Source of the DNA: Arcicella aurantiaca
GTDB lineage: Bacteria > Bacteroidota > Bacteroidia > Cytophagales > Spirosomataceae
Length of the DNA stretch: 64,000 nt
Direction: 5' to 3'
NCBI RefSeq assembly: GCF_003148625.1
Contig: NZ_QGGO01000009.1
Location: forward strand, 124,001-188,000
The notes below the pieces were generated by a model that was not told where the DNA came from, ran no database searches, and saw only the letters and a list, made by a program, of their open reading frames with translations. Positions 1 to 64,000 of the stretch are shown here, piece by piece (the stretch's first letter is position 1; every line of letters begins with the position of its first letter). The translations under genes were made by a program, and so were the position numbers.

Positions 1-1
1 A

Positions 2-721
2 GTGCTTGACCAACCATGTATTACGTTTGACTTTAAAGTGTTACTTGAAGGACCATACAATTCTTCTACGGGATTGATGAATACTACTTTAAATCAACGT
101 GGTTTATTACCGGGACAAACGCCTGTCGGAAGCTTTGCTGTGCCAACTCTTGGCGGACAACCGTTCAATTTAGCACCATTTAGCTATGCTGGTACAGAAG
201 TAATGACAGCTTATGCAAGTACAGTTGTGGACTGGGTATTGGTGTCTCTTCGTTCAGACTCAACTTTATTGGGTCAGGTATTTAGAGCAGCAGGTTTATT
301 ACATAACGATGGACACATTTCATTCACAAATCCATGTTTTGTGATACCAAATGGTTCATATTATGTAGTGGTAGAACATCGTAACCACATGGGGGTAATG
401 TCAGCAACGAAAGTTCCTGTAACTGCTGGAAAAATTACTTATGACTTTACAGCAGCACAAAGCTATCAATTGACAAACCCTCCATCGTTCGGACAAAAAG
501 CAGTTGGAAGCAAATTCGTAATGTTTGCGGGCGAAGGTATGAAATCTACTATCAATGATAACTATGATGTCAACTTCAAAGATTCTTTATTGTGGAAATC
601 TTTATCAGGAAGTTTTGATGTCTATTTATTAAGTGACTTCAACCTTGATGCCGACTCAAACTTTATGGATAACAGTTTGTGGAAAGCTAATAGCGGACGT
701 TTCTCTGGTGTATTACACTAA
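2..721 (+). CDS. C-terminal part of a large secreted adhesin-like protein (5' truncated)
   Basis: The frame is open to the left edge of the window, so the visible 239 residues are the C-terminal end of a longer protein; the GTG at position 2 is just an internal codon. The text resembles the repeated modules of big Bacteroidota surface proteins annotated as hemagglutinin- or fibronectin-type: a start reading LLEGPYNSSTGLMN, then VVDWVLVSLRSDS, then YYVVVEHRNHMGVMS, and an end with DSNFMDNSLWKANSGRF. These short phrases recur in many Cytophagales exported proteins. No membrane anchor is visible. It lies upstream of two other exported proteins and a PorP/SprF gene on the same strand, so a surface location is likely. 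The exact function cannot be told from this fragment. Confidence 0.7.
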   Translation: MLDQPCITFDFKVLLEGPYNSSTGLMNTTLNQRGLLPGQTPVGSFAVPTLGGQPFNLAPFSYAGTEVMTAYASTVVDWVLVSLRSDSTLLGQVFRAAGLLHNDGHISFTNPCFVIPNGSYYVVVEHRNHMGVMSATKVPVTAGKITYDFTAAQSYQLTNPPSFGQKAVGSKFVMFAGEGMKSTINDNYDVNFKDSLLWKSLSGSFDVYLLSDFNLDADSNFMDNSLWKANSGRFSGVLH

Positions 722-738
722 AAAAGTGAATAGTTGAA

Positions 739-803
739 AGAGAATAATTAATAGTTTGTTGCAGAAGTCAGTATTTTACTGCAACAGCTATTAACTATTC
801 TCT
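739..803 (+). terminator. Hairpin downstream of the adhesin-like gene
   Basis: A long imperfect inverted repeat: the left arm runs from AGAGAATA to TTGCAG and the right arm from CTGCAACA to ATTCTCT, with a short loop. It lies 18 bases after the stop codon. It probably ends or stabilises the upstream transcript. There is no strong T-run, so the terminator reading is moderate. Confidence 0.5.
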
Positions 804-905
804 ATTAACTATTCATCAATCAAAAAACTGGCTTGGTATTTGCTTAATCTATACCGACCATGAACTTTGTTCTCGAACCGCCAGAAGGCACAAAAATTAA
901 TGGAC

Positions 906-1823
906 ATGAACAAAAAAATTCTTTATATATTGGGGCTTTCCCTGATAGGTTCTCAAACCTTGAAAGCTCAAAGTGGTGTGTTTGATGTAAAAATCACCAC
1001 GAATAAATTGGACTGTGCCACCAAAAAACTTTTGGTTGATGTACAGGTAAAAGCTCATGATGAAAAAACAAAATTCAAAATGGGTGATGCCAATTATCGC
1101 TTCACTTACAACCCTTCAATTCTTAATAACCCAATCCTCGAAAAACAGGGCTTTTTCTCGTCAAGAGGTGAATCTTCTGACCCAAATTATGGTACGCATA
1201 ACTTGAATGGAAGTGTGGCTCGAATGAAAGAAGGTATCGTTTCTTTAAACACTTTTTATGGTGGTTCTGGCGAAAATGCTACTGAAGTTGGAACGGAATA
1301 TTTGACTGTATCAACCATTGGCTTTGACCTTGTTGATTTGAAATCTTCGGTCGAAATTAAATGGAATGAAGGTGTAGGTAAGAGTTTTCCTGCAACAGGA
1401 ATGAATGAAGTGAAATTTTCTAAAAATGCAAGTGGTGAGATTGATTATCAATTATATAACACCAATGCAACAGGTAGTTTTGAGGGCTTGAAAATTAATT
1501 TAGGAGAAACCTGTTCGGCAGATTTAAAGTCAAACCCTACCAATGAAAGTTTCTTTATTCCAGAAGGTTTTTCACCTGATGGAGATGGTGTGAATGATGT
1601 TTTTGAAATCAAAAATCCACAAGGAATAAATATGGGCGTTTCGATTTTTGACCGTTTTGGTAAATTGGTTTATAAATCAGATGACTATAAAAATGATTGG
1701 GATGGAAGACCTAACCAAGAAGGTTTTGACAACAGTCGCCCAATTGGAAGAGGAACATATTATTACGCAGTAAAACGTGCCGATGGTACAACATTTACTC
1801 GATTTATGACTGTTAATTATTAA
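906..1823 (+). CDS. Secreted protein with gliding-motility/T9SS type C-terminal domain
   Basis: About 305 residues. ATG at 906 (or 900) is preferred over an upstream TTG because it gives a clean signal peptide (MNKKILYILGLSLIG...LKAQ). Residues after the signal form a roughly 180-residue domain that is paralogous to the N-terminus of the next gene (shared QVKAHD, GDAN(Y/F)RF, GIVSLN, ITGMNE/ATGMNE-type motifs). The last 90 residues match the gliding-motility-associated C-terminal domain (CHU_C/TIGR04131 type): FIPEGFSPDGDGVND, IFDRFGKLVY, NDWDGRPN, GTYYYAV. That domain is known to direct export by the type IX secretion system, so the protein is probably released or attached at the cell surface. 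The role of the N-terminal domain is unknown; its all-beta look could fit a cohesin-like fold, which is inference. Confidence 0.85.
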   Translation: MNKKILYILGLSLIGSQTLKAQSGVFDVKITTNKLDCATKKLLVDVQVKAHDEKTKFKMGDANYRFTYNPSILNNPILEKQGFFSSRGESSDPNYGTHNLNGSVARMKEGIVSLNTFYGGSGENATEVGTEYLTVSTIGFDLVDLKSSVEIKWNEGVGKSFPATGMNEVKFSKNASGEIDYQLYNTNATGSFEGLKINLGETCSADLKSNPTNESFFIPEGFSPDGDGVNDVFEIKNPQGINMGVSIFDRFGKLVYKSDDYKNDWDGRPNQEGFDNSRPIGRGTYYYAVKRADGTTFTRFMTVNY

Positions 1824-1840
1824 GAAAAGAATATTATTAT

Positions 1841-1874
1841 ACTTTCCGAAAGTGTCAATAGCCTTTCGGAAAGT
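1841..1874 (+). terminator. Short hairpin after the T9SS substrate gene
   Basis: Perfect 12-bp arms (ACTTTCCGAAAG and CTTTCGGAAAGT) around a 10-base loop, starting 18 bases after the stop codon. It looks like an intergenic terminator or RNA-stabilising stem, without a T-tract. Confidence 0.5.
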
Positions 1875-1977
1875 GTAGAAAATCTGCCTTTGTAAAAAAT
1901 ATTGAAGCTCAAGCATATTGCTGATAGCCTAAAATTAGATAAGCACACAGCTTAATTACAATTAAATAAATACAAAC

Positions 1978-4110
1978 ATGAGAAAAGTTTTAGCCGCCAC
2001 TTTAACTTGTCTGATAGTGTTGCTTTGGGCAATACCATCTTTTGCACAAACAACACCAGTGGGTAAATTTGATGTAAGACTTAAACTGAAAAGCAATAAT
2101 TGTGTTGCTAAAAAGGTTGTTTTACAAGTTCAAGTAAAAGCTCACGATGCCAACTCTACTTTTAAGTTAGGCGATGCCAACTTTAGATTTGATTATGACC
2201 CAACAGTCGTAATTAATCCAAAGAATATTAGTCAAGAAACCTTTTCTAATATCGCACCTGCAAGTGATGCTAATTACTCTGCACAAACGCTTACAGGGTC
2301 AAAAGTAAGCACCGATGGCACACAAGGTATTGTGTCGTTGAATGTACTTTATTCTGGAAGTAATGCTGGAGCAAAACAAGTTGGCGTTGATTATATAACT
2401 GTTGCTTGTATTGAATTTGATGTTATTAAAACTGACGGATGTGTTAATTTTAAATGGCACACTGATAATGATTTCCCAATTACAGGGATGAATGAAATTA
2501 TCCAAACTTCCGCTGACCCTTATGATTATACCAATCCTTCGGTACCAGCAGGTGGTGTTTTTGAAAACTATAACGTATGTGTAAATACGTTATGTGTACC
2601 TGTAATAAATAAAGATTTGGCAACTACGCCGATGAATACCCCAGTTTCTGGAAATGTTTTGACAAATGATACGCCAACAGGTGGATTAACGGTTAAAATT
2701 TCACCATTCCCAACACCATTACACGGAAGTTTACAGTTATCTACTAACGGAGCATATACTTACACACCAACAACGGGCTATGTAGGAAAAGACTCTGTTC
2801 AATATGAAGCTTGTGATGCGTCAAATGTTTGTGGTAAAGCATGGTTAGTAATTACTGTAACAGGACCAAGTTTGGCAGTAAATAGAGATGTTTATACAAC
2901 ACCGATGAATACGCCAATTTCAAGTAATGTCCTTACGAATGATACACCTTCAGGTGGTTTGACGGTTAAGATTTCGCCTTTCCCAACACCATTACACGGA
3001 AGTTTACAATTATCTACCAATGGCGTATTTACTTATACTCCATCAACAGGTTATGTAGGGAAAGATTCAATTCAATATGAAGCTTGTGACGCTAACAATA
3101 ATTGTGCAAAAGCATGGGCAGTATTTACCATTACAGGGGCAGCTCCAGTAGTAAATCCTGATACATATTCGACTAATGCAGGTACGCCAGTTTCTGGAAA
3201 TGTTTTGACAAATGATACGCCAACGGGTGGATTAACCGTTAAAATTTCACCATTCCCAACACCATTACACGGAAGTTTACAGTTATCAACAAACGGAGCT
3301 TTTACTTATACCCCAACAGCAGGATATGTCGGAAAAGACTCTATTCAATATGAAGCTTGTAACGGAAATAATGTTTGCGGAAAAGCATGGGTTGTATTTA
3401 CAGTAAATGGAGCAACACCACCAACCAATCCTGTTGACTTATCGTTAATCAAAACGGTAAGTATCAAAAAAGCAACAGTTGGTGATTTAATTACTTTTAC
3501 CGTTTCTGTAACCAACCAAAGTACAAATACTGCTACGGGTGTTAGTGTAAAAGATTATATGCCTGCGGGAGTTTTATACAAAAGCTATTCTACCTCAACG
3601 GGAACATATAATAATAATACGGGTATTTGGACGATTGGAAATATCTCTGGTCAACAAACTATCAACTTAGTAATTACGGTTCAAGCTCAAGGCGAAGGTA
3701 CTTTCTTTAATCGTGCAGAAGTTTGGACTTGCAATGAATCAGATACAGATTCGAAACCTGCTAATACATTATTGACAGGACAACCAACTAATCCTATTTT
3801 GGAAGACGATAACGCTTCTGCTTGTTTCTATGTGCCAATTGGTCTTTGTACGGGTAGCGGAGATGCTTACGAAATTTCTGTTCCGACAGGTTATACAGGT
3901 ATTCAATGGTATAAAAACGGTTCGCCAATTGCAGGTGAAACTGGCACAACTTTAACGGTATCAACTGTGGGTAGTTATACATTTACAACTTTAGAAGGAA
4001 CTTGTCCAGCGGGTGGTTGTTGCCCAGCAGAATTTGTACCAATTGACTGTTGCAAACCTACATTATGTGTACCTTATGCAGTGATTAAAACGAAAAGTGC
4101 TAAAAAGTAA
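1978..4110 (+). CDS. Large secreted multidomain protein: shared N-domain, three Ig-like repeats, DUF11, Cys-rich tail
   Basis: 710 residues with a signal peptide (MRKVLAATLTCLIVLLWAIPSFAQ). Residues about 30-190 are paralogous to the N-domain of the preceding gene. Three near-identical 91-residue modules follow (about 211-483), each with VLTNDTP, GGLTVKISPFPTP, HGSLQLSTNG, TYTP and GYVGKDS; this is the pattern of cadherin-like/tandem-95 (bacterial Ig) domains. A DUF11 domain (about 488-590; DLSLIKTVS...VGDLITFTVSVTN) comes next, then an Ig-like piece (IQWYKNGSPI). The end is rich in cysteine (GGCCPAE, DCCKPTLCVPYAV) and finishes in a basic tail; no CHU_C domain is present. The layout suggests an extended surface stalk or adhesin. 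The way it is sorted is unclear. Confidence 0.8.
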   Translation: MRKVLAATLTCLIVLLWAIPSFAQTTPVGKFDVRLKLKSNNCVAKKVVLQVQVKAHDANSTFKLGDANFRFDYDPTVVINPKNISQETFSNIAPASDANYSAQTLTGSKVSTDGTQGIVSLNVLYSGSNAGAKQVGVDYITVACIEFDVIKTDGCVNFKWHTDNDFPITGMNEIIQTSADPYDYTNPSVPAGGVFENYNVCVNTLCVPVINKDLATTPMNTPVSGNVLTNDTPTGGLTVKISPFPTPLHGSLQLSTNGAYTYTPTTGYVGKDSVQYEACDASNVCGKAWLVITVTGPSLAVNRDVYTTPMNTPISSNVLTNDTPSGGLTVKISPFPTPLHGSLQLSTNGVFTYTPSTGYVGKDSIQYEACDANNNCAKAWAVFTITGAAPVVNPDTYSTNAGTPVSGNVLTNDTPTGGLTVKISPFPTPLHGSLQLSTNGAFTYTPTAGYVGKDSIQYEACNGNNVCGKAWVVFTVNGATPPTNPVDLSLIKTVSIKKATVGDLITFTVSVTNQSTNTATGVSVKDYMPAGVLYKSYSTSTGTYNNNTGIWTIGNISGQQTINLVITVQAQGEGTFFNRAEVWTCNESDTDSKPANTLLTGQPTNPILEDDNASACFYVPIGLCTGSGDAYEISVPTGYTGIQWYKNGSPIAGETGTTLTVSTVGSYTFTTLEGTCPAGGCCPAEFVPIDCCKPTLCVPYAVIKTKSAKK
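2608..3426 (+). repeat. Three tandem 273-bp coding repeats
   Basis: The segment encodes three 91-codon Ig-like modules in a row. The phase is exactly 273 bp where the shared text is aligned (for example GATGAAT at 2631 and 2904, ACGCCA at 2911 and 3184). Long stretches, such as the codons for KISPFPTPLHGSLQLS, are almost identical at DNA level in all three. This points to recent amplification or ongoing gene conversion inside the gene. Confidence 0.9.
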
Positions 4111-4142
4111 TCCTATAACTTGATTGCTTATTCAAAGATATT

Positions 4143-4185
4143 GATTTGACAAATTATGTGATAACATTCCATAATTTGTCAAATC
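4143..4185 (+). terminator. Perfect 16-bp stem terminator
   Basis: GATTTGACAAATTATG is followed by an 11-base loop and its exact reverse complement, then TTTTC. It begins 33 bases after the stop of the 710-residue gene and precedes the PorP/SprF gene. Confidence 0.65.
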
Positions 4186-4255
4186 TTTTCATTTAGAAAT
4201 AAAATTTCTAATTATTCCAGATTCTTCAATTTTACATACTTTTCAAGCCGCCAAC

Positions 4256-5224
4256 ATGAAGAAGTTATATTTATCAATTATCGCATTTATTAGTTTTTAT
4301 TCGGTACAAGCTCAACAAGAAGCGATGTATTCACAGTATTTATTCAATCCATTGGCAATTAATCCTGCCATGTCGTCTAAAACTAACGAAGCAACTACAA
4401 AAATCATTTATCGTAAAAAGTTTATGGGTGGAGATTTTGAAGGTGACCCCCAAACACAAACGGTAGTAGTTGATTTGCCTTTGGCGAATGAAAAAATGAA
4501 TTTAGGTATTCAATTGTATAATGATATTGCAGGAATTATAAAATCTACGGGAGGATACGGAATTTATAGCTACAAAGCACAATTTAATGATGAATTGAGT
4601 TTGACGATGGGGATTCAAGCAGGAATTACCAATTATCGTGCAAACTTAACAAGTGTTCAATTGATTGACCCGAAAGACCCAAATTTTGGGCAGAATATCA
4701 ATAAAATATTGCCAAGCGTTGGTACAGGTATAAATTTAAGTAATGAAAAATGGTTTTTAGCTATTTCTGTTCCACAAATTATTAGAACAAATTTAAGTTT
4801 GGTTGAAAATCCAAATGCCAATTATAGCACTGCCAATTCTCGTTTTTTATTTGCAATGTTTGGGTATGATTTTAGAATAAATAAGTCAATAAAAATTTCT
4901 CCAAATATTTTGGCAAAAGTAGTTGAAAACGCTCCTGTGGCATTTGACTATAATTTAAAAGCCAGTTTTAATGACAAATTTACTTTGGGAGGTTCGCTCA
5001 GAACTGCCAATGCAAAATTTAATGAAGTAAGTACACAAACCCGATTGGGTGACGCATTTTTAGCTTTTACCGAAGTACAAATTACACCAAAAATCCGTTT
5101 TGGATATGCGTATAATATTTCAACAACAAAAGGGCAATACGATAGTGGCTCTCATGAAATTATGCTTTCGTTTCGTTTCTTAAAAAGCCAGGAAGAAACG
5201 GTTGTTGACCCAAGATTTAAGTAA
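4256..5224 (+). CDS. PorP/SprF family type IX secretion system membrane protein
   Basis: 322 residues. Signal peptide MKKLYLSIIAFISFYSVQAQ is followed directly by QEAMYSQYLFNPLAINPA, the hallmark start of the PorP/SprF family. The remainder alternates as an outer-membrane beta-barrel (GGYGIYSYKAQF, FAMFGYDFRINKSIKISPN) and ends with HEIMLSFRFLK. Family members are outer-membrane proteins linked to type IX secretion and gliding; many are encoded beside a CHU_C-tailed protein and are thought to anchor or help export that partner. The CHU_C-tailed gene two positions upstream fits this pairing. It is one of many paralogues in such genomes, so it need not be the core SprF or PorP. Confidence 0.9.
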   Translation: MKKLYLSIIAFISFYSVQAQQEAMYSQYLFNPLAINPAMSSKTNEATTKIIYRKKFMGGDFEGDPQTQTVVVDLPLANEKMNLGIQLYNDIAGIIKSTGGYGIYSYKAQFNDELSLTMGIQAGITNYRANLTSVQLIDPKDPNFGQNINKILPSVGTGINLSNEKWFLAISVPQIIRTNLSLVENPNANYSTANSRFLFAMFGYDFRINKSIKISPNILAKVVENAPVAFDYNLKASFNDKFTLGGSLRTANAKFNEVSTQTRLGDAFLAFTEVQITPKIRFGYAYNISTTKGQYDSGSHEIMLSFRFLKSQEETVVDPRFK

Positions 5225-5240
5225 GAATCAAACGGTTTCT

Positions 5241-5294
5241 AAAACAAAATTGCCGTCTGTGTTTATCAATAAACGCAGACGGCAATTTTGTTTT
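5241..5294. terminator. Strong bidirectional terminator
   Basis: A 19-bp perfect stem (arms beginning AAAACAAAATTGCCGTCTG) with an A-run on the left and a T-run on the right. It lies between convergent genes (PorP/SprF on plus, small membrane protein on minus) and can serve both. Confidence 0.85.
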
Positions 5295-5339
5295 AGACCA
5301 ATATTTTGAAGAAAACGGTAAGTTTTCTATCGTACCAAA

Positions 5340-5786
5340 TTAATTTTGACGAATTAGAAGTTGTTTAATTTTACTTAATCCCAGAACTAAAAGCGTAAGT
5401 AACTTTAAGATTTCCAGAGCGATATAAATAAAATGATGATTGCTTGGTTCAGGCGTTTTTCCAGATTGAAATAAAACTATTCTCTCGGACAGAATTGGTA
5501 ATAAATAAAAGGTCTGAATTCCTAAAATGGCAATCAAAATAATGATGCTAACTGTAATTTTAGATTTAGCAACATCATAAATATTTGCCAAAACTATCCC
5601 CGTCAATAAAATTATTTCTATTCGATTGAGAGCTTCAAAAACTATCTTCCCAATTCCTAAACCTAATTCTAAAGTTATTTTAGGTGCTTGAAATTTTAAA
5701 GGAGCTTCTAAAAATGAAATTCCCAAAAGCATACCTGCCCAAATAAAAGGGAATATTATCAGTATGTATTTTGTCCAATTTTTCAT
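5340..5786 (-). CDS. Small integral membrane protein, unknown function
   Basis: 148 residues from an ATG. Four hydrophobic segments are visible at about 7-27, 56-72, 79-97 and 120-138 (LIIFPFIWAGMLLGISFLEA, IILLTGIVLANIY, VSIIILIAILGIQTFYLLP, ALEILKLLTLLVLGL), so it is an inner-membrane four-helix protein. FLEAPLKFQAP after the first helix and LPILSERI after the third look conserved in style, but no family is recognised with confidence. It is followed on the same strand by no near gene, and ends against the shared terminator. Confidence 0.65.
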   Translation of the reverse strand: MKNWTKYILIIFPFIWAGMLLGISFLEAPLKFQAPKITLELGLGIGKIVFEALNRIEIILLTGIVLANIYDVAKSKITVSIIILIAILGIQTFYLLPILSERIVLFQSGKTPEPSNHHFIYIALEILKLLTLLVLGLSKIKQLLIRQN

Positions 5787-5875
5787 AAAATCAATGATTT
5801 TGCCATATTCACCTACAAAAATGCGAGTGTTTTGAAGGGATTTTTATGAGAAAAATCATATAATATCGTAATCTT

Positions 5876-6196
5876 TTAGATGAGTAAATCATCGGCTTTG
5901 ACACCCGCAATTCGCATAGCTTCGTATTCAACTTCTACGATAAATTCGGTTTCTTCTTGGGTAAATTCTTCGTTGTCCCAATCCTTAAAAAATTGCTGTG
6001 TTTGTTCTTGAATGTTATCTACATCTTTGACCAAACGTTTTATCAAAAAATCTGTAAAACGGTCAACTTCTTTTCTCATTCTGATAACCGCTTCTGTTGG
6101 CGGAGGCACTTCTTCATAATCTTCAAAGTCCTCTATTAAGAATTTTTCTTTGAGTTTATAGGCTTCTAATTGGGCAATTCTTTCTTGATTGGTCAT
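5876..6196 (-). CDS. Small acidic cytoplasmic protein, unknown function
   Basis: 106 residues, highly charged, with no signal peptide or membrane segment. The N-terminus (IAQLEAYKLKEKFLIEDFED) and centre (DRFTDFLIKRLVKDVDNIQEQTQQFFKD) look helical; the end is acidic (EEFTQEETEFIVEVEYEA). The second half resembles DUF5713-type proteins in spacing, which is only a weak impression. Coding is supported by a clean ATG at 6196 and normal Bacteroidota residue use. Confidence 0.6.
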   Translation of the reverse strand: MTNQERIAQLEAYKLKEKFLIEDFEDYEEVPPPTEAVIRMRKEVDRFTDFLIKRLVKDVDNIQEQTQQFFKDWDNEEFTQEETEFIVEVEYEAMRIAGVKADDLLI

Positions 6197-6267
6197 TTGT
6201 TTTTTTTACAAAGATAGGGGGTAAATCTTTAGGTGATAAGTCGGAAGGAATTATCCCTTAACGAAAT

Positions 6268-7545
6268 CTACGTTTTTCTTTTCTTTTTTCGAGCCGAAGG
6301 AAATAAAACGTTATTTAGAATCAAACGATAACCGGGAGAATGAGGATGAATATTCAAGTCGGTAGGAGTGCGGTGAAAACCTTTTCTGCCTTCAGGGTCA
6401 TGACCACCATAAAAAGCAAATTGTCCTCTGCCGACTTCTCCATAAATATAGCGGTCGGAAGTTTTACTACTGCCCATTACCAAGACGTTCGGTTTGACTG
6501 TTTTTTTGTTGAAAGCCGTTGTTTGTCCCATAAATTCCCGAATCTGAAATTCATGATTTTGAGTAAGCAAAGCAGGAATAATATCCCATTTGGCAGAAAA
6601 ACTAAATAAGTTAAAATAGGTTTCGTTTTCGTCTTCGCCCCAACCTCCAAAACCGCCCTTTCCAGATGCTGAATTAATATTTGAAAATGACCTCATGCGT
6701 CTATCGCCCGACTCATTTCCTAATTCCAAGAGAAAATCTCCGAAAGCTAAGGTTTTGCTAAAATCCAATTTTTCTTGTGCGTCTTTATCAATGCCATCAC
6801 CATCAAACTCACTTGGAACAATGTCGATACCTTCGGCGGCGAGAGCCACATCAATCGTTTCTGCTCCCGAACACATCGCAAATAAATAGCCACCGCCCGC
6901 ACAAAAAGCTTTAATTTTTTTGGCGACTTCCAACTTTAAATCTGAGTTTTTATTGAATCCGAATTTCTTAGCGATATTTTCTTGAGCCTTGATGTCTTCT
7001 GGCGAAATTCTCCAAAGATTTTTGCCATATTGTCCCGTAAAATCCTCGTGGTGGAGGTGAAGCCAATCATATTTTACTAAATCGCCACGCATGATTTCTT
7101 CATCATAAACCACATCAAAAGGGATTTCTGCGTATTTGAGAACCAATAAAACGGCATCGGTATCTTCAAAACTTGCTTTACTGATTTTGATGGGAGAATA
7201 CACTGCAATTTTGGCAGATTTTACCAAATTAACCGCATCCATATTAAGATTTGGGTCAGCAATATATTTGAGTAAAGCCACTTCATCAGCAGAAGAAATT
7301 ACCTCATACGTAACACCTCTCACACGACATTCCGTTTCTAATTCAGCTGTAAAATTCATCAAAAAACTGCCTCCTTGATAATTGACAAGCCATTTTACTT
7401 CTTGGTCAGCTTTCAAAATCCAATAAGCAATTCCGTAGGCTTTGAGGTGATTAGCCTGTCTTTCATCCATCGGAATAAAGATAGAATTGGCATATATTTT
7501 ACCAAAACCAAAAAGAAAAATCAGAAGCAAAAACCACTTTTTCAT
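6268..7545 (-). CDS. Conserved exported protein of the Bacteroidota family often labelled asparagine synthetase B
   Basis: 425 residues. The ATG at 7545 gives MKKWFLLLIFLFGFGKIYA as a signal peptide; the frame runs two codons further to a TTG that is not needed. The text (IFIPMDERQANHLKAYGIAYWIL, KIAVYSPIK, YAEIPFDVVYDEEIM, YDWLHLHHEDFTGQYGK, FAFYGGHDPEGRKGFHR) matches a widespread Bacteroidota family that databases frequently name asparagine synthetase B. Nothing in it resembles the N-type ATP pyrophosphatase or the class II glutaminase of the true enzyme. A BPL_N/glutamine-amidotransferase-like fold (CAGGGYLFAMCSGAE at about 215-230, with a nucleophile-elbow-like Cys) is more plausible. It is exported, probably to the periplasm. 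The real function is unknown. Confidence 0.75.
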   Translation of the reverse strand: MKKWFLLLIFLFGFGKIYANSIFIPMDERQANHLKAYGIAYWILKADQEVKWLVNYQGGSFLMNFTAELETECRVRGVTYEVISSADEVALLKYIADPNLNMDAVNLVKSAKIAVYSPIKISKASFEDTDAVLLVLKYAEIPFDVVYDEEIMRGDLVKYDWLHLHHEDFTGQYGKNLWRISPEDIKAQENIAKKFGFNKNSDLKLEVAKKIKAFCAGGGYLFAMCSGAETIDVALAAEGIDIVPSEFDGDGIDKDAQEKLDFSKTLAFGDFLLELGNESGDRRMRSFSNINSASGKGGFGGWGEDENETYFNLFSFSAKWDIIPALLTQNHEFQIREFMGQTTAFNKKTVKPNVLVMGSSKTSDRYIYGEVGRGQFAFYGGHDPEGRKGFHRTPTDLNIHPHSPGYRLILNNVLFPSARKKKRKT

Positions 7546-7636
7546 GGGCAAGATGGTTTGATAGTGAAGGGTTTATTGGTATAAAAATAGGGATTTTATT
7601 TTGGAATTATTTACAAATTGTCGCAAACTAAAATTA

Positions 7637-7709
7637 GCCCACAGATTGTACTGATTCAACGGATTTACACAGATAAATTTAAAGAAAATCTGTTTTATCA
7701 GTGGTCTAA
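7637..7709. repeat. Dispersed GACCAC-type palindrome, copy 1
   Basis: Imperfect inverted repeat with ends CCCACAGATT and ATCAGTGGTCTAA, flanked further out by TTGTCGCAAAC and GTGCAACAAATTG. The same ends occur at 11345-11408, 30410-30502 and 60137-60242. It lies in the 292-bp gap between two divergent genes. Confidence 0.75.
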
Positions 7710-7789
7710 TTTTATCGTGCAACAAATTGTAGATAGGTCTGTTTTATTTTTTACTCTTTTTACATTGAGAGTTATTGGTGAAATTGTTT

Positions 7790-7831
7790 TTACTCAATAC
7801 ATTTAGTAATTTTACTCAATACATTGAGTAA
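7790..7831 (+). promoter_or_regulatory. Double palindromic operator-like site upstream of the ATPase
   Basis: Two copies in tandem. The first (7790-7809) is TTACTCAAT-AC-ATTTAGTAA, with one arm base changed. The second (7812-7831) is TTACTCAATACATTGAGTAA, with perfect 9-bp arms and a 2-base centre. The second copy ends 6 bases before the ATG of the ATPase gene. An identical 20-mer precedes the truncated ATPase head at 24681-24700. The placement fits a repressor site, possibly autoregulatory. Confidence 0.6.
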
Positions 7832-7837
7832 AATATT

Positions 7838-9028
7838 ATGTTCGTAAAATCTGAAATATCAATTCTTCAAAAAAGAATGGCGGATAGCCGTCGATTTATC
7901 CAAGTTATTATGGGACCTCGACAGGTTGGGAAAACTACTATGGTCAAACAATTGATTGCTCAATTGGAAGTGCCAACGGTTTTTGTTGCGGCTGATGGAG
8001 TAGCTTCTGCCAATAGCACATGGATTAGTCAGCAATGGCAATCTGCTCGTTTTCAGTTACTTAGTGGTGGGGCAGAGGAGTGCATTTTGATAATTGACGA
8101 AATTCAAAAAATTGATAATTGGGCAGAAGTTATCAAAATGGAATGGGATAAAGATAGCATTGAAAACAAAAATATTAAATTGGTTTTGTTGGGTTCAGCC
8201 AGACTATTATTACAACGTGGTTTGAGCGAATCTTTGGCAGGACGGTTTGAAATTATCCAAATGACGCATTGGTCTTTTGCTGAAATGCAGGAAGCATTTG
8301 ATTTTTCGGTAGAACAATTCGTTTATTTTGGGGGTTATCCAGGGGCGGCTTCGTTGATTGATGATGAAGAAAGATGGCGAGAATATGTTCTTCATAGTTT
8401 GATAGAAACAACACTTTCAAAAGATATTTTAATGATGAGTAGGGTAGATAAACCTTCACTTTTGAGACGATTGTTTGAGTTAGGTTGTGGTTATTCTGGA
8501 CAAATTTTATCCATGACAAAACTTTTAGGGCAACTTCAAGATGCAGGAAATACTACCACATTGTCGCATTATTTAGAATTATTAGATTCAGCAGGTTTAT
8601 TGACAGGGCTTGAAAAATACGCCCCTGATGTAGCCCGACAAAAAATGTCTATTCCCAAATGGCAAGTTCAAAATACAGCTTTCTCTTCCGTTTATAATCC
8701 ATACAGTTTTGAGCAATGTAAACAAAATCCAGATATTTGGGGGCGTTGTGTGGAAACTGCCGTGGGTGTTCATTTAATTAGGTCGCAACGATTACAACGC
8801 ACAGAAGTAACTTATTGGCGTGAAGGAAATGATGAAATTGATTTTGTATTGAAAAAATCTAATAATGTGATTGGTATTGAAGTAAAAAGTGGAAGAACGC
8901 AAAGTGCTAAAGGGATTACAGCATTTGAGAAAAAAGTTCGTCATGACAAAGTCTTATTAATTGGAAATAGTGGTATCCCTTGGCAAAATTTCTTGAAATC
9001 TGATGTCAATATATTGTTTGAAATGTAA
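7838..9028 (+). CDS. AAA_14/DUF4143 family ATPase
   Basis: 396 residues from the ATG just after the palindromes. Walker A is GPRQVGKTT (26-34), Walker B is CILIIDEIQKI (about 83-93), followed by sensor-like VLLGSARLLL and the arginine-containing SLAGRFEI. The C-terminal half is DUF4143 with the restriction-nuclease-like EIDFVLKKSNNVIGIEVKSG (about 345-364). Such proteins are common, often lineage-specific, cytoplasmic ATPases of unknown physiological role; proposals include transcription control, conflict systems and DNA interaction. The gene stands alone here. A second copy of its promoter palindrome plus first 27 codons survives at 24681-24790, fused to an unrelated gene end. Confidence 0.9.
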   Translation: MFVKSEISILQKRMADSRRFIQVIMGPRQVGKTTMVKQLIAQLEVPTVFVAADGVASANSTWISQQWQSARFQLLSGGAEECILIIDEIQKIDNWAEVIKMEWDKDSIENKNIKLVLLGSARLLLQRGLSESLAGRFEIIQMTHWSFAEMQEAFDFSVEQFVYFGGYPGAASLIDDEERWREYVLHSLIETTLSKDILMMSRVDKPSLLRRLFELGCGYSGQILSMTKLLGQLQDAGNTTTLSHYLELLDSAGLLTGLEKYAPDVARQKMSIPKWQVQNTAFSSVYNPYSFEQCKQNPDIWGRCVETAVGVHLIRSQRLQRTEVTYWREGNDEIDFVLKKSNNVIGIEVKSGRTQSAKGITAFEKKVRHDKVLLIGNSGIPWQNFLKSDVNILFEM

Positions 9029-9093
9029 GAGAAAAGTATCAGGATTTTGATAAAATAACAAATTGACAAAAGTTTATAAATAGAATTAAGAAA

Positions 9094-11283
9094 TTGCAAA
9101 AGACCGTTTTCGCTATAACGCCACCGTTTACCCAACTCAATACGCCGTACCCCGCAACGGCGTACATTAAGGGGTTTTTGAATACTAAAAATATTTCTTG
9201 TTTTCACGCTGATTTGGGCATTGAAGTCATTTTAGCCTTGTTTTCAAAGCGGGGTTTGACAGATTTGTTTGCTTTTATTGAGCATAAATCTACTGATTTA
9301 TCTGAAAATGCTCAGCGAATTGTAGCCCTTCAAGATGATTATATTCATTCAATAGAGGCGGTTATTTTGTTTTTACAAGGTAAAAATCCAACGCTTTCTC
9401 ATGTGATTTGTCAGGAAAGTTTTTTGCCAGAAGCCTCTCGTTTTGCTCAATTGGAAGAAGATTTGGATTGGGCTTTTGGCTCGATGGGAATGCAGGATAA
9501 AGCCAAACATTTAGCTACGCTTTATTTGGAAGACCTTTCTGATTTAATCATGGAATGTGTCGATGCTCATTTTGGATTTAGTCGCTATGCGGAGCGTTTG
9601 GGGCGTTCTGCTAATAGTTTTGATGAATTGTACGGTGCTTTACAACAGGATTTTACCTACATTGATAATCTGTTAATGAAGATTTTGGCGGAAAAAATGA
9701 TGCTCGTTCAGCCAAAATTATTCTTGATTTCTGTGCCTTTTCCCGGTAATTTATACAGTGCTTTTCGGATTGGACAATGGATAAAAAAGCATTATCCAAG
9801 CGTTAAAGTTTCGATGGGTGGAGGTTTTCCCAATACAGAATTACGCTCACTTTCTGACGCAAGAGTTTTTAAGTTTTTTGATTTCATTACACTCGACGAC
9901 GGCGAAGCACCAATTGAAGAACTCTTAAAAACGATTGAAAATCAGGAGAGAGCGTTACAACTGAAACGCACTTTTACCTTAATTGATGGTACTGTAAAAT
10001 ACATCAACAATAGCACAACGAAAGATTATAAACAGTCGGAAGTAGGTACGCCTGATTATTCCGATTTGCTTTTGGATAAATATATTTCGGTGATTGAAAT
10101 TGTCAATCCAATGCACCGAATGTGGAGTGATGGACGTTGGAATAAACTTACAATGGCACACGGTTGCTATTGGGGAAAATGTACATTTTGCGATATTTCT
10201 TTAGATTATATTAAAATTTATGAGCCTGTAACCGCCAAATTATTATGCGATAGAATGGAAGAAATGATTGCCCAAACGGGTGAAAATGGCTTTCATTTTG
10301 TAGATGAAGCCGCACCGCCTGCTCTCATGCGAGCCTTAGCTTTGGAGATAATCCGCAGAAAATTATCGGTTACTTGGTGGACAAATATTCGTTTTGAAAA
10401 GAGTTTTACGCACGATTTATGTCAGTTGTTAAAAGCCTCTGGTTGCATTGCGGTTTCGGGTGGTTTAGAAGTGGCTTCTGACCGACTTTTAGACTTAATT
10501 CAGAAAGGCGTAACGGTTGCTCAAGTTGCTCAGGTGACACGCAATTTTACCGAAGCGGGCATCATGGTTCATGCGTATTTGATGTATGGTTTTCCAACAC
10601 AAACTGCCCAAGAAACCGTTGATTCGCTGGAAATGGTGCGACAAATGTTTGAATTAGGCATTCTTCAATCTGGATTTTGGCATCAATTTGCTATGACCGC
10701 CCATAGTCCCGTAGGAATGTATCCTGAGGAGTTTTCGGTAAAAAAAGACACAGATTTGATTGGTACTTTTGCGAATAATGACCTTGTTTTTACCGACCCC
10801 AAAGGCACAAACCATGAAACTTTTAGCTATGGTTTAAAGAAATCCTTACTCAATTATATGCACGGAATCGGCTTTGATTCGCCCTTACAAGATTGGTTTG
10901 AATTTAAAATTCCGAGAACTAAAATCCCGAAAAACTATATAGAAATTGCTCTTTCGGAAGACGATGATTTCATGGTAAAACCAAGTTCTAAAATTGTTTG
11001 GTTAGGGAAAAAACCGATGGTTGAAACAACCGTTTCTAAAAAAGGAGAATTGTCATTACTAACTTTTCATGATAAAAAAGAGACATTTTCAGTTAAAGTA
11101 AATAAAATTTATGGCGATTGGCTCGTTGAAATTTTAAACCTCATTTCTCCCAAAAACGCTAAAGTTTATACGTTTCAAGAAGTTAAAAAACACTATGAAA
11201 CTGCTGGTTTAGATGATTTTGAACTTTTTTGGTACAGTAAATCAGTCAATACTTTACGAGATTATGGCTTGTTAGTTTTGTAA
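9094..11283 (+). CDS. B12-binding-domain-type radical SAM protein
   Basis: 729 residues. No ATG suits the start; TTG at 9094 gives MQKTVFAITPPFTQLNTPYPATAYIKGF, the normal opening of this family. An N-terminal cobalamin-binding-like region (PKLFLISVPFPGNLYSAFRIGQWIK...VSMGGGFPNTEL, about 210-250) is followed by the radical SAM core with a cysteine triad at C358, C363 and C366 (GCYWGKCTFC). The spacing is thus CX4CX2C and not the textbook CX3CX2C. Later core motifs are FHFVDEAAPPALMR, TWWTNIRFEKSF and AVSGGLEVASDRLLDLIQKGV. The C-terminal 150 residues are a separate domain. Members are cytoplasmic Fe-S enzymes of unknown substrate; nothing nearby identifies it. Confidence 0.85.
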   Translation: MQKTVFAITPPFTQLNTPYPATAYIKGFLNTKNISCFHADLGIEVILALFSKRGLTDLFAFIEHKSTDLSENAQRIVALQDDYIHSIEAVILFLQGKNPTLSHVICQESFLPEASRFAQLEEDLDWAFGSMGMQDKAKHLATLYLEDLSDLIMECVDAHFGFSRYAERLGRSANSFDELYGALQQDFTYIDNLLMKILAEKMMLVQPKLFLISVPFPGNLYSAFRIGQWIKKHYPSVKVSMGGGFPNTELRSLSDARVFKFFDFITLDDGEAPIEELLKTIENQERALQLKRTFTLIDGTVKYINNSTTKDYKQSEVGTPDYSDLLLDKYISVIEIVNPMHRMWSDGRWNKLTMAHGCYWGKCTFCDISLDYIKIYEPVTAKLLCDRMEEMIAQTGENGFHFVDEAAPPALMRALALEIIRRKLSVTWWTNIRFEKSFTHDLCQLLKASGCIAVSGGLEVASDRLLDLIQKGVTVAQVAQVTRNFTEAGIMVHAYLMYGFPTQTAQETVDSLEMVRQMFELGILQSGFWHQFAMTAHSPVGMYPEEFSVKKDTDLIGTFANNDLVFTDPKGTNHETFSYGLKKSLLNYMHGIGFDSPLQDWFEFKIPRTKIPKNYIEIALSEDDDFMVKPSSKIVWLGKKPMVETTVSKKGELSLLTFHDKKETFSVKVNKIYGDWLVEILNLISPKNAKVYTFQEVKKHYETAGLDDFELFWYSKSVNTLRDYGLLVL

Positions 11284-11344
11284 TTGAAAAGTATTGAGTA
11301 AACATTATTTTCTAAATTCACGTTGCCCAATATTTTATAAACGA

Positions 11345-11408
11345 TAGACCACTGATTAAACTGATATTATCTGTGCAAGTCCGTAAAATCAGTTTAATCT
11401 GTGGTCTA
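11345..11408. repeat. Dispersed GACCAC-type palindrome, copy 2
   Basis: 21-bp arms with one mismatch: TAGACCACTGATTAAACTGAT and ATCAGTTTAATCTGTGGTCTA. It lies between the ends of convergent genes (radical SAM on plus, SGNH hydrolase on minus), where it could end transcription both ways. Just upstream, at 11290-11300, sits a half site ATTGAGTAA like that of the ATPase operator. Confidence 0.8.
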
Positions 11409-11432
11409 AATTTGTATGTGACAAATGAAATA

Positions 11433-12188
11433 TTACCTGATAAATTTTACTTTTTTACTCACAATCTTAATCCACTCCAAAGCCATCAGTTCGTGTCCTG
11501 CGGGCATTGGGTGAATACCGTCCCAAATCCAATAATCAGCTTCTGCACGTTCAAGTGCTTTGTTAAAAATAGCTTGAAAAGGTATGTAAATTGCGTCAAA
11601 TTCGATGGCTAATTTCTTAATAACTGCCTGCCGTTTTGTGATGTCTTCTGTATAAATCTCCAACTTATCTTTCACCCTTCCGACGGGCAAAATAAATGGT
11701 TCGCAAAGTACAAACTGAATATTTGGTAAAGCATTTTTCGTGGTTTTTAGCAAATTTCGATAACTTTCTTCGTAAAACTCAACCGAATATTTGGTATCGC
11801 CTTTCAGCCACATTTCGGTTTCGTTAATGCCTACTAAAATATTTAATAAGTCAGGTTTTAGGGATAATGTATCTTCATTCCAACGTTTTTCAAGGTCGGT
11901 AGTTTTATTTCCACTAATGCCACGATTGAAAAAATGAAACTTCTTTTCGGGAAATTTATACCAAAGTTTACTGGCAATATTATTGGCAAAACCGTGTCCC
12001 ATTACATGATTCCAGTCGTTGTTACGAGTCCTATTTCCGTCAGTTATGGAATCTCCTTGAAAAAGAAATGTGTAGTTTTCTCCGCTTTCGAGTGAACTTG
12101 TAGGAGTCGGAATTTTTGAAAATATGGGCATTCCGCTTAAAATAAGGCTATTTTTTAAAAATTCTCTGCGGTCGTCTGACTTAATCAT
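11433..12188 (-). CDS. SGNH/GDSL hydrolase with twin-arginine-like leader
   Basis: 251 residues from ATG at 12188; the frame runs on to 12224 but the ATG before KSDDRREFLKNSLILSG gives a proper exported N-terminus with a Tat-like RR motif. SGNH blocks are clear: block I GDSITDGNRT with Ser47, block II-like NRGISGNKTTDL, block III ILVGINE, and block V WDGIHPMPAGH with the catalytic Asp and His. It is expected to hydrolyse ester bonds, typically acetyl groups of polysaccharides, in the periplasm. It is divergent to a rhamnosidase-like gene, so deacetylation of rhamnose-containing glycans is a reasonable inference. Confidence 0.85.
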   Translation of the reverse strand: MIKSDDRREFLKNSLILSGMPIFSKIPTPTSSLESGENYTFLFQGDSITDGNRTRNNDWNHVMGHGFANNIASKLWYKFPEKKFHFFNRGISGNKTTDLEKRWNEDTLSLKPDLLNILVGINETEMWLKGDTKYSVEFYEESYRNLLKTTKNALPNIQFVLCEPFILPVGRVKDKLEIYTEDITKRQAVIKKLAIEFDAIYIPFQAIFNKALERAEADYWIWDGIHPMPAGHELMALEWIKIVSKKVKFIR

Positions 12189-12405
12189 TATTTTATTTCT
12201 TTGTGTTTTATCTCTTAAATGCACTTTAAAAATTTATCGAGTAATTTTTCAAAAAGAAAACTGTATTTTTCTTATTTCCGATTCCCGATAACTTATTATT
12301 ACATACTTAACGTGTCGTATGCAGCAATTTATACTACAAGTTATTATAGAAATCCGTACAATAAAGACTATTTTAGAACTTTGATTTACCTAATCTCAAA
12401 TTACG

Positions 12406-14805
12406 ATGAATAAATACTTTTCTTTGCTCTTACTTTTTTTATTAACTCTCTCGAAAATCACCGCCCAAGAACCTGCTCCCAATCTATTAAATCGTCGTTG
12501 GAGAGCAGATTGGATTGCTCCACAAAATGTGAATTTGAAGGATTTTGGCGTTTATCATTTTCGTAAAAACTTTGAACTTTCGCAGAAACCAACGCAATTT
12601 ATTATCAATGTTTCGGGTGATAACCGTTATCGTGTTTTTGTGAATGGAAATTATATTGGAGCAGGGCCAGCACGTAGTGATTTGATGCACTGGAATTTTG
12701 AAACATACGATATTGCCCAATATTTACAACAAGGAAAAAATACGATTGCCGCCGTAGTTTGGAATTTTGGCGACTATATGCCTGTGGCTCAAATGAGTAA
12801 TAAAACAGGTTTTATTGTGCAAGGAAATTCAACAATTGAGGCAGTTGTGAATACCAATAAAACTTGGAAAGTAACGCAAAACAAAGCCTACAAGCCTATT
12901 CCTGTTGATGGAGCAAAGTTGCAAACTTATATTGTTGTGGGTTGTGGAGAGGAAGTTGATGCTTCAAAATATCCTTTTGGTTGGGAGAAGACTGATTTTG
13001 ACGATAAATCTTGGGAAATTGCCAAAACTTTAGAAGCTGGATATGCCACAGGTAGTGGTTCTGGTGCGGGTTGGTATTTAGTGCCACGAACGATTCCACA
13101 AATGGAAGAAATTTACCAACCATTGAAAGAAATTCGTCGTTTTTCTAATATTTCTGATGCCAATATGACTGATAAATGGCTGAAAGGAACAGGTGTAATT
13201 ACGATTCCTGCTAATACTAAAACTACTATTTTGCTCGACCAAAATTTTGAAACAGTGGCGTATCCAGAAATGACGGTTTCGGGCGGGAAAGGTGCTTCGA
13301 TACAATTAATGTACGCCGAAGCTTTGATTGATGATAAACGTCAAAAGGGAAATAGAAATGAAATTTCGGGAAGAAAAATGATTGGAAATGCAGATATTTT
13401 TAGACCAGACGGAGCGATAAAAAGAACTTTCAAAACGCTTTGGTTTAGAACTTTTAGGTATATCGAATTAGAAATTGAAACAAAAGCCGACCCGCTGACC
13501 ATTAATTCTTTTTACGGATTAAAAACGGGTTATCCTTTTGAAGAAAAAGCGTCATTTTCAAGTAAAGACGACCAATCTTTAAGTAATATTTGGAAAGTTG
13601 GTTGGCAAACGGCAAGGCTTTGCGGAGGTGAAAATTATTTCGATTGTCCGTATTATGAGCAGTTGCAATACACGGGCGATACTCGTATTCAAGCCTTAAT
13701 TTCTTTGTATGTTTCGGGAGATGACCGCCTTGTACGAAAGGCTTTGACGGACTTTGACAATTCAACGATTTCGGAAGGATTAACCCAAAGTCGGTACCCA
13801 TCAAATACGCCTCAATTAATTCCTCCTTTTTCATTGTATTGGGTGTCAATGACTTATGATTATTGGATGCACCGTAAAGATGACAAATTTGTAAAATCGC
13901 TTTTACCAAATGTTGAAAAAGTTTTAGCTTGGTACGAACGCAAATTTGACGCTCAAAAAAATATGTTAGGACCCGTAAATTGGTGGCCATTTGTAGATTG
14001 GGCAAAACCTTGGCAATGGGACGAAATGGCAGGTATTGGTGGCGTGCCAAGTGGAGCAACGAAGGGGAATTCTTCCATTTTGTCATTTCAATATGCTTAT
14101 ACTCTTCGTCAGGCAGCAGCAATTTTTGAAACTTATGGTCAAAAAGATAAAGCAATTTATTGCAGAACTTTAGCCGATTTAATCTCAAAATCGACTTACG
14201 AATTGTGTTATGATGCCACAAAAGGAGAAGTTGCCGATACGCCCGAAAAGAAGGCTTTTAGTCAGCACGCCAATATCATGGCTTTGTTGTCTAATAGTGT
14301 TCCAAAAGCCAATGAAAAGGCAATAATGGATAAAATTCTTAACGATAATTCACTTATTCAAGCAACATTTTATTTTAAATTTTACTTGACACAGGCTTTG
14401 AAAAAAGTGGGAATGGCAGACCGTTATCATGGTACTTTGCAACCTTGGCGAGACATGATAAATATGGGATTAACCACTTTTGCAGAAAAAGAAGAACCCA
14501 CTCGTTCCGACTGTCATGCTTGGTCGGCTTCTCCAAATTATGATTTTTTAGCGACCATTTGTGGCATCATGCCCGATGCACCAGCTTTTGAAGAAGTGCT
14601 TATTCAGCCTGCTTTAGGCATTTTAGATGATGCCGAAGGAAAAATGCCACATCCACAAGGAGAAATAAAAGTGAATTTAAAGCGTAAAGGCAAAACAGGA
14701 ATTTCAGCAGAAATTAATTTACCTCAAAATCTAAAAGGACGTTTTGTTTGGAATGGGAAAACCGAACCATTGAAAGGAGGGAAGCAGACAGTTTCGATAG
14801 ATTGA
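12406..14805 (+). CDS. GH78-like alpha-L-rhamnosidase
   Basis: 799 residues with signal peptide MNKYFSLLLLFLLTLSKITAQ. Order of parts: an N-terminal beta-sandwich resembling the GH78 carbohydrate-binding domain (FRKNFELSQKPTQFIINVSGDNRYRVFVNGNYIGAGPA), a Bac_rhamnosid-like sandwich (ILLDQNFETVAYPEMTVSG...QLMYAEALID), then the (alpha/alpha)6 barrel. The barrel carries the family landmark DCPYYEQLQYTGDTR at about 413-427, where acidic D413 and E418 are candidates for the general acid. It ends with RSDCHAWSASPNYDFL and the usual C-terminal sandwich (VLIQPALG). Expected to remove terminal rhamnose in the periplasm or at the surface. The FDCPYYEQLQ text is more divergent than the usual DCPQRDER, so substrate specificity is uncertain. 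Confidence 0.85.
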   Translation: MNKYFSLLLLFLLTLSKITAQEPAPNLLNRRWRADWIAPQNVNLKDFGVYHFRKNFELSQKPTQFIINVSGDNRYRVFVNGNYIGAGPARSDLMHWNFETYDIAQYLQQGKNTIAAVVWNFGDYMPVAQMSNKTGFIVQGNSTIEAVVNTNKTWKVTQNKAYKPIPVDGAKLQTYIVVGCGEEVDASKYPFGWEKTDFDDKSWEIAKTLEAGYATGSGSGAGWYLVPRTIPQMEEIYQPLKEIRRFSNISDANMTDKWLKGTGVITIPANTKTTILLDQNFETVAYPEMTVSGGKGASIQLMYAEALIDDKRQKGNRNEISGRKMIGNADIFRPDGAIKRTFKTLWFRTFRYIELEIETKADPLTINSFYGLKTGYPFEEKASFSSKDDQSLSNIWKVGWQTARLCGGENYFDCPYYEQLQYTGDTRIQALISLYVSGDDRLVRKALTDFDNSTISEGLTQSRYPSNTPQLIPPFSLYWVSMTYDYWMHRKDDKFVKSLLPNVEKVLAWYERKFDAQKNMLGPVNWWPFVDWAKPWQWDEMAGIGGVPSGATKGNSSILSFQYAYTLRQAAAIFETYGQKDKAIYCRTLADLISKSTYELCYDATKGEVADTPEKKAFSQHANIMALLSNSVPKANEKAIMDKILNDNSLIQATFYFKFYLTQALKKVGMADRYHGTLQPWRDMINMGLTTFAEKEEPTRSDCHAWSASPNYDFLATICGIMPDAPAFEEVLIQPALGILDDAEGKMPHPQGEIKVNLKRKGKTGISAEINLPQNLKGRFVWNGKTEPLKGGKQTVSID

Positions 14806-14959
14806 TAATGGTTTTGGCACGCAGATGACGCAGATACAAGTAACACAGATTTTATGGATTTTTTAAGCAATTATCAAGAATAAATATAGTTGATATTACG
14901 TAATTGTATTGGCGTATAGCTGAACATATTTATCTTATTAAGGAATTTATCCGTCTAAC

Positions 14960-14985
14960 GCAGGCAGGGTTCAAACCCTGCCTGC
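14960..14985. terminator. GC-rich hairpin between convergent genes
   Basis: GCAGGCAGGGT, a TCAA loop and the exact complement. It lies between the stop codons of the rhamnosidase (plus) and EamA (minus) genes. An 11-bp GC-rich stem in this AT-rich setting should be a good bidirectional stop, although a T-run is missing. Confidence 0.6.
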
Positions 14986-15010
14986 ATTGAAAGGGGAGAG
15001 GTTAAAAAGG

Positions 15011-15922
15011 CTATGACCTACGACTCACCGAAGTAATCAAAATCACCGCCGTGATGATAATTGCACCAGAAACAATCATAAGAGGATGCAATTTTTCACC
15101 TGCCAATAACCAACCTAAAAACATCGCTACTAACGGATTGACGTATGTGTAAGTTGCTACCAACGTTGGAGAAGCCACTTTTGATAACCAACTAAAAACT
15201 AAAAAGCCGATAATAGACCCAAACGTCAGCAAATAAGCAAATGCCCATGCCGCTTTTGGCGTAACTTGATGAAGATTTAATTTGTCAAAATCACCAATGA
15301 TAAAACTGATTCCCAACGAAAGTAAACCGCCTAAAATCATTTGAGTTCCTGCCAATTGAGTAGCATGATATTCTGTGATATTGGCTTTTTTGACAATAAC
15401 AACGCCAACATTCCAAAATAACACTGCTCCGAAAAGGGTTAAAATTCCTTTTACATAATAGTTTTCGTAACCATCTATCGCCAACGATTTTAAACTCATC
15501 AAAATTCCAACGCCAATAATTCCTAAAAAAGCTCCAAAAACTACCTTCTTTTGCGGTTTTTCACCCTCAAAAATCCAAAGTAAAATCACTAAGATAACAG
15601 GACCTAATGCCGAAAATAAAGCTGAATAACTCGAAGGCATCCATTTGGCAGCAATCGTGAAAAATCCATTTGAAAGTGTAAGTAAAAAGAATCCTGATAA
15701 AATGTTAGTTACAATCATTTTACGACTTGGTTTCTGATATTTTTTAGTCAATATCGAGAAAACTAAAAGCGTAAAACCTGCCAAGAAAAAACGAAATCCA
15801 GAAATTAGCATAGGAGGAAAACTCTCCACGACAAACCGAATACCGAGATAAGTAGAACCCCAAATAATATAAAGCGTAATAAGTCCCGCCCAGATTTTTA
15901 AATGTTGATTTTGATTATTCAT
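15011..15922 (-). CDS. EamA family (DMT superfamily) transporter
   Basis: 303 residues with ten hydrophobic helices in two repeats of five. Typical EamA text is present: YIIWGSTYLGIRFVVESFPPMLISGFRFFLAG near the start, and, in the second half, ATYTYVNPLVAMFLGWLLAGEKL, the conserved end of the family. Members such as YedA and RhaT relatives export metabolites or amino acids across the inner membrane. The neighbouring rhamnosidase makes sugar transport imaginable, but the text is closer to general metabolite exporters. Confidence 0.9.
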   Translation of the reverse strand: MNNQNQHLKIWAGLITLYIIWGSTYLGIRFVVESFPPMLISGFRFFLAGFTLLVFSILTKKYQKPSRKMIVTNILSGFFLLTLSNGFFTIAAKWMPSSYSALFSALGPVILVILLWIFEGEKPQKKVVFGAFLGIIGVGILMSLKSLAIDGYENYYVKGILTLFGAVLFWNVGVVIVKKANITEYHATQLAGTQMILGGLLSLGISFIIGDFDKLNLHQVTPKAAWAFAYLLTFGSIIGFLVFSWLSKVASPTLVATYTYVNPLVAMFLGWLLAGEKLHPLMIVSGAIIITAVILITSVSRRS

Positions 15923-16045
15923 GACACAAAATTGGCGTTTTTTTGCGATATTTAGAGAATTTCATCAACAAGCAATTTACAATTTCATGAAAAATAGTTG
16001 GATTGAGGTTTAATTGTAATTGTTGATGTAAAATACACAACAAGT

Positions 16046-16221
16046 AAATCTGGTTCAAGTGTCCTCGCTAAATCTGGTTCAAGTGTCCTCGCTAAATCTG
16101 GTTCAAGCGTCCTCGCTTGAACCTTTGGAATAATGCCTTAAAACCAATGATTTAACTATTTTAACTATTATCTATATCTTAATAGACGAAAAAAATGTTG
16201 TCAGTGGAGACACTGACAACG
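16046..16221. repeat. Triple 24-bp tandem repeat plus two tetraloop hairpins (unit A)
   Basis: Three copies of a 24-bp unit containing TCTGGTTCAAG(T/C)GTCCTCGC start at 16046, 16070 and 16094. The last runs into a perfect 10-bp hairpin (GGTTCAAGCG, loop TCCT). About 75 bases on is a second perfect 10-bp hairpin at 16197-16220 (GTTGTCAGTG, loop GAGA). The two-hairpin unit with its linker is repeated at 16589-16730. This fills most of the 328-bp gap between the EamA gene and the small membrane gene. Confidence 0.85.
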
Positions 16222-16250
16222 GCAAAAAGGTTATGAAAATAATATTCCCT

Positions 16251-16523
16251 TCAACTTAAATATTGAATCCACGAATAAATAGTCCAAAAGCTCAATAAGC
16301 TAAGAATTGCTGTATTATTAATATCTGCAAAATCTTTTTTACGATACGTCATAATCGCAAAAGCAAGAGTTAGGATTGTTAAAATACCTAAAAAAGCTAT
16401 TTTGTAAATAAATCCCCAATCTGGATTTTTAATCAAATGATTTGGGATAACTTCTGTAATAACTATCATCAAAATAGATATTCCTATCAATTTTGTAAAG
16501 TTAATTTGTGAGATTTTTTGCAT
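16251..16523 (-). CDS. Small membrane protein lying between direct repeats
   Basis: 90 residues from the ATG at 16523 (MQKISQINFTKLIGISILM); the frame reaches further to a TTG at 16544. Three hydrophobic segments are visible: LIGISILMIVITEVIP, IYKIAFLGILTILTLAFAIM and AILSLLSFWTIYSWIQYL. No family is recognised. The gene is bracketed by about 130-bp direct repeats (16100-16231 and 16589-16730), so the gene plus one repeat may behave as a cassette. Confidence 0.55.
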   Translation of the reverse strand: MQKISQINFTKLIGISILMIVITEVIPNHLIKNPDWGFIYKIAFLGILTILTLAFAIMTYRKKDFADINNTAILSLLSFWTIYSWIQYLS

Positions 16524-16588
16524 GATATTACGATTTATACTCAAACAGAATTTGATTTGCGAAAATTTACTTTCAAAAAAAGTGCCTT

Positions 16589-16730
16589 AAATCTGGTTCA
16601 AGCGTCCTCGCTTGAACCTTTGCAAAAGACTAAAGCCTTAAAACCAATGATTTTACTATTTTTACTGTTAACTATATCCTAATAGACGAAAAAAAGTTGT
16701 CAGTGGAGACACTGACAACGGCAAAAAGAT
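16589..16730. repeat. Two-hairpin repeat (unit B), direct copy of 16100-16231
   Basis: Same order as unit A: hairpin with arms GGTTCAAGCG/CGCTTGAACC (16594-16617, loop TCCT), then linker GCCTTAAAACCAATGATTTT with small changes, AATAGACGAAAAAAA, then hairpin GTTGTCAGTG/CACTGACAAC (16696-16719, loop GAGA, a GNRA-type tetraloop) and GGCAAAAAG. Hairpins and the flanking linker are conserved; differences lie mainly in A/T runs. Confidence 0.85.
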
Positions 16731-16746
16731 TTGTTCATATCCACAT

Positions 16747-17280
16747 TTAAAATACTTCTCCTTTTCCTCCTCTTAACTGAATTAGATGTTTAAAAGCCTG
16801 AATAAATCGTTCAGGTAGGTTCTCATTCTTCTTGAGAGTACCTTTGTATATGTCAATATGGTCTCCTCTCCATCCACTAACTCCTTTATCTTTCCAATCT
16901 TTATTATAGTTAATTAAATCATATTGTGTTACACAACCGCTCCCTGAATTACAATAAAAAAAAACTTTAATGTATGTTTCCTCATCTTTAATAGAGAAAC
17001 TTTTTGGGTCAATATTTTTCGGATCAAACTCAACACAATATCCCCCACCTTGCAATCCTTGACTTGGATTTTTACTTTTAGAATATGTGGTAAATCTCAA
17101 TAAATTTCTCTTATCATCCCAAGAAAGATTCACATAATGATAAATTTCTGTATCCCCAAAGTATTCTATTTCCCCTTCTACTTTACTCGACATCCAGTTG
17201 ACTGTTTCCTTCAATGTAGTATTATTTCTCTGTGCAACTAAGGAGTTTGTAAATGCTAATATTAAAATGAGAAATTTCAT
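16747..17280 (-). CDS. Exported protein of unknown function
   Basis: 177 residues. ATG at 17280 gives signal peptide MKFLILILAFTNSLVAQ; the 10 codons upstream are not needed. The mature part looks like a single beta-rich domain: EIYHYVNLSWDDKRNLLRFTTYSKS, then YCVEFDPKNIDPKSFSI and YIKVFFYCNSGSGCVTQYDLI, ending in a helix FIQAFKHLIQLRG. Two cysteine-containing phrases (GGYCVEF and FYCNSGSGC) could form a disulfide outside the cytoplasm. The family is not recognised; it may be a lone periplasmic domain like those in Bacteroidota accessory regions. Confidence 0.65.
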   Translation of the reverse strand: MKFLILILAFTNSLVAQRNNTTLKETVNWMSSKVEGEIEYFGDTEIYHYVNLSWDDKRNLLRFTTYSKSKNPSQGLQGGGYCVEFDPKNIDPKSFSIKDEETYIKVFFYCNSGSGCVTQYDLINYNKDWKDKGVSGWRGDHIDIYKGTLKKNENLPERFIQAFKHLIQLRGGKGEVF

Positions 17281-17409
17281 AGTGGTATTTTGGTTAATGT
17301 AAATTATCATATTTTATATTTGGGATTCTTACCTTTAAAAAAGAAAGTTATTGTATGTATATTATCGAATCTATGTAGTATTTCTTAACTTTCATTAAAG
17401 ATTATTAAA

Positions 17410-18024
17410 TTAATTATTATCCGTTTGTGAATTCATTAAATCATAGTAGTCAGTATAGGGTGCAATTAAATCCGCTGTGTAAGAAAGCATGGTAACTGCA
17501 TTGTCGTAGAGTTCTTTAATGTTACCAATATCTCTTTTTTCTTTCTTTTCAAAAATTGAATTTTCGTTAAAGTCACGAGTATATCTGAAAGCAGATGCTT
17601 CACCAGAACCCAAATACTTAATAAGCGTACCCGTTGAAACAAATAGTTTTTTAAACTCATCATTAATTTTGTTATCAAAATTTAATGTAAATGAAAGTTT
17701 GTCAAAATGTTCCTTAAGATGACTTTGAAGAATATTCAATTTATGACTTTTAGCAACCTTCGGAGGAGTTTCTAAATTACTATACTTTTTCAAATATTCA
17801 AAATTTGCTTTATAACCCAATTCAAGTGAGTGTCTCATCATATACAATACAGGATGAGATACCACATCTATTCCAAAACTCTCCTCTTTCAAAAACTTAA
17901 TAATTATATTGATGGCAAAATTATACTGACTAAATAATACCATATCATTGTCTACAAATCCAATATGAGCTGTAAACTGATATTCAATTTGCTTATTTTT
18001 TTTTTCAATTCGTTCTATCAACAT
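17410..18024 (-). CDS. Cytoplasmic helical protein, possibly HEPN-like
   Basis: 204 residues, soluble and mostly helical. A central MMRHSLELGYKANFEYLKKY followed by KSHKLNILQSHLKEHFDKL recalls the RHxxELxxK ... HdL pattern of HEPN-type proteins, although the catalytic Rx4-6H motif cannot be placed with confidence. The C-terminal part (GEASAFRYTRDF...IKELYDNAVTMLSYTADLI) is also helical. No partner gene such as a nucleotidyltransferase is adjacent, so a toxin role is not supported by context. Real coding is likely given its length and ATG at 18024. Confidence 0.6.
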   Translation of the reverse strand: MLIERIEKKNKQIEYQFTAHIGFVDNDMVLFSQYNFAINIIIKFLKEESFGIDVVSHPVLYMMRHSLELGYKANFEYLKKYSNLETPPKVAKSHKLNILQSHLKEHFDKLSFTLNFDNKINDEFKKLFVSTGTLIKYLGSGEASAFRYTRDFNENSIFEKKEKRDIGNIKELYDNAVTMLSYTADLIAPYTDYYDLMNSQTDNN

Positions 18025-18061
18025 AAGTATTTGTCTATAAAATTTTGTTAAAATAAATTAA

Positions 18062-18247
18062 TCAATTTTCATTTTTAGAATCATGCCGTGCAAATACTGC
18101 ATAACATATAATTGTACAAATTAGCCATAGTACTATGGACGATTCTCCAGTTAACACATTCCATACATACAGAAGTAAAATCCATGGTCCGGTACATAAT
18201 AATGCACTTACTAAAAGTCTATCAAGTTTGTTAGGTATTTTTTTCAT
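18062..18247 (-). CDS. Very small membrane protein
   Basis: 61 residues from an ATG, with two hydrophobic stretches (LLVSALLCTGPWILLLYVW and SIVLWLICTIICYAVFA) and a basic N-terminus (MKKIPNKLDR). It lies 37 bases upstream of the 204-residue gene on the same strand, so the two may be co-transcribed. Function unknown. Confidence 0.5.
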   Translation of the reverse strand: MKKIPNKLDRLLVSALLCTGPWILLLYVWNVLTGESSIVLWLICTIICYAVFARHDSKNEN

Positions 18248-18488
18248 AATTTATTTTGACCTATTTCAGCCGTTGTTGGTAGGATGCTAACACAAATGTT
18301 ATTGGTGCAAAAACAGTAAGATGTCACTTTTGCAAAAATTATATACCAACAAACGTATAATAAAGTGTAATTAGTCTCGCCCAAATTTTAACTTGTTAAT
18401 ATTGATTATCAATGCTACAAAATTGGGATTTTTTTACGATATTTAGGGGGAAGTTGTATGAAAATTTTCATCAACAAAATCAGCATTT

Positions 18489-20915
18489 ATGAAAAAACTA
18501 TTATTCCTCTGTGTATTACTAATTTCCTTGCAAGGATTTGCTCAAAAACTCCCATCCATTTCCGAGAAAACGGCTAATTTGAAGAAGTATGAAGGTTTTA
18601 TGCCTTTTTATTGGGATGAAGATTCGGGTAAAATTTGGCTTGAAATTTCTTCTCTTAATCAAGATTTCTTGTATGTTTCCTCACTTCCTGCAGGTTTGGG
18701 TTCAAATGATATTGGTCTCGACCGTGGACTTTTGGGTGATGAAAAAGTAGTATTTTTCAACAAAGTTGGACGCAAAATTATGCTCATCCAACCTAATTTG
18801 AGATACCGTGCCATCACCAACGATGCCAATGAAAAACGTGCCATCGAACAATCTTTTGCACAATCTACACTTTGGGGGTTCACCGTTGAAGCCGAAGAAA
18901 ATGGCAAGTATTTGGTAGATGCGACCGATTTTTTAATGAACGACCCCATGGGAATTTCTGACCGTTTAAAAGACTCCAAACAAGGAAGTTACGCTCCCGA
19001 TAAGTCACGTTCGGCGATGTATTTGGCACGTACCAAAAACTTTCCATTGAACTCTGAATTTGAAGTTACCTTGACTTTCACGGGCGGAAGCGATGCAGGA
19101 AATTTCGTAAAATCAGTAACGCCAAGTTCAGATGCGATAACCTTGCGTGTTCACCACAGTTTTGTGCAATTGCCAGATAATCAATACGAAAAGCGAGTTT
19201 TTGACCCACGTTCAAGTTTCAATGCTTTGGGATACATGGATTACGCAACGCCCGTGAGCGAACCGATTGAAAAGTATTTTATTATCCGTCACCGCTTGAA
19301 GAAAAAAGACCAAACGGCTAAAATTTCGGAAGCCGTTAAGCCCATTGTTTATTATTTGGACAACGGAACGCCCGAACCAATTCGCTCGGCTTTGATGGAC
19401 GGAACGGCTTGGTGGAATCAGGCTTTTGAAGCGGCAGGGTATAAAAATGCTTTCCAAGTTAAATTATTGCCCGATGATGCCGACCCGATGGATTGTCGTT
19501 ATAATGTTATCAATTGGGTTCACCGTTCCACTCGTGGGTGGTCGTATGGTGCTTCTGTAACTGACCCACGCACGGGCGAAATCATCAAAGGACACGTGAG
19601 TTTAGGTTCTTTGCGGGTTCGTCAAGATTATTTGATTGCCCAAGGTTTGCTTTCCCCTTTTGAAAATGGTCAAAAACTTGACCCTGAAAAAGACCCGATG
19701 CTTAAAATGGCTTTGGCTCGTTTGCGGCAATTGGCGGCTCATGAAGTGGGACATACCTTAGGTTTGATGCACAATTATACGGCAAGTATCAACAGTCGTG
19801 CTTCGGTGATGGACTATCCGCATCCATCTGTAAAATTAGATGCCAAAGGCGAAGTGGATTTAAGCGATGCTTATGCCGTAGGAATTGGCGAATGGGATAA
19901 AGTTTCAATTGCTTACGGTTATCAAGATTTCCCGAAAGGAACGGATGAAAAAGTGGCTTTAAACAAAATTTTGAAGGATTCGCACGATAAAGGATTGTTA
20001 TTTTTGACCGACCAAGATGCTCGTTCAGCGGGTTCTGTGAGTCCAACGGCTCATTTGTGGGACGGTGGGAAAAATCCGATTGATGAATTAGAAAATTTGA
20101 TGAAAGTGAGAGAAAAAGGACTAAAAAGTTTTGGTGAAAAAACGATTAAAACGGGCGTTCCGATGGCGTTTTTAGAAGATGCTTTAGTGCCACTTTACAA
20201 CATTCATCGTTATCAAATTGAAGCCGTGTCGAAATTAGTTGGTTCGATGGATTATCATTATGCAGTGCGTGGCGACGGTCAGTTTTCTACCAAAGCCGTT
20301 TCAAAAGAAACGCAACAAAAAGCCTTAGAAACTGCCTTGAAATGTCTTTCGGCGGATTTTTTGACTTTGCCAGAAAATATTATTTCCTTAATTCCTCCAC
20401 GTCCTGCGGGATATATGTCATCGAGAGAATTATTCAAAAAACGTACAGGTTTAGCATTCGACCCATTGGCGGCGGCAGAATCGGCGACGGATTTTCCTTT
20501 ACAATTTTTATTTCATCCAGAACGTGCGTCTCGCATGATTGAATATGAAGCCAGAAATGGAGGTTTAGGTTTGGAAGAAATGATTACACAAGTGTTGGAT
20601 AAAACCTTCAAAACGACTAAAAATCAAGGATTGAATCGTAAAGTGCAATTTCAAACCGAGCAAATTGTATTAACGCATTTAATGGCGTTGAGTACCAACG
20701 AAGCGGCAAATTATCAAGTAAAAGCCGTTTGTGGAAAGGCTCTTAAAGAATTGAAAGCGTATTTGGAAGAAACCAAGAAAACCGCCAAAGATGCTGATTA
20801 TCAGGCTCATTTAGATTACGCTTTGGAAAGAATGAAAAATCCTTCGGCGGCAAAAGTGGCAGTTCACAAAGAATTACCTCCTGGAGCTCCAATTGGGTGT
20901 GGAGAGGAGGATTGA
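18489..20915 (+). CDS. Zinc-dependent metalloprotease (DUF5117/DUF4953 type)
   Basis: 808 residues with signal peptide MKKLLFLCVLLISLQGFAQ. The zinc site is HEVGHTLGLMHNY with H418, E419, H422 and H428, the extended HExxHxxGLxH form of metzincins. The N-terminal part has the DUF5117-like FMPFYWDEDSGKIWLEI and FLYVSSLPAGLGSNDIGLDRG; before the active site comes YNVINWVHRSTRGWSYGASVTDPRTGEI, typical of the family. The length matches family members. Expected to act in the periplasm or on the surface; substrates are unknown. Its last about 45 codons recur, with mostly silent changes, at 24791-24932, showing that a close paralogue once existed here. Confidence 0.92.
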   Translation: MKKLLFLCVLLISLQGFAQKLPSISEKTANLKKYEGFMPFYWDEDSGKIWLEISSLNQDFLYVSSLPAGLGSNDIGLDRGLLGDEKVVFFNKVGRKIMLIQPNLRYRAITNDANEKRAIEQSFAQSTLWGFTVEAEENGKYLVDATDFLMNDPMGISDRLKDSKQGSYAPDKSRSAMYLARTKNFPLNSEFEVTLTFTGGSDAGNFVKSVTPSSDAITLRVHHSFVQLPDNQYEKRVFDPRSSFNALGYMDYATPVSEPIEKYFIIRHRLKKKDQTAKISEAVKPIVYYLDNGTPEPIRSALMDGTAWWNQAFEAAGYKNAFQVKLLPDDADPMDCRYNVINWVHRSTRGWSYGASVTDPRTGEIIKGHVSLGSLRVRQDYLIAQGLLSPFENGQKLDPEKDPMLKMALARLRQLAAHEVGHTLGLMHNYTASINSRASVMDYPHPSVKLDAKGEVDLSDAYAVGIGEWDKVSIAYGYQDFPKGTDEKVALNKILKDSHDKGLLFLTDQDARSAGSVSPTAHLWDGGKNPIDELENLMKVREKGLKSFGEKTIKTGVPMAFLEDALVPLYNIHRYQIEAVSKLVGSMDYHYAVRGDGQFSTKAVSKETQQKALETALKCLSADFLTLPENIISLIPPRPAGYMSSRELFKKRTGLAFDPLAAAESATDFPLQFLFHPERASRMIEYEARNGGLGLEEMITQVLDKTFKTTKNQGLNRKVQFQTEQIVLTHLMALSTNEAANYQVKAVCGKALKELKAYLEETKKTAKDADYQAHLDYALERMKNPSAAKVAVHKELPPGAPIGCGEED

Positions 20916-20941
20916 TTTTTACCCTCCTATAATTGCGAGTA

Positions 20942-21068
20942 ATGTGTCCACCCTGTCATTGCGAGCGTAGCGAAGCAATCTGTTAGCTTACGAGAAAAGG
21001 ATTTCAAACACCCTTCCATCAATCCAACAGATTGCTTCGCTATGTTCGCAATGACAAGATGGACATCT
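20942..21068. repeat. Long palindromic intergenic element (GCGAAGCAATCT type)
   Basis: Arms TGTCATTGCGAGCG...GCGAAGCAATCTGTT and AACAGATTGCTTCGC...CGCAATGACA pair over about 30 bases, with outer ATGTGTCCACCCTGTCATT/AATGACAAGATGGACATCT extending the stem. Sequences of this kind are widespread as short palindromic repeats in unrelated bacteria. It occupies the 352-bp gap after the metalloprotease gene; the rest of the gap is plain AT-rich DNA and a probable promoter for the next operon. Confidence 0.8.
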
Positions 21069-21267
21069 TTTTTAAATGATTTATATTACAAATTGTTTTA
21101 ATTGATTTCTAATCTTTCCTTCCCTGACATTCTCGAAAGAATCTATTTGATAGCTTAGTTGTGGAAATTATTGGAGAGGGTTAATATTAAATTGCTAATC
21201 TGTTCGGACTTTCATAATTTAACATCTTTAAAAGCAATATCCACCAATTCTAATATTTATCTACTTT

Positions 21268-23322
21268 ATGAGACAGTTTTTAAACTGCATTTTACTTTTC
21301 ATTTTCTTATACGCTTCAAGTTGTCAAGGAGAGTTATTACCGTTTGGTTCAGAAGAACCATTAATATTAGAACCAACTCCATATTTTGACTCACAAATGC
21401 TAAATCAACTTTGCGAAATTAATTATTTTGAAGTGAGTCTTTACTCAGCATCTACTTATAGTGGAGGTTTGCAAAGTAATCCCATCTTTCAGGCAATGGA
21501 AGAATGGAATTCTGCACAGTCTAATGTTCACTTTACCTTTCAAAAAGAACTAAATAAATGTAATTTACTTTTCCAAAGTTATAATTTTCCACCTCCTCAA
21601 AAAAATACTGATGAGTTTGGCTTAATTCGGATTGATGGTAATATTCAGAATCCTTCATATACTTATCCTACAAATAAAATAAATATATTGACCAAAAATA
21701 GTTCTATTATTTTTATTCCAAATAACCTGTTTTCTGCACTTATTACAAATAAACAAGCCAAGAGAGAACTAATGTATAGAGTAGGTAGATACCTTGGGCT
21801 TCCAGATTCAAAAGATAGGTCTTCTTATATGTACCCGTACTTGGTAAAGGATGACACTGATGGTAAAATAACAGAAGAAGATATTAGAAATTTAAAAAAA
21901 CTACATCCTACCGAGTGTGGTAAGGCAACAGTAAGCATAAATTCTACAACTATAAATTCAGATGGAATTGCTAATTTTTCAATCAAATATGATAACCAAA
22001 ACTCCAAAATTAAGCCATTAAGTTGTGGTATTATCATCAGTGAAGATTCTACAGATTTATCTTTAGAGAGAAATCCATTTTATATTTTCAATAAACCAAA
22101 TACTGATAACACAATTTTTACAGGGAAAGTAGAAAGCCTAAATGCTTTAACTAAATATTATGCAAGGGCATTTTCTGTGGATGTAAATGGAATCATTTTT
22201 AGTGATAAGTTTATTTCATTTAAAACACCTAATCAAGACCATGATAAATGGGTACAAATAGCACTTCCACAATCAATTGAAAATAATTCCTTTATTCCTT
22301 TTGTATATAATGGTAAAATTTATCTGAATGTAACAAGACCTTATTTTAAAGTAAGCAATTTAATTTCTTTAGATTTAAACTCTCAGCAATTGCTTTCCGA
22401 GTCATTTACTAATAGCCTTTCAGATAATTATTTCTCTCCTGGTATTTATTCAATAATTTCTTTTTGTTTAAATGGCTATCTTTATCAATATTCATATACG
22501 AAAGAGTATAATACTCCTGGATTTGTTGATAAATTCGTAAGAATATCCTTAACAACTCTAAAAACAGATGTATTAATGACTCCTGACAGAGTAACTTTCT
22601 TAGGTAAGGTTGTTCCAACTATTTTTTCAGATGGAGAATCAATCTATATGACAAGTGGAAACATTGAAAACAAAAAAAACTACTTTTTTAAATACACTCC
22701 TCAAAATAATTCTTGGAAAACATTATCATATACTCCTACCAACTTCAACTATTCTCTTAATCACTATAGGGTAATTCCTACAAGAAAGAATAATCAATTA
22801 TTTTTTTTACCTTATGAGAAAATCCCTGCTACAGTGTTTGATATTAATAGTAATACTTGGTTTGAATACGACAAAACGTTTAGTAATACAGAAACCTTAC
22901 TTCCTGATAATTTGCTGTCTATTTCATCTTTTTACTATTCAAGAGGATATGAAAGTACACATATCAGTTTTCAAAATAAAATGATTTCTCTACTTTTTGA
23001 TTTACCAAATGTTCAATATATTCCGAACGGAAACAATAGTCTATATCTTAATGAATATTTTCCTAATATTTTTAAAGCAATTGAGTCGAACATATATAAT
23101 TTTGATAGGCAAGTGTTACTATCGTTTGATTTGAATAATAATTCCTGTAAAGCATTAAAGCCTTTACCAAGACAAATTAGCCGAAATTTTTTATCAAAAC
23201 CAGTAAATACCCCTGGATTTTTCATGTTTTCCGATGATAAATTTATTTATGCTGGATTTGCTGAATATGTTGATAATGTGTCAAATTATCAAATTAAAAC
23301 AATCTGGAAGTATATTCCATAA
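21268..23322 (+). CDS. Lipoprotein with degenerate matrixin-like domain, FnIII-like domain and kelch-like propeller
   Basis: 684 residues. Signal peptide with a lipobox-like cysteine (LFIFLYASSCQGE). Residues about 40-215 look like a reprolysin/matrixin fold (MEEWNSAQSNVHFTF...CNLLFQSYNF...GLIRIDG), but the zinc helix reads MYRVGRYLGLPDS where an active enzyme has HExxHxxGLxH, so both metal histidines and the glutamate are missing. A Met-turn-like SSYMYPYL follows. Residues about 217-325 are a beta domain of the sort found in Bacteroidota FnIII-like lipoproteins (LTKYYARAFSVDVNG). The rest has repeated propeller-like strands (WVQIALPQSI...PFVYNGKIYL, FKYTPQNNSWKTLSYTP). It is an anchored envelope protein, probably for binding and not cleavage. 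The next gene starts 18 bases downstream. Confidence 0.7.
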   Translation: MRQFLNCILLFIFLYASSCQGELLPFGSEEPLILEPTPYFDSQMLNQLCEINYFEVSLYSASTYSGGLQSNPIFQAMEEWNSAQSNVHFTFQKELNKCNLLFQSYNFPPPQKNTDEFGLIRIDGNIQNPSYTYPTNKINILTKNSSIIFIPNNLFSALITNKQAKRELMYRVGRYLGLPDSKDRSSYMYPYLVKDDTDGKITEEDIRNLKKLHPTECGKATVSINSTTINSDGIANFSIKYDNQNSKIKPLSCGIIISEDSTDLSLERNPFYIFNKPNTDNTIFTGKVESLNALTKYYARAFSVDVNGIIFSDKFISFKTPNQDHDKWVQIALPQSIENNSFIPFVYNGKIYLNVTRPYFKVSNLISLDLNSQQLLSESFTNSLSDNYFSPGIYSIISFCLNGYLYQYSYTKEYNTPGFVDKFVRISLTTLKTDVLMTPDRVTFLGKVVPTIFSDGESIYMTSGNIENKKNYFFKYTPQNNSWKTLSYTPTNFNYSLNHYRVIPTRKNNQLFFLPYEKIPATVFDINSNTWFEYDKTFSNTETLLPDNLLSISSFYYSRGYESTHISFQNKMISLLFDLPNVQYIPNGNNSLYLNEYFPNIFKAIESNIYNFDRQVLLSFDLNNNSCKALKPLPRQISRNFLSKPVNTPGFFMFSDDKFIYAGFAEYVDNVSNYQIKTIWKYIP

Positions 23323-23340
23323 ACCTAACCTGCTCGTAAA

Positions 23341-24621
23341 ATGGCATTTAAGAAATACTTGGTTGTAATCTTGTCCACTTTGATTATTTATTCGGTAAAT
23401 GGGCAAAAACCTAAAAAAGTCACAATACAATTAACACTATATCAAAAAGCTATTTTGGCTTTTAAAAGAGGAAAATGGGATACAGCACGAAAACTTTACC
23501 TTCTTACTTTAGAAAAAGGTACCTCAAAGGATTCAATTGATATACTAAAAAATAATATCGTTAATTGTAATTTTATCATTGATTATGATAAAAAAGCGAG
23601 AACAGCGTTGTTGGAGGGTAGGGAAAATATTGGAGTTGTTTTTTTGGAGAAAATGTTAAAAATTTCTCCAGATAATAAGATATTAAAAAAAAGGCTTTTG
23701 TCTTATTACATTAAAAAAAGGAAACAGGCTATTAGAAATAAAGCCTACGCAGTTGCGAATGAATATTTGAATCATTCTCAAGAATTAGATTCAACTTTCA
23801 ACAAGGTTAAATATATTTCAGAAATTGTAAATAGTAAAAAACTCACTACCGAAAAAATTCTCAGTAAACTCAATTTGAATAAAAAAGACACTATTACTAT
23901 TGAAAAAAAACTGATAGATAGTCTTGAAAAACTTAACTATTCTTATGCTGTTAAGCAATTAAGTAGAGACAGTGTTAAATTAAAAGGTGGCATAATTCAT
24001 TTTGGAGTCATAACAGGAATAGGTTATGCATTGCCTGAATTAACTTCACTGAATGGTACTTTTGATAGAATTTATTTACAGCCATCAAGATTTATTGGTA
24101 TTAAAGTTACATTGGGTAGATTAACTTCTCATTTTTCATTTTCAACTGAATATAGATTAGCTGAATATAAATTTAATACTTTCTACTATTCAACGGAAAG
24201 AAAAATAAATCTTGAAGATTTTAATATCGAAACCACTGATATTCCTATTTACACTAATTATCAAATCAAATCTTTGTTTGGGACTAATGTATTTTCTATT
24301 TCATTGGGTGGAGTCATTCACCAAATAAGAGCAATGAAATATTATAATAACCTTGAAAATAGATATTTGAATAATGGAGATAATATAGCTAATACATGGT
24401 ATAGTGGTATGGTAGGGATGTCTTATCAGAAGAAAATATTTAAAAAACTTAAAGTGGAACTTGCTTTAAAATTTAACAAAGGCTTTGGTAGTTTTTTGAA
24501 TGTAGATAAAATAAACTCATTTTTTGTTCCATCACAATATTACCCAAATAAAACGAATGAAAATCCACTTACATCTACAAAAATGAATTCGGTTAACGCA
24601 AGTGTTGCTTTGATATTTTAA
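23341..24621 (+). CDS. Exported protein: helical repeat N-domain and outer-membrane beta-barrel
   Basis: 426 residues with signal peptide MAFKKYLVVILSTLIIYSVNGQ. Residues about 30-160 are helical and TPR-like (YQKAILAFKRGKWDTARKLYLLTLEKG, then KARTALLEGRENIGVVFLEKMLKISPDN), and the Lys-rich link leads to a C-terminal barrel (FGVITGIGYALPELTSL, SFSTEYRLAEYKF, YQIKSLFGTNVFSISLGGVIHQI), ending in NSVNASVALIF with a terminal aromatic residue, as outer-membrane barrels do. It lies 18 bases after the lipoprotein gene, so the two form an operon. A joint envelope role is inferred; the pair may form a surface receptor complex. Confidence 0.65.
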   Translation: MAFKKYLVVILSTLIIYSVNGQKPKKVTIQLTLYQKAILAFKRGKWDTARKLYLLTLEKGTSKDSIDILKNNIVNCNFIIDYDKKARTALLEGRENIGVVFLEKMLKISPDNKILKKRLLSYYIKKRKQAIRNKAYAVANEYLNHSQELDSTFNKVKYISEIVNSKKLTTEKILSKLNLNKKDTITIEKKLIDSLEKLNYSYAVKQLSRDSVKLKGGIIHFGVITGIGYALPELTSLNGTFDRIYLQPSRFIGIKVTLGRLTSHFSFSTEYRLAEYKFNTFYYSTERKINLEDFNIETTDIPIYTNYQIKSLFGTNVFSISLGGVIHQIRAMKYYNNLENRYLNNGDNIANTWYSGMVGMSYQKKIFKKLKVELALKFNKGFGSFLNVDKINSFFVPSQYYPNKTNENPLTSTKMNSVNASVALIF

Positions 24622-24680
24622 AATTGTTGTAAACACCTTCGTTCTTACAAGAACACAAATAATTACCTATATATTTAGGT

Positions 24681-24700
24681 TTACTCAATACATTGAGTAA
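24681..24700 (+). promoter_or_regulatory. Second copy of the ATPase-type palindrome
   Basis: TTACTCAATACATTGAGTAA, identical to 7812-7831 over all 20 bases and also 6 bases before an ATG (24707). It now precedes only a gene remnant. Confidence 0.6.
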
Positions 24701-24706
24701 AATATT

Positions 24707-24932
24707 ATGTTTGTAAAATCAGAAATAAATATTCTTCAAAAAAGAATGGCAGGTAGCCGTCAATTTGTCCAAATTATTATGGAAACTCGAAACCAAGAAA
24801 ACCACCAAAGATGCTGATTATCAAGCACATTTAGATTACGCTTTGGAAAGAATGAAAAATCCTTCGGCTGCAAAAGTGGCAGTTCACAAAGAATTACCTC
24901 CAGGAGCTCCAATTGGGTGTAATGAGGATTGA
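24707..24932 (+). pseudogene. Chimeric remnant: ATPase gene head joined to metalloprotease gene tail
   Basis: From ATG 24707 the first 27 or 28 codons match the start of the AAA_14 ATPase (MFVKSEI(N/S)ILQKRMA, then VQ(I/V)IM). Around 24788-24792 the text switches to the end of the metalloprotease gene (ACCAAGAAAACC...GATGCTGATTATCA...GAATTACCTCC) up to a GGATTGATT like its stop. The junction is out of frame: the ATPase frame ends at TGA 24815-24817 after 36 codons. In the metalloprotease part the changes versus 20765-20915 fall mostly at third codon positions. So two paralogous genes were joined by deletion, losing their Walker A and HExxH parts. It now has no evident product. Confidence 0.85.
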
Positions 24933-24964
24933 TTAAATTATTTTCCCTATATTTAATAAAAAAT

Positions 24965-25597
24965 ATGGCTATGGTTATTGATAAAAACATAAAAGAAACC
25001 ATTTTGTCGGAAGTGGCTACGCAAAAATTAGTGCGTATTCCTGCCTCGAAAGAAGATTATTTTGCTTTGGCAGAAGAATTACCTTTCAAGGTAGAATACC
25101 ACGAAAATGAAATTGTAACAATGGGTTTAGCATCACTATGGCATGAAGCCATCATAATGAATTTAGGGGGAATTCTGAATGTTCTCTTTTTTAGAAATGA
25201 CGAGATTCTTGTTCTCGGAAGTAACTCAGGTGTCCAAATTCCCAAATTTGAGGGTGGATACTATATGCCAGATGTTACAATAGTTAAAGGAAATCCAGTT
25301 TTCAAGGAAAACTCTACGGCGATTATTACCAATCCGTACATAATTGTGGAGGTACTTTCACCTGCGACAAAAGCCTTTGATTTATCGGAAAAACTACCAG
25401 AATATAAGTTAATTGAGAGCCTTCAGCAAGTCATTTATGTGAATCCACAAAAAGTAAGTGTTTCTACTTTCATTCGTTCAGAAACTCCGAATGCTTGGAT
25501 AAATCAAGATTTTTATAGTCTTGAAGATTCGATTACGGTTGAAGGGGCAAGTATTTCTTTAACTGATATTTATCGTAAAATAGTCTTTGAACAATAA
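24965..25597 (+). CDS. Uma2 family restriction-endonuclease-fold protein (DUF820)
   Basis: 210 residues from the ATG at 24965; the frame runs up to a TTG at 24929 inside the remnant before it. Family marks are the KVEYHENEIVTMGLAS start, the WHEAIIMNLGGILNVLF helix, then YYMPDVTIVKGNP with D103 and IIVEVLSPATKAFDLSEKLPEYK with E129, which form the PD-(D/E)xK-like core. Uma2 proteins are expanded in cyanobacteria and some Bacteroidota; function is not established. It follows the chimeric scar by 32 bases, so it may have moved with that event. Confidence 0.85.
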   Translation: MAMVIDKNIKETILSEVATQKLVRIPASKEDYFALAEELPFKVEYHENEIVTMGLASLWHEAIIMNLGGILNVLFFRNDEILVLGSNSGVQIPKFEGGYYMPDVTIVKGNPVFKENSTAIITNPYIIVEVLSPATKAFDLSEKLPEYKLIESLQQVIYVNPQKVSVSTFIRSETPNAWINQDFYSLEDSITVEGASISLTDIYRKIVFEQ

Positions 25598-25619
25598 TTT
25601 TTAGATAAATTATGCTTAT

Positions 25620-25655
25620 AATAGCCAACTCTCACAAAGGGTTGGCTATTCTTTT
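25620..25655 (+). terminator. Rho-independent terminator of the Uma2 gene
   Basis: 10-bp stem AATAGCCAAC/GTTGGCTATT with an 11-base loop, followed by CTTTTTG, 22 bases after the stop codon. Confidence 0.75.
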
Positions 25656-25770
25656 TGATAACGTTTAAGTATGTCCAAATTTGATGAGTGAGTATTTACG
25701 TAAACCTCTCAATTTTGGGATTTCAAGCCTAAATCGTTATGTTTGTTACATACAAAAAATAACCCCTAAT

Positions 25771-27231
25771 ATGCAGGAAAAAACTACTTCATCAAATACT
25801 TCAGAACTTAAAAAAGAATTATCCCTTATTGATGCCACCATGATTGTAATTGGCTCAATGATTGGCTCTGGAATTTTTATTGTTTCGGCAGACGTTACTC
25901 GAAATTTGGGTTCTCCCGGATATTTATTGCTCACTTGGGGAATAACAGGCATAATTACTTTAATTTCAGCACTTTCTTATGGCGAATTGGCAGGAATGAT
26001 GCCCAAAGCAGGAGGACAATATGTGTATTTGCGTGAGGCTTATAATCCTTTAGTTGGTTTTCTATTTGGTTGGACAACTTTTTTAGTAATTGAAACAGGA
26101 ACAATTGCGGCGGTTGCAGTAGCTTTTGCTAAATATACAGGGGTGCTTTTACCTGATTATATTGGAACAGAACATAGTTTTCTGATTTTTAATACGCAAC
26201 AAATATTAGCCATTGCCTTGATTGTCTTGCTTACTTTTATCAATATTCAAGGCGTAAAAAATGCCAAATTGGTACAGTTGATTTTTACAGTTACTAAAAT
26301 TGGAGCTTTATTAGGTTTGGCAGTTGTTGGAATAATTGTCGGTTTGAATCCCCAAAAAGGAATGTGGGCAATTAATAGCATTGATTTTTGGAGTCCTGTG
26401 AAAATTATTTGGGAAAAAGGAAAAATCATTGATTATGAATACCTTTCGGGAATCGGATTGTGGTCGGCAATGGGTTTAGCTTTGATTGGTCCATTATTTT
26501 CATCGTCAGCTTGGAACAATGTAACCTACACCGCAGGCGAAATGAAAAATCCAAAAAGAGATATTCCTTTGAGTTTATTGTACGGAACATTGACGGTTAG
26601 TTTTCTGTATATTTTGGCAAATATTGCGTATTTAATGTTATTACCCGTGCAAGGACATCCGAATGCCGTCGATACTTTGGGGCGTGGTATTATGTGGGCA
26701 ACCAACGACCGTGTAGGAACGGCAGCTGCAGAAATGATTTTTGGTAATCCTGCTACGATAATCATGGCAATTTTCATCATGATTTCTACTTTTGGTTGTA
26801 ACAACGGAATCATTTTATCGGGAGCGAGAGTATATTATGCCATGGCAAAAGATAAACTGTTCTTCAAAAAAGCAGGAGAATTGAATGAGAAAGGCGTACC
26901 TGCTTCGTCGTTGATAATGCAGTGTGTTTGGGCTTCATTGCTTTGTTTGTCAGGTACTTACGGTGATTTATTAGACTACACAGTTTTTGCCATTTTGGTA
27001 TTTTACATTTTAACGATTGCAGGCGTTTTCATTTTGCGTAAAAAACAACCAACTACGCCACGTCCATACAAAGCTTTTGGTTATCCAATCATACCTGCTA
27101 TTTATTTACTTTTCGCCACAGCACTTTGTGTTAATTTGCTGATTTACAAGCCTGTACCGTCTTGGATTGGTGTAGGTATTGTTGCTTTGGGTATTCCTGT
27201 TTATTATTTTTGGAAAAAGAAAGAAGCGTAA
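25771..27231 (+). CDS. APC family amino-acid permease
   Basis: 486 residues from the ATG at 25771 (MQEKTTSSNTSELKKELSLIDATMIVIGSMIGSGIF); the longer frame to 25681 has no conserved text. The family hallmark GSMIGSGIF lies in helix 1, and YGELAGMMPKAGGQYVYLREAYNPLVGFLFGW in helices 2-3. About twelve helices are visible, with an ERNPKR-like link ending in GEMKNPKRDIPLSLLYGT. The C-terminal KKKQPTTPRPYKAFGYP is also typical of LAT-type permeases. Expected to import or exchange neutral amino acids at the inner membrane; substrate not predictable. Confidence 0.92.
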   Translation: MQEKTTSSNTSELKKELSLIDATMIVIGSMIGSGIFIVSADVTRNLGSPGYLLLTWGITGIITLISALSYGELAGMMPKAGGQYVYLREAYNPLVGFLFGWTTFLVIETGTIAAVAVAFAKYTGVLLPDYIGTEHSFLIFNTQQILAIALIVLLTFINIQGVKNAKLVQLIFTVTKIGALLGLAVVGIIVGLNPQKGMWAINSIDFWSPVKIIWEKGKIIDYEYLSGIGLWSAMGLALIGPLFSSSAWNNVTYTAGEMKNPKRDIPLSLLYGTLTVSFLYILANIAYLMLLPVQGHPNAVDTLGRGIMWATNDRVGTAAAEMIFGNPATIIMAIFIMISTFGCNNGIILSGARVYYAMAKDKLFFKKAGELNEKGVPASSLIMQCVWASLLCLSGTYGDLLDYTVFAILVFYILTIAGVFILRKKQPTTPRPYKAFGYPIIPAIYLLFATALCVNLLIYKPVPSWIGVGIVALGIPVYYFWKKKEA

Positions 27232-27277
27232 GAAGTTTTTCTAAGCGAGCCTGAGTAAGCGTCCCTGTCTGAGCGAC

Positions 27278-27471
27278 CCTGTCTGAACTGTGATTTTTAG
27301 GATTTTAAGTGTTATGAATAAATTATTTGACATTATGTTTGGCGTATAGCATACGTCAATGTTTTGACAATTTTTGGTGTATGCTATACGCCACTACAAA
27401 TCAATGACATTAATTTTATTAAATAATTAATCCTAAAATTCAAAAAACCTAAAAATCTAAGTTCAGATAGG
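27278..27471. repeat. Nested inverted repeats between permease and membrane-protein genes
   Basis: Outer arms, about 29 bp and imperfect, begin CCTGTCTGAACTGTGATTTT at 27278 and end AAGTTCAGATAGG at 27471. Inside is a perfect 14-bp pair GGCGTATAGCATAC (27341-27354) and GTATGCTATACGCC (27379-27392). It fills the gap between convergent genes and probably stops transcription from both sides. Confidence 0.75.
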
Positions 27472-27476
27472 CTCGA

Positions 27477-28208
27477 TTAGATAGATGCGTCCCTTTTCAA
27501 CTTCTTAAAAACAGAAATATGTAAAAAAATAATTACCGCAGGAGCAAAAGCAGGAATCCAAACGAAAGGGAATTTTGTGATTTCAATAACACTTTGCGTA
27601 TTATTTTCTAAGGAATTCTTAGTCGTTAAAATGGCTGAAATAATGACAGAAACAATATCTGCCAAACCGAAAATATTCCAAATCAAGGTCGCTTTTTTAC
27701 TCCAAGGTTTCTGCTCATTTACCCATCTTGAAACAAATATTGCTCCGATAGCCGTTACAATATCTCCAAAACCTGCAATAACAGCAAAATGAACAGGTAA
27801 GGTTTTATAATATACTCCTATAAGAAAAAACACGCCTACAAATCTAAAAATATGAATTTTGATTAAAGATTCTAACGGGATTTTATCTAAGATTTTCCAG
27901 TAAAGTGGTTTGTTGAAAATGAAGCCCAAAAGGACTAATAAAAGTGGAATAGCCGTAAAAAGTAGCACTCTTGGCGGTAAAGTATTTTCGCTTAAAAGCC
28001 CTGTGGTTGAAAGTAAAAACGTGTAGAAAAGATAAATAGTGAAAAATCCCCCAATGCTTAATTGAATATTATTGACTTGTTTTTGAGATAATCCCGCATC
28101 AATTCCGCCACGTTTGATTATTTGAGAAATTATATAAATTGTTATTGGGAAAGTTGGGATAAACAATAATGAAACCCAAGCAGGAAGATTTGAAAAGTAG
28201 TTTTCCAT
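27477..28208 (-). CDS. Seven-helix membrane protein in a Crp/Fnr operon
   Basis: 243 residues with about seven membrane segments (WVSLLFIPTFPITIYIIS, IGGFFTIYLFYTFLLS, VLLFTAIPLLLVLLGFIF, FRFVGVFFLIGVYY, FAVIAGFGDIVTAIGAIFVS, ATLIWNIFGLADIVSVIISAIL, WIPAFAPAVIIFLHISVF). GFGDIVTAIGA and NIFGLADI repeat a similar phrase, hinting at an internal duplication. The family occurs in Bacteroidota as an uncharacterised membrane protein. It lies 76 bases after the Crp/Fnr gene on the same strand, so that regulator may control it. Confidence 0.7.
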   Translation of the reverse strand: MENYFSNLPAWVSLLFIPTFPITIYIISQIIKRGGIDAGLSQKQVNNIQLSIGGFFTIYLFYTFLLSTTGLLSENTLPPRVLLFTAIPLLLVLLGFIFNKPLYWKILDKIPLESLIKIHIFRFVGVFFLIGVYYKTLPVHFAVIAGFGDIVTAIGAIFVSRWVNEQKPWSKKATLIWNIFGLADIVSVIISAILTTKNSLENNTQSVIEITKFPFVWIPAFAPAVIIFLHISVFKKLKRDASI

Positions 28209-28284
28209 CGTGATTAATAATTTGGTTAAATATTAAGCCAAAATTATCAACTGAAATATTGAAACTACTTGACATAAGACAAGT

Positions 28285-28869
28285 TTAGTTTTTTGTAGCA
28301 AAATCCCTTCTAATTCTACTCAAAGAAGTATCCGTAACGCCCAAATAAGAGGCAATATTTTTCAGAGGAATATTTTGTAGTATTTCTGGATGAGTTTCTA
28401 TTAAATGCGTGTATCGTTGCTCTCCTGTATGCTGAATCATGGATAACATTCTCTGTTTCAGGTTAATACAATTATTAATTAGCATCATTCTGCCAAATTC
28501 TCTGAATTCGGGAATTGTATGGAAATTCTTTTGTAAGTCCTCAAATGATATATAGCAAGTCAAACAATCCGTCATTGTGATTAGACTTTCAGAAGCAGGC
28601 ATTCTTTTGAAAAAGGAAGTAAAGTCGTTAGCAAACATAGAATTACTAAAAATCATCGTTGTTACATCATTTCCGTTGGTATCAAAAGTGTACATCCGTG
28701 CAAAACCATCAATGATAAAGTGCGAAGTATTACAAATTTTCCCTTCTTCAATTAAAAACGTATTCTTGGTAACCTCTTTAATCCTAAAGGTTTCAGCAAT
28801 TTGTGTTGCCTTTTCAGTAGGCATTGGTAAAACTTGTTGGAGGTAATTGATTAGTTTTTCGTGTGGCAT
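28285..28869 (-). CDS. Crp/Fnr family transcriptional regulator
   Basis: 194 residues: a cyclic-nucleotide-binding-like beta-roll at about 20-115 (KEVTKNTFLIEEGKICNTSHFIIDGFARMYTFDTNG) and a C-terminal winged helix (IPLKNIASYLGVTDTSLSRIRRDF). This short Bacteroidota Crp/Fnr type generally lacks the residues that bind cAMP, and its ligand is unknown. Its ATG overlaps the stop codon of the upstream small membrane ORF by one base (TAATG), which implies translational coupling. Downstream is a membrane-protein gene. Confidence 0.9.
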   Translation of the reverse strand: MPHEKLINYLQQVLPMPTEKATQIAETFRIKEVTKNTFLIEEGKICNTSHFIIDGFARMYTFDTNGNDVTTMIFSNSMFANDFTSFFKRMPASESLITMTDCLTCYISFEDLQKNFHTIPEFREFGRMMLINNCINLKQRMLSMIQHTGEQRYTHLIETHPEILQNIPLKNIASYLGVTDTSLSRIRRDFATKN

Positions 28870-29054
28870 TATGATATTCTTAGTGAAGTCATTTTATGTT
28901 TTTTTACTTGCCACATTATTTGTGTAGTGATAAGTAAAGTTATGCTTGCTATATTTATTCCAATGAAAGCATTGTGATAAATATCCTCAAATGAGCCATA
29001 TTTTGTTGGAATAAAATCTTTAATGAAATAGAAACATAAATTTGCCCAAAACAA
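28869..29054 (-). CDS. Small membrane protein coupled to the Crp/Fnr gene, probably truncated at its 5' end
   Basis: The frame reads FWANLCFYFIKDFIP, then YHNAFIGINIASITLLITTQIMW and a basic tail, so two membrane segments. Its stop overlaps the start of the regulator gene by one base, a strong hint that it is translated. The TTG at 29054 is only one possible start: the frame stays open upstream to 29132 (SIPYQKEAIKFKGYLKKLVSIL) and is then cut by a stop at the edge of the palindromic element at 29138. The native start may have been removed by that element. The coordinates give the part with the most support. Confidence 0.45.
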   Translation of the reverse strand: MFWANLCFYFIKDFIPTKYGSFEDIYHNAFIGINIASITLLITTQIMWQVKKHKMTSLRIS

Positions 29055-29137
29055 AATACTAACTAATTTTTTAAGATAGCCTTTAAATTTGATAGCTTCT
29101 TTTTGGTATGGAATGGAAATAATATTTCGGACTTATA

Positions 29138-29276
29138 TACTTATTGACGCAAAACCTCACCCCCGACCCCTCTCCGATGGAGAGGGGAGAAAAATGGAGT
29201 CGAACGCTCCCCTCTCCATCGGAGAGGGGTTGGGGGTGAGGTTTTGTGACTCAAATTTAACTTGCGTCAATAAGTA
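29138..29276. repeat. Palindromic CTCACCCC element, copy 1, with nested outer arms
   Basis: Outer 15-bp arms TACTTATTGACGCAA and TTGCGTCAATAAGTA enclose an inner stem made of AAAACCTCACCCCCGACCCC and its complement GGGGTTGGGGGTGAGGTTTT, with GGAGAGGGGAG in the middle. The inner part is the same family as 48744-48838. It separates the small membrane ORF from the 98-residue gene. Confidence 0.9.
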
Positions 29277-29563
29277 CATATTTCCGTAATATTTTCCAAT
29301 TCTTCGATTAAACCTAAATATTTTTGATGATTTTGAGGGTTTACTTTAACAAAGTATTTTTCATGAGATGGCATTAATTTGAATATCTGATTGACTTTCT
29401 CCATAATATTGATTGAGATTAGTCCTCGATTATTATCTTCTTGAAGAATTTTTAGCGTTTTTTCAAGAGAATCAAACTTGTAGTCTTGTTGGTGTTGAAG
29501 TGTAAAATTGTCCTTAATGATGTCTAATTGATTGATTTGTTTTTCAAATATAGAACGAGCCAT
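29267..29563 (-). CDS. Soluble helical protein of unknown function
   Basis: 98 residues from ATG 29563, no signal or membrane segment. It has a helical look (FEKQINQLDIIKDNFTLQHQQ, LEKTLKILQEDNNRG, KYLGLIEELENITEI). The stop codon lies within the outer arm of the palindromic element, so the natural C-terminus may have been longer. A join with the membrane ORF beyond the element is possible but unproven. The family is not recognised. Confidence 0.45.
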   Translation of the reverse strand: MARSIFEKQINQLDIIKDNFTLQHQQDYKFDSLEKTLKILQEDNNRGLISINIMEKVNQIFKLMPSHEKYFVKVNPQNHQKYLGLIEELENITEICTY

Positions 29564-29664
29564 TTTAGTAGATTTTTTAGTGTTATAGATTAAATGAGAT
29601 TTATTTTACGAAACTATTTAGGGTATTACTCGGTTCAAATATAGTAAAATCTAAACAAAAAATC

Positions 29665-30375
29665 ATGTCAACAACAATAAAAACAGCTTTAATAACGGGC
29701 GGTTCAAAGGGAATTGGTTATGGAGTTGCAGAGGCTTTAATTAAGGACGGAATAAAAGTAGCGATTACTTCTCGCACGCAAGCAAGTGCCAATGAAGCTG
29801 CCGCTGAATTGAATAAAATTAAAGAAGGCTATGCCATCGGGATAGAATCTGATGTTAGAAATTTAGCTTCGCAAGAAAAAGCGGTTAAAACGATTTTGTC
29901 AGCTTGGGGACGTTTGGATTATGTCATTGCTAATGCAGGTGTTGGACATTTTGCTCCGATTCAAGATTTAACTTCTGAGCAATGGCAAGAAACGATTGAC
30001 ATTAATCTAACAGGGACTTTCAATTCTATCAAGGCTTCTTACGAACAATTGAAAGAAACGCAAGGCTATTTTATTACGATTTCGAGTTTGGCAGGAACAA
30101 ATTTCTTTGCGAACGGAGGTGCGTATAATGCGTCAAAATTTGGCGTTGTTGGTTTTACACAAGCAATCATGATGGATTTGCGTAAAGATGGAATTAAGGC
30201 TACGACTATCATGCCAGGTTCGGTGGCAACGTATTTTAATGGACATTCGCCAAGTGCAAAAGATGCGTGGAAAATTCAACCAGAAGATATTGGACAAATT
30301 GTATCTGATTTAATTAAAATGCCAGCTCGTACTTTACCAAGTAAAATTGAAGTTCGTCCAACAATGCCTGCATAA
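29665..30375 (+). CDS. Short-chain dehydrogenase/reductase (SDR)
   Basis: 236 residues, classical SDR. The coenzyme motif TGGSKGIG is at about 11-18, the NAG motif appears in YVIANAGVGHF, the catalytic serine in ISSLAG, and the YxxxK pair at Y154/K158 (AYNASKFG). The TSRTQ following the second strand suggests an arginine that prefers NADP(H). A cytoplasmic NAD(P)-dependent oxidoreductase; its closest text is 3-ketoacyl-ACP-reductase-like, but the substrate is open. It stands alone, and a long palindrome follows the stop codon. Confidence 0.92.
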   Translation: MSTTIKTALITGGSKGIGYGVAEALIKDGIKVAITSRTQASANEAAAELNKIKEGYAIGIESDVRNLASQEKAVKTILSAWGRLDYVIANAGVGHFAPIQDLTSEQWQETIDINLTGTFNSIKASYEQLKETQGYFITISSLAGTNFFANGGAYNASKFGVVGFTQAIMMDLRKDGIKATTIMPGSVATYFNGHSPSAKDAWKIQPEDIGQIVSDLIKMPARTLPSKIEVRPTMPA

Positions 30376-30409
30376 ATGTATCCTGATGCTTCTGCATCGG
30401 CAATAAAAA

Positions 30410-30502
30410 TAGACCACAGATTTTAGGGATTGAACTGATTTAACAGATAAAGTAATAACAAAATCCGTGAAAATCTGTTCAATCCCTAAAATCTGTGGTC
30501 TA
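30410..30502. repeat. Dispersed GACCAC-type palindrome, copy 3
   Basis: Perfect 25-bp arms starting TAGACCACAGATTTTAGGGA and ending in the exact complement. It lies between convergent SDR and exported-protein genes. Confidence 0.85.
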
Positions 30503-30510
30503 TACATATT

Positions 30511-31446
30511 CTAATTGAAAACGAAATTAACCAAATATGCCATTTTCTTTTTCTTTCTTTCTTCCGACGAAATAGTCATCGTAACGATTTCTTTATCTGT
30601 TGAAGCACTGTAATTATTGTCAGTATTACTTTGTTCAGTCCAACTACGAGCCAATACTTGAAGTTGTTTTTTTATTTTCTCAAAATACTGTTTTGCTTCT
30701 TCTTCGTTTTCAGATTCAAAAATAACCGATTTATAATTTACCGCCTGCCCTGCATTTTCTTGAATCAAAAGTGCTGGCTTACCTACTACAATTTCTAACG
30801 TTGCCTTAAATCGTTCTTGTCCTGCTGATTTATCCTTTTTATCTTTTTTGATTTTTTCGCCTGTAATTGCTTTGAAATTATCCTGTTTAGCATTCAATAA
30901 TGTTTTAAATTGTTTTGAGAAAACAGGGTCTAATTGAGCTTCAACGGCATTTGGTGGCGTAATCATTTTCTGGATTTTGTATTTCCCAGTTTGCCCTGCA
31001 TCCATTGACGTAGCTAACAAAGTATAAGTTCCAGTAGCAGGAGCAACATAAAAAAACTTGTTATAACTTCCACCTGCAAACGGTTTTGAGTCATAACTCA
31101 TTTCTTGTTTATCCTTCGTAGGGGTTTTTAAACTCAACATTACTCTGAAATTATCAGAAGAGTGTTCAAGCGTTAATTCTTCACCTGCGTGTAAGAATAA
31201 TTTGTAAGAATCGTAAAATCTTTTTTCTCCGTTTTGTGATGCCGTTAAATCTTTTCCTGTAAGACTTGCTTCAATCTCATCTTGTGCCTGTAACTGCCCT
31301 GTTTTAAGCTGATTTCTATTTAGTAATTCAGTTGAATCAACAGCAATTTTCTTTGTTGGAGGCGTTTTCTTAGTGGGTTTCTTCTTTTGTGCCATCGTTG
31401 TGAAACAACATAATACACACAGAAGTGTCAATAGTTTAACTTTCAT
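30511..31446 (-). CDS. Exported protein with PPC-like beta domain
   Basis: 311 residues with signal peptide MKVKLLTLLCVLCCFTTMAQ, then a Lys/Pro-rich stretch (KKKPTKKTPPTKK). Residues about 65-165 read like a bacterial pre-peptidase C-terminal-type sandwich: YKLFLHAGEELTLEHSSDNFRVMLSL, then FFYVAPATGTYTLLATSMDAGQTGKYKI. The C-terminal part (FSKQFKTLLNAKQDNFKAITGEKI...FESENEEEAKQYFEKIKKQL) is a mixed domain of unknown type. Presumably periplasmic. The PPC reading is inferred from pattern only. Confidence 0.65.
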   Translation of the reverse strand: MKVKLLTLLCVLCCFTTMAQKKKPTKKTPPTKKIAVDSTELLNRNQLKTGQLQAQDEIEASLTGKDLTASQNGEKRFYDSYKLFLHAGEELTLEHSSDNFRVMLSLKTPTKDKQEMSYDSKPFAGGSYNKFFYVAPATGTYTLLATSMDAGQTGKYKIQKMITPPNAVEAQLDPVFSKQFKTLLNAKQDNFKAITGEKIKKDKKDKSAGQERFKATLEIVVGKPALLIQENAGQAVNYKSVIFESENEEEAKQYFEKIKKQLQVLARSWTEQSNTDNNYSASTDKEIVTMTISSEERKKKKMAYLVNFVFN

Positions 31447-31689
31447 TTGTCTTTTTAATTAAAATTTTCGCAATTAGGCACAGAAAACGAAAACGACCAA
31501 ATAATATTTTGATGAATTCGTTATCGGTAAAATTATCTGTGATGTTTTGTATGTATATTTTTGTGAGAATGTAGGCAAATAGTGCAAAATTTTACAATTT
31601 AAGTGTAATTTTACAAGTATATTAATTATCCTAAAAGCGAATCAAAACGCTTTAGAAGCTATCTTTAGAAAATAAACAAAAACAAATAT

Positions 31690-32229
31690 ATGAAAAGAAG
31701 AGACGCAATATCCCGAGTAGCTCTACTAATGGGAGGAATGCTATCTGCTGGTACTTTGGCAACTGTTTTAGAAGGTTGTAAGTCTGGCGGAGGGTCAACT
31801 GTTGGTAAAGATTTTGCCATTACCCCTGAACACGGTGAGATGATTGCTGAGATTGCTGAGATTATTTTGCCAAAAACATCTACTGCTGGTGCGAAAGAAG
31901 CAAAAGTGCCTGAGTTTATCCAGTTTATGTTGAAAGAATGCTATAAAGATGAACAACAAAAAGCTTTCTTTGCAGGATTAGATAAATTGAATGAAGGTGC
32001 AAAAGGTAGTTTTATGAAAGCTACTGCTGAAGAAAAATTAGCTTTGATTAAAGCGGAAGATTCTGCCAAAGAAAAATCTGAATTCTGGAGTACAATGAAG
32101 GATTTAACTGTTTTAGGTTACTTTACTTCTGAACCCGGTGCAACAAAAGCATTGGAATATTTAGAAGTACCTGGAAAATATGAAGGTATCAAATTGCAGA
32201 AAGGGCAAAAAGCTTGGGCAATGTCATAG
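31690..32229 (+). CDS. Gluconate 2-dehydrogenase subunit 3 family protein
   Basis: 179 residues. The N-terminus MKRRDAISRVALLMGGMLSAGTLATVLEGC has a twin-arginine-like motif and a Cys that could be lipidated. The rest fits the subunit 3 family: EIAEIILPKTSTAGAKEAKVPEFIQFMLKEC and KDLTVLGYFTSEPGATKALEYLEVPGKYEG. Known members are the small chain of membrane-bound FAD dehydrogenases, with the large GMC chain encoded next door, as it is here (197 bases on). The pair should be exported by Tat and oxidise a sugar or alcohol in the periplasm. Confidence 0.88.
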   Translation: MKRRDAISRVALLMGGMLSAGTLATVLEGCKSGGGSTVGKDFAITPEHGEMIAEIAEIILPKTSTAGAKEAKVPEFIQFMLKECYKDEQQKAFFAGLDKLNEGAKGSFMKATAEEKLALIKAEDSAKEKSEFWSTMKDLTVLGYFTSEPGATKALEYLEVPGKYEGIKLQKGQKAWAMS

Positions 32230-32375
32230 ATTCAGTTAACAGTTATCAATTAACAGTAATTAAATGCAGTTGATAACTATTCATTTTAAAATTACTTAAA
32301 AGATTTAGTCTGAAAAGATTCAAAATGGTTCGCCATTTTGATTGTGAGGAAAGAAACCAATAAATGAGTTGGTAT

Positions 32376-32402
32376 ATTCGCTTTTCGCAAATCGCTTTTC
32401 GC
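32376..32402. repeat. Short dispersed repeat (CGCAAATCGC type), copy 1
   Basis: TTCGCTTTTCGCAAATCGC followed by TTTTCGC. A near copy is at 50327-50355 and a related one, on the other strand, at 38861-38885. It falls just before the start of the GMC gene. Confidence 0.5.
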
Positions 32403-32426
32403 TTACTATACTATATAATAAAGATA

Positions 32427-34154
32427 ATGGAAATTACAGGAACAGGACAAAAAGCTAATACCTACGATGCCATCGTGGTTGGCTCTGGAATATCAGGTGG
32501 CTGGGCTGCCAAAGAACTTTGTGAGAAAGGATTAAAAGTTATCATGCTTGAACGTGGGCGTGATATTAAACACGTTACAGATTATACAAATGCTACTAAA
32601 AACCCTTGGGATTTCCCTCATCGTGGGCGTGTAGATAATAAATCTGCCGAAGAGCATTTCATCGGTATCCGTACTGGCTATACCGTAAATGAACCTTGGA
32701 GAGACCATTTTGAGAAAGATACTGAAAATCCAATTATTGAAAAGAAACCAATTGACTGGATTCGTGGATACCATGTGGGTGGACGTTCATTAATGTGGGG
32801 ACGCCAGTCGTACCGTTGGAATGAAGCCGATTTTGAAGCAAATGGAAAAGAAGGAATCGGTACAGATTGGCCAATTCGTTACAAAGATATTGCTCCTTGG
32901 TATGACCACGTAGAGAAATTTGCGGGTATTAGCGGTAGCAAAGATGGACTTGATGTTTTACCACACGGAGACCATTATTTGCCAGCTATGAATATGAACG
33001 CTTTAGAAAAAGATTTAAAGAAGCGTATCGAAAAAGAATTTCCAAGTCGTCACTTTATCATGGGACGTACTGCTCACTTGACTGGTGAATCTAAAATTGC
33101 TTACGATTTAGGACGTTCTCAATGTCAATTCCGTAACCGCTGTATGATGGGTTGCCCTTACGGTGGATATTTCTCAACACAATCTTCAACACTTCCTGCG
33201 GCTGTAAAAACGGGTAATTTAACCCTTCGTCCAGATGCAATCGTTCAAGAAGTTATCTATGACGATAAATTAGGGAAAGCAGTTGGTGTAAGAATTGTTG
33301 ACCAAAATACTTTACAATCAATTGAATATTTTGCCAAAGTTATTTTCTTAAATGCTTCTGCTTTTGGTAGTACAGGTATTATGTTGAACTCAAAATCTCA
33401 ACGTCACCCGAATGGTTTAGGTAATGAGTCTGACCAATTAGGGCGTAATATCATGGACCACCACTTAGGCGTAGGGGCAAGAGGTGATTTTGATGGTTTG
33501 GAAGATGAATATTATTATGGTCGTCGTGCCAATGGTATTTATATTCCACGTTACCGTAACTGGGGTGATGACAAACGTGATTACACTCGTGGTTTTGGTT
33601 ATCAAGGAGGAGGTTCTCGTGAAGATTGGGGACGTGGTGCAGGACAAGAAGGTATTGGTGCCGACTTCAAAGATTCTTTGAGCTATCCTGGCAAGTGGAA
33701 TTTCAATATTATGGGCTTTGGAGAAGTTATTCCAAATCCAAATAACCGTATGTATCTTGATGGAACACAGAAAGATAAGTGGGGAATGCCTCTTTTAACA
33801 TTTGATGCCGAATACGGAGATAATGAAAAGAAAATGCGTATCGACATGAAAAATGACGCTGCGGAAATGTTAGAAAAAGCAGGATTGAAAAACGTTTCAA
33901 CATTTGATGACGAAACAAAACACTTAGGAATTGGGATTCACGAAATGGGAACAGCTCGTATGGGTACTGATGCTAAAAACTCTTGTTTGAATAAAAACAA
34001 CCAAGTTTGGGGTGCTGAAAACGTATTTGTAACTGATGGTGCAGCAATGGCTTCGGCTTCATGTGTGAATCCATCGTTAACGTACATGGCTTTAACAGCT
34101 CGTGCCGCTGATTTTGCAGTAAATGCTTTGAAAAAAGGTGATTTGAAAGCGTAA
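32427..34154 (+). CDS. GMC family oxidoreductase (large FAD subunit)
   Basis: 575 residues from the ATG at 32427 (MEITGTGQKANTYDAIVVGSG); the longer frame covers a dispersed repeat. FAD-binding Rossmann motif VVGSGISGGWAAKELCEKGLKVIMLERG at about 13-40. Middle: GGRSLMWGRQSYRWN and a cysteine group CQFRNRCMMGCPYGG, usual in this branch. The C-terminal active-site region reads HEMGTARMGTD, then VFVTDGAAMASASCVNPSLTYMALTARAAD. With the subunit 3 gene upstream it should form a periplasmic sugar or polyol dehydrogenase, passing electrons to the respiratory chain. The specific substrate is not visible. A strong terminator follows. Confidence 0.92.
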   Translation: MEITGTGQKANTYDAIVVGSGISGGWAAKELCEKGLKVIMLERGRDIKHVTDYTNATKNPWDFPHRGRVDNKSAEEHFIGIRTGYTVNEPWRDHFEKDTENPIIEKKPIDWIRGYHVGGRSLMWGRQSYRWNEADFEANGKEGIGTDWPIRYKDIAPWYDHVEKFAGISGSKDGLDVLPHGDHYLPAMNMNALEKDLKKRIEKEFPSRHFIMGRTAHLTGESKIAYDLGRSQCQFRNRCMMGCPYGGYFSTQSSTLPAAVKTGNLTLRPDAIVQEVIYDDKLGKAVGVRIVDQNTLQSIEYFAKVIFLNASAFGSTGIMLNSKSQRHPNGLGNESDQLGRNIMDHHLGVGARGDFDGLEDEYYYGRRANGIYIPRYRNWGDDKRDYTRGFGYQGGGSREDWGRGAGQEGIGADFKDSLSYPGKWNFNIMGFGEVIPNPNNRMYLDGTQKDKWGMPLLTFDAEYGDNEKKMRIDMKNDAAEMLEKAGLKNVSTFDDETKHLGIGIHEMGTARMGTDAKNSCLNKNNQVWGAENVFVTDGAAMASASCVNPSLTYMALTARAADFAVNALKKGDLKA

Positions 34155-34170
34155 TAGTTTTTAATAAATT

Positions 34171-34209
34171 AGAAAAGCCCTTATTCAATTTCTGAATGAG
34201 GGCTTTTCT
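34171..34209 (+). terminator. Rho-independent terminator after the GMC gene
   Basis: 17-bp stem AGAAAAGCCCTTATTCA/TGAATGAGGGCTTTTCT (one G-T wobble) with a T-rich end. The remaining 284 bases up to the next gene at 34494 are AT-rich with no other clear feature. Confidence 0.85.
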
Positions 34210-34493
34210 TTTATAAACTAATTTTGAAATTTTGTAAGGTGTTTGTTTTCATTAGCATCTTAAATCCTAACCGAGCGACGGTTGTACCTACTTATACCAA
34301 AACTTCAAAAACATTCTCATTTAGGAATAAACATAGAAAATTGTATTTTAAAATATAAATTTTTCTAATAATCCTTTGTAAATGAGAACCTTATCGTTAT
34401 TTTGGTTGTAAAATTAAGATTTATACTTTTTTATAGGCTGAAAGTGCTTTTCTTGATTTTCAAATCCCCCCATACCTTCCTAAATAACGTTCA

Positions 34494-37400
34494 ATGAAAT
34501 TTTTAGTTACTCAGCAAGAGGACGGAAAGTTCTCGTTCAATCTTACCGACAATGAAGCCAGTTTTGTATTGTCGAGTATTCTCTTCAATGACCGTGATGC
34601 CTGTATTGAGGCAATTCGTGGGCTTACACAAGTTTTACCCAATCGGGCAAATTATCAAGTAGTTTCAAATGAAGGGCAATCAAACTTTAATGTTTTAGTA
34701 GCTGGACAAACAGTAGCGAGCAGTCCAAATTTTGCTGATGATGCATCTGCTTCAGATGCCGCAGATGCTTTAAGTGAAGATACTTCCGATGAACCTCAAT
34801 ATTCAGTTGAAGTCCATACTTTTTCAACTGAAACAACCAATGTAAAACGAGAACAAGTAGTATTGCCCTCATTGAATGAAATTGATTTTGATTCGCTTTA
34901 CGATTTAGATTATGCTTCACCAACTGGTAAAGCTGGTTTTGAAAGTTTTAATCGTGAAGATAAAAATGCTCACTACTTTCATTTTAACGATGAAAATGGG
35001 AAAGCACTTTTATTCAGCAAAGGTTTTGACACAAATGCTAAGAAAGAAAAACGAATTCGACAAGTTATTGCGGCTTCTGAAAAAGTACAACGTTATGAGA
35101 TAAAAGAGGAAGGGGGAGCTTTTTATTTTATTTTAAAAGAAAGAAATAATCTTGAAATTGTAAGAAGTAGAAAATTTACTACACGAGAAGAAGCAGAAAC
35201 CCAATTACAATTCGTTCAGACGAATGCACCAACGTATGCTTCTGAACATCCAGAGCCTACAAAACGAAAAAGTGTAAATCATTATAATTTTGATATAAAA
35301 CCGTTGTCCGCCAACGCTGGTTTTGACTCAATCAAAGGAGAAGACAAACAAAACTATTTTGTTGTGAAAGACGATTCAGGTTTACCTGTGTTGTTTTCAC
35401 AAAGTTATGGTTCTGGCAATGCAAGAGACAATGGTATCAAAACAGTAATTAAGAATAGTATTGAGGAAACGAGATACGAAAAAAGTGACCAAAACGGAAA
35501 ATTCTCGTTTATACTCCGTGCAGGCAACCGTCAAGAAATTGCGAAAAGCCCCGATTTTGAAACAATTGAACAACGAGATACCGCTTTAGCGTGGTTATTA
35601 GCAAATGCTCGTTCTTACGCTGAACAATATGGCGTAGTTTACGAAACTCAAAAAATTGTAACTGAAAATACCGAATCTTTTACCATTGATATGCCAACAC
35701 CCATTTCGGGGGAAGCAAACTCAGAAACCAAAACCAATACAAATATGCAAATTGACAGCTATTTACCTTGTGAATCTTATGCAGGACATACAGAATCTCC
35801 AGCCGAAGATTTTAGAATTTTTCAAAATCCAGAAAACAAAGAACATTATTTTACAATGTTAAGTAAATCTGGAAAAGTAGTTTTTAGAAGTGAAGGCTAT
35901 CCAACAACTGCTGCTCGTGACAATGGTATTGCTTCTGTAACTAAAAACAGAGAGTTGAGAGAACGTTACAGTGTTGTTGAAGATGGTGGAAAATATTTCT
36001 TAATTCTTAAAGCAGGTAATCATCAAGAAATTGCCAGAAGTTGCCCATTTGATATTCAAGATGAATTATTTGGTTTGTATCCATTTATGGTAGCAGGTTC
36101 AACCGCTGCTATTTCATTTGACGATACCGTTAGTGATAATTCTTCAGATAGAGAAATTGACGATTATTTGCCATGTGATGCTTACAAAGGACATGAAGAG
36201 TCTCCTGCGGAGGGAATTCGTACTTTTCAAAACGAAAAAGACGGTGAATATTATTTCTCAGTAGTCAATAACGATGGTGACGTAATCATGAGAAGTGAAG
36301 GTTATCCAACCAAAGGTGCAAGAGATAATGGCGTAGCCTCAGTTATCAAAAACCGTGAGATTAAAGAACGTTATGCCGAAATTGAAGAAGATGGCTTACA
36401 TTATATTATTCTAAAAGCAGGAAATCATCAAGAAATTGCAAGAAGTTGTCCTTCAAAAGACAAAGCAGGACTTTGGGCATTGTTCCCAATTTTAGGCTTA
36501 GGTTTAGCAGGACTTGGTTTTGGAGCTTCCGCAGGAACAGGAGAAATTGCAGGGGCATCGGCTTTGGCAACTGAAGTTGAAAAAGAAAGTGAAGGTATCG
36601 GAGCAGGTGTAATTGGAGCAGGTTTAGCAGGTGCAGCGGCACTCGCAGGCGGATTATCTGGTGATGCCGACGCAAAGATTGAAGATATTAAAAAAGATAA
36701 TGATGGTATCGGAGCGGGTGTAATTGGAGCAGGTTTAGCGGGTGCAGCAGCTTTAGGAGCTTCGGCGTTAATGCCTGATGCAGATGCAAAAGTTTTACCT
36801 GTGGTAGAAACGCCAAAAGTTGCCCCTTTAGCAATGGCTGATGGAGATATTGATGGAGCAGTAGCAGGTGGAGGTTTACCAAAATGGTTATTGCCTATAT
36901 TGGGAATTGCTTTATTGGGAGCTTTACTTTGGTGGTTAATGCGTGGTTGTCAGAAAGAACCCGTTGCGGCTACAACGGAAGTTCCTGCTATGGTAGATTC
37001 GTCAGCAGTTACAACTGATACTGTAAAAGTCGCAGCTACTCCTGCACCAGTTGGAGAGCAAATGGAAGGATTTGCTCCTGTGGTTTTATACTTTGATAAC
37101 GACCAACCAAATAAAAACTCTAAGGCTGAAAGCACTCAATTGACTTATACTCAAACTTTTGAGAAATATATGAGATTGAAAAATACTTTTGCCAAAGAAC
37201 AAGATACGCCAGAAGCAAAAACTGCGGTTGAAGGATTCTTCGATAATAACGTTAAAAAAGGTTATGAAGACTTAAAAGCTTTGACAGCCAAAATTGCAGA
37301 AGCAGTTCAGAAAGGAGAGAAAGTGACCATTACCGTGAAAGGCTTTGCAAGTCCATTGGCACAAAATGATTATAATATTAACTTGACAAAACGTCGTGTA

Positions 37401-37613
37401 AGTAGTATTCAGAATTACTTAGAAAGTTATGAAGATGGTATTTTGAAAAAACACATGGATAAAATCTCAATTACTCAACAAGCGAATGGAGAAGATTCTT
37501 CTGTTTCAGGTTTGAGCGATGATAATAAAAATGTAAAACTTTCAGTTTATGATTTAGCACCTTCAAAAGAAAGACGTGTTGAAATTGTAGATGTACGTTT
37601 TGTAAAAGAATAA
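34494..37613 (+). CDS. Multi-module DUF1508 (YegP-like) protein with OmpA-like C-terminus
   Basis: 1039 residues. Five repeated modules, at about 1-85, 156-245, 272-365, 428-505 and 560-645, resemble DUF1508/YegP units: GKFSFNL, then NAHYFHFNDENGKALLFSKGF, NYFVVKDDSGLPVLFSQSYGS, HYFTMLSKSGKVVFRSEGYPT, EYYFSVVNNDGDVIMRSEGYP, each followed by ARDNGI and YFILKAGNHQEIA-like strands. A Gly/Ala-rich region with two copies of GIGAGVIGAGLAGAAAL (about 700-770) leads to one membrane helix near 797-816 (LLPILGIALLGALLWWLM). The C-terminal part (KVTITVKGFASPLAQNDYNINLTKRRVSSI) is OmpA-like and peptidoglycan-binding. No N-terminal signal is visible, so the N-part may be cytoplasmic and the OmpA part periplasmic. 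The role is not known. Confidence 0.85.
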   Translation: MKFLVTQQEDGKFSFNLTDNEASFVLSSILFNDRDACIEAIRGLTQVLPNRANYQVVSNEGQSNFNVLVAGQTVASSPNFADDASASDAADALSEDTSDEPQYSVEVHTFSTETTNVKREQVVLPSLNEIDFDSLYDLDYASPTGKAGFESFNREDKNAHYFHFNDENGKALLFSKGFDTNAKKEKRIRQVIAASEKVQRYEIKEEGGAFYFILKERNNLEIVRSRKFTTREEAETQLQFVQTNAPTYASEHPEPTKRKSVNHYNFDIKPLSANAGFDSIKGEDKQNYFVVKDDSGLPVLFSQSYGSGNARDNGIKTVIKNSIEETRYEKSDQNGKFSFILRAGNRQEIAKSPDFETIEQRDTALAWLLANARSYAEQYGVVYETQKIVTENTESFTIDMPTPISGEANSETKTNTNMQIDSYLPCESYAGHTESPAEDFRIFQNPENKEHYFTMLSKSGKVVFRSEGYPTTAARDNGIASVTKNRELRERYSVVEDGGKYFLILKAGNHQEIARSCPFDIQDELFGLYPFMVAGSTAAISFDDTVSDNSSDREIDDYLPCDAYKGHEESPAEGIRTFQNEKDGEYYFSVVNNDGDVIMRSEGYPTKGARDNGVASVIKNREIKERYAEIEEDGLHYIILKAGNHQEIARSCPSKDKAGLWALFPILGLGLAGLGFGASAGTGEIAGASALATEVEKESEGIGAGVIGAGLAGAAALAGGLSGDADAKIEDIKKDNDGIGAGVIGAGLAGAAALGASALMPDADAKVLPVVETPKVAPLAMADGDIDGAVAGGGLPKWLLPILGIALLGALLWWLMRGCQKEPVAATTEVPAMVDSSAVTTDTVKVAATPAPVGEQMEGFAPVVLYFDNDQPNKNSKAESTQLTYTQTFEKYMRLKNTFAKEQDTPEAKTAVEGFFDNNVKKGYEDLKALTAKIAEAVQKGEKVTITVKGFASPLAQNDYNINLTKRRVSSIQNYLESYEDGILKKHMDKISITQQANGEDSSVSGLSDDNKNVKLSVYDLAPSKERRVEIVDVRFVKE

Positions 37614-37635
37614 TCTTGCTCGTTATATTATAGCC

Positions 37636-37664
37636 AAAAGCCGTCTCATCGAGACGGCTTTTTT
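37636..37664 (+). terminator. Rho-independent terminator
   Basis: AAAAGCCGTCTC, ATC loop, GAGACGGCTTTT and a T-run, 22 bases after the DUF1508/OmpA gene. Confidence 0.9.
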
Positions 37665-37687
37665 GTATTATAAGACTCTTTTTATAT

Positions 37688-38071
37688 TCAAGCAACTAAC
37701 TCTTGAAACAAACAATCCATAGTTTGTTCTGCATTTTCACAAAGTCCGGGATGAACTTTTGAGGTTTGTACAATGGTGCTTCGGGTGGCGGTTAACCATC
37801 TGAACCGTGATGCAATTGGTAATGCTCCAATTGAACCTCCATTTTTTCCTCCTTTGCAGATTTTTTCCCAAGTTTGGAGATATTTCTCTAATTCTTCCAA
37901 ATCTATGAGTTTTGAAAAACTGGAAATTCTTTCTTTGTCTAAAAGATATTTTGCTTGTAAAAAGCCTTGCTTCGAGCAATAGAGAATAATACCAACGTTC
38001 AAAAACTCTTCACGTTCTACTCTCGGTACTACCCGAATGACGGCATATTCATATATTTGTTTGTCTTGCAT
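37688..38071 (-). CDS. DUF3037 protein, partner of HipA-like kinase
   Basis: 127 residues. Family text at the start: IYEYAVIRVVPRVEREEFLNVGIILYCSKQGFLQAKY; and GGSIGALPIASRFRWLTATRSTIVQTSKVHPGLC in the middle. DUF3037 genes are regularly found beside a HipA-like kinase gene, as here: its start overlaps the end of the kinase gene by 23 bases. The pair is probably translated from one transcript. Function is unknown; a toxin-antitoxin or regulation role is an inference from the HipA relationship. Confidence 0.88.
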   Translation of the reverse strand: MQDKQIYEYAVIRVVPRVEREEFLNVGIILYCSKQGFLQAKYLLDKERISSFSKLIDLEELEKYLQTWEKICKGGKNGGSIGALPIASRFRWLTATRSTIVQTSKVHPGLCENAEQTMDCLFQELVA

Positions 38072-38834
38072 GGTTAGCCTCTTTTACCAATAAATCTGAT
38101 ATTGAAATTCTATTTTCTAAAAATTTTGCATATACATTTCTCACTTCTTCGGCTGATTCTTCACGATTTTCTAACCATTCATCTGGAATTATCGAAAGAA
38201 TTTGCTTGATAAGTTTTGGGGTAATAATTGCTTTTGCTTCTGTGTTTATGGCTTCGAGTTCTGTGGCTTGTGCTAACAAAACATGGTCTTTTACTTGTGC
38301 AAAGGGACGTAAAGATTGTGATTCCCAATTTTCCCAGTTATGATGAAAATATAGAGATGCTCCGTGGTCGATAAGCCACAATTCTTTGTGCCACATCAGC
38401 ATATTGGTATTTCTTGCCGTGCGGTCAACGTTTGTTAAGAGACAATCTAACCAAACAATTTTTGAAGCAGTCTTTGCATCAATGGTTGTTACGATAGGGT
38501 CGAAGGTGATTGCTCCCGAAAGATAATGAACCGCTAAATTTAAGCCAACACTTGCTTTGAGGAGGTCTTGGATTTCTTCATCAGGTTCGGTTTTACTAAA
38601 AGAGTCATCTAAGTTAGCATATACGATTTCTGGCATTTTTAAGCCTAAGGCACGAGCCAATTCCCCTCCAATAATTTCAGCAATAAGAGCTTTTACGCCT
38701 TGTCCTGCTCCTCTAAATTTTAAAACATATAGAAAACCGTCGTCTGCTTCAACGATGGCAGGCAATGAACCACCTTCACGCAAGGGCGTTACGTAGCGAG
38801 TTACATTGACAGTTCTTAATTCTGGATTTATCAT
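38049..38834 (-). CDS. HipA-like kinase (HipA_2 type)
   Basis: 261 residues from ATG 38834. A short stand-alone HipA-related kinase: FLYVLKFRGAGQGVKALIAEIIGGELARALGL at about 33-64 (ATP-binding Lys), then the catalytic loop WLDCLLTNVDRTARNTNMLMW with Asp and Asn, and the metal-binding LWLIDHGASLYFH. It lacks the long HipA N-domain and no HipB-type repressor gene lies upstream. The DUF3037 gene overlaps its end. Serine kinase activity is expected from the family; the target is unknown. Confidence 0.85.
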   Translation of the reverse strand: MINPELRTVNVTRYVTPLREGGSLPAIVEADDGFLYVLKFRGAGQGVKALIAEIIGGELARALGLKMPEIVYANLDDSFSKTEPDEEIQDLLKASVGLNLAVHYLSGAITFDPIVTTIDAKTASKIVWLDCLLTNVDRTARNTNMLMWHKELWLIDHGASLYFHHNWENWESQSLRPFAQVKDHVLLAQATELEAINTEAKAIITPKLIKQILSIIPDEWLENREESAEEVRNVYAKFLENRISISDLLVKEANHARQTNI

Positions 38835-38860
38835 TTGTTGATTTGGATTAATATTCTAAG

Positions 38861-38885
38861 GAAAAGCGATTTGCGATAAAGCGGA
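38861..38885. repeat. Short dispersed repeat (CGCAAATCGC type), copy 2
   Basis: GAAAAGCGATTTGCGATAAA followed by GCGGA, on the opposite strand to the copies at 32376 and 50327. Confidence 0.45.
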
Positions 38886-38924
38886 TTGGTTGCCCATACT
38901 CATAAACACTTGTCTTTATTAAAC

Positions 38925-38963
38925 AAAAAAGGGTGACGATAAATTTACCCGTCACCCTTTTTT
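38925..38963 (-). terminator. Strong terminator, usable in both directions
   Basis: AAAAAAGGGTGACG/CGTCACCCTTTTTT stem with an 11-base loop. Downstream of the E2 gene (minus strand), 89 bases after its stop, and upstream of the HipA-like gene. Confidence 0.85.
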
Positions 38964-39051
38964 GAGAATATTATTTAAGGAAATATGTCAAGTTAGAAAA
39001 TACACTAAGGTCATTTTCTAATACCCAACTCCTAAAACCTAACACCTTAAA

Positions 39052-40716
39052 TTAAACTAATAATTTATAAGGTTCTTCAAGTAATTCTTTTAATGATACC
39101 AAGAAAGCCGCACCGCTTGCACCATCAACTACTCTATGGTCGCAAGTAAGCGTGATTTTCATAATATTTGTTGCATAGAATTGACCATTTTTCACGGCAA
39201 CCGTTTCTTTAATTCCACCTACTGATAAAATACAAGATTCGTTTTTAGGATTGTTGATGATTGAAGTAAATTGTTCAATACCAAACATTCCTAAGTTACT
39301 TACTGTGAAAGTGTTACCTTCCCAATCTTTTGGTTGAAGTTTTCCGTTTTTCGCTTTTCCGCCCAAATCTTTTGTAGTTGCTGCTAAAACAGATAATGGT
39401 AAAGTATCAGCAAAACGAATTACAGGAACAACCAAACCTTCAGCGATAGCAACCGCCATACCGATATGTACATGGCTATTACGTCTGATGTGGTCTTCTC
39501 TCCATGAAGAATTTACGTTTGGATGTTTTTTCAAAGCAACGCCACAAGCTTTCAAAATCATGTCGTTGAATGAAATTTTCACTGGAGAAGCACTGTTCAT
39601 TACTTCTCTTGCTTGCATGGCTTTGTCCATACAGATTTCCATGGTTAATTGGAAATCAACAGCAGTAGATTGAGAATCAGCTAAACTTCTTGCAATTGCC
39701 TTACGCATTTGCGTTAATGGAATCTCTTCAAAACTTTCTACACCGCTAACAGCAGGAACTGAACTTGAAGCTGCTTTTGTAGGAGCTTCAGCCGATTTTG
39801 CAGCAGGAACAAAATTATCAATATCCGCTTTAACGATACGTCCATTTTCTCCAGTTCCTTTTACTTGAGCAATGTTAATGCCTTTGTCTTTTGCTAAAGC
39901 TTTAGCCAATGGAGATGCTTTTACACGTCCATCTGCATCACTTACTGCAACTGCTTCAACCGCTGGTGCAGGAGCTGCCGCCGCTTGTACAGGAGCAGGA
40001 GCTGCTACTGGAGCTGCCGCAGGAGTACCTCCACTTAATAATGCTTGGAAATCAGCCCCAGGTTCACCGATAATTGCAATTACTTGGTCAACTGCAACGG
40101 TTTTACCTGCTTCGATACCAATATATAAAAGCGTACAAGGATTATATTTTGTTACATCTAAGAAATTATCTAACTCAAATTCCATTGTAGCTTTATCAGT
40201 TTCGATTTCAGCTAATAATGTATCACCAGGTTTGATAACGTCACCTACTTTTTTAACCCATGCTACCAAAGTTCCTTCTTCCATCGTATCGCTCATTTTT
40301 GGCATTCCGATGATTTCAGCTTTGATTGAAGATGTATCAACCGCAGGTGTACTTGCCACTGGTGCAGGTGCTGCTGCGGGAGTTTCAACTGCTGCTGGTG
40401 CAGGAGCTGAAGTGGCAGAACCACCTCCGATAAGGTGTTCAAATGCTTCTCCATTTTCACCAATGATAGCAATGATACTATCAACAGGTACTGCTTTACC
40501 TTTTTCTAAACCTATGTATAATAGACGGCAATCTTTAAAATTGCTCAAATCCATTCTTTCGTCTAAGTCAAGTTCCATTGTAGCTTTATCTGTTTCGATT
40601 TCAGCTAATAATCCGTCACCTGGTTTTAAGACATCACCAACTTTTTTGAGCCATTCTGCCACAACACCTTCAGTCATGGTGTCGCTCATTTTGGGCATGG
40701 TTATAATTTCTACCAT
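39052..40716 (-). CDS. aceF: Pyruvate dehydrogenase complex E2, dihydrolipoamide acetyltransferase
   Basis: 554 residues. Two N-terminal lipoyl domains: residues 1-80 with ETDKATMEL (Lys44 is the lipoylated residue) and about 134-210 with ETDKATMEFEL. Ala/Pro-rich linkers separate them. The E1/E3-binding domain is at about 262-300 (VKASPLAKALAKDKGINIAQVKGTGENGRIVKADI). The catalytic core ends with DHRVVDGASGAAFL, with His527 as the general base. The two-lipoyl layout with DLSNFKD/DVTKYNP inserts is that of mitochondrial-type PDH E2. The enzyme transfers acetyl from lipoamide to CoA. The other PDH genes are not in this window. Confidence 0.93.
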   Translation of the reverse strand: MVEIITMPKMSDTMTEGVVAEWLKKVGDVLKPGDGLLAEIETDKATMELDLDERMDLSNFKDCRLLYIGLEKGKAVPVDSIIAIIGENGEAFEHLIGGGSATSAPAPAAVETPAAAPAPVASTPAVDTSSIKAEIIGMPKMSDTMEEGTLVAWVKKVGDVIKPGDTLLAEIETDKATMEFELDNFLDVTKYNPCTLLYIGIEAGKTVAVDQVIAIIGEPGADFQALLSGGTPAAAPVAAPAPVQAAAAPAPAVEAVAVSDADGRVKASPLAKALAKDKGINIAQVKGTGENGRIVKADIDNFVPAAKSAEAPTKAASSSVPAVSGVESFEEIPLTQMRKAIARSLADSQSTAVDFQLTMEICMDKAMQAREVMNSASPVKISFNDMILKACGVALKKHPNVNSSWREDHIRRNSHVHIGMAVAIAEGLVVPVIRFADTLPLSVLAATTKDLGGKAKNGKLQPKDWEGNTFTVSNLGMFGIEQFTSIINNPKNESCILSVGGIKETVAVKNGQFYATNIMKITLTCDHRVVDGASGAAFLVSLKELLEEPYKLLV

Positions 40717-41116
40717 TTTTCTTTGTATAGGAATTTAATCTTTCAGCAAAATATTTGCCTTTTGAGTATATTGTTCGATTTAAAATTCAAAAATAAGGCT
40801 AAACCATTGCTTTCAAAAGCTATCTTGAAAAAATATAAATTTGTCTTGATAATTTCTTGAAATTTTCCTGTTTTTTGATGTTCAGAATGTTTTTATGTTC
40901 TCTAAATATTATAAAATTATTCGCACTTCCCAATTTTGTTTTGTCAATTGACAAAGAAATAATCGTGACAAATTATACTCAAAACCACATAAATTTAAAG
41001 TGTAATTTTCTCAAAACGCCTTCCGATATTTTATACCGTTACCTAAATCCCAAGAGAATATCTTGGTAAACGACCACAAAGCGTTTAATTTTGTAGTTCT
41101 GAAAAAACAGACCTCA
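40717..41116. other. Intergenic region between divergent E2 and acyltransferase genes
   Basis: 400 bases without a supported gene. It must hold the divergent promoters for the E2 gene and the acyltransferase/GT-C pair. The frame from TTG 41063 adds an unconserved N-terminus to the acyltransferase and was not used. No repeat or hairpin stands out. Confidence 0.5.
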
Positions 41117-42244
41117 ATGTCTTCAACCAAAAACTCTTTATTTTTTCCTAATCTCAATGGCGTTCGTTTTATTGCGGCTTTTTGGGTTATTATACATCAT
41201 ATAGAACAATTTAAAGATAAGTTCGGTTTTGCCAATCATATATTTTATACACGATTTATAAGAATGATTGGTCCTTTAAGCGTTTTCTTATTTTTTGTTT
41301 TAAGCGGTTTCTTGATTACATCTTTATTATTTGTTGAAAAAGAACGAACGAATACCATTGATATAAAAAGCTTTTATATGAGACGAGTGCTTAGAATTTG
41401 GCCTTTATATTTTTTGACGGTTATCTTAGGACTTTTTGTATTACCCCAAATACCTTTTCTTGATATTCCAGATGAAACGGCAAGTATTGGCATTGATTTT
41501 ACGGAGAAAATAATTCTCTATGTTTTAATTCTTCCAAATGTTGTTACAGGTGTTTTTAAGCACATTCCATATTTGTCTCAAAATTGGTCGATAGGAGTGG
41601 AGGAACAATTTTATTACTTTTGGCCTTGGGTGATTCGTCAGACTAAACCCAAACGTCTATTAGTAGTGATGGTTTTTTTCTTGGTTACTATTTACATCGT
41701 TCGTTCGCTTACGGTTTTGTATATGCCAGAAGTTGGGTTGTGGAAGTATTTGAATGAATTTATAAAATCTTTACGATTGACCTGTATGATTTTGGGTGCA
41801 ATTGGAGCATATTTTACCTATTATCATCTTGAATCAAAATTAGTTAAACTGATATTTCACAGATATTTTCAAATCGGATTATATGCACTTCTACTTGGAA
41901 TGCTCATCATTGGCGTTTATTTACCGGGAGTGAATCAAGAAGTTTATGCTTTTATTTTTACGCTTATTTTGATGAATTTGGCTAAAAACCCAGACAATAT
42001 TCTGAATTTGGAAAATCCTGTTTTTGATTATTTAGGGAAAATAACATACGGAATGTATATGTATCATACGATTGCGGTGGTTATTGGCGTAAAAATTTCA
42101 ATGGCTTACAATCAAAGTAATTGGGTGAGTTATCCGATTACTTACGTTTTGACAATTATTATTTCTGCTATTTCTTACGAATTTTTTGAAAAACCATTTT
42201 TAACGCTCAAAGATAAATTCACGACTGTTAAAAGTGGAAAATAA
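41117..42244 (+). CDS. Acyltransferase family 3 membrane protein
   Basis: 375 residues from ATG 41117. The N-terminus FPNLNGVRFIAAFWVIIHHIEQFK carries the family motif with the catalytic-type histidine pair, followed by PLSVFLFFVLSGFLIT and the FYMRRVLRIWPLYFL arginine motif. WSIGVEEQFYYFWP in the loop is diagnostic. About ten helices. Members acetylate or acylate extracellular polysaccharides and lipids at the inner membrane. The next gene, 61 bases on, is a GT-C-like membrane protein, which suggests a role in surface glycans. Confidence 0.9.
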   Translation: MSSTKNSLFFPNLNGVRFIAAFWVIIHHIEQFKDKFGFANHIFYTRFIRMIGPLSVFLFFVLSGFLITSLLFVEKERTNTIDIKSFYMRRVLRIWPLYFLTVILGLFVLPQIPFLDIPDETASIGIDFTEKIILYVLILPNVVTGVFKHIPYLSQNWSIGVEEQFYYFWPWVIRQTKPKRLLVVMVFFLVTIYIVRSLTVLYMPEVGLWKYLNEFIKSLRLTCMILGAIGAYFTYYHLESKLVKLIFHRYFQIGLYALLLGMLIIGVYLPGVNQEVYAFIFTLILMNLAKNPDNILNLENPVFDYLGKITYGMYMYHTIAVVIGVKISMAYNQSNWVSYPITYVLTIIISAISYEFFEKPFLTLKDKFTTVKSGK

Positions 42245-42305
42245 CTAATCCTTAATTTTTTAATTATTTAAGACTAAGAGTATTTAACCTTGGTGACTTA
42301 TAAAT

Positions 42306-43556
42306 ATGACAGATTACGAACTTTACGAAGTAGTTTACAATAAAGCATATATTTCTGCTACTCTGTGTTTGTTGGCAGTTATCGCATTTCGTTTTAGAAG
42401 TGAAATTGAAAGTTTTTTTGCTCGTTTTGGAAAAGGAAAATCTTTCTTTTTGATAACTTTTTGTTTGCGTATTCTTCCATTTTTGATTGTTTACGTGTAT
42501 TATGGCTACGATGCCCAGTCGGATGTTCAAATTTTTTGGAAATCAGCTCAACAAGCCGCCAAATTAAAATTGGTTTATCGTGATTTTGAATCGTTATATT
42601 CTCCTTTTTTTGCTTACATAACTGCTTTACCTTTGTTTTTGTGGGATACTGCTCGTGCCGTAACGCTATTGATGATTTTAATTGAAATGGCAGTTTTATG
42701 GCTTACCATGAAAACGTATCCTGATAGAAGTTCGGCTTCAACTTTGTTTAAAGGATTGATTTATTTGTTATTGCCCGCACCTTACATTTTTTGTGTTTTG
42801 GGTGGACAAGAAGATATTTGGATGTGGGGTTTTGCTTGCTTGGTGGTTTATGCTTGGCAAAGAAAAAAGTCAGATTTCGTTTTGGGAATTATTACAGGTT
42901 TGGGCTTATTGGTCACGAAGGCGTTTTTCGTTTTGTTGCTTCCTTTATTATTCTTAAAACTGAAAAACAAAGTACAATTTGTGCTTGGAAATGCCGTCGT
43001 CGGGTTGCCTGTTTTGTTGTTTTTGTATGTATTGAGTAGCACTTCATTTTTAATGCCTATTCGTTTGGCACAAGAACCAATGGCGGTAAATATGTGGTCG
43101 GTGATTAATCCTTTGATTTGGAATTATGGCATTACATCGGATATTAAACTGTTGAATTGGATAGGACTTTTCGTTATTTTATCCATTGCGATTTGGCAAA
43201 CAATGAAAGATAAATCGCTTGATATTCAGCAATTTATGCCTAAAATTTGGATGCTAATTTTTGGCGTGATGATGGTTGTGCAAATTGGAGCTTATGCCAA
43301 TTATATTTTCATTTTTGCTATGCCTTTGATTTTCGGTTTTAACTTCTTCAAGAATAAAACATTCCTGATTATCACGTTTTTAGTTCAATCTTTTGCAACA
43401 GTACAACCTTCATTTTGGTTTAGAATTGGAAAACCATTTTTAAGATTTGATAACCTTTTAGGTGCAAAGTTTGCCGTAGAATATACTTTAGAAATGGTTG
43501 TTTTTGTAGGAGTGATTTATTGGTTAATAAAGGTGTTGAGAAGTGAAATAAAGTAA
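42306..43556 (+). CDS. GT-C-like polytopic membrane protein (glycosyltransferase 87-like)
   Basis: 416 residues, about 10-11 hydrophobic helices. An early acidic loop GYDAQSDVQIFWKSAQQAAK is at the place where GT-C enzymes have their catalytic acidic residue, and DFESLYSPFFAYITALP follows, as in mannosyltransferase-like GT87/PIG-M proteins. Later: LPAPYIFCVLGGQEDIWMWGFACL. Expected to transfer a sugar from a lipid-phosphate donor on the outer face of the inner membrane. Operon partner of the acyltransferase. Specific acceptor unknown. Confidence 0.7.
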   Translation: MTDYELYEVVYNKAYISATLCLLAVIAFRFRSEIESFFARFGKGKSFFLITFCLRILPFLIVYVYYGYDAQSDVQIFWKSAQQAAKLKLVYRDFESLYSPFFAYITALPLFLWDTARAVTLLMILIEMAVLWLTMKTYPDRSSASTLFKGLIYLLLPAPYIFCVLGGQEDIWMWGFACLVVYAWQRKKSDFVLGIITGLGLLVTKAFFVLLLPLLFLKLKNKVQFVLGNAVVGLPVLLFLYVLSSTSFLMPIRLAQEPMAVNMWSVINPLIWNYGITSDIKLLNWIGLFVILSIAIWQTMKDKSLDIQQFMPKIWMLIFGVMMVVQIGAYANYIFIFAMPLIFGFNFFKNKTFLIITFLVQSFATVQPSFWFRIGKPFLRFDNLLGAKFAVEYTLEMVVFVGVIYWLIKVLRSEIK

Positions 43557-43561
43557 ATTTT

Positions 43562-43625
43562 AGGTAGGGACGAATAGCATTCGTCTATCGTTGTGCAGTT
43601 GGACGAATGCTATTCGTCCCTACCT
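43562..43625. terminator. 24-bp perfect palindrome between convergent genes
   Basis: Arms AGGTAGGGACGAATAGCATT and matching complement, total 24 bp per arm, with a 16-base loop. It lies between the end of the GT-C gene and the end of the CRTAC1 gene. It has the look of a dispersed palindromic repeat serving as a terminator for both. Confidence 0.8.
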
Positions 43626-43643
43626 GAGGCAACTCTTAATAAT

Positions 43644-46600
43644 TTAAAACTTAAAAGCCTTAACCTTTCCCTGATTCAACCCTAAGAATAGCACATTATT
43701 GATTACTAATCCACTTCTTACATCACCTTTTACGCCTAAAGAAGTATTATAATTGAAGTTCCCTTTTCCATCATTTTTGAAAACAAATCCTTTGTTGGCA
43801 TCATAATTTCCAAATCTTAATCTTGCATGGTGAATGTTTCCTGCTAAAACTAAATCTTTTTTGCCATCATGGTCAAAATCAAGTACACTAATCGTGAAAA
43901 TCGGTGCGTATTGAACTTCTTTTGGTAAAGATTTTTCTTCAAATTTTCCAGAAGAATTTCCTACAAAATACATCGTTTTCAAGTAGTTCGCAGTTAAATG
44001 TCCTGCTTTATCCAATTCTCCATTTTTGAAAATATCCTCAATCGTTGCTTCTGAATAGGTTTTATAATCCGTGAATATTTTTTTGTAAACTGGCGTTTGT
44101 TCCAATAATTCATCACGAGTGAGATACGGATAACTTTTACCTTGAATATATGAACAAAGAATTGGCTCAACCGAACCATTTTCGTCAAAATCTTTGAAAT
44201 AGAGGTCTAAGGGCTGATTTTCTGTAACTTTCAGTTGCGAGTTTTGTCCTAAATTTCCTACAATTAAATCCGCTTTACCATCACCGTTGAAGTCATCAAT
44301 CAATAATTTATTCCAAAGTCCTGAGTAAGTTTTCTCGAAATATTTATCCGTTACATTTTCAAATTGACCTTTTTCAACTTTGAAAACGGTTATTGGCATA
44401 AATTCACCTATAATGATTAACTCATTCTTTTTATCACCGTCCAAATCGTGCCAAGCAGCATCTGTTACCATGCCGATTTGCTTAATTTCTTCGGGCGTTT
44501 GATTGGTAAACTTTCCTTGCCCATTATTGATTAAAACATAACTATTGGGAGCAGTTGGATAACTTCCAATGACAACTCGCCCGCCTACGAATAAATCTAA
44601 TTTCCCATCGCCGTTTGCATCGCCTGCACGTACACAACTCGTACTTGTAAACATTTGCGGTAAAGCTGTTTTATTGAAATTCCCTTTGCCGTCATTTAGA
44701 TAAAGTCGGTCTTGCAGAGCTTTGTCGTTCGCTTGATAATTGCCATATCCGCCGCTACAAACGTATAAATCTAAGAATTTATCACCATTAGCATCGAAGA
44801 AAAGTGCGTCAGTATCGTAGCTTGCTTTGTCAATTTCAAAGGCTTTTTGAACTTGTTTTGTGAAATTACCTGTCTTGTTTTGAAGATAAATTTCTCCTGC
44901 TTGATTGCTTGCTCCGCCCACAAAAATATCTTCTAAACCGTCACCATTTACATCACCTTTTGCCATACAAGGACCTTGGAAAGACATTGGGTTAGTCATT
45001 AACGATTGACGTTTGAAGTCATTAATTGTATCCTTTCTATGCTCAAAAACAAGCGTTTGTATTTCTTGAAAATTACTTTTTGATTCTATATTTTTTGAAG
45101 CACTATTTTTTGCATTTTTCTCCGAAATCGTTAGCGTTTGATTGGCTTTGACAGCTTTTAGCGTTTCGGATTTTCCTGTAAGCCAAACTACTTTTAAAGA
45201 GTCTATTTGCGTGTTTTTACCAAGTCCGAAATGAAGAAAATTAGTAACACTTGATTGATAGCCATGCGTGGGCATTTTTTCTTGAAATTGTATTTTACCC
45301 TGACTATAAACCGTAACTTTTGCTCCAATTCCCTGACGATTCATGCCGTCACCCTCTAATTTCAGTTTGAGGTAATTGTTTTTATTATTCGACTGATTTT
45401 GGTAGATAAAAGCAGGTTGATTTACGTTATTCACAACTAAATCTAAATCGCCATCGTTGTCCAAATCTGCGTAAGCCGCACCGTGACTATTTGAGGTTTG
45501 ATTTGTTCCCCATGAGGTAACTTTGTCGGAAAATGTTAAATCTCCATTATTTCTGAAAAGATAATTGGTTACATTACTCGAAGGCATTTGATTTACCAAT
45601 TCTAAGGCTCTTTCACGGTTCATATTTCCTTGATTTTGAGCCGTAAAATCATTCATGTATTTAATAAAATCAAGATTTGTATAGTCTCTCAAATATCCAT
45701 TGGTGATGTATAAATCTTTCCAACCATCATTATCATAATCGGCAAAAAGGGCAGCCCACGACCAATCTGTATTGGAAATGCCAGCGTATTGTCCTACTTC
45801 GTTAAATAGAAAAGATTTGTCATTTTCAACATTGTTTCCACCATTTATTTGCAACATATTTCGCATATATTGATAGCCAAAACCCACTTGCACATTAAAA
45901 TTGAATTTTTCGTAACTGTCTGTCGCCATTAATAATTTTTGCCGACGATTATCTTCTGGCAACATATCAAGCGTGAAAATATCCATCAGTCCATCATTAT
46001 TCACGTCTGAAACATCATTGCCCATCGAGTACATGGAATTATGCCCCAATTTATCGTTGATTTGATTGATGAAACCACCTTTTTTGTCGTTGATGTACAA
46101 ATAATCAGGCACGGTATAATCGTTTGAAATGTACATATCTTGCCAACCATCTTGGTTAAAATCGGCAATTCCGATGCCCAAACCGTAGGAGAGGGGCGAG
46201 CTTGAAATATGTGCTTGCTTGGTTACGTCTGTAAAATGGGGTTGACCGTCTTTGCCTTTGTCGTGTCTATAAAGGCGAACGCCACTAATTGGGTCTTCAA
46301 TTTTTAAAGTTTCTGTCGTGTTCAAAACATTGAGAACTGGCAATGATTTAATGTTATGATTCAAGAGAAACATATCTAAATCTCCGTCACGGTCATAATC
46401 AAAAAAGGAGGCTTGCGTACTTGTAGAAACATTGTCTAAACCATATTCAGCGGCTTTATCAGCAAATTGTGGAATTCCATTTGCATCATTTCCTTGATTT
46501 ATAAACAGTTGTTTCATTCTGTTTTCAGGACGAACAGCTCCCGAATAACACACGAAAATATCCAATAAACCATCTCCATTTACATCTGCCATTGTAGCCC

Positions 46601-46970
46601 CTGTTTTCCAAGGACCTTCTCGACCTTTTACACCAGAAAGTGCCGAAACGTCTTCAAAAGACATATTTCCTCTGTTCAAATACAGGCGATTGACCTGCAT
46701 ATTTGAAGTAAAATATAAATCTTCAAGTCCATCATTATTGACATCGCCAACTGCTACTCCGCCGCCATTGTAGAAATATTCGTACATCAAAACATTCGTA
46801 TTTAAACCTTCTTGAATAACGTTTTGAAAATCTACGTGTGTTTTTTCGGCAGGAAGTAATTGAAATAATGGCTCAGAACCATCATTTTCTTCTGTTTGAG
46901 TTGATTTTTTACAATTACTCAGCGTGAAGAACAAAGCAATGAAGAGAATATATTGTTTAGAAATTTTCAT
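43644..46970 (-). CDS. CRTAC1-type VCBS/FG-GAP repeat lipoprotein with ASPIC/UnbV domain
   Basis: 1108 residues. Lipoprotein signal MKISKQYILFIALFFTLSNC. Many Ca-binding FG-GAP/VCBS repeats (GDVNNDGLEDLYFTSNMQ, DFNQDGWQDMYISND, DYDNDGWKDLYITNGY, DANGDGKLDLFVGGRV) form two propellers. An ASPIC/UnbV domain lies at about 530-620 (NYLKLKLEGDGMNRQGIGAKVTVYSQGK...FLHFGLGKNTQIDSLKVVW). It is an outer-membrane lipoprotein of unknown role; family members are common beside SusC/SusD genes in Cytophagales. Final gene of the SusC-SusD-haloperoxidase-CRTAC1 cluster, 82 bases after the previous CRTAC1. Confidence 0.9.
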   Translation of the reverse strand: MKISKQYILFIALFFTLSNCKKSTQTEENDGSEPLFQLLPAEKTHVDFQNVIQEGLNTNVLMYEYFYNGGGVAVGDVNNDGLEDLYFTSNMQVNRLYLNRGNMSFEDVSALSGVKGREGPWKTGATMADVNGDGLLDIFVCYSGAVRPENRMKQLFINQGNDANGIPQFADKAAEYGLDNVSTSTQASFFDYDRDGDLDMFLLNHNIKSLPVLNVLNTTETLKIEDPISGVRLYRHDKGKDGQPHFTDVTKQAHISSSPLSYGLGIGIADFNQDGWQDMYISNDYTVPDYLYINDKKGGFINQINDKLGHNSMYSMGNDVSDVNNDGLMDIFTLDMLPEDNRRQKLLMATDSYEKFNFNVQVGFGYQYMRNMLQINGGNNVENDKSFLFNEVGQYAGISNTDWSWAALFADYDNDGWKDLYITNGYLRDYTNLDFIKYMNDFTAQNQGNMNRERALELVNQMPSSNVTNYLFRNNGDLTFSDKVTSWGTNQTSNSHGAAYADLDNDGDLDLVVNNVNQPAFIYQNQSNNKNNYLKLKLEGDGMNRQGIGAKVTVYSQGKIQFQEKMPTHGYQSSVTNFLHFGLGKNTQIDSLKVVWLTGKSETLKAVKANQTLTISEKNAKNSASKNIESKSNFQEIQTLVFEHRKDTINDFKRQSLMTNPMSFQGPCMAKGDVNGDGLEDIFVGGASNQAGEIYLQNKTGNFTKQVQKAFEIDKASYDTDALFFDANGDKFLDLYVCSGGYGNYQANDKALQDRLYLNDGKGNFNKTALPQMFTSTSCVRAGDANGDGKLDLFVGGRVVIGSYPTAPNSYVLINNGQGKFTNQTPEEIKQIGMVTDAAWHDLDGDKKNELIIIGEFMPITVFKVEKGQFENVTDKYFEKTYSGLWNKLLIDDFNGDGKADLIVGNLGQNSQLKVTENQPLDLYFKDFDENGSVEPILCSYIQGKSYPYLTRDELLEQTPVYKKIFTDYKTYSEATIEDIFKNGELDKAGHLTANYLKTMYFVGNSSGKFEEKSLPKEVQYAPIFTISVLDFDHDGKKDLVLAGNIHHARLRFGNYDANKGFVFKNDGKGNFNYNTSLGVKGDVRSGLVINNVLFLGLNQGKVKAFKF

Positions 46971-47052
46971 AGATTATAAACTGAATTTGATGTTTTAGTA
47001 GGACAGATTTTCGACCTATCAATTTGTTTTTTTAGCAGGTTGGAAACCTCTC

Positions 47053-48888
47053 TTACTTTAATGTCCTTTTTTGGAAGAATAAACCTCCACCCAATAAAGC
47101 TACCCCAATAGCAATCCAAGGTATGATTGAACTATTGGTATTTGATTTTTCTTCTGTAATCGTAATCAATTGATTAACTTTTTGATTTTTAAGCGTTTGC
47201 GTATTGCCTCCTGTCCAATGAATAATGATTTCGTCGATTTTGTTAGCATTGCCTAAACCAAAATGTGCATACGGAGCGTTTTGCGATAAATGACTTGAAC
47301 CTCCTCCGTCAATTTCTTGAAAATAATGTTTGCCATTTACGACAATTTCCACCTTTGAACCCAAACCTCTTGTTTCCGCTTCGAGACCTTTCAACGCAAT
47401 TTTAATCCAATTCCCATGTGCCGAATCATTGCGGTACAGATGTGTTTCTGAAACAGTTGGAAAATCTAAAACAGGTTTTTGGTTCACAACCAATAAATCT
47501 AAATCTCCGTCATTATCAATATCCAACGTTACTGAACCACGAGCTATTCCATAATCATTTAAGCCTTTTTCACGTGCTTTGTCAATGAATTTTCCGTTGA
47601 CATTATCGAAAAGATAATCTGCAATGGGCGTACAATTTGGGTTTAAATCTCCGTTGGCTACAAATAAATCAAGGTCGCCATCGTGGTCGAAATCGGCAAA
47701 ATTTGCCCCCCAACTAATCGTCATCATTCCCAATCCCAATTCTTGCGATTTTTCTAAAAAAGGCTTACCAACTCCCTGATTAACCATAAATTTATTGAAA
47801 CGGATATTCGTCACAAAATAGTCCATCAAACCGTCATTGTTATAATCTCCAACGGCAGTTCCCATTGAATTTATTTTCAAATCCATACCCAACTGCGGAG
47901 CCACATCTTTGAAAGAATTCCAAGGCGATTGATTTTCTAATAATAAGTCTGGCGTGCGTTTATAGCCAAAATCATGATTTACAAAAAGGTCTTGGTCGCC
48001 ATCGTTGTCAAAATCTGTAAAAACACCGCCAAAACCGAATCCTTTGTGGCTTAGTCCATAATCTTGATAAACATTTTTGAAGGCTTTTCCTTTTTCATTT
48101 ATCAATAAATATCCTTCCGTAATTTGGTTAGCACTCGCAATCATGGCATCATTTATTGTGCTTAAATCTCCCGGATATTCCGTAAAATAATTTCCTACAT
48201 AAAGGTCTGGAAAACCATCTGCATTAAAATCTCCGAAACACGCTCCTGTGCTGAAAGAATTTAATTTATCTAAGCCAAATTCTTTGGTAACATCTCTAAA
48301 AGTGTTGTTTCCGTTATTTAGATACAATAAATTTATCGCTCTTGGAATCAGTTTTTTTGCACCTTTTGAGGTAATTGTCGTAATGTATAAATCTACAAAT
48401 CCATCACGATTTACATCTGCCGAAACTGCTCCTTGTGTCACAAAATTCTTTGTTCCTGTTAGCCCTGATTTTTGATAAATATTGGTAAATGTTCCGTTTT
48501 TATTGTTCAGATACAGAATATCGTCTGCCATTCCACCTGTTAAAAAAAGGTCGTCGAAGCCATCATTATTAAAGTCAAAAACGCAAGCTCCTCCACCTAA
48601 AAAACCTTCATAGACTTGAAATTGATGTTTAATGCCAGATTCTTTTGTGATGTCTTTAAAAGCAGTTGGTAGGCTGTTTTGGGCGGATAATTCTATATTT
48701 AACGATATTATTAATGATGTTATAAACAGTGATAACTTTAATGAAAACCTCACCCCCAACCCCTCTCCAAAAGAGAGGGGAGTAAAAATGAGGCAAATGC
48801 TCCCCTCTTTATCGGAGAGGGGTTGGGGGTGAGGTTTTTTAAAATTAAACAATAATATTTTTTGTAATAAATTCTCTAAAAATCTCAT
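47053..48888 (-). CDS. CRTAC1-type VCBS repeat protein with a palindromic repeat in its leader
   Basis: 611 residues from ATG 48888. The ATG overlaps the TGA of the haloperoxidase gene (ATGA), which fixes this start. Residues 17-48 are the translation of a palindromic element (PHPQPLSDKEG...PLSFGEGLGVRF); the rest of a leader follows (LKLSLFITSLIISLNIELSAQ). Then FG-GAP repeats (DFNNDGFDDLFLTGGM, DVNRDGFVDLYITT, DFNADGFPDLYVGNY, DYNNDGLMDYFVTN), an ASPIC/UnbV domain (GNWIKIALKGLEAETRGLGSKVEI...YAHFGLGNANKIDEIIIHW) and a C-terminal hydrophobic helix IIPWIAIGVALLGGGLFF with a basic tail. It is probably exported, but the split leader makes this uncertain. Confidence 0.85.
   Translation of the reverse strand: MRFLENLLQKILLFNFKKPHPQPLSDKEGSICLIFTPLSFGEGLGVRFSLKLSLFITSLIISLNIELSAQNSLPTAFKDITKESGIKHQFQVYEGFLGGGACVFDFNNDGFDDLFLTGGMADDILYLNNKNGTFTNIYQKSGLTGTKNFVTQGAVSADVNRDGFVDLYITTITSKGAKKLIPRAINLLYLNNGNNTFRDVTKEFGLDKLNSFSTGACFGDFNADGFPDLYVGNYFTEYPGDLSTINDAMIASANQITEGYLLINEKGKAFKNVYQDYGLSHKGFGFGGVFTDFDNDGDQDLFVNHDFGYKRTPDLLLENQSPWNSFKDVAPQLGMDLKINSMGTAVGDYNNDGLMDYFVTNIRFNKFMVNQGVGKPFLEKSQELGLGMMTISWGANFADFDHDGDLDLFVANGDLNPNCTPIADYLFDNVNGKFIDKAREKGLNDYGIARGSVTLDIDNDGDLDLLVVNQKPVLDFPTVSETHLYRNDSAHGNWIKIALKGLEAETRGLGSKVEIVVNGKHYFQEIDGGGSSHLSQNAPYAHFGLGNANKIDEIIIHWTGGNTQTLKNQKVNQLITITEEKSNTNSSIIPWIAIGVALLGGGLFFQKRTLK
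48744..48838. repeat. Palindromic CTCACCCC element, copy 2, inside a coding region
   Basis: AAAACCTCACCCCCAACCCC ... GGGGTTGGGGGTGAGGTTTT with CTCTCC/GGAGAG inner stems. Same family as the inner part of 29138-29276. Both copies keep an open frame reading PHP(Q/R)PLSD(K/G)EG and PLS(F/I)GEGLGVRF. Confidence 0.92.
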
Positions 48889-50222
48889 TTTTTCCAAATT
48901 AAGTGGTTAATATTTTCGCCTACTTCTTTGCCTTTTTCTAAGCCTCGCTCATTGTCTTGCGGAATGTGAATTCCTCCGTAAAACCGTGAATTAGCTGTTT
49001 CTTGTGCCACTTCCCAAAAGGAATTATAGTTTCGTGCTTTATAATCTACATTTCTGATTTCGTCTTTTTTTCTACCGACATGGGCGTCATCTGTAAAAGT
49101 AAATTTGTCGCCATACATACCCGCTAAAACAGTGGCGGTTGCAGACGCTTGAATGGCGTGTCCGCTCGGAAATGCAGGGAAAGGAGGGTCTGGCCAAAAA
49201 GATTCCCAACGCTGATTTATATGTTGGGTAACATAATTATTAGGGCGTTCGGTAAAGAATTTGTACTTCCATTTCCAACAATTGATAAAAGCATCTGCTA
49301 CTGCTAAACCTACTTTTGCGTAAGTTTCTGTACATTTTATTAAATCTGGTTGAACTTTTTTAATTACCAAAGTTGCCAAATAATAAGAATGCCCCGGAGG
49401 TGTGAAAGTCTCTTCGGGGTCATCACTCCACCAAATAGCGGCTTCTTTTTGAGCTTGCGTGAGCGTTTCCTTTTGTTTCGCAGTTCTCTGAAATTGTTGA
49501 TAGTATTCAGAATTTGGTAAAGTGTCAAACGGAATCACTTTTGGGTCTTGAATCTCATGATTTACTTTTAAAAAAGTTCTGTTTTCGCCCCAATGTGGAT
49601 GCAGAGGATAATGGCTAAACGATTGAGCAAACAAAGGTGGACTCCAAGAACCAGCACGCTGAGGATGAACCATTTTTTTGTCAAAATTCTTTAAATATCC
49701 ACGATGTCCACCATCAGTTTTTGACCATTCAAAAATGGAATTTGCTATGGATTTTCCAAAAGTTACAGACCGCTCAATTAATGCTTTATCTTGAATGTTT
49801 TGTGTGTAGTACTCAAAAATAACGTTTTCCAAAGAATCTATTTTGAGTTTATTTTTATCGGAAGTTTGATTATAAATATTTTTTAAAACAGTAGCTTGAG
49901 CAGCATTTAAAGATAATTTCCAATCATATTTTTTGTTTTTTTCTGGTTTGGGAAGACTGTCTAATCCATTTAATTGTCCTGATAGAGATTGATAGTTTGG
50001 ATAAGCATTCACCACAGATTCATACATTGTCAAACCAATATATCCCAAGCATCTTGATGAATAAGTGGGCGAGTTTGAGGGCGTATTTTTGGTAATATAG
50101 AGCGTCATATCCGCCCATTTAGTGGTTAATTCTTGGTCAGATATGGGCTTTGTGGATTCACAACTGAGAAAAAGTACGATAAGAAAAAGTGGAAATAATA
50201 TAAGCAGTAATTTTATTCTCAT
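48885..50222 (-). CDS. Vanadium-dependent haloperoxidase (PAP2 superfamily) lipoprotein
   Basis: 445 residues. Lipoprotein signal MRIKLLLILFPLFLIVLFLSC. Vanadate-binding motifs are complete: KYKFFTERP with Lys and Arg near 320, FPSGHA near 353, and SRFYGGIHIPQDNERG with the key His at about 419. Known members use H2O2 and vanadate to oxidise halides or act as related phosphatases. It should sit in the periplasm or on the surface. It shares an ATGA overlap with the following CRTAC1 gene; a terminator-like hairpin lies between it and SusD, so it may have its own promoter. Confidence 0.92.
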   Translation of the reverse strand: MRIKLLLILFPLFLIVLFLSCESTKPISDQELTTKWADMTLYITKNTPSNSPTYSSRCLGYIGLTMYESVVNAYPNYQSLSGQLNGLDSLPKPEKNKKYDWKLSLNAAQATVLKNIYNQTSDKNKLKIDSLENVIFEYYTQNIQDKALIERSVTFGKSIANSIFEWSKTDGGHRGYLKNFDKKMVHPQRAGSWSPPLFAQSFSHYPLHPHWGENRTFLKVNHEIQDPKVIPFDTLPNSEYYQQFQRTAKQKETLTQAQKEAAIWWSDDPEETFTPPGHSYYLATLVIKKVQPDLIKCTETYAKVGLAVADAFINCWKWKYKFFTERPNNYVTQHINQRWESFWPDPPFPAFPSGHAIQASATATVLAGMYGDKFTFTDDAHVGRKKDEIRNVDYKARNYNSFWEVAQETANSRFYGGIHIPQDNERGLEKGKEVGENINHLIWKK

Positions 50223-50326
50223 ATATCTTGGGTTTGGGAAGTTTTGAAGTTGTTTAGACTTTTTTTTTTAGACTAAAGTTTAAACTTAACTGATAGAGGT
50301 TTGCAAGATAAGCTATTGATTTTCTT

Positions 50327-50355
50327 ATTCGCTTTTTCGCAAATCGCCTTTCGTT
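50327..50355. repeat. Short dispersed repeat (CGCAAATCGC type), copy 3
   Basis: ATTCGCTTTTTCGCAAATCG followed by CCTTTCGTT, a near copy of 32376-32402. Confidence 0.5.
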
Positions 50356-50380
50356 ATTTTTTTTATTAAAGAGGCTATAA

Positions 50381-50422
50381 AAATTAAAAATCTACCCCAA
50401 AATAGAGGTAGATTTTTAATTT
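50381..50422 (-). terminator. Terminator hairpin after SusD
   Basis: AAATTAAAAATCTACC/GGTAGATTTTTAATTT, 16-bp stem with a 10-base loop and T-rich 3' side on the minus strand, 18 bases after the SusD stop codon. It should end most SusC-SusD transcripts before the haloperoxidase gene. Confidence 0.75.
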
Positions 50423-50439
50423 TCAAAGGTTATTCAATA

Positions 50440-52317
50440 TTAATAACCAGGGTTTTGAACCAACTTACTATTTCTGCTCATTTCATCTCTACTCAATGGT
50501 CTGAAATACATTTTATCAACCCATTTTCTGGTTTCATTTTCAGTATTATCAACCACTGTGTAAGTATAGTTATAAACAGTTTTGTCGTGTTTGTATGGTT
50601 TTAAAGCTTTTGCACCTGCTTTCAATTTAGCTTCGATATTAAGAGACTTAATACCTCTACCAACGGTTGTTGGAGCAATTAACCATCTACGTGCATCATG
50701 ATAACGGTGTTCTTCGTAAACCAATTCAATACGTCTTTCGTTACGAATTCTTTGGCGAAGTGCATCTCCTTTATCAGTTACCGCAGGCATACCAGCTCTA
50801 AATCTGATTCTGTTTACCCATTTTAATGCTTCTGCTTCGTCGCCAGTTTCAAGAGCGGCTTCTGCATAACTTAAAGCCATTTCAGTTACTCTGATAAATG
50901 GCCAAGGAATAACCTGAGCACTTGATTGGTTATCTGCTAAACCTGGGTTCGCATCAATAAACTTACGAGTATAATAGTGGGTTCTACTACCGTTCCAGTT
51001 TTCTACGGCTGATTCTCTTGTATCAATACCGTTAACTTTTCCACCTGCACCATCATCATAATATCCTGTTTGGATTTGATTTACTGGGTCAAGTCCTGCT
51101 ACGTCAGATGGTCTTGGTTTCCAAGTTGCTCCATCGTATAAAACAGTTGCATAAAAACGTGGGTCACGGTTTGCATAAGGAGCTGCTTTGTGTTCTGCTT
51201 TAGTCCAATCAAATTTAGAACCGTCCATCATTTCATAGTCATCAACTAAATTTTGGATAGGCGTATTTCCCGCCCAGTTATGATAACCATTTGGCCCATT
51301 GTTAATTCCGTAGTGAATACCACCTAAAGGCCAGTTATCTTCAGCAGTGTAAAGACCAGTGTGTGTTCTTTGGAAAATCAATTCAGAAGATGCCGAAGCA
51401 TCACCTACTGCACTTTGTCCACCCATTGCAATTGACATATAATTTGCCGTTCCATCAGCGGCTGTTGCTGGAGCAGTCAAATTCAATTTATATCCTGCCG
51501 AAACATCTAAAACCGCTTTCGCTGCTGCTTTTGCTGCTGCCCATCTTGTAGCTCTGTCGCCTGAAGTATAAGCTAACAAATCAAGATTAGTAAAGTTGCC
51601 TAACGTCGGAGATTTAGCTTTTAATGAAGCTGCATCATGTATATCACTTGCTGCATATAAAAGAACACGTGCTTTAAGAGCCATTGCACTAATTTTTGTA
51701 GCTCTACCCGCAACAGTACTTTTACCGTCTAATAATTTGATAGCATTGTCAAGGTCGCTTACAATAAACTTAATACATTCGTCATAAGTGCTTCTTGCAA
51801 TGGTGTAATCTTCATTTAAACCATAAGGTTTGCTAATTAATGGTACACCACCGTAGAATCTAACTAATTGTTGGTAGTAATACGCTCTCAAGAAATAAGC
51901 TTCACCCGTAAGTTTTTCTTTCAAGGTTGCATCTGTAAATGTTGCCGTTGGAAGACTCTGTAAAGCTACATTGGCTTGTCTGATGGCTAAATACATTCTA
52001 CCGTATTCATACGTTGGACTTTCCCAAGCTTTGTTGTTTGCCGTTTCTGAACCTTCTGTAAATGTATTGATATTTCTACCTGCGTGGGTAAACATTGCTT
52101 CGTCGGTATAAGCAGCAAGTGCTTGTTCTTCAAAACCACCGTAACCCAAGTATGAATAAACGTTAAATATGAAGGCTTCTGAAAGTGCTCCATCTGCCCA
52201 AGTGGCTTGACTTGAGATTTTGTCGAGCGGCTTAGTGTTCAAGAACTCTTTATCGCACGACAAAACAAACGCCATTGATACAAAAAGCACGCTTATTTTT
52301 ATGATTGATTTTTTCAT
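50440..52317 (-). CDS. SusD/RagB family nutrient-binding lipoprotein
   Basis: 625 residues. Lipoprotein signal ISVLFVSMAFVLSCDKEFLNTKPLD, with the classical SusD mature start (LNTKPLDKIS). N-terminal TPR-like helices (AYFLRAYYYQQLVRFYGGVPLISKP) and the C-terminal part with EMALSYAEAALETGDEAEALKWVNRIRFRAGM and RIELVYEEHRYHDARRW are family hallmarks. It caps the SusC transporter at the outer membrane and binds the ligand. It lies 22 bases after the SusC gene. Substrate class is not deducible from sequence. Confidence 0.95.
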   Translation of the reverse strand: MKKSIIKISVLFVSMAFVLSCDKEFLNTKPLDKISSQATWADGALSEAFIFNVYSYLGYGGFEEQALAAYTDEAMFTHAGRNINTFTEGSETANNKAWESPTYEYGRMYLAIRQANVALQSLPTATFTDATLKEKLTGEAYFLRAYYYQQLVRFYGGVPLISKPYGLNEDYTIARSTYDECIKFIVSDLDNAIKLLDGKSTVAGRATKISAMALKARVLLYAASDIHDAASLKAKSPTLGNFTNLDLLAYTSGDRATRWAAAKAAAKAVLDVSAGYKLNLTAPATAADGTANYMSIAMGGQSAVGDASASSELIFQRTHTGLYTAEDNWPLGGIHYGINNGPNGYHNWAGNTPIQNLVDDYEMMDGSKFDWTKAEHKAAPYANRDPRFYATVLYDGATWKPRPSDVAGLDPVNQIQTGYYDDGAGGKVNGIDTRESAVENWNGSRTHYYTRKFIDANPGLADNQSSAQVIPWPFIRVTEMALSYAEAALETGDEAEALKWVNRIRFRAGMPAVTDKGDALRQRIRNERRIELVYEEHRYHDARRWLIAPTTVGRGIKSLNIEAKLKAGAKALKPYKHDKTVYNYTYTVVDNTENETRKWVDKMYFRPLSRDEMSRNSKLVQNPGY

Positions 52318-52339
52318 TTTATTATCTTTTATTAATGAA

Positions 52340-55300
52340 TTAAAAACTTAAACTTAAACCTGTATTAATTACACGTGACTGTGGATAATACACACCGCTT
52401 TGTACTGTTGACTCTGGGTCAAATACTTTAGTTTTATCAAACGTAAGTAGATTTGAACCGTTTACATAGAGTCTAAGTGAACCAACTTTATATTTATCTG
52501 TAATATGTTTTGGAACAGTATAAGCTAATTGTAAGTTTTTCAAACGAATATAATCTTTACTGAAAAGGTAATAAGTGTTGTTACCGTAGTTACCACCTGT
52601 GAAGTAAGTATCTCCTCTACTTGCTAAGCGTGGGTGTACGCTACTTGGGTTGTCGATTGACCAACGGTTATCATAAGAATATTTCAAGAAGTTACCAATA
52701 TCTCCTGATTCTGTTTGAACACGAATTGCAGCACCAGTTGCTCCTTGGAATAAAATGTTCAATTCAAAACCTTTATATTTCACATCTAAATTTGCTCCGA
52801 AGTTGAAAGTTGGTGTTGAGTTTTGGTCTAATCTTTCTCTATCATCACCGTTGATTTTACCATCACCGTTAATGTCTTCAAATTTCATATCTCCCGGAAT
52901 TAATTTTGAAGTTACACCGCTATAATCAAGTTTATTTGCTTCAATATCAGCTTTGTCTTTGAAAATTCCTGCTGAACGATACACTAAATAAGAATCTATT
53001 GGTTTGCCTTCTTGTAATTGATAGCTTGGAGCTCCCGGAATTTCATCCATGAAAATCACTTTGTTCTTAGCATATCCACCATTTACTCCTGCTCTGAAAG
53101 TAAGGTCTTTCGACGCTTTTCCGTTGTAACCGATATTGAATTCAAAACCTTTATTATCTACAATACCAGCATTTACTGGAGGTAACAATGAGTTGATACC
53201 CGATGAAGCAGGCGTTGAACCATTTTTCTGAATCAAAATTTGGTCTCTTCTGTTATAGAAATACTCTAAAATAACATCAATCTTGTTATTCAATAAGCTC
53301 ATGTCGATACCAAGGTTGTAGTTGTTTGCTCTTTCCCAAGTAAAGTTAGGGTTAGCCAAAACTGTTTCTCCCAAAGTAGTTACCACTTGGCTGTTGATTG
53401 GATAGTTTCCAAAGCCATAAGTTGATAAATAAGCATATTCTTGAAGTTGTCCGTTATAGAATACTTGGTCGTTACCCATTTGTCCGTAAGAAGCACGGAT
53501 TTTTAAATGGTCAATCGCAGGAACTTTGAAGAAATCTTCTTTAGATACGTTCCATCCTAATAAAACTCCTGGGAAGAAACCGAATCTACTTGCTTCTGGG
53601 AATATATATGAACCGTCATAACGTGCAATAAATTCTGCTAAATATTTTTCGCCATAGTTGTATTGTACACGACCATAATACCCTAATCTTGCTCTGTTGT
53701 ATGCACTACCACCTGTATTTTGTTGTAATGAACCTCCTGCAAATAATTGGTCAATGGCTGGTGAAATATAATTTCTTCTATAAGCAAAGAATCCTTCGCC
53801 AGAGAAGTTTTCTTTCGTAACCCCCATCATTACACCAATGTTGTGTAGCTTATTAATTTGTTTGTCATAACTTATCTGTGCTGTTAAGTTTGTATTCAAT
53901 AATGAGCTATAACCTTGTGTTAATCTTGGGTCAGTGAAGTTTGAACGAATTGCTCCTACTAATTTTGGTGTTACACCATCAGCTTCATAAGAGACTTTGT
54001 CCCAGCTATAAAGTTTCCAAGGTGTTTGCCAGATTTTGTTCGTTCCACTGTTTTTATCAACCGCTGCTGATAACGTAACTTTCAAGCCTTCAATCCAAGG
54101 GTTTGTAATAGAAACCGAACCATTAGTTTGTAAATAGTCAACTGGATTATCAATATAACCTGTTGCATTTGTAGTAATTACATAAGGGTTTTGACCATTC
54201 TCAATATCTGGGCCTGGCAGACCATTTGGCCATACTTCTGGCTCTGTCGGACGACCACGCATCAACATTCTGAAAATTGAACCTGCATTTTCAGTTGGAT
54301 AACGGCGTTGCTCACGTCTGGTCATGATACCAAGATTAGCAACAATGTACTTACTGATACTTGCTTCAACGTTTGTTCTGAAGTTGAACTGTTGATAACT
54401 TGTAGCAGAGTTTTTGTAATATGCGTCTTGATTGACATACCCAATTGAAGAGAAATATCTGATACTTTCGTTACCGCCTGAGATAGATAAGTTATGCGAA
54501 GATTGTGGAGACCAAGTTTTGAAAGCATCACCAAACCAATCAGTATTTGGATATTTCCATTTGTCAGTTCCTGCGGCAAAACCTTTTACGGCTTCTGGAC
54601 TATAATTGGCATTGATTGTAGTTCCTGCCGATGGAGAAGTATAAGTTCCTGTGCTTTGAATTGCTTTCCAAGCTGCCCCCCATTCTCCGTCTGGAATTGT
54701 CTTATAAATTGGCAATTCGTTCATGATTTGTGCATACTCAGATGAACTTGCCATTTGAGGTACACGTGCAGGTTGTGACCATCCACTGTTAAAATTGTAA
54801 GTAATGGTTGGTTTGCCTGCTTTACCTTGTTTTGTTGTAACTAAGATTGCTCCATTGGCTGCTCTTGCACCATAAATTGCAGCAGAAGCATCTTTCAAAA
54901 CAGAAATAGACTCAATGTCATTTCCATTTAAACGACCAATACCGCCATCTCTATCAGGTACACCATCAATCACAACTAATGGACTACTGTTTCCAAGTGT
55001 GTTTGTACCTCTAATAGAGATTTTAGCACCATCATTTCCCGGTTCACCACTTGTCTGGATTACTACTAATCCCGGAAGGCGACCTGCCAATGAGTTACTA
55101 ATTTCAACGTTTGGTGAACGTAAGATTCTTTCGCCTTGAACAGCTACGACCGCACCCGTCACTGTCGCTTTTTTCTGAGTACCATAACCTACAACGACTA
55201 CTTCTTCCAGACTTTTATTGTCTTGAGTTAAGCTAATTGTAAGAGATGTTTTCCCATTGAGAGGAACTTCTTTGGTAACAAAACCTACATAAGTTAACAC

Positions 55301-55537
55301 CAATGTAGCGTTCTTTGCTGCATTTAATGAAAATGCACCTTTTGCATCAGAAATTGCTCCAGAGGTAGTTCCTTTTACTAAAATGTTTACACCCGGTAAA
55401 CCTTCCCCGTTTTCATCAGTAACTTTTCCCGTTACACTTTGTGCAATGGCATTTGAAAAACTTGCCAATGCTACTATCAGCATGAGTAAGAGTTTTGTTC
55501 TGAAAATTGGAATTCTTTGAGTTAGAATTGTTTTCAT
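52340..55537 (-). CDS. SusC/RagA family TonB-linked outer membrane protein
   Basis: 1065 residues. Signal peptide (MLIVALASFSNAIAQ after a basic start), a carboxypeptidase-regulatory-like domain (SVTGKVTDENGEGLPGVNILVKGTTSGAISDAKGAF), the TonB-box-like EVVVVGYGTQKKATVTGAV, then the plug with the SusC signature (ISIRGTNTLGNSSPLVVIDGVP) and ASAAIYGARAANGAILVTTKQGK. The rest is a 22-strand barrel ending VINTGLSLSF with a terminal aromatic residue. It imports a ligand through the outer membrane with energy from TonB. First gene of the cluster. No sigma/anti-sigma pair is next to it, so control by a hybrid or ECF system is not visible. Confidence 0.95.
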   Translation of the reverse strand: MKTILTQRIPIFRTKLLLMLIVALASFSNAIAQSVTGKVTDENGEGLPGVNILVKGTTSGAISDAKGAFSLNAAKNATLVLTYVGFVTKEVPLNGKTSLTISLTQDNKSLEEVVVVGYGTQKKATVTGAVVAVQGERILRSPNVEISNSLAGRLPGLVVIQTSGEPGNDGAKISIRGTNTLGNSSPLVVIDGVPDRDGGIGRLNGNDIESISVLKDASAAIYGARAANGAILVTTKQGKAGKPTITYNFNSGWSQPARVPQMASSSEYAQIMNELPIYKTIPDGEWGAAWKAIQSTGTYTSPSAGTTINANYSPEAVKGFAAGTDKWKYPNTDWFGDAFKTWSPQSSHNLSISGGNESIRYFSSIGYVNQDAYYKNSATSYQQFNFRTNVEASISKYIVANLGIMTRREQRRYPTENAGSIFRMLMRGRPTEPEVWPNGLPGPDIENGQNPYVITTNATGYIDNPVDYLQTNGSVSITNPWIEGLKVTLSAAVDKNSGTNKIWQTPWKLYSWDKVSYEADGVTPKLVGAIRSNFTDPRLTQGYSSLLNTNLTAQISYDKQINKLHNIGVMMGVTKENFSGEGFFAYRRNYISPAIDQLFAGGSLQQNTGGSAYNRARLGYYGRVQYNYGEKYLAEFIARYDGSYIFPEASRFGFFPGVLLGWNVSKEDFFKVPAIDHLKIRASYGQMGNDQVFYNGQLQEYAYLSTYGFGNYPINSQVVTTLGETVLANPNFTWERANNYNLGIDMSLLNNKIDVILEYFYNRRDQILIQKNGSTPASSGINSLLPPVNAGIVDNKGFEFNIGYNGKASKDLTFRAGVNGGYAKNKVIFMDEIPGAPSYQLQEGKPIDSYLVYRSAGIFKDKADIEANKLDYSGVTSKLIPGDMKFEDINGDGKINGDDRERLDQNSTPTFNFGANLDVKYKGFELNILFQGATGAAIRVQTESGDIGNFLKYSYDNRWSIDNPSSVHPRLASRGDTYFTGGNYGNNTYYLFSKDYIRLKNLQLAYTVPKHITDKYKVGSLRLYVNGSNLLTFDKTKVFDPESTVQSGVYYPQSRVINTGLSLSF

Positions 55538-56506
55538 AGTTTAATTATGACTTGGATAAATTTGTATGATTTTTGAAACTTTTGATACCAGATTTAACTG
55601 GTCATGGACAGAGCGAACAGATTGATTTTTCTACGATTTTGACTGCAATTGTGAAGAAATTACGCTTGCAGAAGGACCAAACACTATTTATTTTTAGTTT
55701 TCAGTAGTTCTTAATTGAAAGCAAAGTCGCTTTTGTTTTTACTTATTGATAATTCTGCACTAATAAGGTTAATTGGTTTTTCTTCCAATTTTTGTATATG
55801 ATAAATTTAATATTTTTTTATCTATAAACAAGAATAGGTCGTTCTGTTTAGTAAATATTTTAGCACTATCAGAAGTTTCAAGAAATCAATAAAATAATTG
55901 TACAGATGATACAAAGCAAAATAATGAATGTAGTTTTTTAATGAGGACATTGTCAACTATCAACTGAGTAGTTTTGAAGACATAATTTGGCTAACAAAGT
56001 TTATATTAATATAAGATTTTATGATTGATTATGGATGTTGAATTCATCAAAACATAGTTAAGTAGATGCTGGATAGCATTTGTTTTTTAGAGAATAATAA
56101 TAATAGAGTTGTTTTTTTAATACTGAATCGTACTTTATTAATATACTTTTGATGTGAAAATATAACTAATAGTAATTTTTTTATTTATTATGTAATAAAG
56201 CAAATATTGGAGTGCAAAGTTTTTTAAAAAAATACTTGAATAAAAATAGTTAATATTCTGAAAATGATGGATAAAATTATGGTTTTAAACTTCGATGAAT
56301 ATTAAGGCTCAAAAATCTTTAGAGTTTCCATAAAATAGTCTTAAATATATTTTTTATTGTACTAAATTGTTTTATAAAAAATAATTACCTTATAAAAAAG
56401 GATACTTATGATGTATATTTTCATTGAAACTCTTGCTTAAAGTTGTAAGATTTTTATGAGTAGTTTTAGAGATGAAATAGCTTTTTTAAAAAACATAATT
56501 TTAAGT
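55538..56506. other. Long gene-free gap upstream of SusC
   Basis: 969 bases, very AT-rich, between divergent SusC (minus) and DUF6807 (plus) genes. No ORF of coding quality, no tRNA and no long palindrome. The region probably holds the long leader and promoter for the SusC operon and the promoter of the plus-strand gene. The frame from ATG 56456 only extends the next gene by 17 unconserved codons. Confidence 0.6.
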
Positions 56507-57556
56507 ATGAAAAAATATATTTGCCTTGCAATTTCACTTGCATTTTTTGGTTCTGAAAGTTTAGCTCAAAAATCAAAAAATCGCATACAGTTAATTACAA
56601 AATCTAAAGAAAATAAAGTAGAAGTAATGGTTGATAACAAACCTTTTACGTCCTATTTTTTTCCAAGTGATTCGATACTGAAAAAGCCAGTCCTTTTTCC
56701 AATTGTAACCTCTCAAGGAACAACCATAACTCGTGGTTATCCATTTGCTACTCGTGCAGGAGAAAGAGTTGACCACCCTCACCATGTTGGAATGTGGTTA
56801 AATTATGAATCTGTAAACGGTTTTGACTTCTGGAATAATTCAACGGCTATTAAAGACCGTTCAAAGTATGGAACAATCAAACACACAGGCATTACAAAGT
56901 CAAGCAGTGGCGTTGGCAAAGCTGATTTGGAAGTAACGGCTGACTGGATTGATACTGATGGAAAAGGCAAAACTTTGTTGAAAGAGAAAACGAAGTATGT
57001 ATTCTATGCGAATGGAAATCAAAGAATTATTGATAGAATCACAACTTTGACGGCTCAAAATGATGAAGTGCTTTTTAAAGATGTTAAAGATGGTGTCTTT
57101 GCCATTAGATTAGCTCGTGAATTGGAACATCCATCTGATAAACCAGATATTTTTGTGGATGCAAACGGTATTGAAACTAAAGTTGATAAATTAGACAATA
57201 CAGGAATCACAGGGAAATATCATAGCAGTGAAGGAATCAACGGCGAAGACGTTTGGAGTACACGTGGAAAATGGGTGAATTTGACAGGTAAAATCAAAAA
57301 TGAAGATATTTCTGTTGCCATCATCGACCATCCATCAAATGTTAATTATCCAACTTTTTGGCACGCTCGTGGATATGGTTTATTTGCTGCTAATCCTTTA
57401 GGAGAAAAAATATTTAGCAAAGAGAAAAAAGAATTGAATTACAAACTTGCCCCAAATCAATCTGTCACTTTTAGATACAGAACTGTTATTACTTCTGGTA
57501 CTGCTTCTGATGAAAAATTGAACAAATTAGCAGCAGAATTTGCAGCAAGTAAGTAG
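56507..57556 (+). CDS. DUF6807/PmoA-like family exported protein
   Basis: 349 residues from the ATG at 56507, which starts signal peptide MKKYICLAISLAFFGSESLAQ. Family text: VEVMVDNKPFTSYFFPSDSILKKPVLFPIVTSQGTTITRGYP, then ERVDHPHHVGMWLNYESVNGFDFWNN and ISVAIIDHPSNVNYPTFWHARGYGLFAANPLG. These match the protein family named PmoA or DUF6807 in databases, exported proteins common in Bacteroidota and Planctomycetes and frequently near sugar genes. The methane-oxygenase name is not meaningful here. The His-rich loop DHPHH may bind metal or sugar; this is inference. Confidence 0.8.
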   Translation: MKKYICLAISLAFFGSESLAQKSKNRIQLITKSKENKVEVMVDNKPFTSYFFPSDSILKKPVLFPIVTSQGTTITRGYPFATRAGERVDHPHHVGMWLNYESVNGFDFWNNSTAIKDRSKYGTIKHTGITKSSSGVGKADLEVTADWIDTDGKGKTLLKEKTKYVFYANGNQRIIDRITTLTAQNDEVLFKDVKDGVFAIRLARELEHPSDKPDIFVDANGIETKVDKLDNTGITGKYHSSEGINGEDVWSTRGKWVNLTGKIKNEDISVAIIDHPSNVNYPTFWHARGYGLFAANPLGEKIFSKEKKELNYKLAPNQSVTFRYRTVITSGTASDEKLNKLAAEFAASK

Positions 57557-57559
57557 TTG

Positions 57560-57765
57560 TTGGTTACTGGTTGATTGGTTACTGGTTATTAGTTGATTGG
57601 TTACTGGTAGATTGGTTATTGGTAGATTGGTTATTAGTTGATTGGTTACTGGTAGATTGGTTATTGGTTGATTTGGAATAAAATCAATTTACCAATAACC
57701 AATCTACCAATTCACCAATAACCAATTCACCAATAACCAATAACCAATAACCAATAACCAATTAA
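57560..57765. repeat. Tandem 15-bp repeat forming a giant hairpin
   Basis: Left half (57560-57675): about eight degenerate copies of TTGGTTACTGGTTGA (variants TTGGTTATTGGTAGA and similar). Right half (about 57690-57765): the complementary text in units such as ACCAATAACCAATCTACCAA and CCAATAACCAATTCACCAAT. The two halves can pair in many registers. It lies between the stop of the DUF6807 gene and the CAP gene. Confidence 0.9.
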
Positions 57766-57816
57766 CAAAAATAAACTAAAAAGGTACTTTATGCGTTTAA
57801 TCTGAAAATTAACCGT

Positions 57817-58479
57817 ATGAAGTATCTTTTTTTTATCCTACTGCTCTCAAATGCCATTTTTGCTCAACGAGACTCTGTTTTTTATAAAATGTCGGCTCAG
57901 AAGTTTTTGAGTTTGCCACAAATAAATCAGCCTATTGATGTTAGAAACCCTGATTTTGGACTTTTAGATGCTGCTCTTTTTCATGCAACCAATGAACAAC
58001 GAATAGCATTTAACTTGCCGATTTTTGGCTATGCTTCAATTATTCATCAGGCGGCTATTGGTCATTCTGTTGCCATGATAGAGCAGGATTTTTACAATCA
58101 TGATAATCCATTTGACGTAGCCAATAAAAGCTTGCCAGACAGAATTTTCAAAAAGACCAAAGCATATAGACAATTAGCAGAAAACATTGCTCAGCATGAT
58201 ATTTTGATGGCGGCAGGCAATATGTATTGTTTTACACCCCCTAAAAGTGGAGGAGATTTCTTTTATTATGATTGCAAAACCAAAAAGGCTTTACCCATGA
58301 TGACTTATGCAGATTTTGCAAGGTCGGTAGTGAATGGATGGATGAATTCGCCACACCATAGAGCTAATATTTTAGACCCAAAATTGAAATTTATGGCTTG
58401 TTCGGGTAGAGTTTCTAAGAATCCCTATAAATCTCAAAGAAGTCCTTTCGCACGTTTAACACAAGATTTTGGCGGGTAA
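57817..58479 (+). CDS. CAP (SCP/PR-1) domain exported protein
   Basis: 220 residues. Signal peptide MKYLFFILLLSNAIFAQ. CAP domain: LLDAALFHATNEQRIAFNLPIFGYASIIHQAAIGHSVAMIEQDFYNHDNP with the first conserved His, AENIAQH (CAP glutamate) and VVNGWMNSPHHRANILDPKLKFMACSGR, ending TQDFGG. All four usual CAP motifs are present. Bacterial CAP proteins are secreted and of unknown function. It stands alone. Confidence 0.9.
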   Translation: MKYLFFILLLSNAIFAQRDSVFYKMSAQKFLSLPQINQPIDVRNPDFGLLDAALFHATNEQRIAFNLPIFGYASIIHQAAIGHSVAMIEQDFYNHDNPFDVANKSLPDRIFKKTKAYRQLAENIAQHDILMAAGNMYCFTPPKSGGDFFYYDCKTKKALPMMTYADFARSVVNGWMNSPHHRANILDPKLKFMACSGRVSKNPYKSQRSPFARLTQDFGG

Positions 58480-58658
58480 ATCTCCTTTTTTTACTTCGTG
58501 GTATTATGTTTGTAATAAATAAAAAACACGAACACCTATCCAAGAAAATATTACCAACAATTAATTTTAGGTATCTTTGTAAAACCCATCATTTTGGAAT
58601 AATAATCCAAGTGTTTTCAAACATAAGCTAAATTGACAAACGAATAACTAAATATAGA

Positions 58659-60086
58659 ATGAAATTAACTTTTTGGGGAGCTACGAGGCAGGTGACAGGT
58701 AGTATGTATTTACTTGAGTTAGACGATGAATATAAAATTCTGATTGATTGTGGAACAAATATGGAGCGTGATATTGATTATTCACAACCCGTAACAAACA
58801 AGGCTTTTTTTCCATTTGAGGCTTCACAAGTAAATTTGGTTCTTCTTACACACGCACACATTGACCATTCTGGAAATATACCCATGTTGTACCGTGAAGG
58901 CTACGAAGGACAAGTTCTTTGTACATCTCCAACGGCAGAATTGGCGGGACTTTTACTTCAAGATGCTGCGAATTTACATCTGAAAAAAATCAAACAAGCA
59001 GAAGGAGATAGTAAGAAAAAGAAGAAAAAAATGGATAGATTGCTCGTAAAGGGTGATTTATATTTGCAAAAAGACGTTGAAGACTCAATGTCTAATTTTG
59101 TTACAATCCAATTTAATCATCGTTTTAGAGTTTCTGATACGGCTTGGGTGACGTTTATACCAGCAGGGCATTTATTAGGGGCAGCTCATATTATTTTAGA
59201 AGTAAAAGAAGGAGACAAAACGAAAAAGATTTGTTTTTCGGGAGATATTGGACGTAAAAATTATCCACTACATATTGACCCTTCTGACGAAATTCCAGAG
59301 GTTGATTATTTACTTTGCGAAACAACTTATGGAGCAAGATTACACGAAGACAAAATTTCACCAGAAGATGCTTTAGGCGATGTAATTAAACGTACTTGTA
59401 TTGATATGCCAGGGCGTTTGATTATTCCTGCTTTTTCGGTTGGACGTACTCAAGCCTTACTTTATACCTTGAATAAACTTTACAGTGAACGTGGTTTTCA
59501 ACCTATTAAAGTATTCAGTGATAGCCCATTGGCGTATGCTTCAACGAAAGTTTATCAGAAAAATCTTAAACAATTAAATAAAGAAGCACAGGATTTTCAG
59601 AGTGAAAATGATACACTTTTTGACTTTGAGAATCTTCAATATATTCAGTCTGAGAAGTCGAGTAAAGCTATTTCTAATTACGGTGAACCTTGTATTATAA
59701 TTTCCGCTTCAGGTATGATTTCGGGTGGACGTGTTGAACAACACATTGCTGCCAATATCAATAACGCTTATTGTACCATTCTTTTAGTAGGTTATGCTTC
59801 TGAAGGAACTTTAGGTTGGCGTTTGATGAATGGACAGAAAACCCTGAGAATCAAAGACGTAGAACATACTGTTTTGGCAAATGTTGAAAAAATAGATGTA
59901 TTTTCAGGACATGGCGACCAAAATGATTTGATAAATTTTGTCAAAAAACAATCGAAAGAAAAACTGAAAAAAGTATTCTTAATTCACGGTGAAGTGGACA
60001 GTATGGAAGCCTTTAAAGAAGTTTTAGAAAAAGATGGTTATAGTGGCATAGAAATTCCAGAAGCAGGGCAAATCTTTGAGTTATAA
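58659..60086 (+). CDS. MBL-fold beta-CASP hydrolase (RNA-processing type)
   Basis: 475 residues, cytoplasmic. Metallo-beta-lactamase motif HAHIDHSGN at about 66-74, and GHLLGAAHI, FSGDIGR, CETTYG for motifs 3-4. The beta-CASP domain carries PAFSVGRTQALLYTLNKL, SDSPLA and ISASGMISGGRVEQHI. The C-terminal RMMBL-like part ends DVFSGHGDQNDLINFV and FLIHGEVDSMEAF. Its closest relatives are putative exonucleases of the CPSF-73/YsdB-like group, zinc-dependent RNases. A lysine-rich insert (KKKKKKMDRLL) at about 118-130 is notable. Exact target RNA unknown. Confidence 0.9.
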   Translation: MKLTFWGATRQVTGSMYLLELDDEYKILIDCGTNMERDIDYSQPVTNKAFFPFEASQVNLVLLTHAHIDHSGNIPMLYREGYEGQVLCTSPTAELAGLLLQDAANLHLKKIKQAEGDSKKKKKKMDRLLVKGDLYLQKDVEDSMSNFVTIQFNHRFRVSDTAWVTFIPAGHLLGAAHIILEVKEGDKTKKICFSGDIGRKNYPLHIDPSDEIPEVDYLLCETTYGARLHEDKISPEDALGDVIKRTCIDMPGRLIIPAFSVGRTQALLYTLNKLYSERGFQPIKVFSDSPLAYASTKVYQKNLKQLNKEAQDFQSENDTLFDFENLQYIQSEKSSKAISNYGEPCIIISASGMISGGRVEQHIAANINNAYCTILLVGYASEGTLGWRLMNGQKTLRIKDVEHTVLANVEKIDVFSGHGDQNDLINFVKKQSKEKLKKVFLIHGEVDSMEAFKEVLEKDGYSGIEIPEAGQIFEL

Positions 60087-60136
60087 GGGTTTATCCGTAA
60101 ATTACGGAACTATCAACTATTTGTCGCAGACAAATT

Positions 60137-60242
60137 TAGACCACAGATTGAGCAGATTTTACAGATTTACACTGGGACGATTTCTATGGTAAAATCAAGA
60201 AAAATCAGCGAAAATCTGTTAAATCAGTATAATCAGTGGTCT
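60137..60242. repeat. Dispersed GACCAC-type palindrome, copy 4
   Basis: TAGACCACAGATTGAGCAGA at the left end and TATAATCAGTGGTCTA at the right, both inside TTGTC...GACAAA outer arms. It lies between the MBL and DUF819 genes. The longer frame of the DUF819 gene (from 60186) starts inside it and was therefore rejected. Confidence 0.8.
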
Positions 60243-60332
60243 ATCGTTTGTCTTGTGACAAACCCTTTATTGTTACGTAAAATTATTGGGCAAGAATTTC
60301 TTGCCTTTTTTTATTACCTCAAATTTATCATC

Positions 60333-61571
60333 ATGCAAACCACTCTTATTACAAACGATGCCGTCGTTTTCGGAATATTGCTCGCTATCATTTATTTTAC
60401 CTTTTATACATCATCACTTCAAAGTCGTTTTTGGCAACGCTTTTATTTATTTCTGCCAAGTATTCTTATTTGTTATTTTGTACCGGGATTGTTAAATTCT
60501 TTCAATATTATTTCGGGAGAAAATTCAAAACTTTATGATGTCGCTTCCAAATACTTGTTACCCGCTTGTTTAGTGTATTTTACAATTAGTATTGATTTTC
60601 AGGCACTTAAAAGGTTAGGAGCAAAAGCAATTATTGTATTTTTAGCGGGTTCGGTAGGAGTCATAGTTGGTGGACCTGCATCAATTTGGATTGTAAAAAT
60701 GATTAGTCCCGAAACCGTATCTGGAGAAACATGGCGTGGTTTGGCAACTATTGCGGGAAGTTGGATTGGTGGAAGTGCCAATCAGACAGCTTTAAAAGAA
60801 GTGTTTAATCCCTCTGCGGAAGTCTTTTCTCAAGCCATTGCAGTTGATGTACTCACGGCAGAACTTTGGTTGGCTTTATTACTTTATGGTGTTGGAAATG
60901 CCTATAAATTAGATAAATGGTTTGGGGCTGATAATAGTGGAGTGGAGGAAATTCGAGAGAAAATAGAAAAAGAATTTTCTGATAATCAGCGAAATCCAAA
61001 TGTAAATGACCTATTGAAAATACTTTTTGTTGGATTCGGGACTACCACAATTGCTTATGTATGTGCTGATTTAATAGTTCCTTTTATCGAGAATAATTAT
61101 CCCAACCTCAAGAAATTTAGTTTAACATCCACCTCATTTTGGGTAATATCATTAGTGACGCTTTTCGGAATATTATTATCAAAAACACCCTTACGAGAGA
61201 TTGAAAAAGTGGGTGCTTCAAAATTTGGAAGTATTTTTCTATTTATTCTAATTACCACAATTGGAATGAAAATGGATATTTTAGCCGCTTTAGAAAAGCC
61301 TCAGTTATTTTTAGTGGGTATCATTTGGATGTTTTTTCATGCACTTTTTACCCTTTTGGCGGCATATTTTACCAAAGCTCCATATTTTTTTACTGCTGTG
61401 GGTTCACAAGCCAATGTAGGTGGTGCTGCATCTGCCTCAGTAGTGGCAGCTGCTTTTCATCCTTCTTTGGCATCGGTTGGCGTATTACTGGCTATTTTAG
61501 GCTATGCACTCGGCACTTACTTAGGCTATTTAACAGGCTTAATGATGCAATGGGTTGTGCTGAATTTATAA
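60333..61571 (+). CDS. DUF819 family membrane protein (putative transporter)
   Basis: 412 residues from ATG 60333 (MQTTLITNDAVVFGILLAIIYFTF). About ten or eleven helices. Marker text: SGENSKLYDVASKYLLPACLVYFTISID, WRGLATIAGSWIGGSANQTALKEVF and FYTAVGSQANVGGAASASVVAAAFHPSLASVGVLLAILGYALGTYLG. This matches DUF819 (YjcL-type), a widespread uncharacterised family of integral membrane proteins resembling Na-dependent transporters; the two-part GGSAN/NVGGAAS motifs could form the binding site. Substrate unknown. Confidence 0.88.
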   Translation: MQTTLITNDAVVFGILLAIIYFTFYTSSLQSRFWQRFYLFLPSILICYFVPGLLNSFNIISGENSKLYDVASKYLLPACLVYFTISIDFQALKRLGAKAIIVFLAGSVGVIVGGPASIWIVKMISPETVSGETWRGLATIAGSWIGGSANQTALKEVFNPSAEVFSQAIAVDVLTAELWLALLLYGVGNAYKLDKWFGADNSGVEEIREKIEKEFSDNQRNPNVNDLLKILFVGFGTTTIAYVCADLIVPFIENNYPNLKKFSLTSTSFWVISLVTLFGILLSKTPLREIEKVGASKFGSIFLFILITTIGMKMDILAALEKPQLFLVGIIWMFFHALFTLLAAYFTKAPYFFTAVGSQANVGGAASASVVAAAFHPSLASVGVLLAILGYALGTYLGYLTGLMMQWVVLNL

Positions 61572-61575
61572 TAAC

Positions 61576-61617
61576 AGAATCTTTCTCTTGAATTAAATTA
61601 TTCAAGAGAAAGATTCT
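61576..61617. terminator. 18-bp hairpin terminator
   Basis: AGAATCTTTCTCTTGAAT/ATTCAAGAGAAAGATTCT with a 6-base loop, immediately after the DUF819 stop and before the convergent Crp/Fnr gene. Confidence 0.85.
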
Positions 61618-61630
61618 TATTGTGATATGT

Positions 61631-62233
61631 TTATTCACTACAACCATCAAGTTCTCTTTTTAGCCTACTTAAAGACTGTGGAGTAATTCCTAAATATGAT
61701 GCTACAATATGTTGAGGTATTCGATGGAGAATATTTTGGTAAGAATGCTGAAACTTTTTGTATCGGGTTGCGGCATCATCATTCATCATCGAACGCAATC
61801 GTTTTTGTGAGATGATGAAGTTAATATCACTAATTTTTCTGCCTATTGTTTCCCAAACATGATATTTGGTATATAGACTCATCAAGTCTTCATAATTAAA
61901 AGCAACCACTTCGGTTTCTTCGATAGCCTCAATAAAATCAGTTGAGGGAGTTTGAGACATAAAGCTTACATGTTCTGTAAAAATATTCAATTCACGAGAA
62001 ATGATATATGTTTTTTGATTACCATTTGGCATCATCTGAAAAGACCTCATTAAGCCTTTCTTTATAAAGTAAGCTTCTGTACAAATATCACCTGCTTTTA
62101 GGATAATTTCACCTTTTTTATAGGTCTTACTAATGAGGTATGGTCGTAAAAATTCAATTTCACTTTCGCTTGGATAGACTCCAAAGAACATTATTTTTTC
62201 ACGAACAAGACATAGGTCTGGTGGTAAATTCAT
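61631..62233 (-). CDS. Crp/Fnr family transcriptional regulator (second)
   Basis: 200 residues from ATG 62233. Cyclic-nucleotide-binding-like domain (LISKTYKKGEIILKAGDICTEAYFIKKGLMRSFQMMPNGNQKTYIISRELN) and a C-terminal HTH (IPQHIVASYLGITPQSLSRLKREL). Similar layout to the regulator at 28285-28869 but clearly divergent. It stands alone, so its target is not obvious. Like the other, it lacks the classical cAMP-binding residues by eye. Confidence 0.9.
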   Translation of the reverse strand: MNLPPDLCLVREKIMFFGVYPSESEIEFLRPYLISKTYKKGEIILKAGDICTEAYFIKKGLMRSFQMMPNGNQKTYIISRELNIFTEHVSFMSQTPSTDFIEAIEETEVVAFNYEDLMSLYTKYHVWETIGRKISDINFIISQKRLRSMMNDDAATRYKKFQHSYQNILHRIPQHIVASYLGITPQSLSRLKRELDGCSE

Positions 62234-62602
62234 GTGGTTAGCGGAAATTTTTAAGAGTTAGCGGAAAATTTTAAGTGTAAGAATTTGAACCTCTTTAAAC
62301 TTTTCGTTTTGAGTGAGAATTGAATTAACTTTTTGTCTGTGAATGTGAAATTTTGACCCACTGTAGAGCAGATATAGCAGAGCTACATTGAGCAAATTTT
62401 ATATTCACAGGCGTAAAGTGAAACGATTTACTTCAAAAGGAATAAGTTTAAGCAGGTTCTTTAATTAAAATGACTTTTAAAAGTCTTTTGATTATATTTT
62501 TCAAAGTTAAGAACGTATTTTTGTATTAGGATATAATTAAGAATAAAAACATCTAAAAATGTTTAGATTCTTGCAGAACATTTATACCATTAAATAAATA
62601 AC
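62234..62602. other. Intergenic region upstream of lepA
   Basis: 369 AT-rich bases between divergent genes. It must contain both promoters. TATTTTTG at 62516-62523 fits the Bacteroidota -7 box (TAnnTTTG), but no well-spaced -33 TTG is evident. No ORF and no long palindrome was found. Confidence 0.45.
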
Positions 62603-64000
62603 GTGAAGAACATACGTAATTTTTGTATTATTGCCCATATTGACCACGGTAAAAGTACCTTGGCTGATAGATTAATTGAGTTTACTGAGACTGTCTTAAA
62701 ACGTAATATGCAAGCCCAGTTGCTTGATGATATGGATTTGGAGCGGGAGAGAGGAATCACCATTAAGTCGCACGCTATTCAAATGAACTATGTCTATGAG
62801 GGTGAACACTATGTGTTTAACTTGATTGACACGCCAGGTCACGTTGACTTTTCTTATGAAGTATCACGTTCTATTGCAGCTTGTGAAGGGGCTTTATTAA
62901 TTGTAGATGCTGCTCAAGGAATTGAAGCACAAACTATCTCGAATTTATTCTTAGCACTTGGTCATGACTTGGAAATTATTCCAGTCTTAAATAAAATTGA
63001 CCTTCCTGGGGCAATGCCAGAGGAAGTTACCGACCAAATTGTTGATTTATTAGGTTGCGAACGTTCAGACGTAATTCATGCTTCTGGTAAAGAAGGCATT
63101 GGTATTTCTGACATTCTTCAAGCAGTAATTGAAAGAATCCCTGCACCAAAAGGCGACCTCGAAGCACCATTACAAGCCTTGATTTTTGACTCTGAATTTA
63201 ATTCATATCGTGGAATTGAGGTAATGTTTAGAGTTTTCAATGGTGAAATTCGTAAAGGCGATAAAGTAAAATTTGTAGCAACAGGAAAAGAATATTCTGC
63301 TGATGAAATTGGTACTTTACGTTTTGAAAAAGAGCCGAAAGATGTTATAAAGGCAGGTGATGTAGGGTATTTGATTTCTGGAATTAAAGAAGCCAAAGAA
63401 GTAAAAGTTGGTGATACCATTACGCACCGTGACCGTCCTTGTAAAGACTTTATTGAGGGTTTTGAAGAAGTAAAACCAATGGTTTTTGCGGGTATTTATC
63501 CAGTAGAAACGACTGAGTTTGAAGACCTTCGTGATGCAATGGGGAAACTTCAACTAAACGATGCGTCGTTGGTTTGGGAACCCGAAACATCAATGGCATT
63601 AGGTTTTGGTTTCCGTTGTGGATTCTTAGGAATGTTGCACATGGAAATCGTACAGGAGCGTTTAGAACGTGAATTTGACATGACGGTTATTACAACGGTT
63701 CCGTCGGTGAAATTTAATGTAAAAATGACAAACGGTGAAGAAATTTGGGTTTCAGCACCTTCTGAATTGCCAGAGCCAAACTTAATTGACTATGTTGAAG
63801 AACCAATAATTAAGGCTCAGATTATCTCAAAGTCGGATTATGTAGGAGCAATTATGAAATTGTGTTTGGATAAAAGAGGAGATTTGAAAAACCAAATTTA
63901 CTTAACTTCAGACCGTGTTGAATTGCAATTTGACTTACCACTTTCAGAGGTTGTATTTGATTTCTTCGATAAATTAAAGACAATTTCTCGTGGTTATGCT
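62603..64000 (+). CDS. lepA: Elongation factor 4 (LepA), 3' truncated by the window
   Basis: 466 codons visible, open to the right edge; the complete protein is about 600 residues. The start is GTG (GTGAAGAAC at 62603), giving [27 protein letters not shown], the standard LepA opening. GTPase motifs: AHIDHGKST (G1), [14 protein letters not shown] (switch I), [11 protein letters not shown] (G3), and NKID (G4). Later [26 protein letters not shown] is diagnostic for LepA versus EF-G. It is a ribosomal back-translocase-like GTPase of the cytoplasm. The frame has no stop before position 64000, so only its 5' portion can be described. Confidence 0.95.

Follow-up and report, generated by a model that had tools for sequence, protein, structure and literature searches.

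Palindromic repeats that lie in frame within protein-coding genes are already known from Rickettsia (2000) and from the GTAG/CGTC REPs (PMC2229807, PMC10969869, PMC3733652). The Rickettsia palindromic elements (RPEs; Ogata et al. 2000, via PMC10969869, PMC2229807) comprise palindromes of about 100-150 nt that are found both in intergenic regions and in frame in conserved genes, and no endonuclease partner for them is reported in PMC10969869 or PMC2229807. The palindromes of the GTAG/CGTC REPs sometimes lie within ORFs, including those of tRNA synthetases and recBCD genes, and for the CGTC repeats no transposase is reported (PMC3733652). An enzyme that spreads coding palindromes is named in none of PMC2229807, PMC10969869 and PMC3733652. 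VsrA of Caulobacter, which contains a DUF559 domain, is described in PMC12907096 as a methylase-linked enzyme of the Vsr-like repair type and not as a mobile element.

In this work, a palindromic element of Arcicella aurantiaca is analyzed, starting from a window of 64,000 nt, the whole stretch of DNA under study. The reading that we favor, and consider fairly probable, is that a short MITE-like element sits in the leader of a CRTAC1-like gene, where it is read in frame, and that larger relatives carrying a DUF559 domain drive the spread of the family. The earlier note on this DNA missed that these palindromes are also associated with a DUF559 endonuclease, itself inserted in frame.

Results

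A palindromic element in the leader of a CRTAC1-like gene

The features of the locus and of the second copy in the window are as follows.

48744..48840, no strand assigned: palindromic element of 97 nt, codons 17-48 of the minus-strand CRTAC1-like gene
48744..48782 (+): left arm of the element, AAAACCTCACCCCCAACCCCTCTCC..., with the outer stem at 48744-48770 and the inner stem at 48774-48782, from the fold
48800..48838 (+): right arm of the element, with the inner stem at 48800-48808 and the outer stem at 48812-48838, from the fold
48751..48753 (-): in-frame GTG, codon 46, at the end of the element; a putative rival start that would give VRFSLKLSLFITSLIISLNIELSAQ
47053..48888 (-): host gene, CRTAC1-like, with FG-GAP repeats and a UnbV_ASPIC domain, 611 aa (Pfam)
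48885..50222 (-): upstream gene of the PAP2 / vanadium-haloperoxidase type, overlapping the host start via ATGA (Pfam)
29151..29245, no strand assigned: second copy of the element, intergenic, inside an outer inverted repeat TACTTATTGACGC...GCGTCAATAAGTA
Leader peptide expected if the element is coding: KKPHPQPLSDKEG...

The element is a near-perfect palindrome with inverted-repeat ends and, at 97 nt, is about as long as the RPEs (about 100-150 nt). Its RNA folds into a single long hairpin with a 27-bp outer and a 9-bp inner stem (-72.7 kcal/mol; z = -11.6), a fold energy reached by none of 200 shuffles. The translation of the ORF at 47053-48888 (-) runs through the element as MRFLENLLQKILLFNF-KKPHPQPLSDKEGSICLIFTPLSFGEGLGVRF-SLKLSLFITSLIISLNIELSAQNS, and the host ATG shares 4 bases with the haloperoxidase-type gene (48885-48888). 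The translation, together with the 87% identity between the copies at 29151-29245 and 48744-48840, confirms what the earlier note had reported, a palindrome in codons 17-48 with a second copy in the window. The note had also observed that both copies keep the same open frame; the second copy lies between the ORFs 28285-28869 and 29665-30375, so its open frame is no sign of coding. Directly downstream of the host gene, at 43644-46970, the window encodes a second, longer CRTAC1-like protein (1108 aa), and in G005 the orthologue likewise has a similar gene behind it.

G005 (contig JAAFIU010000092, a Cytophagales MAG of the same genus) provides the closest CRTAC1 orthologue among the genomes compared. 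From residue 53 onward, this orthologue is 91% identical; it has no element, and its start lies at the same ATGA overlap (MRFLKNMFQRIVLISSVLTIFSNVKLLAQNS). Its first 11 residues (MRFLKNMFQRI) align with MRFLENLLQKI of the window, and the upstream gene shares 84% nucleotide identity over its final 300 nt. An AAATGAG overlap start is also found in the orthologues of G021, G026, G032 and G055, and GTGAG in that of G042, while others start further downstream. Since the G005 orthologue begins at the same ATGA without the element, the latter is a real in-frame insertion within an ancestral leader, and the placement of the element inside the translated region, for which the earlier note had proposed such an orthologue comparison, is supported; the outcome that the note had named as refuting it, orthologues that all begin beyond the element, was not obtained. 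With the insertion, the leader gained 41 residues. The note further expected the insertion to split the signal peptide, but the h-region LSLFITSLIIS (mean KD 2.24 over 11 residues) and the SAQ cleavage region are intact downstream of the element. No target-site duplication was evident at the three inspected sites (CRTAC1, AddB and IleRS).

Translation through the element from the upstream ATG is likely, and the GTG at codon 46 is a possible new start. The strongest alternative, unlikely in our estimate but the one that deserves most weight, builds on this codon: the element would be effectively 5' untranslated and would supply a new GTG (48753-48751) or TTG start for a short signal peptide, VRFSLKLSLFITSLIISLNIELSAQ. 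An in-frame GTG and TTG do lie at the end of the element with a purine-rich stretch before them, the shortened leader keeps the same hydrophobic core, and a survey considered many N-terminal GTAG/CGTC repeats in ORFs to be probably non-coding (PMC3733652); against this, orthologues conserve the start at the upstream ATGA, the alignment with the empty-site orthologue extends over the first 11 residues, and in a TamL-type leader of G005 the GTG of the element is replaced by GTA, yet the upstream frame is open.

Element copies in the genome and in conserved proteins

Copies in the genome of the window were counted by sequence search, which gives a lower bound of at least 22 places; further copies occur in relatives. 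Four copies lie firmly within genes, namely those for CRTAC1, a penicillin-amidase family protein (PF01804, L020), an AddB-like protein (L234/L238) and a GT9 glycosyltransferase (L207), in which a partial copy falls within the Pfam match. Another two copies probably represent insertions into leaders (TamL-type L010 and lipoprotein-type L206), and the remaining copies, the majority, appear intergenic. Apparent leader copies in L152 (primase-like), L007/L019 (rubisco-like), L016 (glycosyltransferase) and L011 (SusC-type), all named from sequence, were set aside as probably lying just upstream of the true start.

The element is used in all three phases, as PHPxPLS..GEGxGVR, LTPxPSPxERG..GGEV and TSPPxPL, and a phase preference, for which the earlier note had proposed a test, was therefore rejected. 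A special openness of the frames was likewise rejected: 106 full-length copies have on average 3.13 open frames of 6, and dinucleotide shuffles have 3.16, so the openness is merely an effect of composition.

About 12 of the 19 full-length copies of this genome are enclosed by an outer inverted repeat, CGGAAGTATGTACTTAATGTCGC...GCGACATTAAGTATATACTTCCG, which forms a second palindromic layer (window 29128-29285; L002-L006, L008-L010, L012, L013, L015 and L016) and is absent from the CRTAC1 and acylase copies. In L015 and L016 (around 1485-1610), a 12-nt module, GTGCGACGGTCG / CGACCGTCGCAC, is present within one or both palindrome arms, symmetrically in L016, and related modules are present in the acylase and AddB copies. 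The window contains other repeats as well: a separate palindrome family, GTCATTGCGAGCGTAGCGAAGCAATC, at 20945-21065, with 45-nt arms that are 87% complementary; two diverged copies of a block of ~100 nt, 500 nt apart, each terminated by a hairpin, GTTGTCAGTGGAGACACTGACAAC, at 16128-16731; and tandem 15-mers of the TTGGTTACTGG type facing inverted copies at 57546-57770.

In the penicillin acylase, the element occupies residues about 185-215, directly before the GSNGF motif, and the beta subunit (N-terminal Ser) of solved acylases starts at query residue 228, which places the insertion in the alpha-beta spacer. This spacer carries an in-frame element in four species (G000, G005, G035 and G006) and is empty in G007, G002, G001, G034, G013, G008 and others. 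Additional in-frame copies in relatives were found in PBP1C (within the transpeptidase match), NirB, heparinase II/III, lipoprotein leaders and a helicase-type protein, the last with two copies.

Palindromes and in-frame DUF559 domains in close genomes

Within the AddB-like insertion of this genome, a DUF559 domain (PF04480, E about 1e-34) lies between the palindromes. Six close genomes were searched by the DUF559 family, not by the palindrome. The search found four domains (AddB in G000, G006 and G035; IleRS in G006), and every one of them is surrounded by palindromes and in frame with a host of 1199-1324 aa. The AddB of G005 has no insert, despite 95-96% host identity. The only IleRS match in G006 bears the insert, between positions that correspond to chain residues 485 and 486 of a solved IleRS, and IleRS is empty in G035 (96-98% identical) and in G000, G001, G002, G005 and G007. 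The IleRS proteins of G006 (L294) and G035 (L295), which belong to different genera, are thus 96-98% identical, with a DUF559 insert in one of them; a recent horizontal exchange of the host gene is suggested by these sequences. Between species, the N-terminal part of the AddB host is 71-86% identical and its DUF559 domain 64-68%.

In the IleRS form, the palindrome arms directly enclose the domain (CCTCACCCCCAACCCCTCTCC...DUF559...GGAGAGGGGCTGGGGGTGAGG), and over its first 21 nt the left arm is identical to the CRTAC1 copy; since the arms are common to both, the short palindrome is read as a gene-less relative of the larger form. From the palindrome to the domain, the AddB copy of this genome has no in-frame ATG, GTG or TTG (read by eye), and the IleRS copy contains an ATG. 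In G005, G002 and G001, two of which are incomplete assemblies, palindromes are present and no DUF559 was detected.

The association was examined at 34 DUF559 loci for GC-rich hairpins with a stem of >=8 within 260 nt of the domain. Such hairpins flank the domain on both sides at 22 loci and on at least one side at 28 (one side only at 6, none at 6), and the hairpin type differs between loci (CCCCTCTCC.., CCCCCTTT..). Hairpins were found in 50/68 flank windows vs 5/124 control windows from other parts of these loci (Fisher p about 5e-25), and on both sides of 0/17 RAYT (Y1_Tnp) loci (p about 4e-6 vs DUF559); related loci were treated as independent, so these p values overstate certainty.

The comparison with RAYT bears on a second alternative, by which a RAYT (Y1_Tnp) would move the element as it does other repeats of the REP type, and the link to DUF559 would be incidental. 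Short GC-rich palindromes with sub-hairpins would suit such a repeat, and RAYT-type genes are present in these genomes; but the element core words are found within 1.5 kb of Y1_Tnp at 0/20 loci, two-sided hairpins are missing from the 17 Y1_Tnp loci, and the element has no GTAG or CGTC tag. A RAYT partner was rejected as the main idea on account of the core words and the hairpins, and we regard it as improbable.

Slightly less probable still is a regulatory role of the hairpin, as a terminator or in mRNA stability or attenuation of the downstream gene, with the in-frame position coincidental. The RNA hairpin is very stable and the copies are mostly intergenic, as this would predict, but a terminator scan of the element finds none, no Rfam family matches at gathering score (weak matches to eukaryotic miRNAs reflect the long hairpin alone), and the frame is kept mid-way through conserved proteins of great length, in which termination would do harm. 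An assembly artefact, with repeats misjoined in a draft of 70 contigs that contains a dispersed repeat, is very improbable, as no other copy exceeds 91% identity to the CRTAC1 copy, the gene order on both sides agrees with the orthologous contig, and the element is shorter than the usual read.

DUF559 insertions across Bacteroidota and beyond

PF04480 was found in 222 of 395 sampled Bacteroidota genomes, and among 30 loci taken from the top-scoring matches the domain is embedded within its host at 15. In five genomes (L251, L253, L259, L261 and L269), it interrupts MetH in frame, in the linker that joins the cap domain to the B12-binding domain; the insert of L261 falls between 9ssp residues 753 and 770. 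In-frame insertions in LeuRS (L244, L247 and L268) come from three genera and occupy a similar site, before or in the editing region, with recognisable palindromes in some and not in others. Further hosts include HsdR (three) and DNA methylase/specificity proteins, and at one locus the domain is fused C-terminally to a PurQ-type domain. Ten of the hosts were checked by Pfam and NCBIfam, and the other host names come from sequence.

Sites are thus shared across lineages in the MetH linker (five genomes), LeuRS (three genera) and AddB (three species), and they are empty elsewhere, for AddB in close relatives. Recurrent sites in different genera combined with empty sites form the pattern that would be expected from homing, although vertical descent with losses may be the source of the recurrent sites. 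The xDF...ExDG..H catalytic-type motif (RQ, DF, ExDG and H positions) is conserved in 34 DUF559 domains, and the domain is therefore probably active. Outside Bacteroidota, hairpins around DUF559 are patchier: among 12 plasmid loci (Cyanobacteria, Deinococcus and Proteobacteria), they were found at 9, and on both sides at only 3.

Ten hosts were scanned against Pfam and NCBIfam, and no intein splicing domain appears among their matches; the scan of the IleRS and AddB hosts (L236, L238) was by NCBIfam, and AddB L234 was also scanned by Pfam. No Rfam match to a group I or II intron reached gathering score in 11 loci. An earlier description of the element or of in-frame DUF559 elements was not found in the open-access literature, outside which most subscription journals lie; the 14 papers there that name DUF559 deal, by their titles and abstracts, with other topics.

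Discussion

Under the favored explanation, the CRTAC1 gene would still be translated from its original ATG, and 32 residues encoded by the element would separate the signal-peptide core from the first 16 residues and be lost with the signal peptide. The surviving genic copies would be those that keep the frame in disposable or flexible sites, such as signal-peptide n-regions, the excised acylase spacer and interdomain linkers. In the larger members of the family, the same palindromes flank or enclose a Vsr-like DUF559 domain that is in frame and has no stop of its own. DUF559 may be the mobility enzyme of the palindromes, as their association suggests; it could spread the element by hairpin processing or by cutting targets whose repair uses the element as template, and the short palindromes would be derivatives or templates mobilised in trans.

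A broader reading is more tentative, and we hold it with slightly more doubt than belief: Bacteroidota would harbor a class of selfish elements, neither inteins nor introns, in which a palindrome-bounded DUF559 homes in frame, the insert stays part of conserved, even essential hosts (IleRS, LeuRS and MetH), and the short palindromes are gene-less offshoots like MITEs or REPs.

The association with DUF559 makes the question of the spreading enzyme testable with one purified protein and, if true, would hint at the type of enzyme behind Rickettsia-type coding palindromes. In-frame DUF559 in the single-copy IleRS, and likewise in LeuRS and MetH, would demonstrate that an essential enzyme is able to bear a permanent, unspliced endonuclease passenger. 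In annotation, PHPxPLSxGEG/GEGLGVR peptides and DUF559 fusions should be treated with caution, as they are often probably mobile DNA and not functional domains of the host.

Several known systems share features with these elements. VsrA has the same Pfam domain and is of the PD-(D/E)XK type. Like inteins, the DUF559 inserts bring an endonuclease domain in frame into recurrent sites of conserved, often essential proteins, but no splicing domain is detected by Pfam or NCBIfam, and the inserts, located in linkers, would remain part of the protein. The ShiLan insertion in a phage methylase (PMC11855218) is likewise neither intein nor intron and brings in an endonuclease without closing the frame of the host, whereas its HNH endonuclease is encoded in another frame, between a start and a stop of its own, and DUF559 is in frame and bounded by palindromes; it may be regarded as a distant parallel. 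With MITEs (PMC10969869), the short element shares its length, its inverted-repeat ends and arms common to a larger gene-carrying form (the IleRS insert of G006), and differs in that the larger form encodes an endonuclease-like domain instead of a classical transposase; a target-site duplication was not evident at the sites inspected. A nuclease gene flanked by palindromes recalls REPtrons, in which the enzyme is a RAYT; no RAYT is flanked by the element and the enzyme here is DUF559, and the copies examined in the element's own genome lack the unpaired GTAG or CGTC tag of the GTAG/CGTC REPs.

The closest likeness is to the RPEs, to which the earlier note had compared the element: the size of the palindrome, the intergenic and in-frame genic copies and the host proteins that are apparently still made all agree, and the behavior, with many in-frame copies in conserved genes, bears the comparison out. 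It does not extend to origin, as the element belongs to Bacteroidota (closest named relatives Cytophagales/Bacteroidota) and not to Rickettsiales, probably differs in sequence, is used in three phases and has a candidate endonuclease partner. The element works like an RPE but is no RPE.
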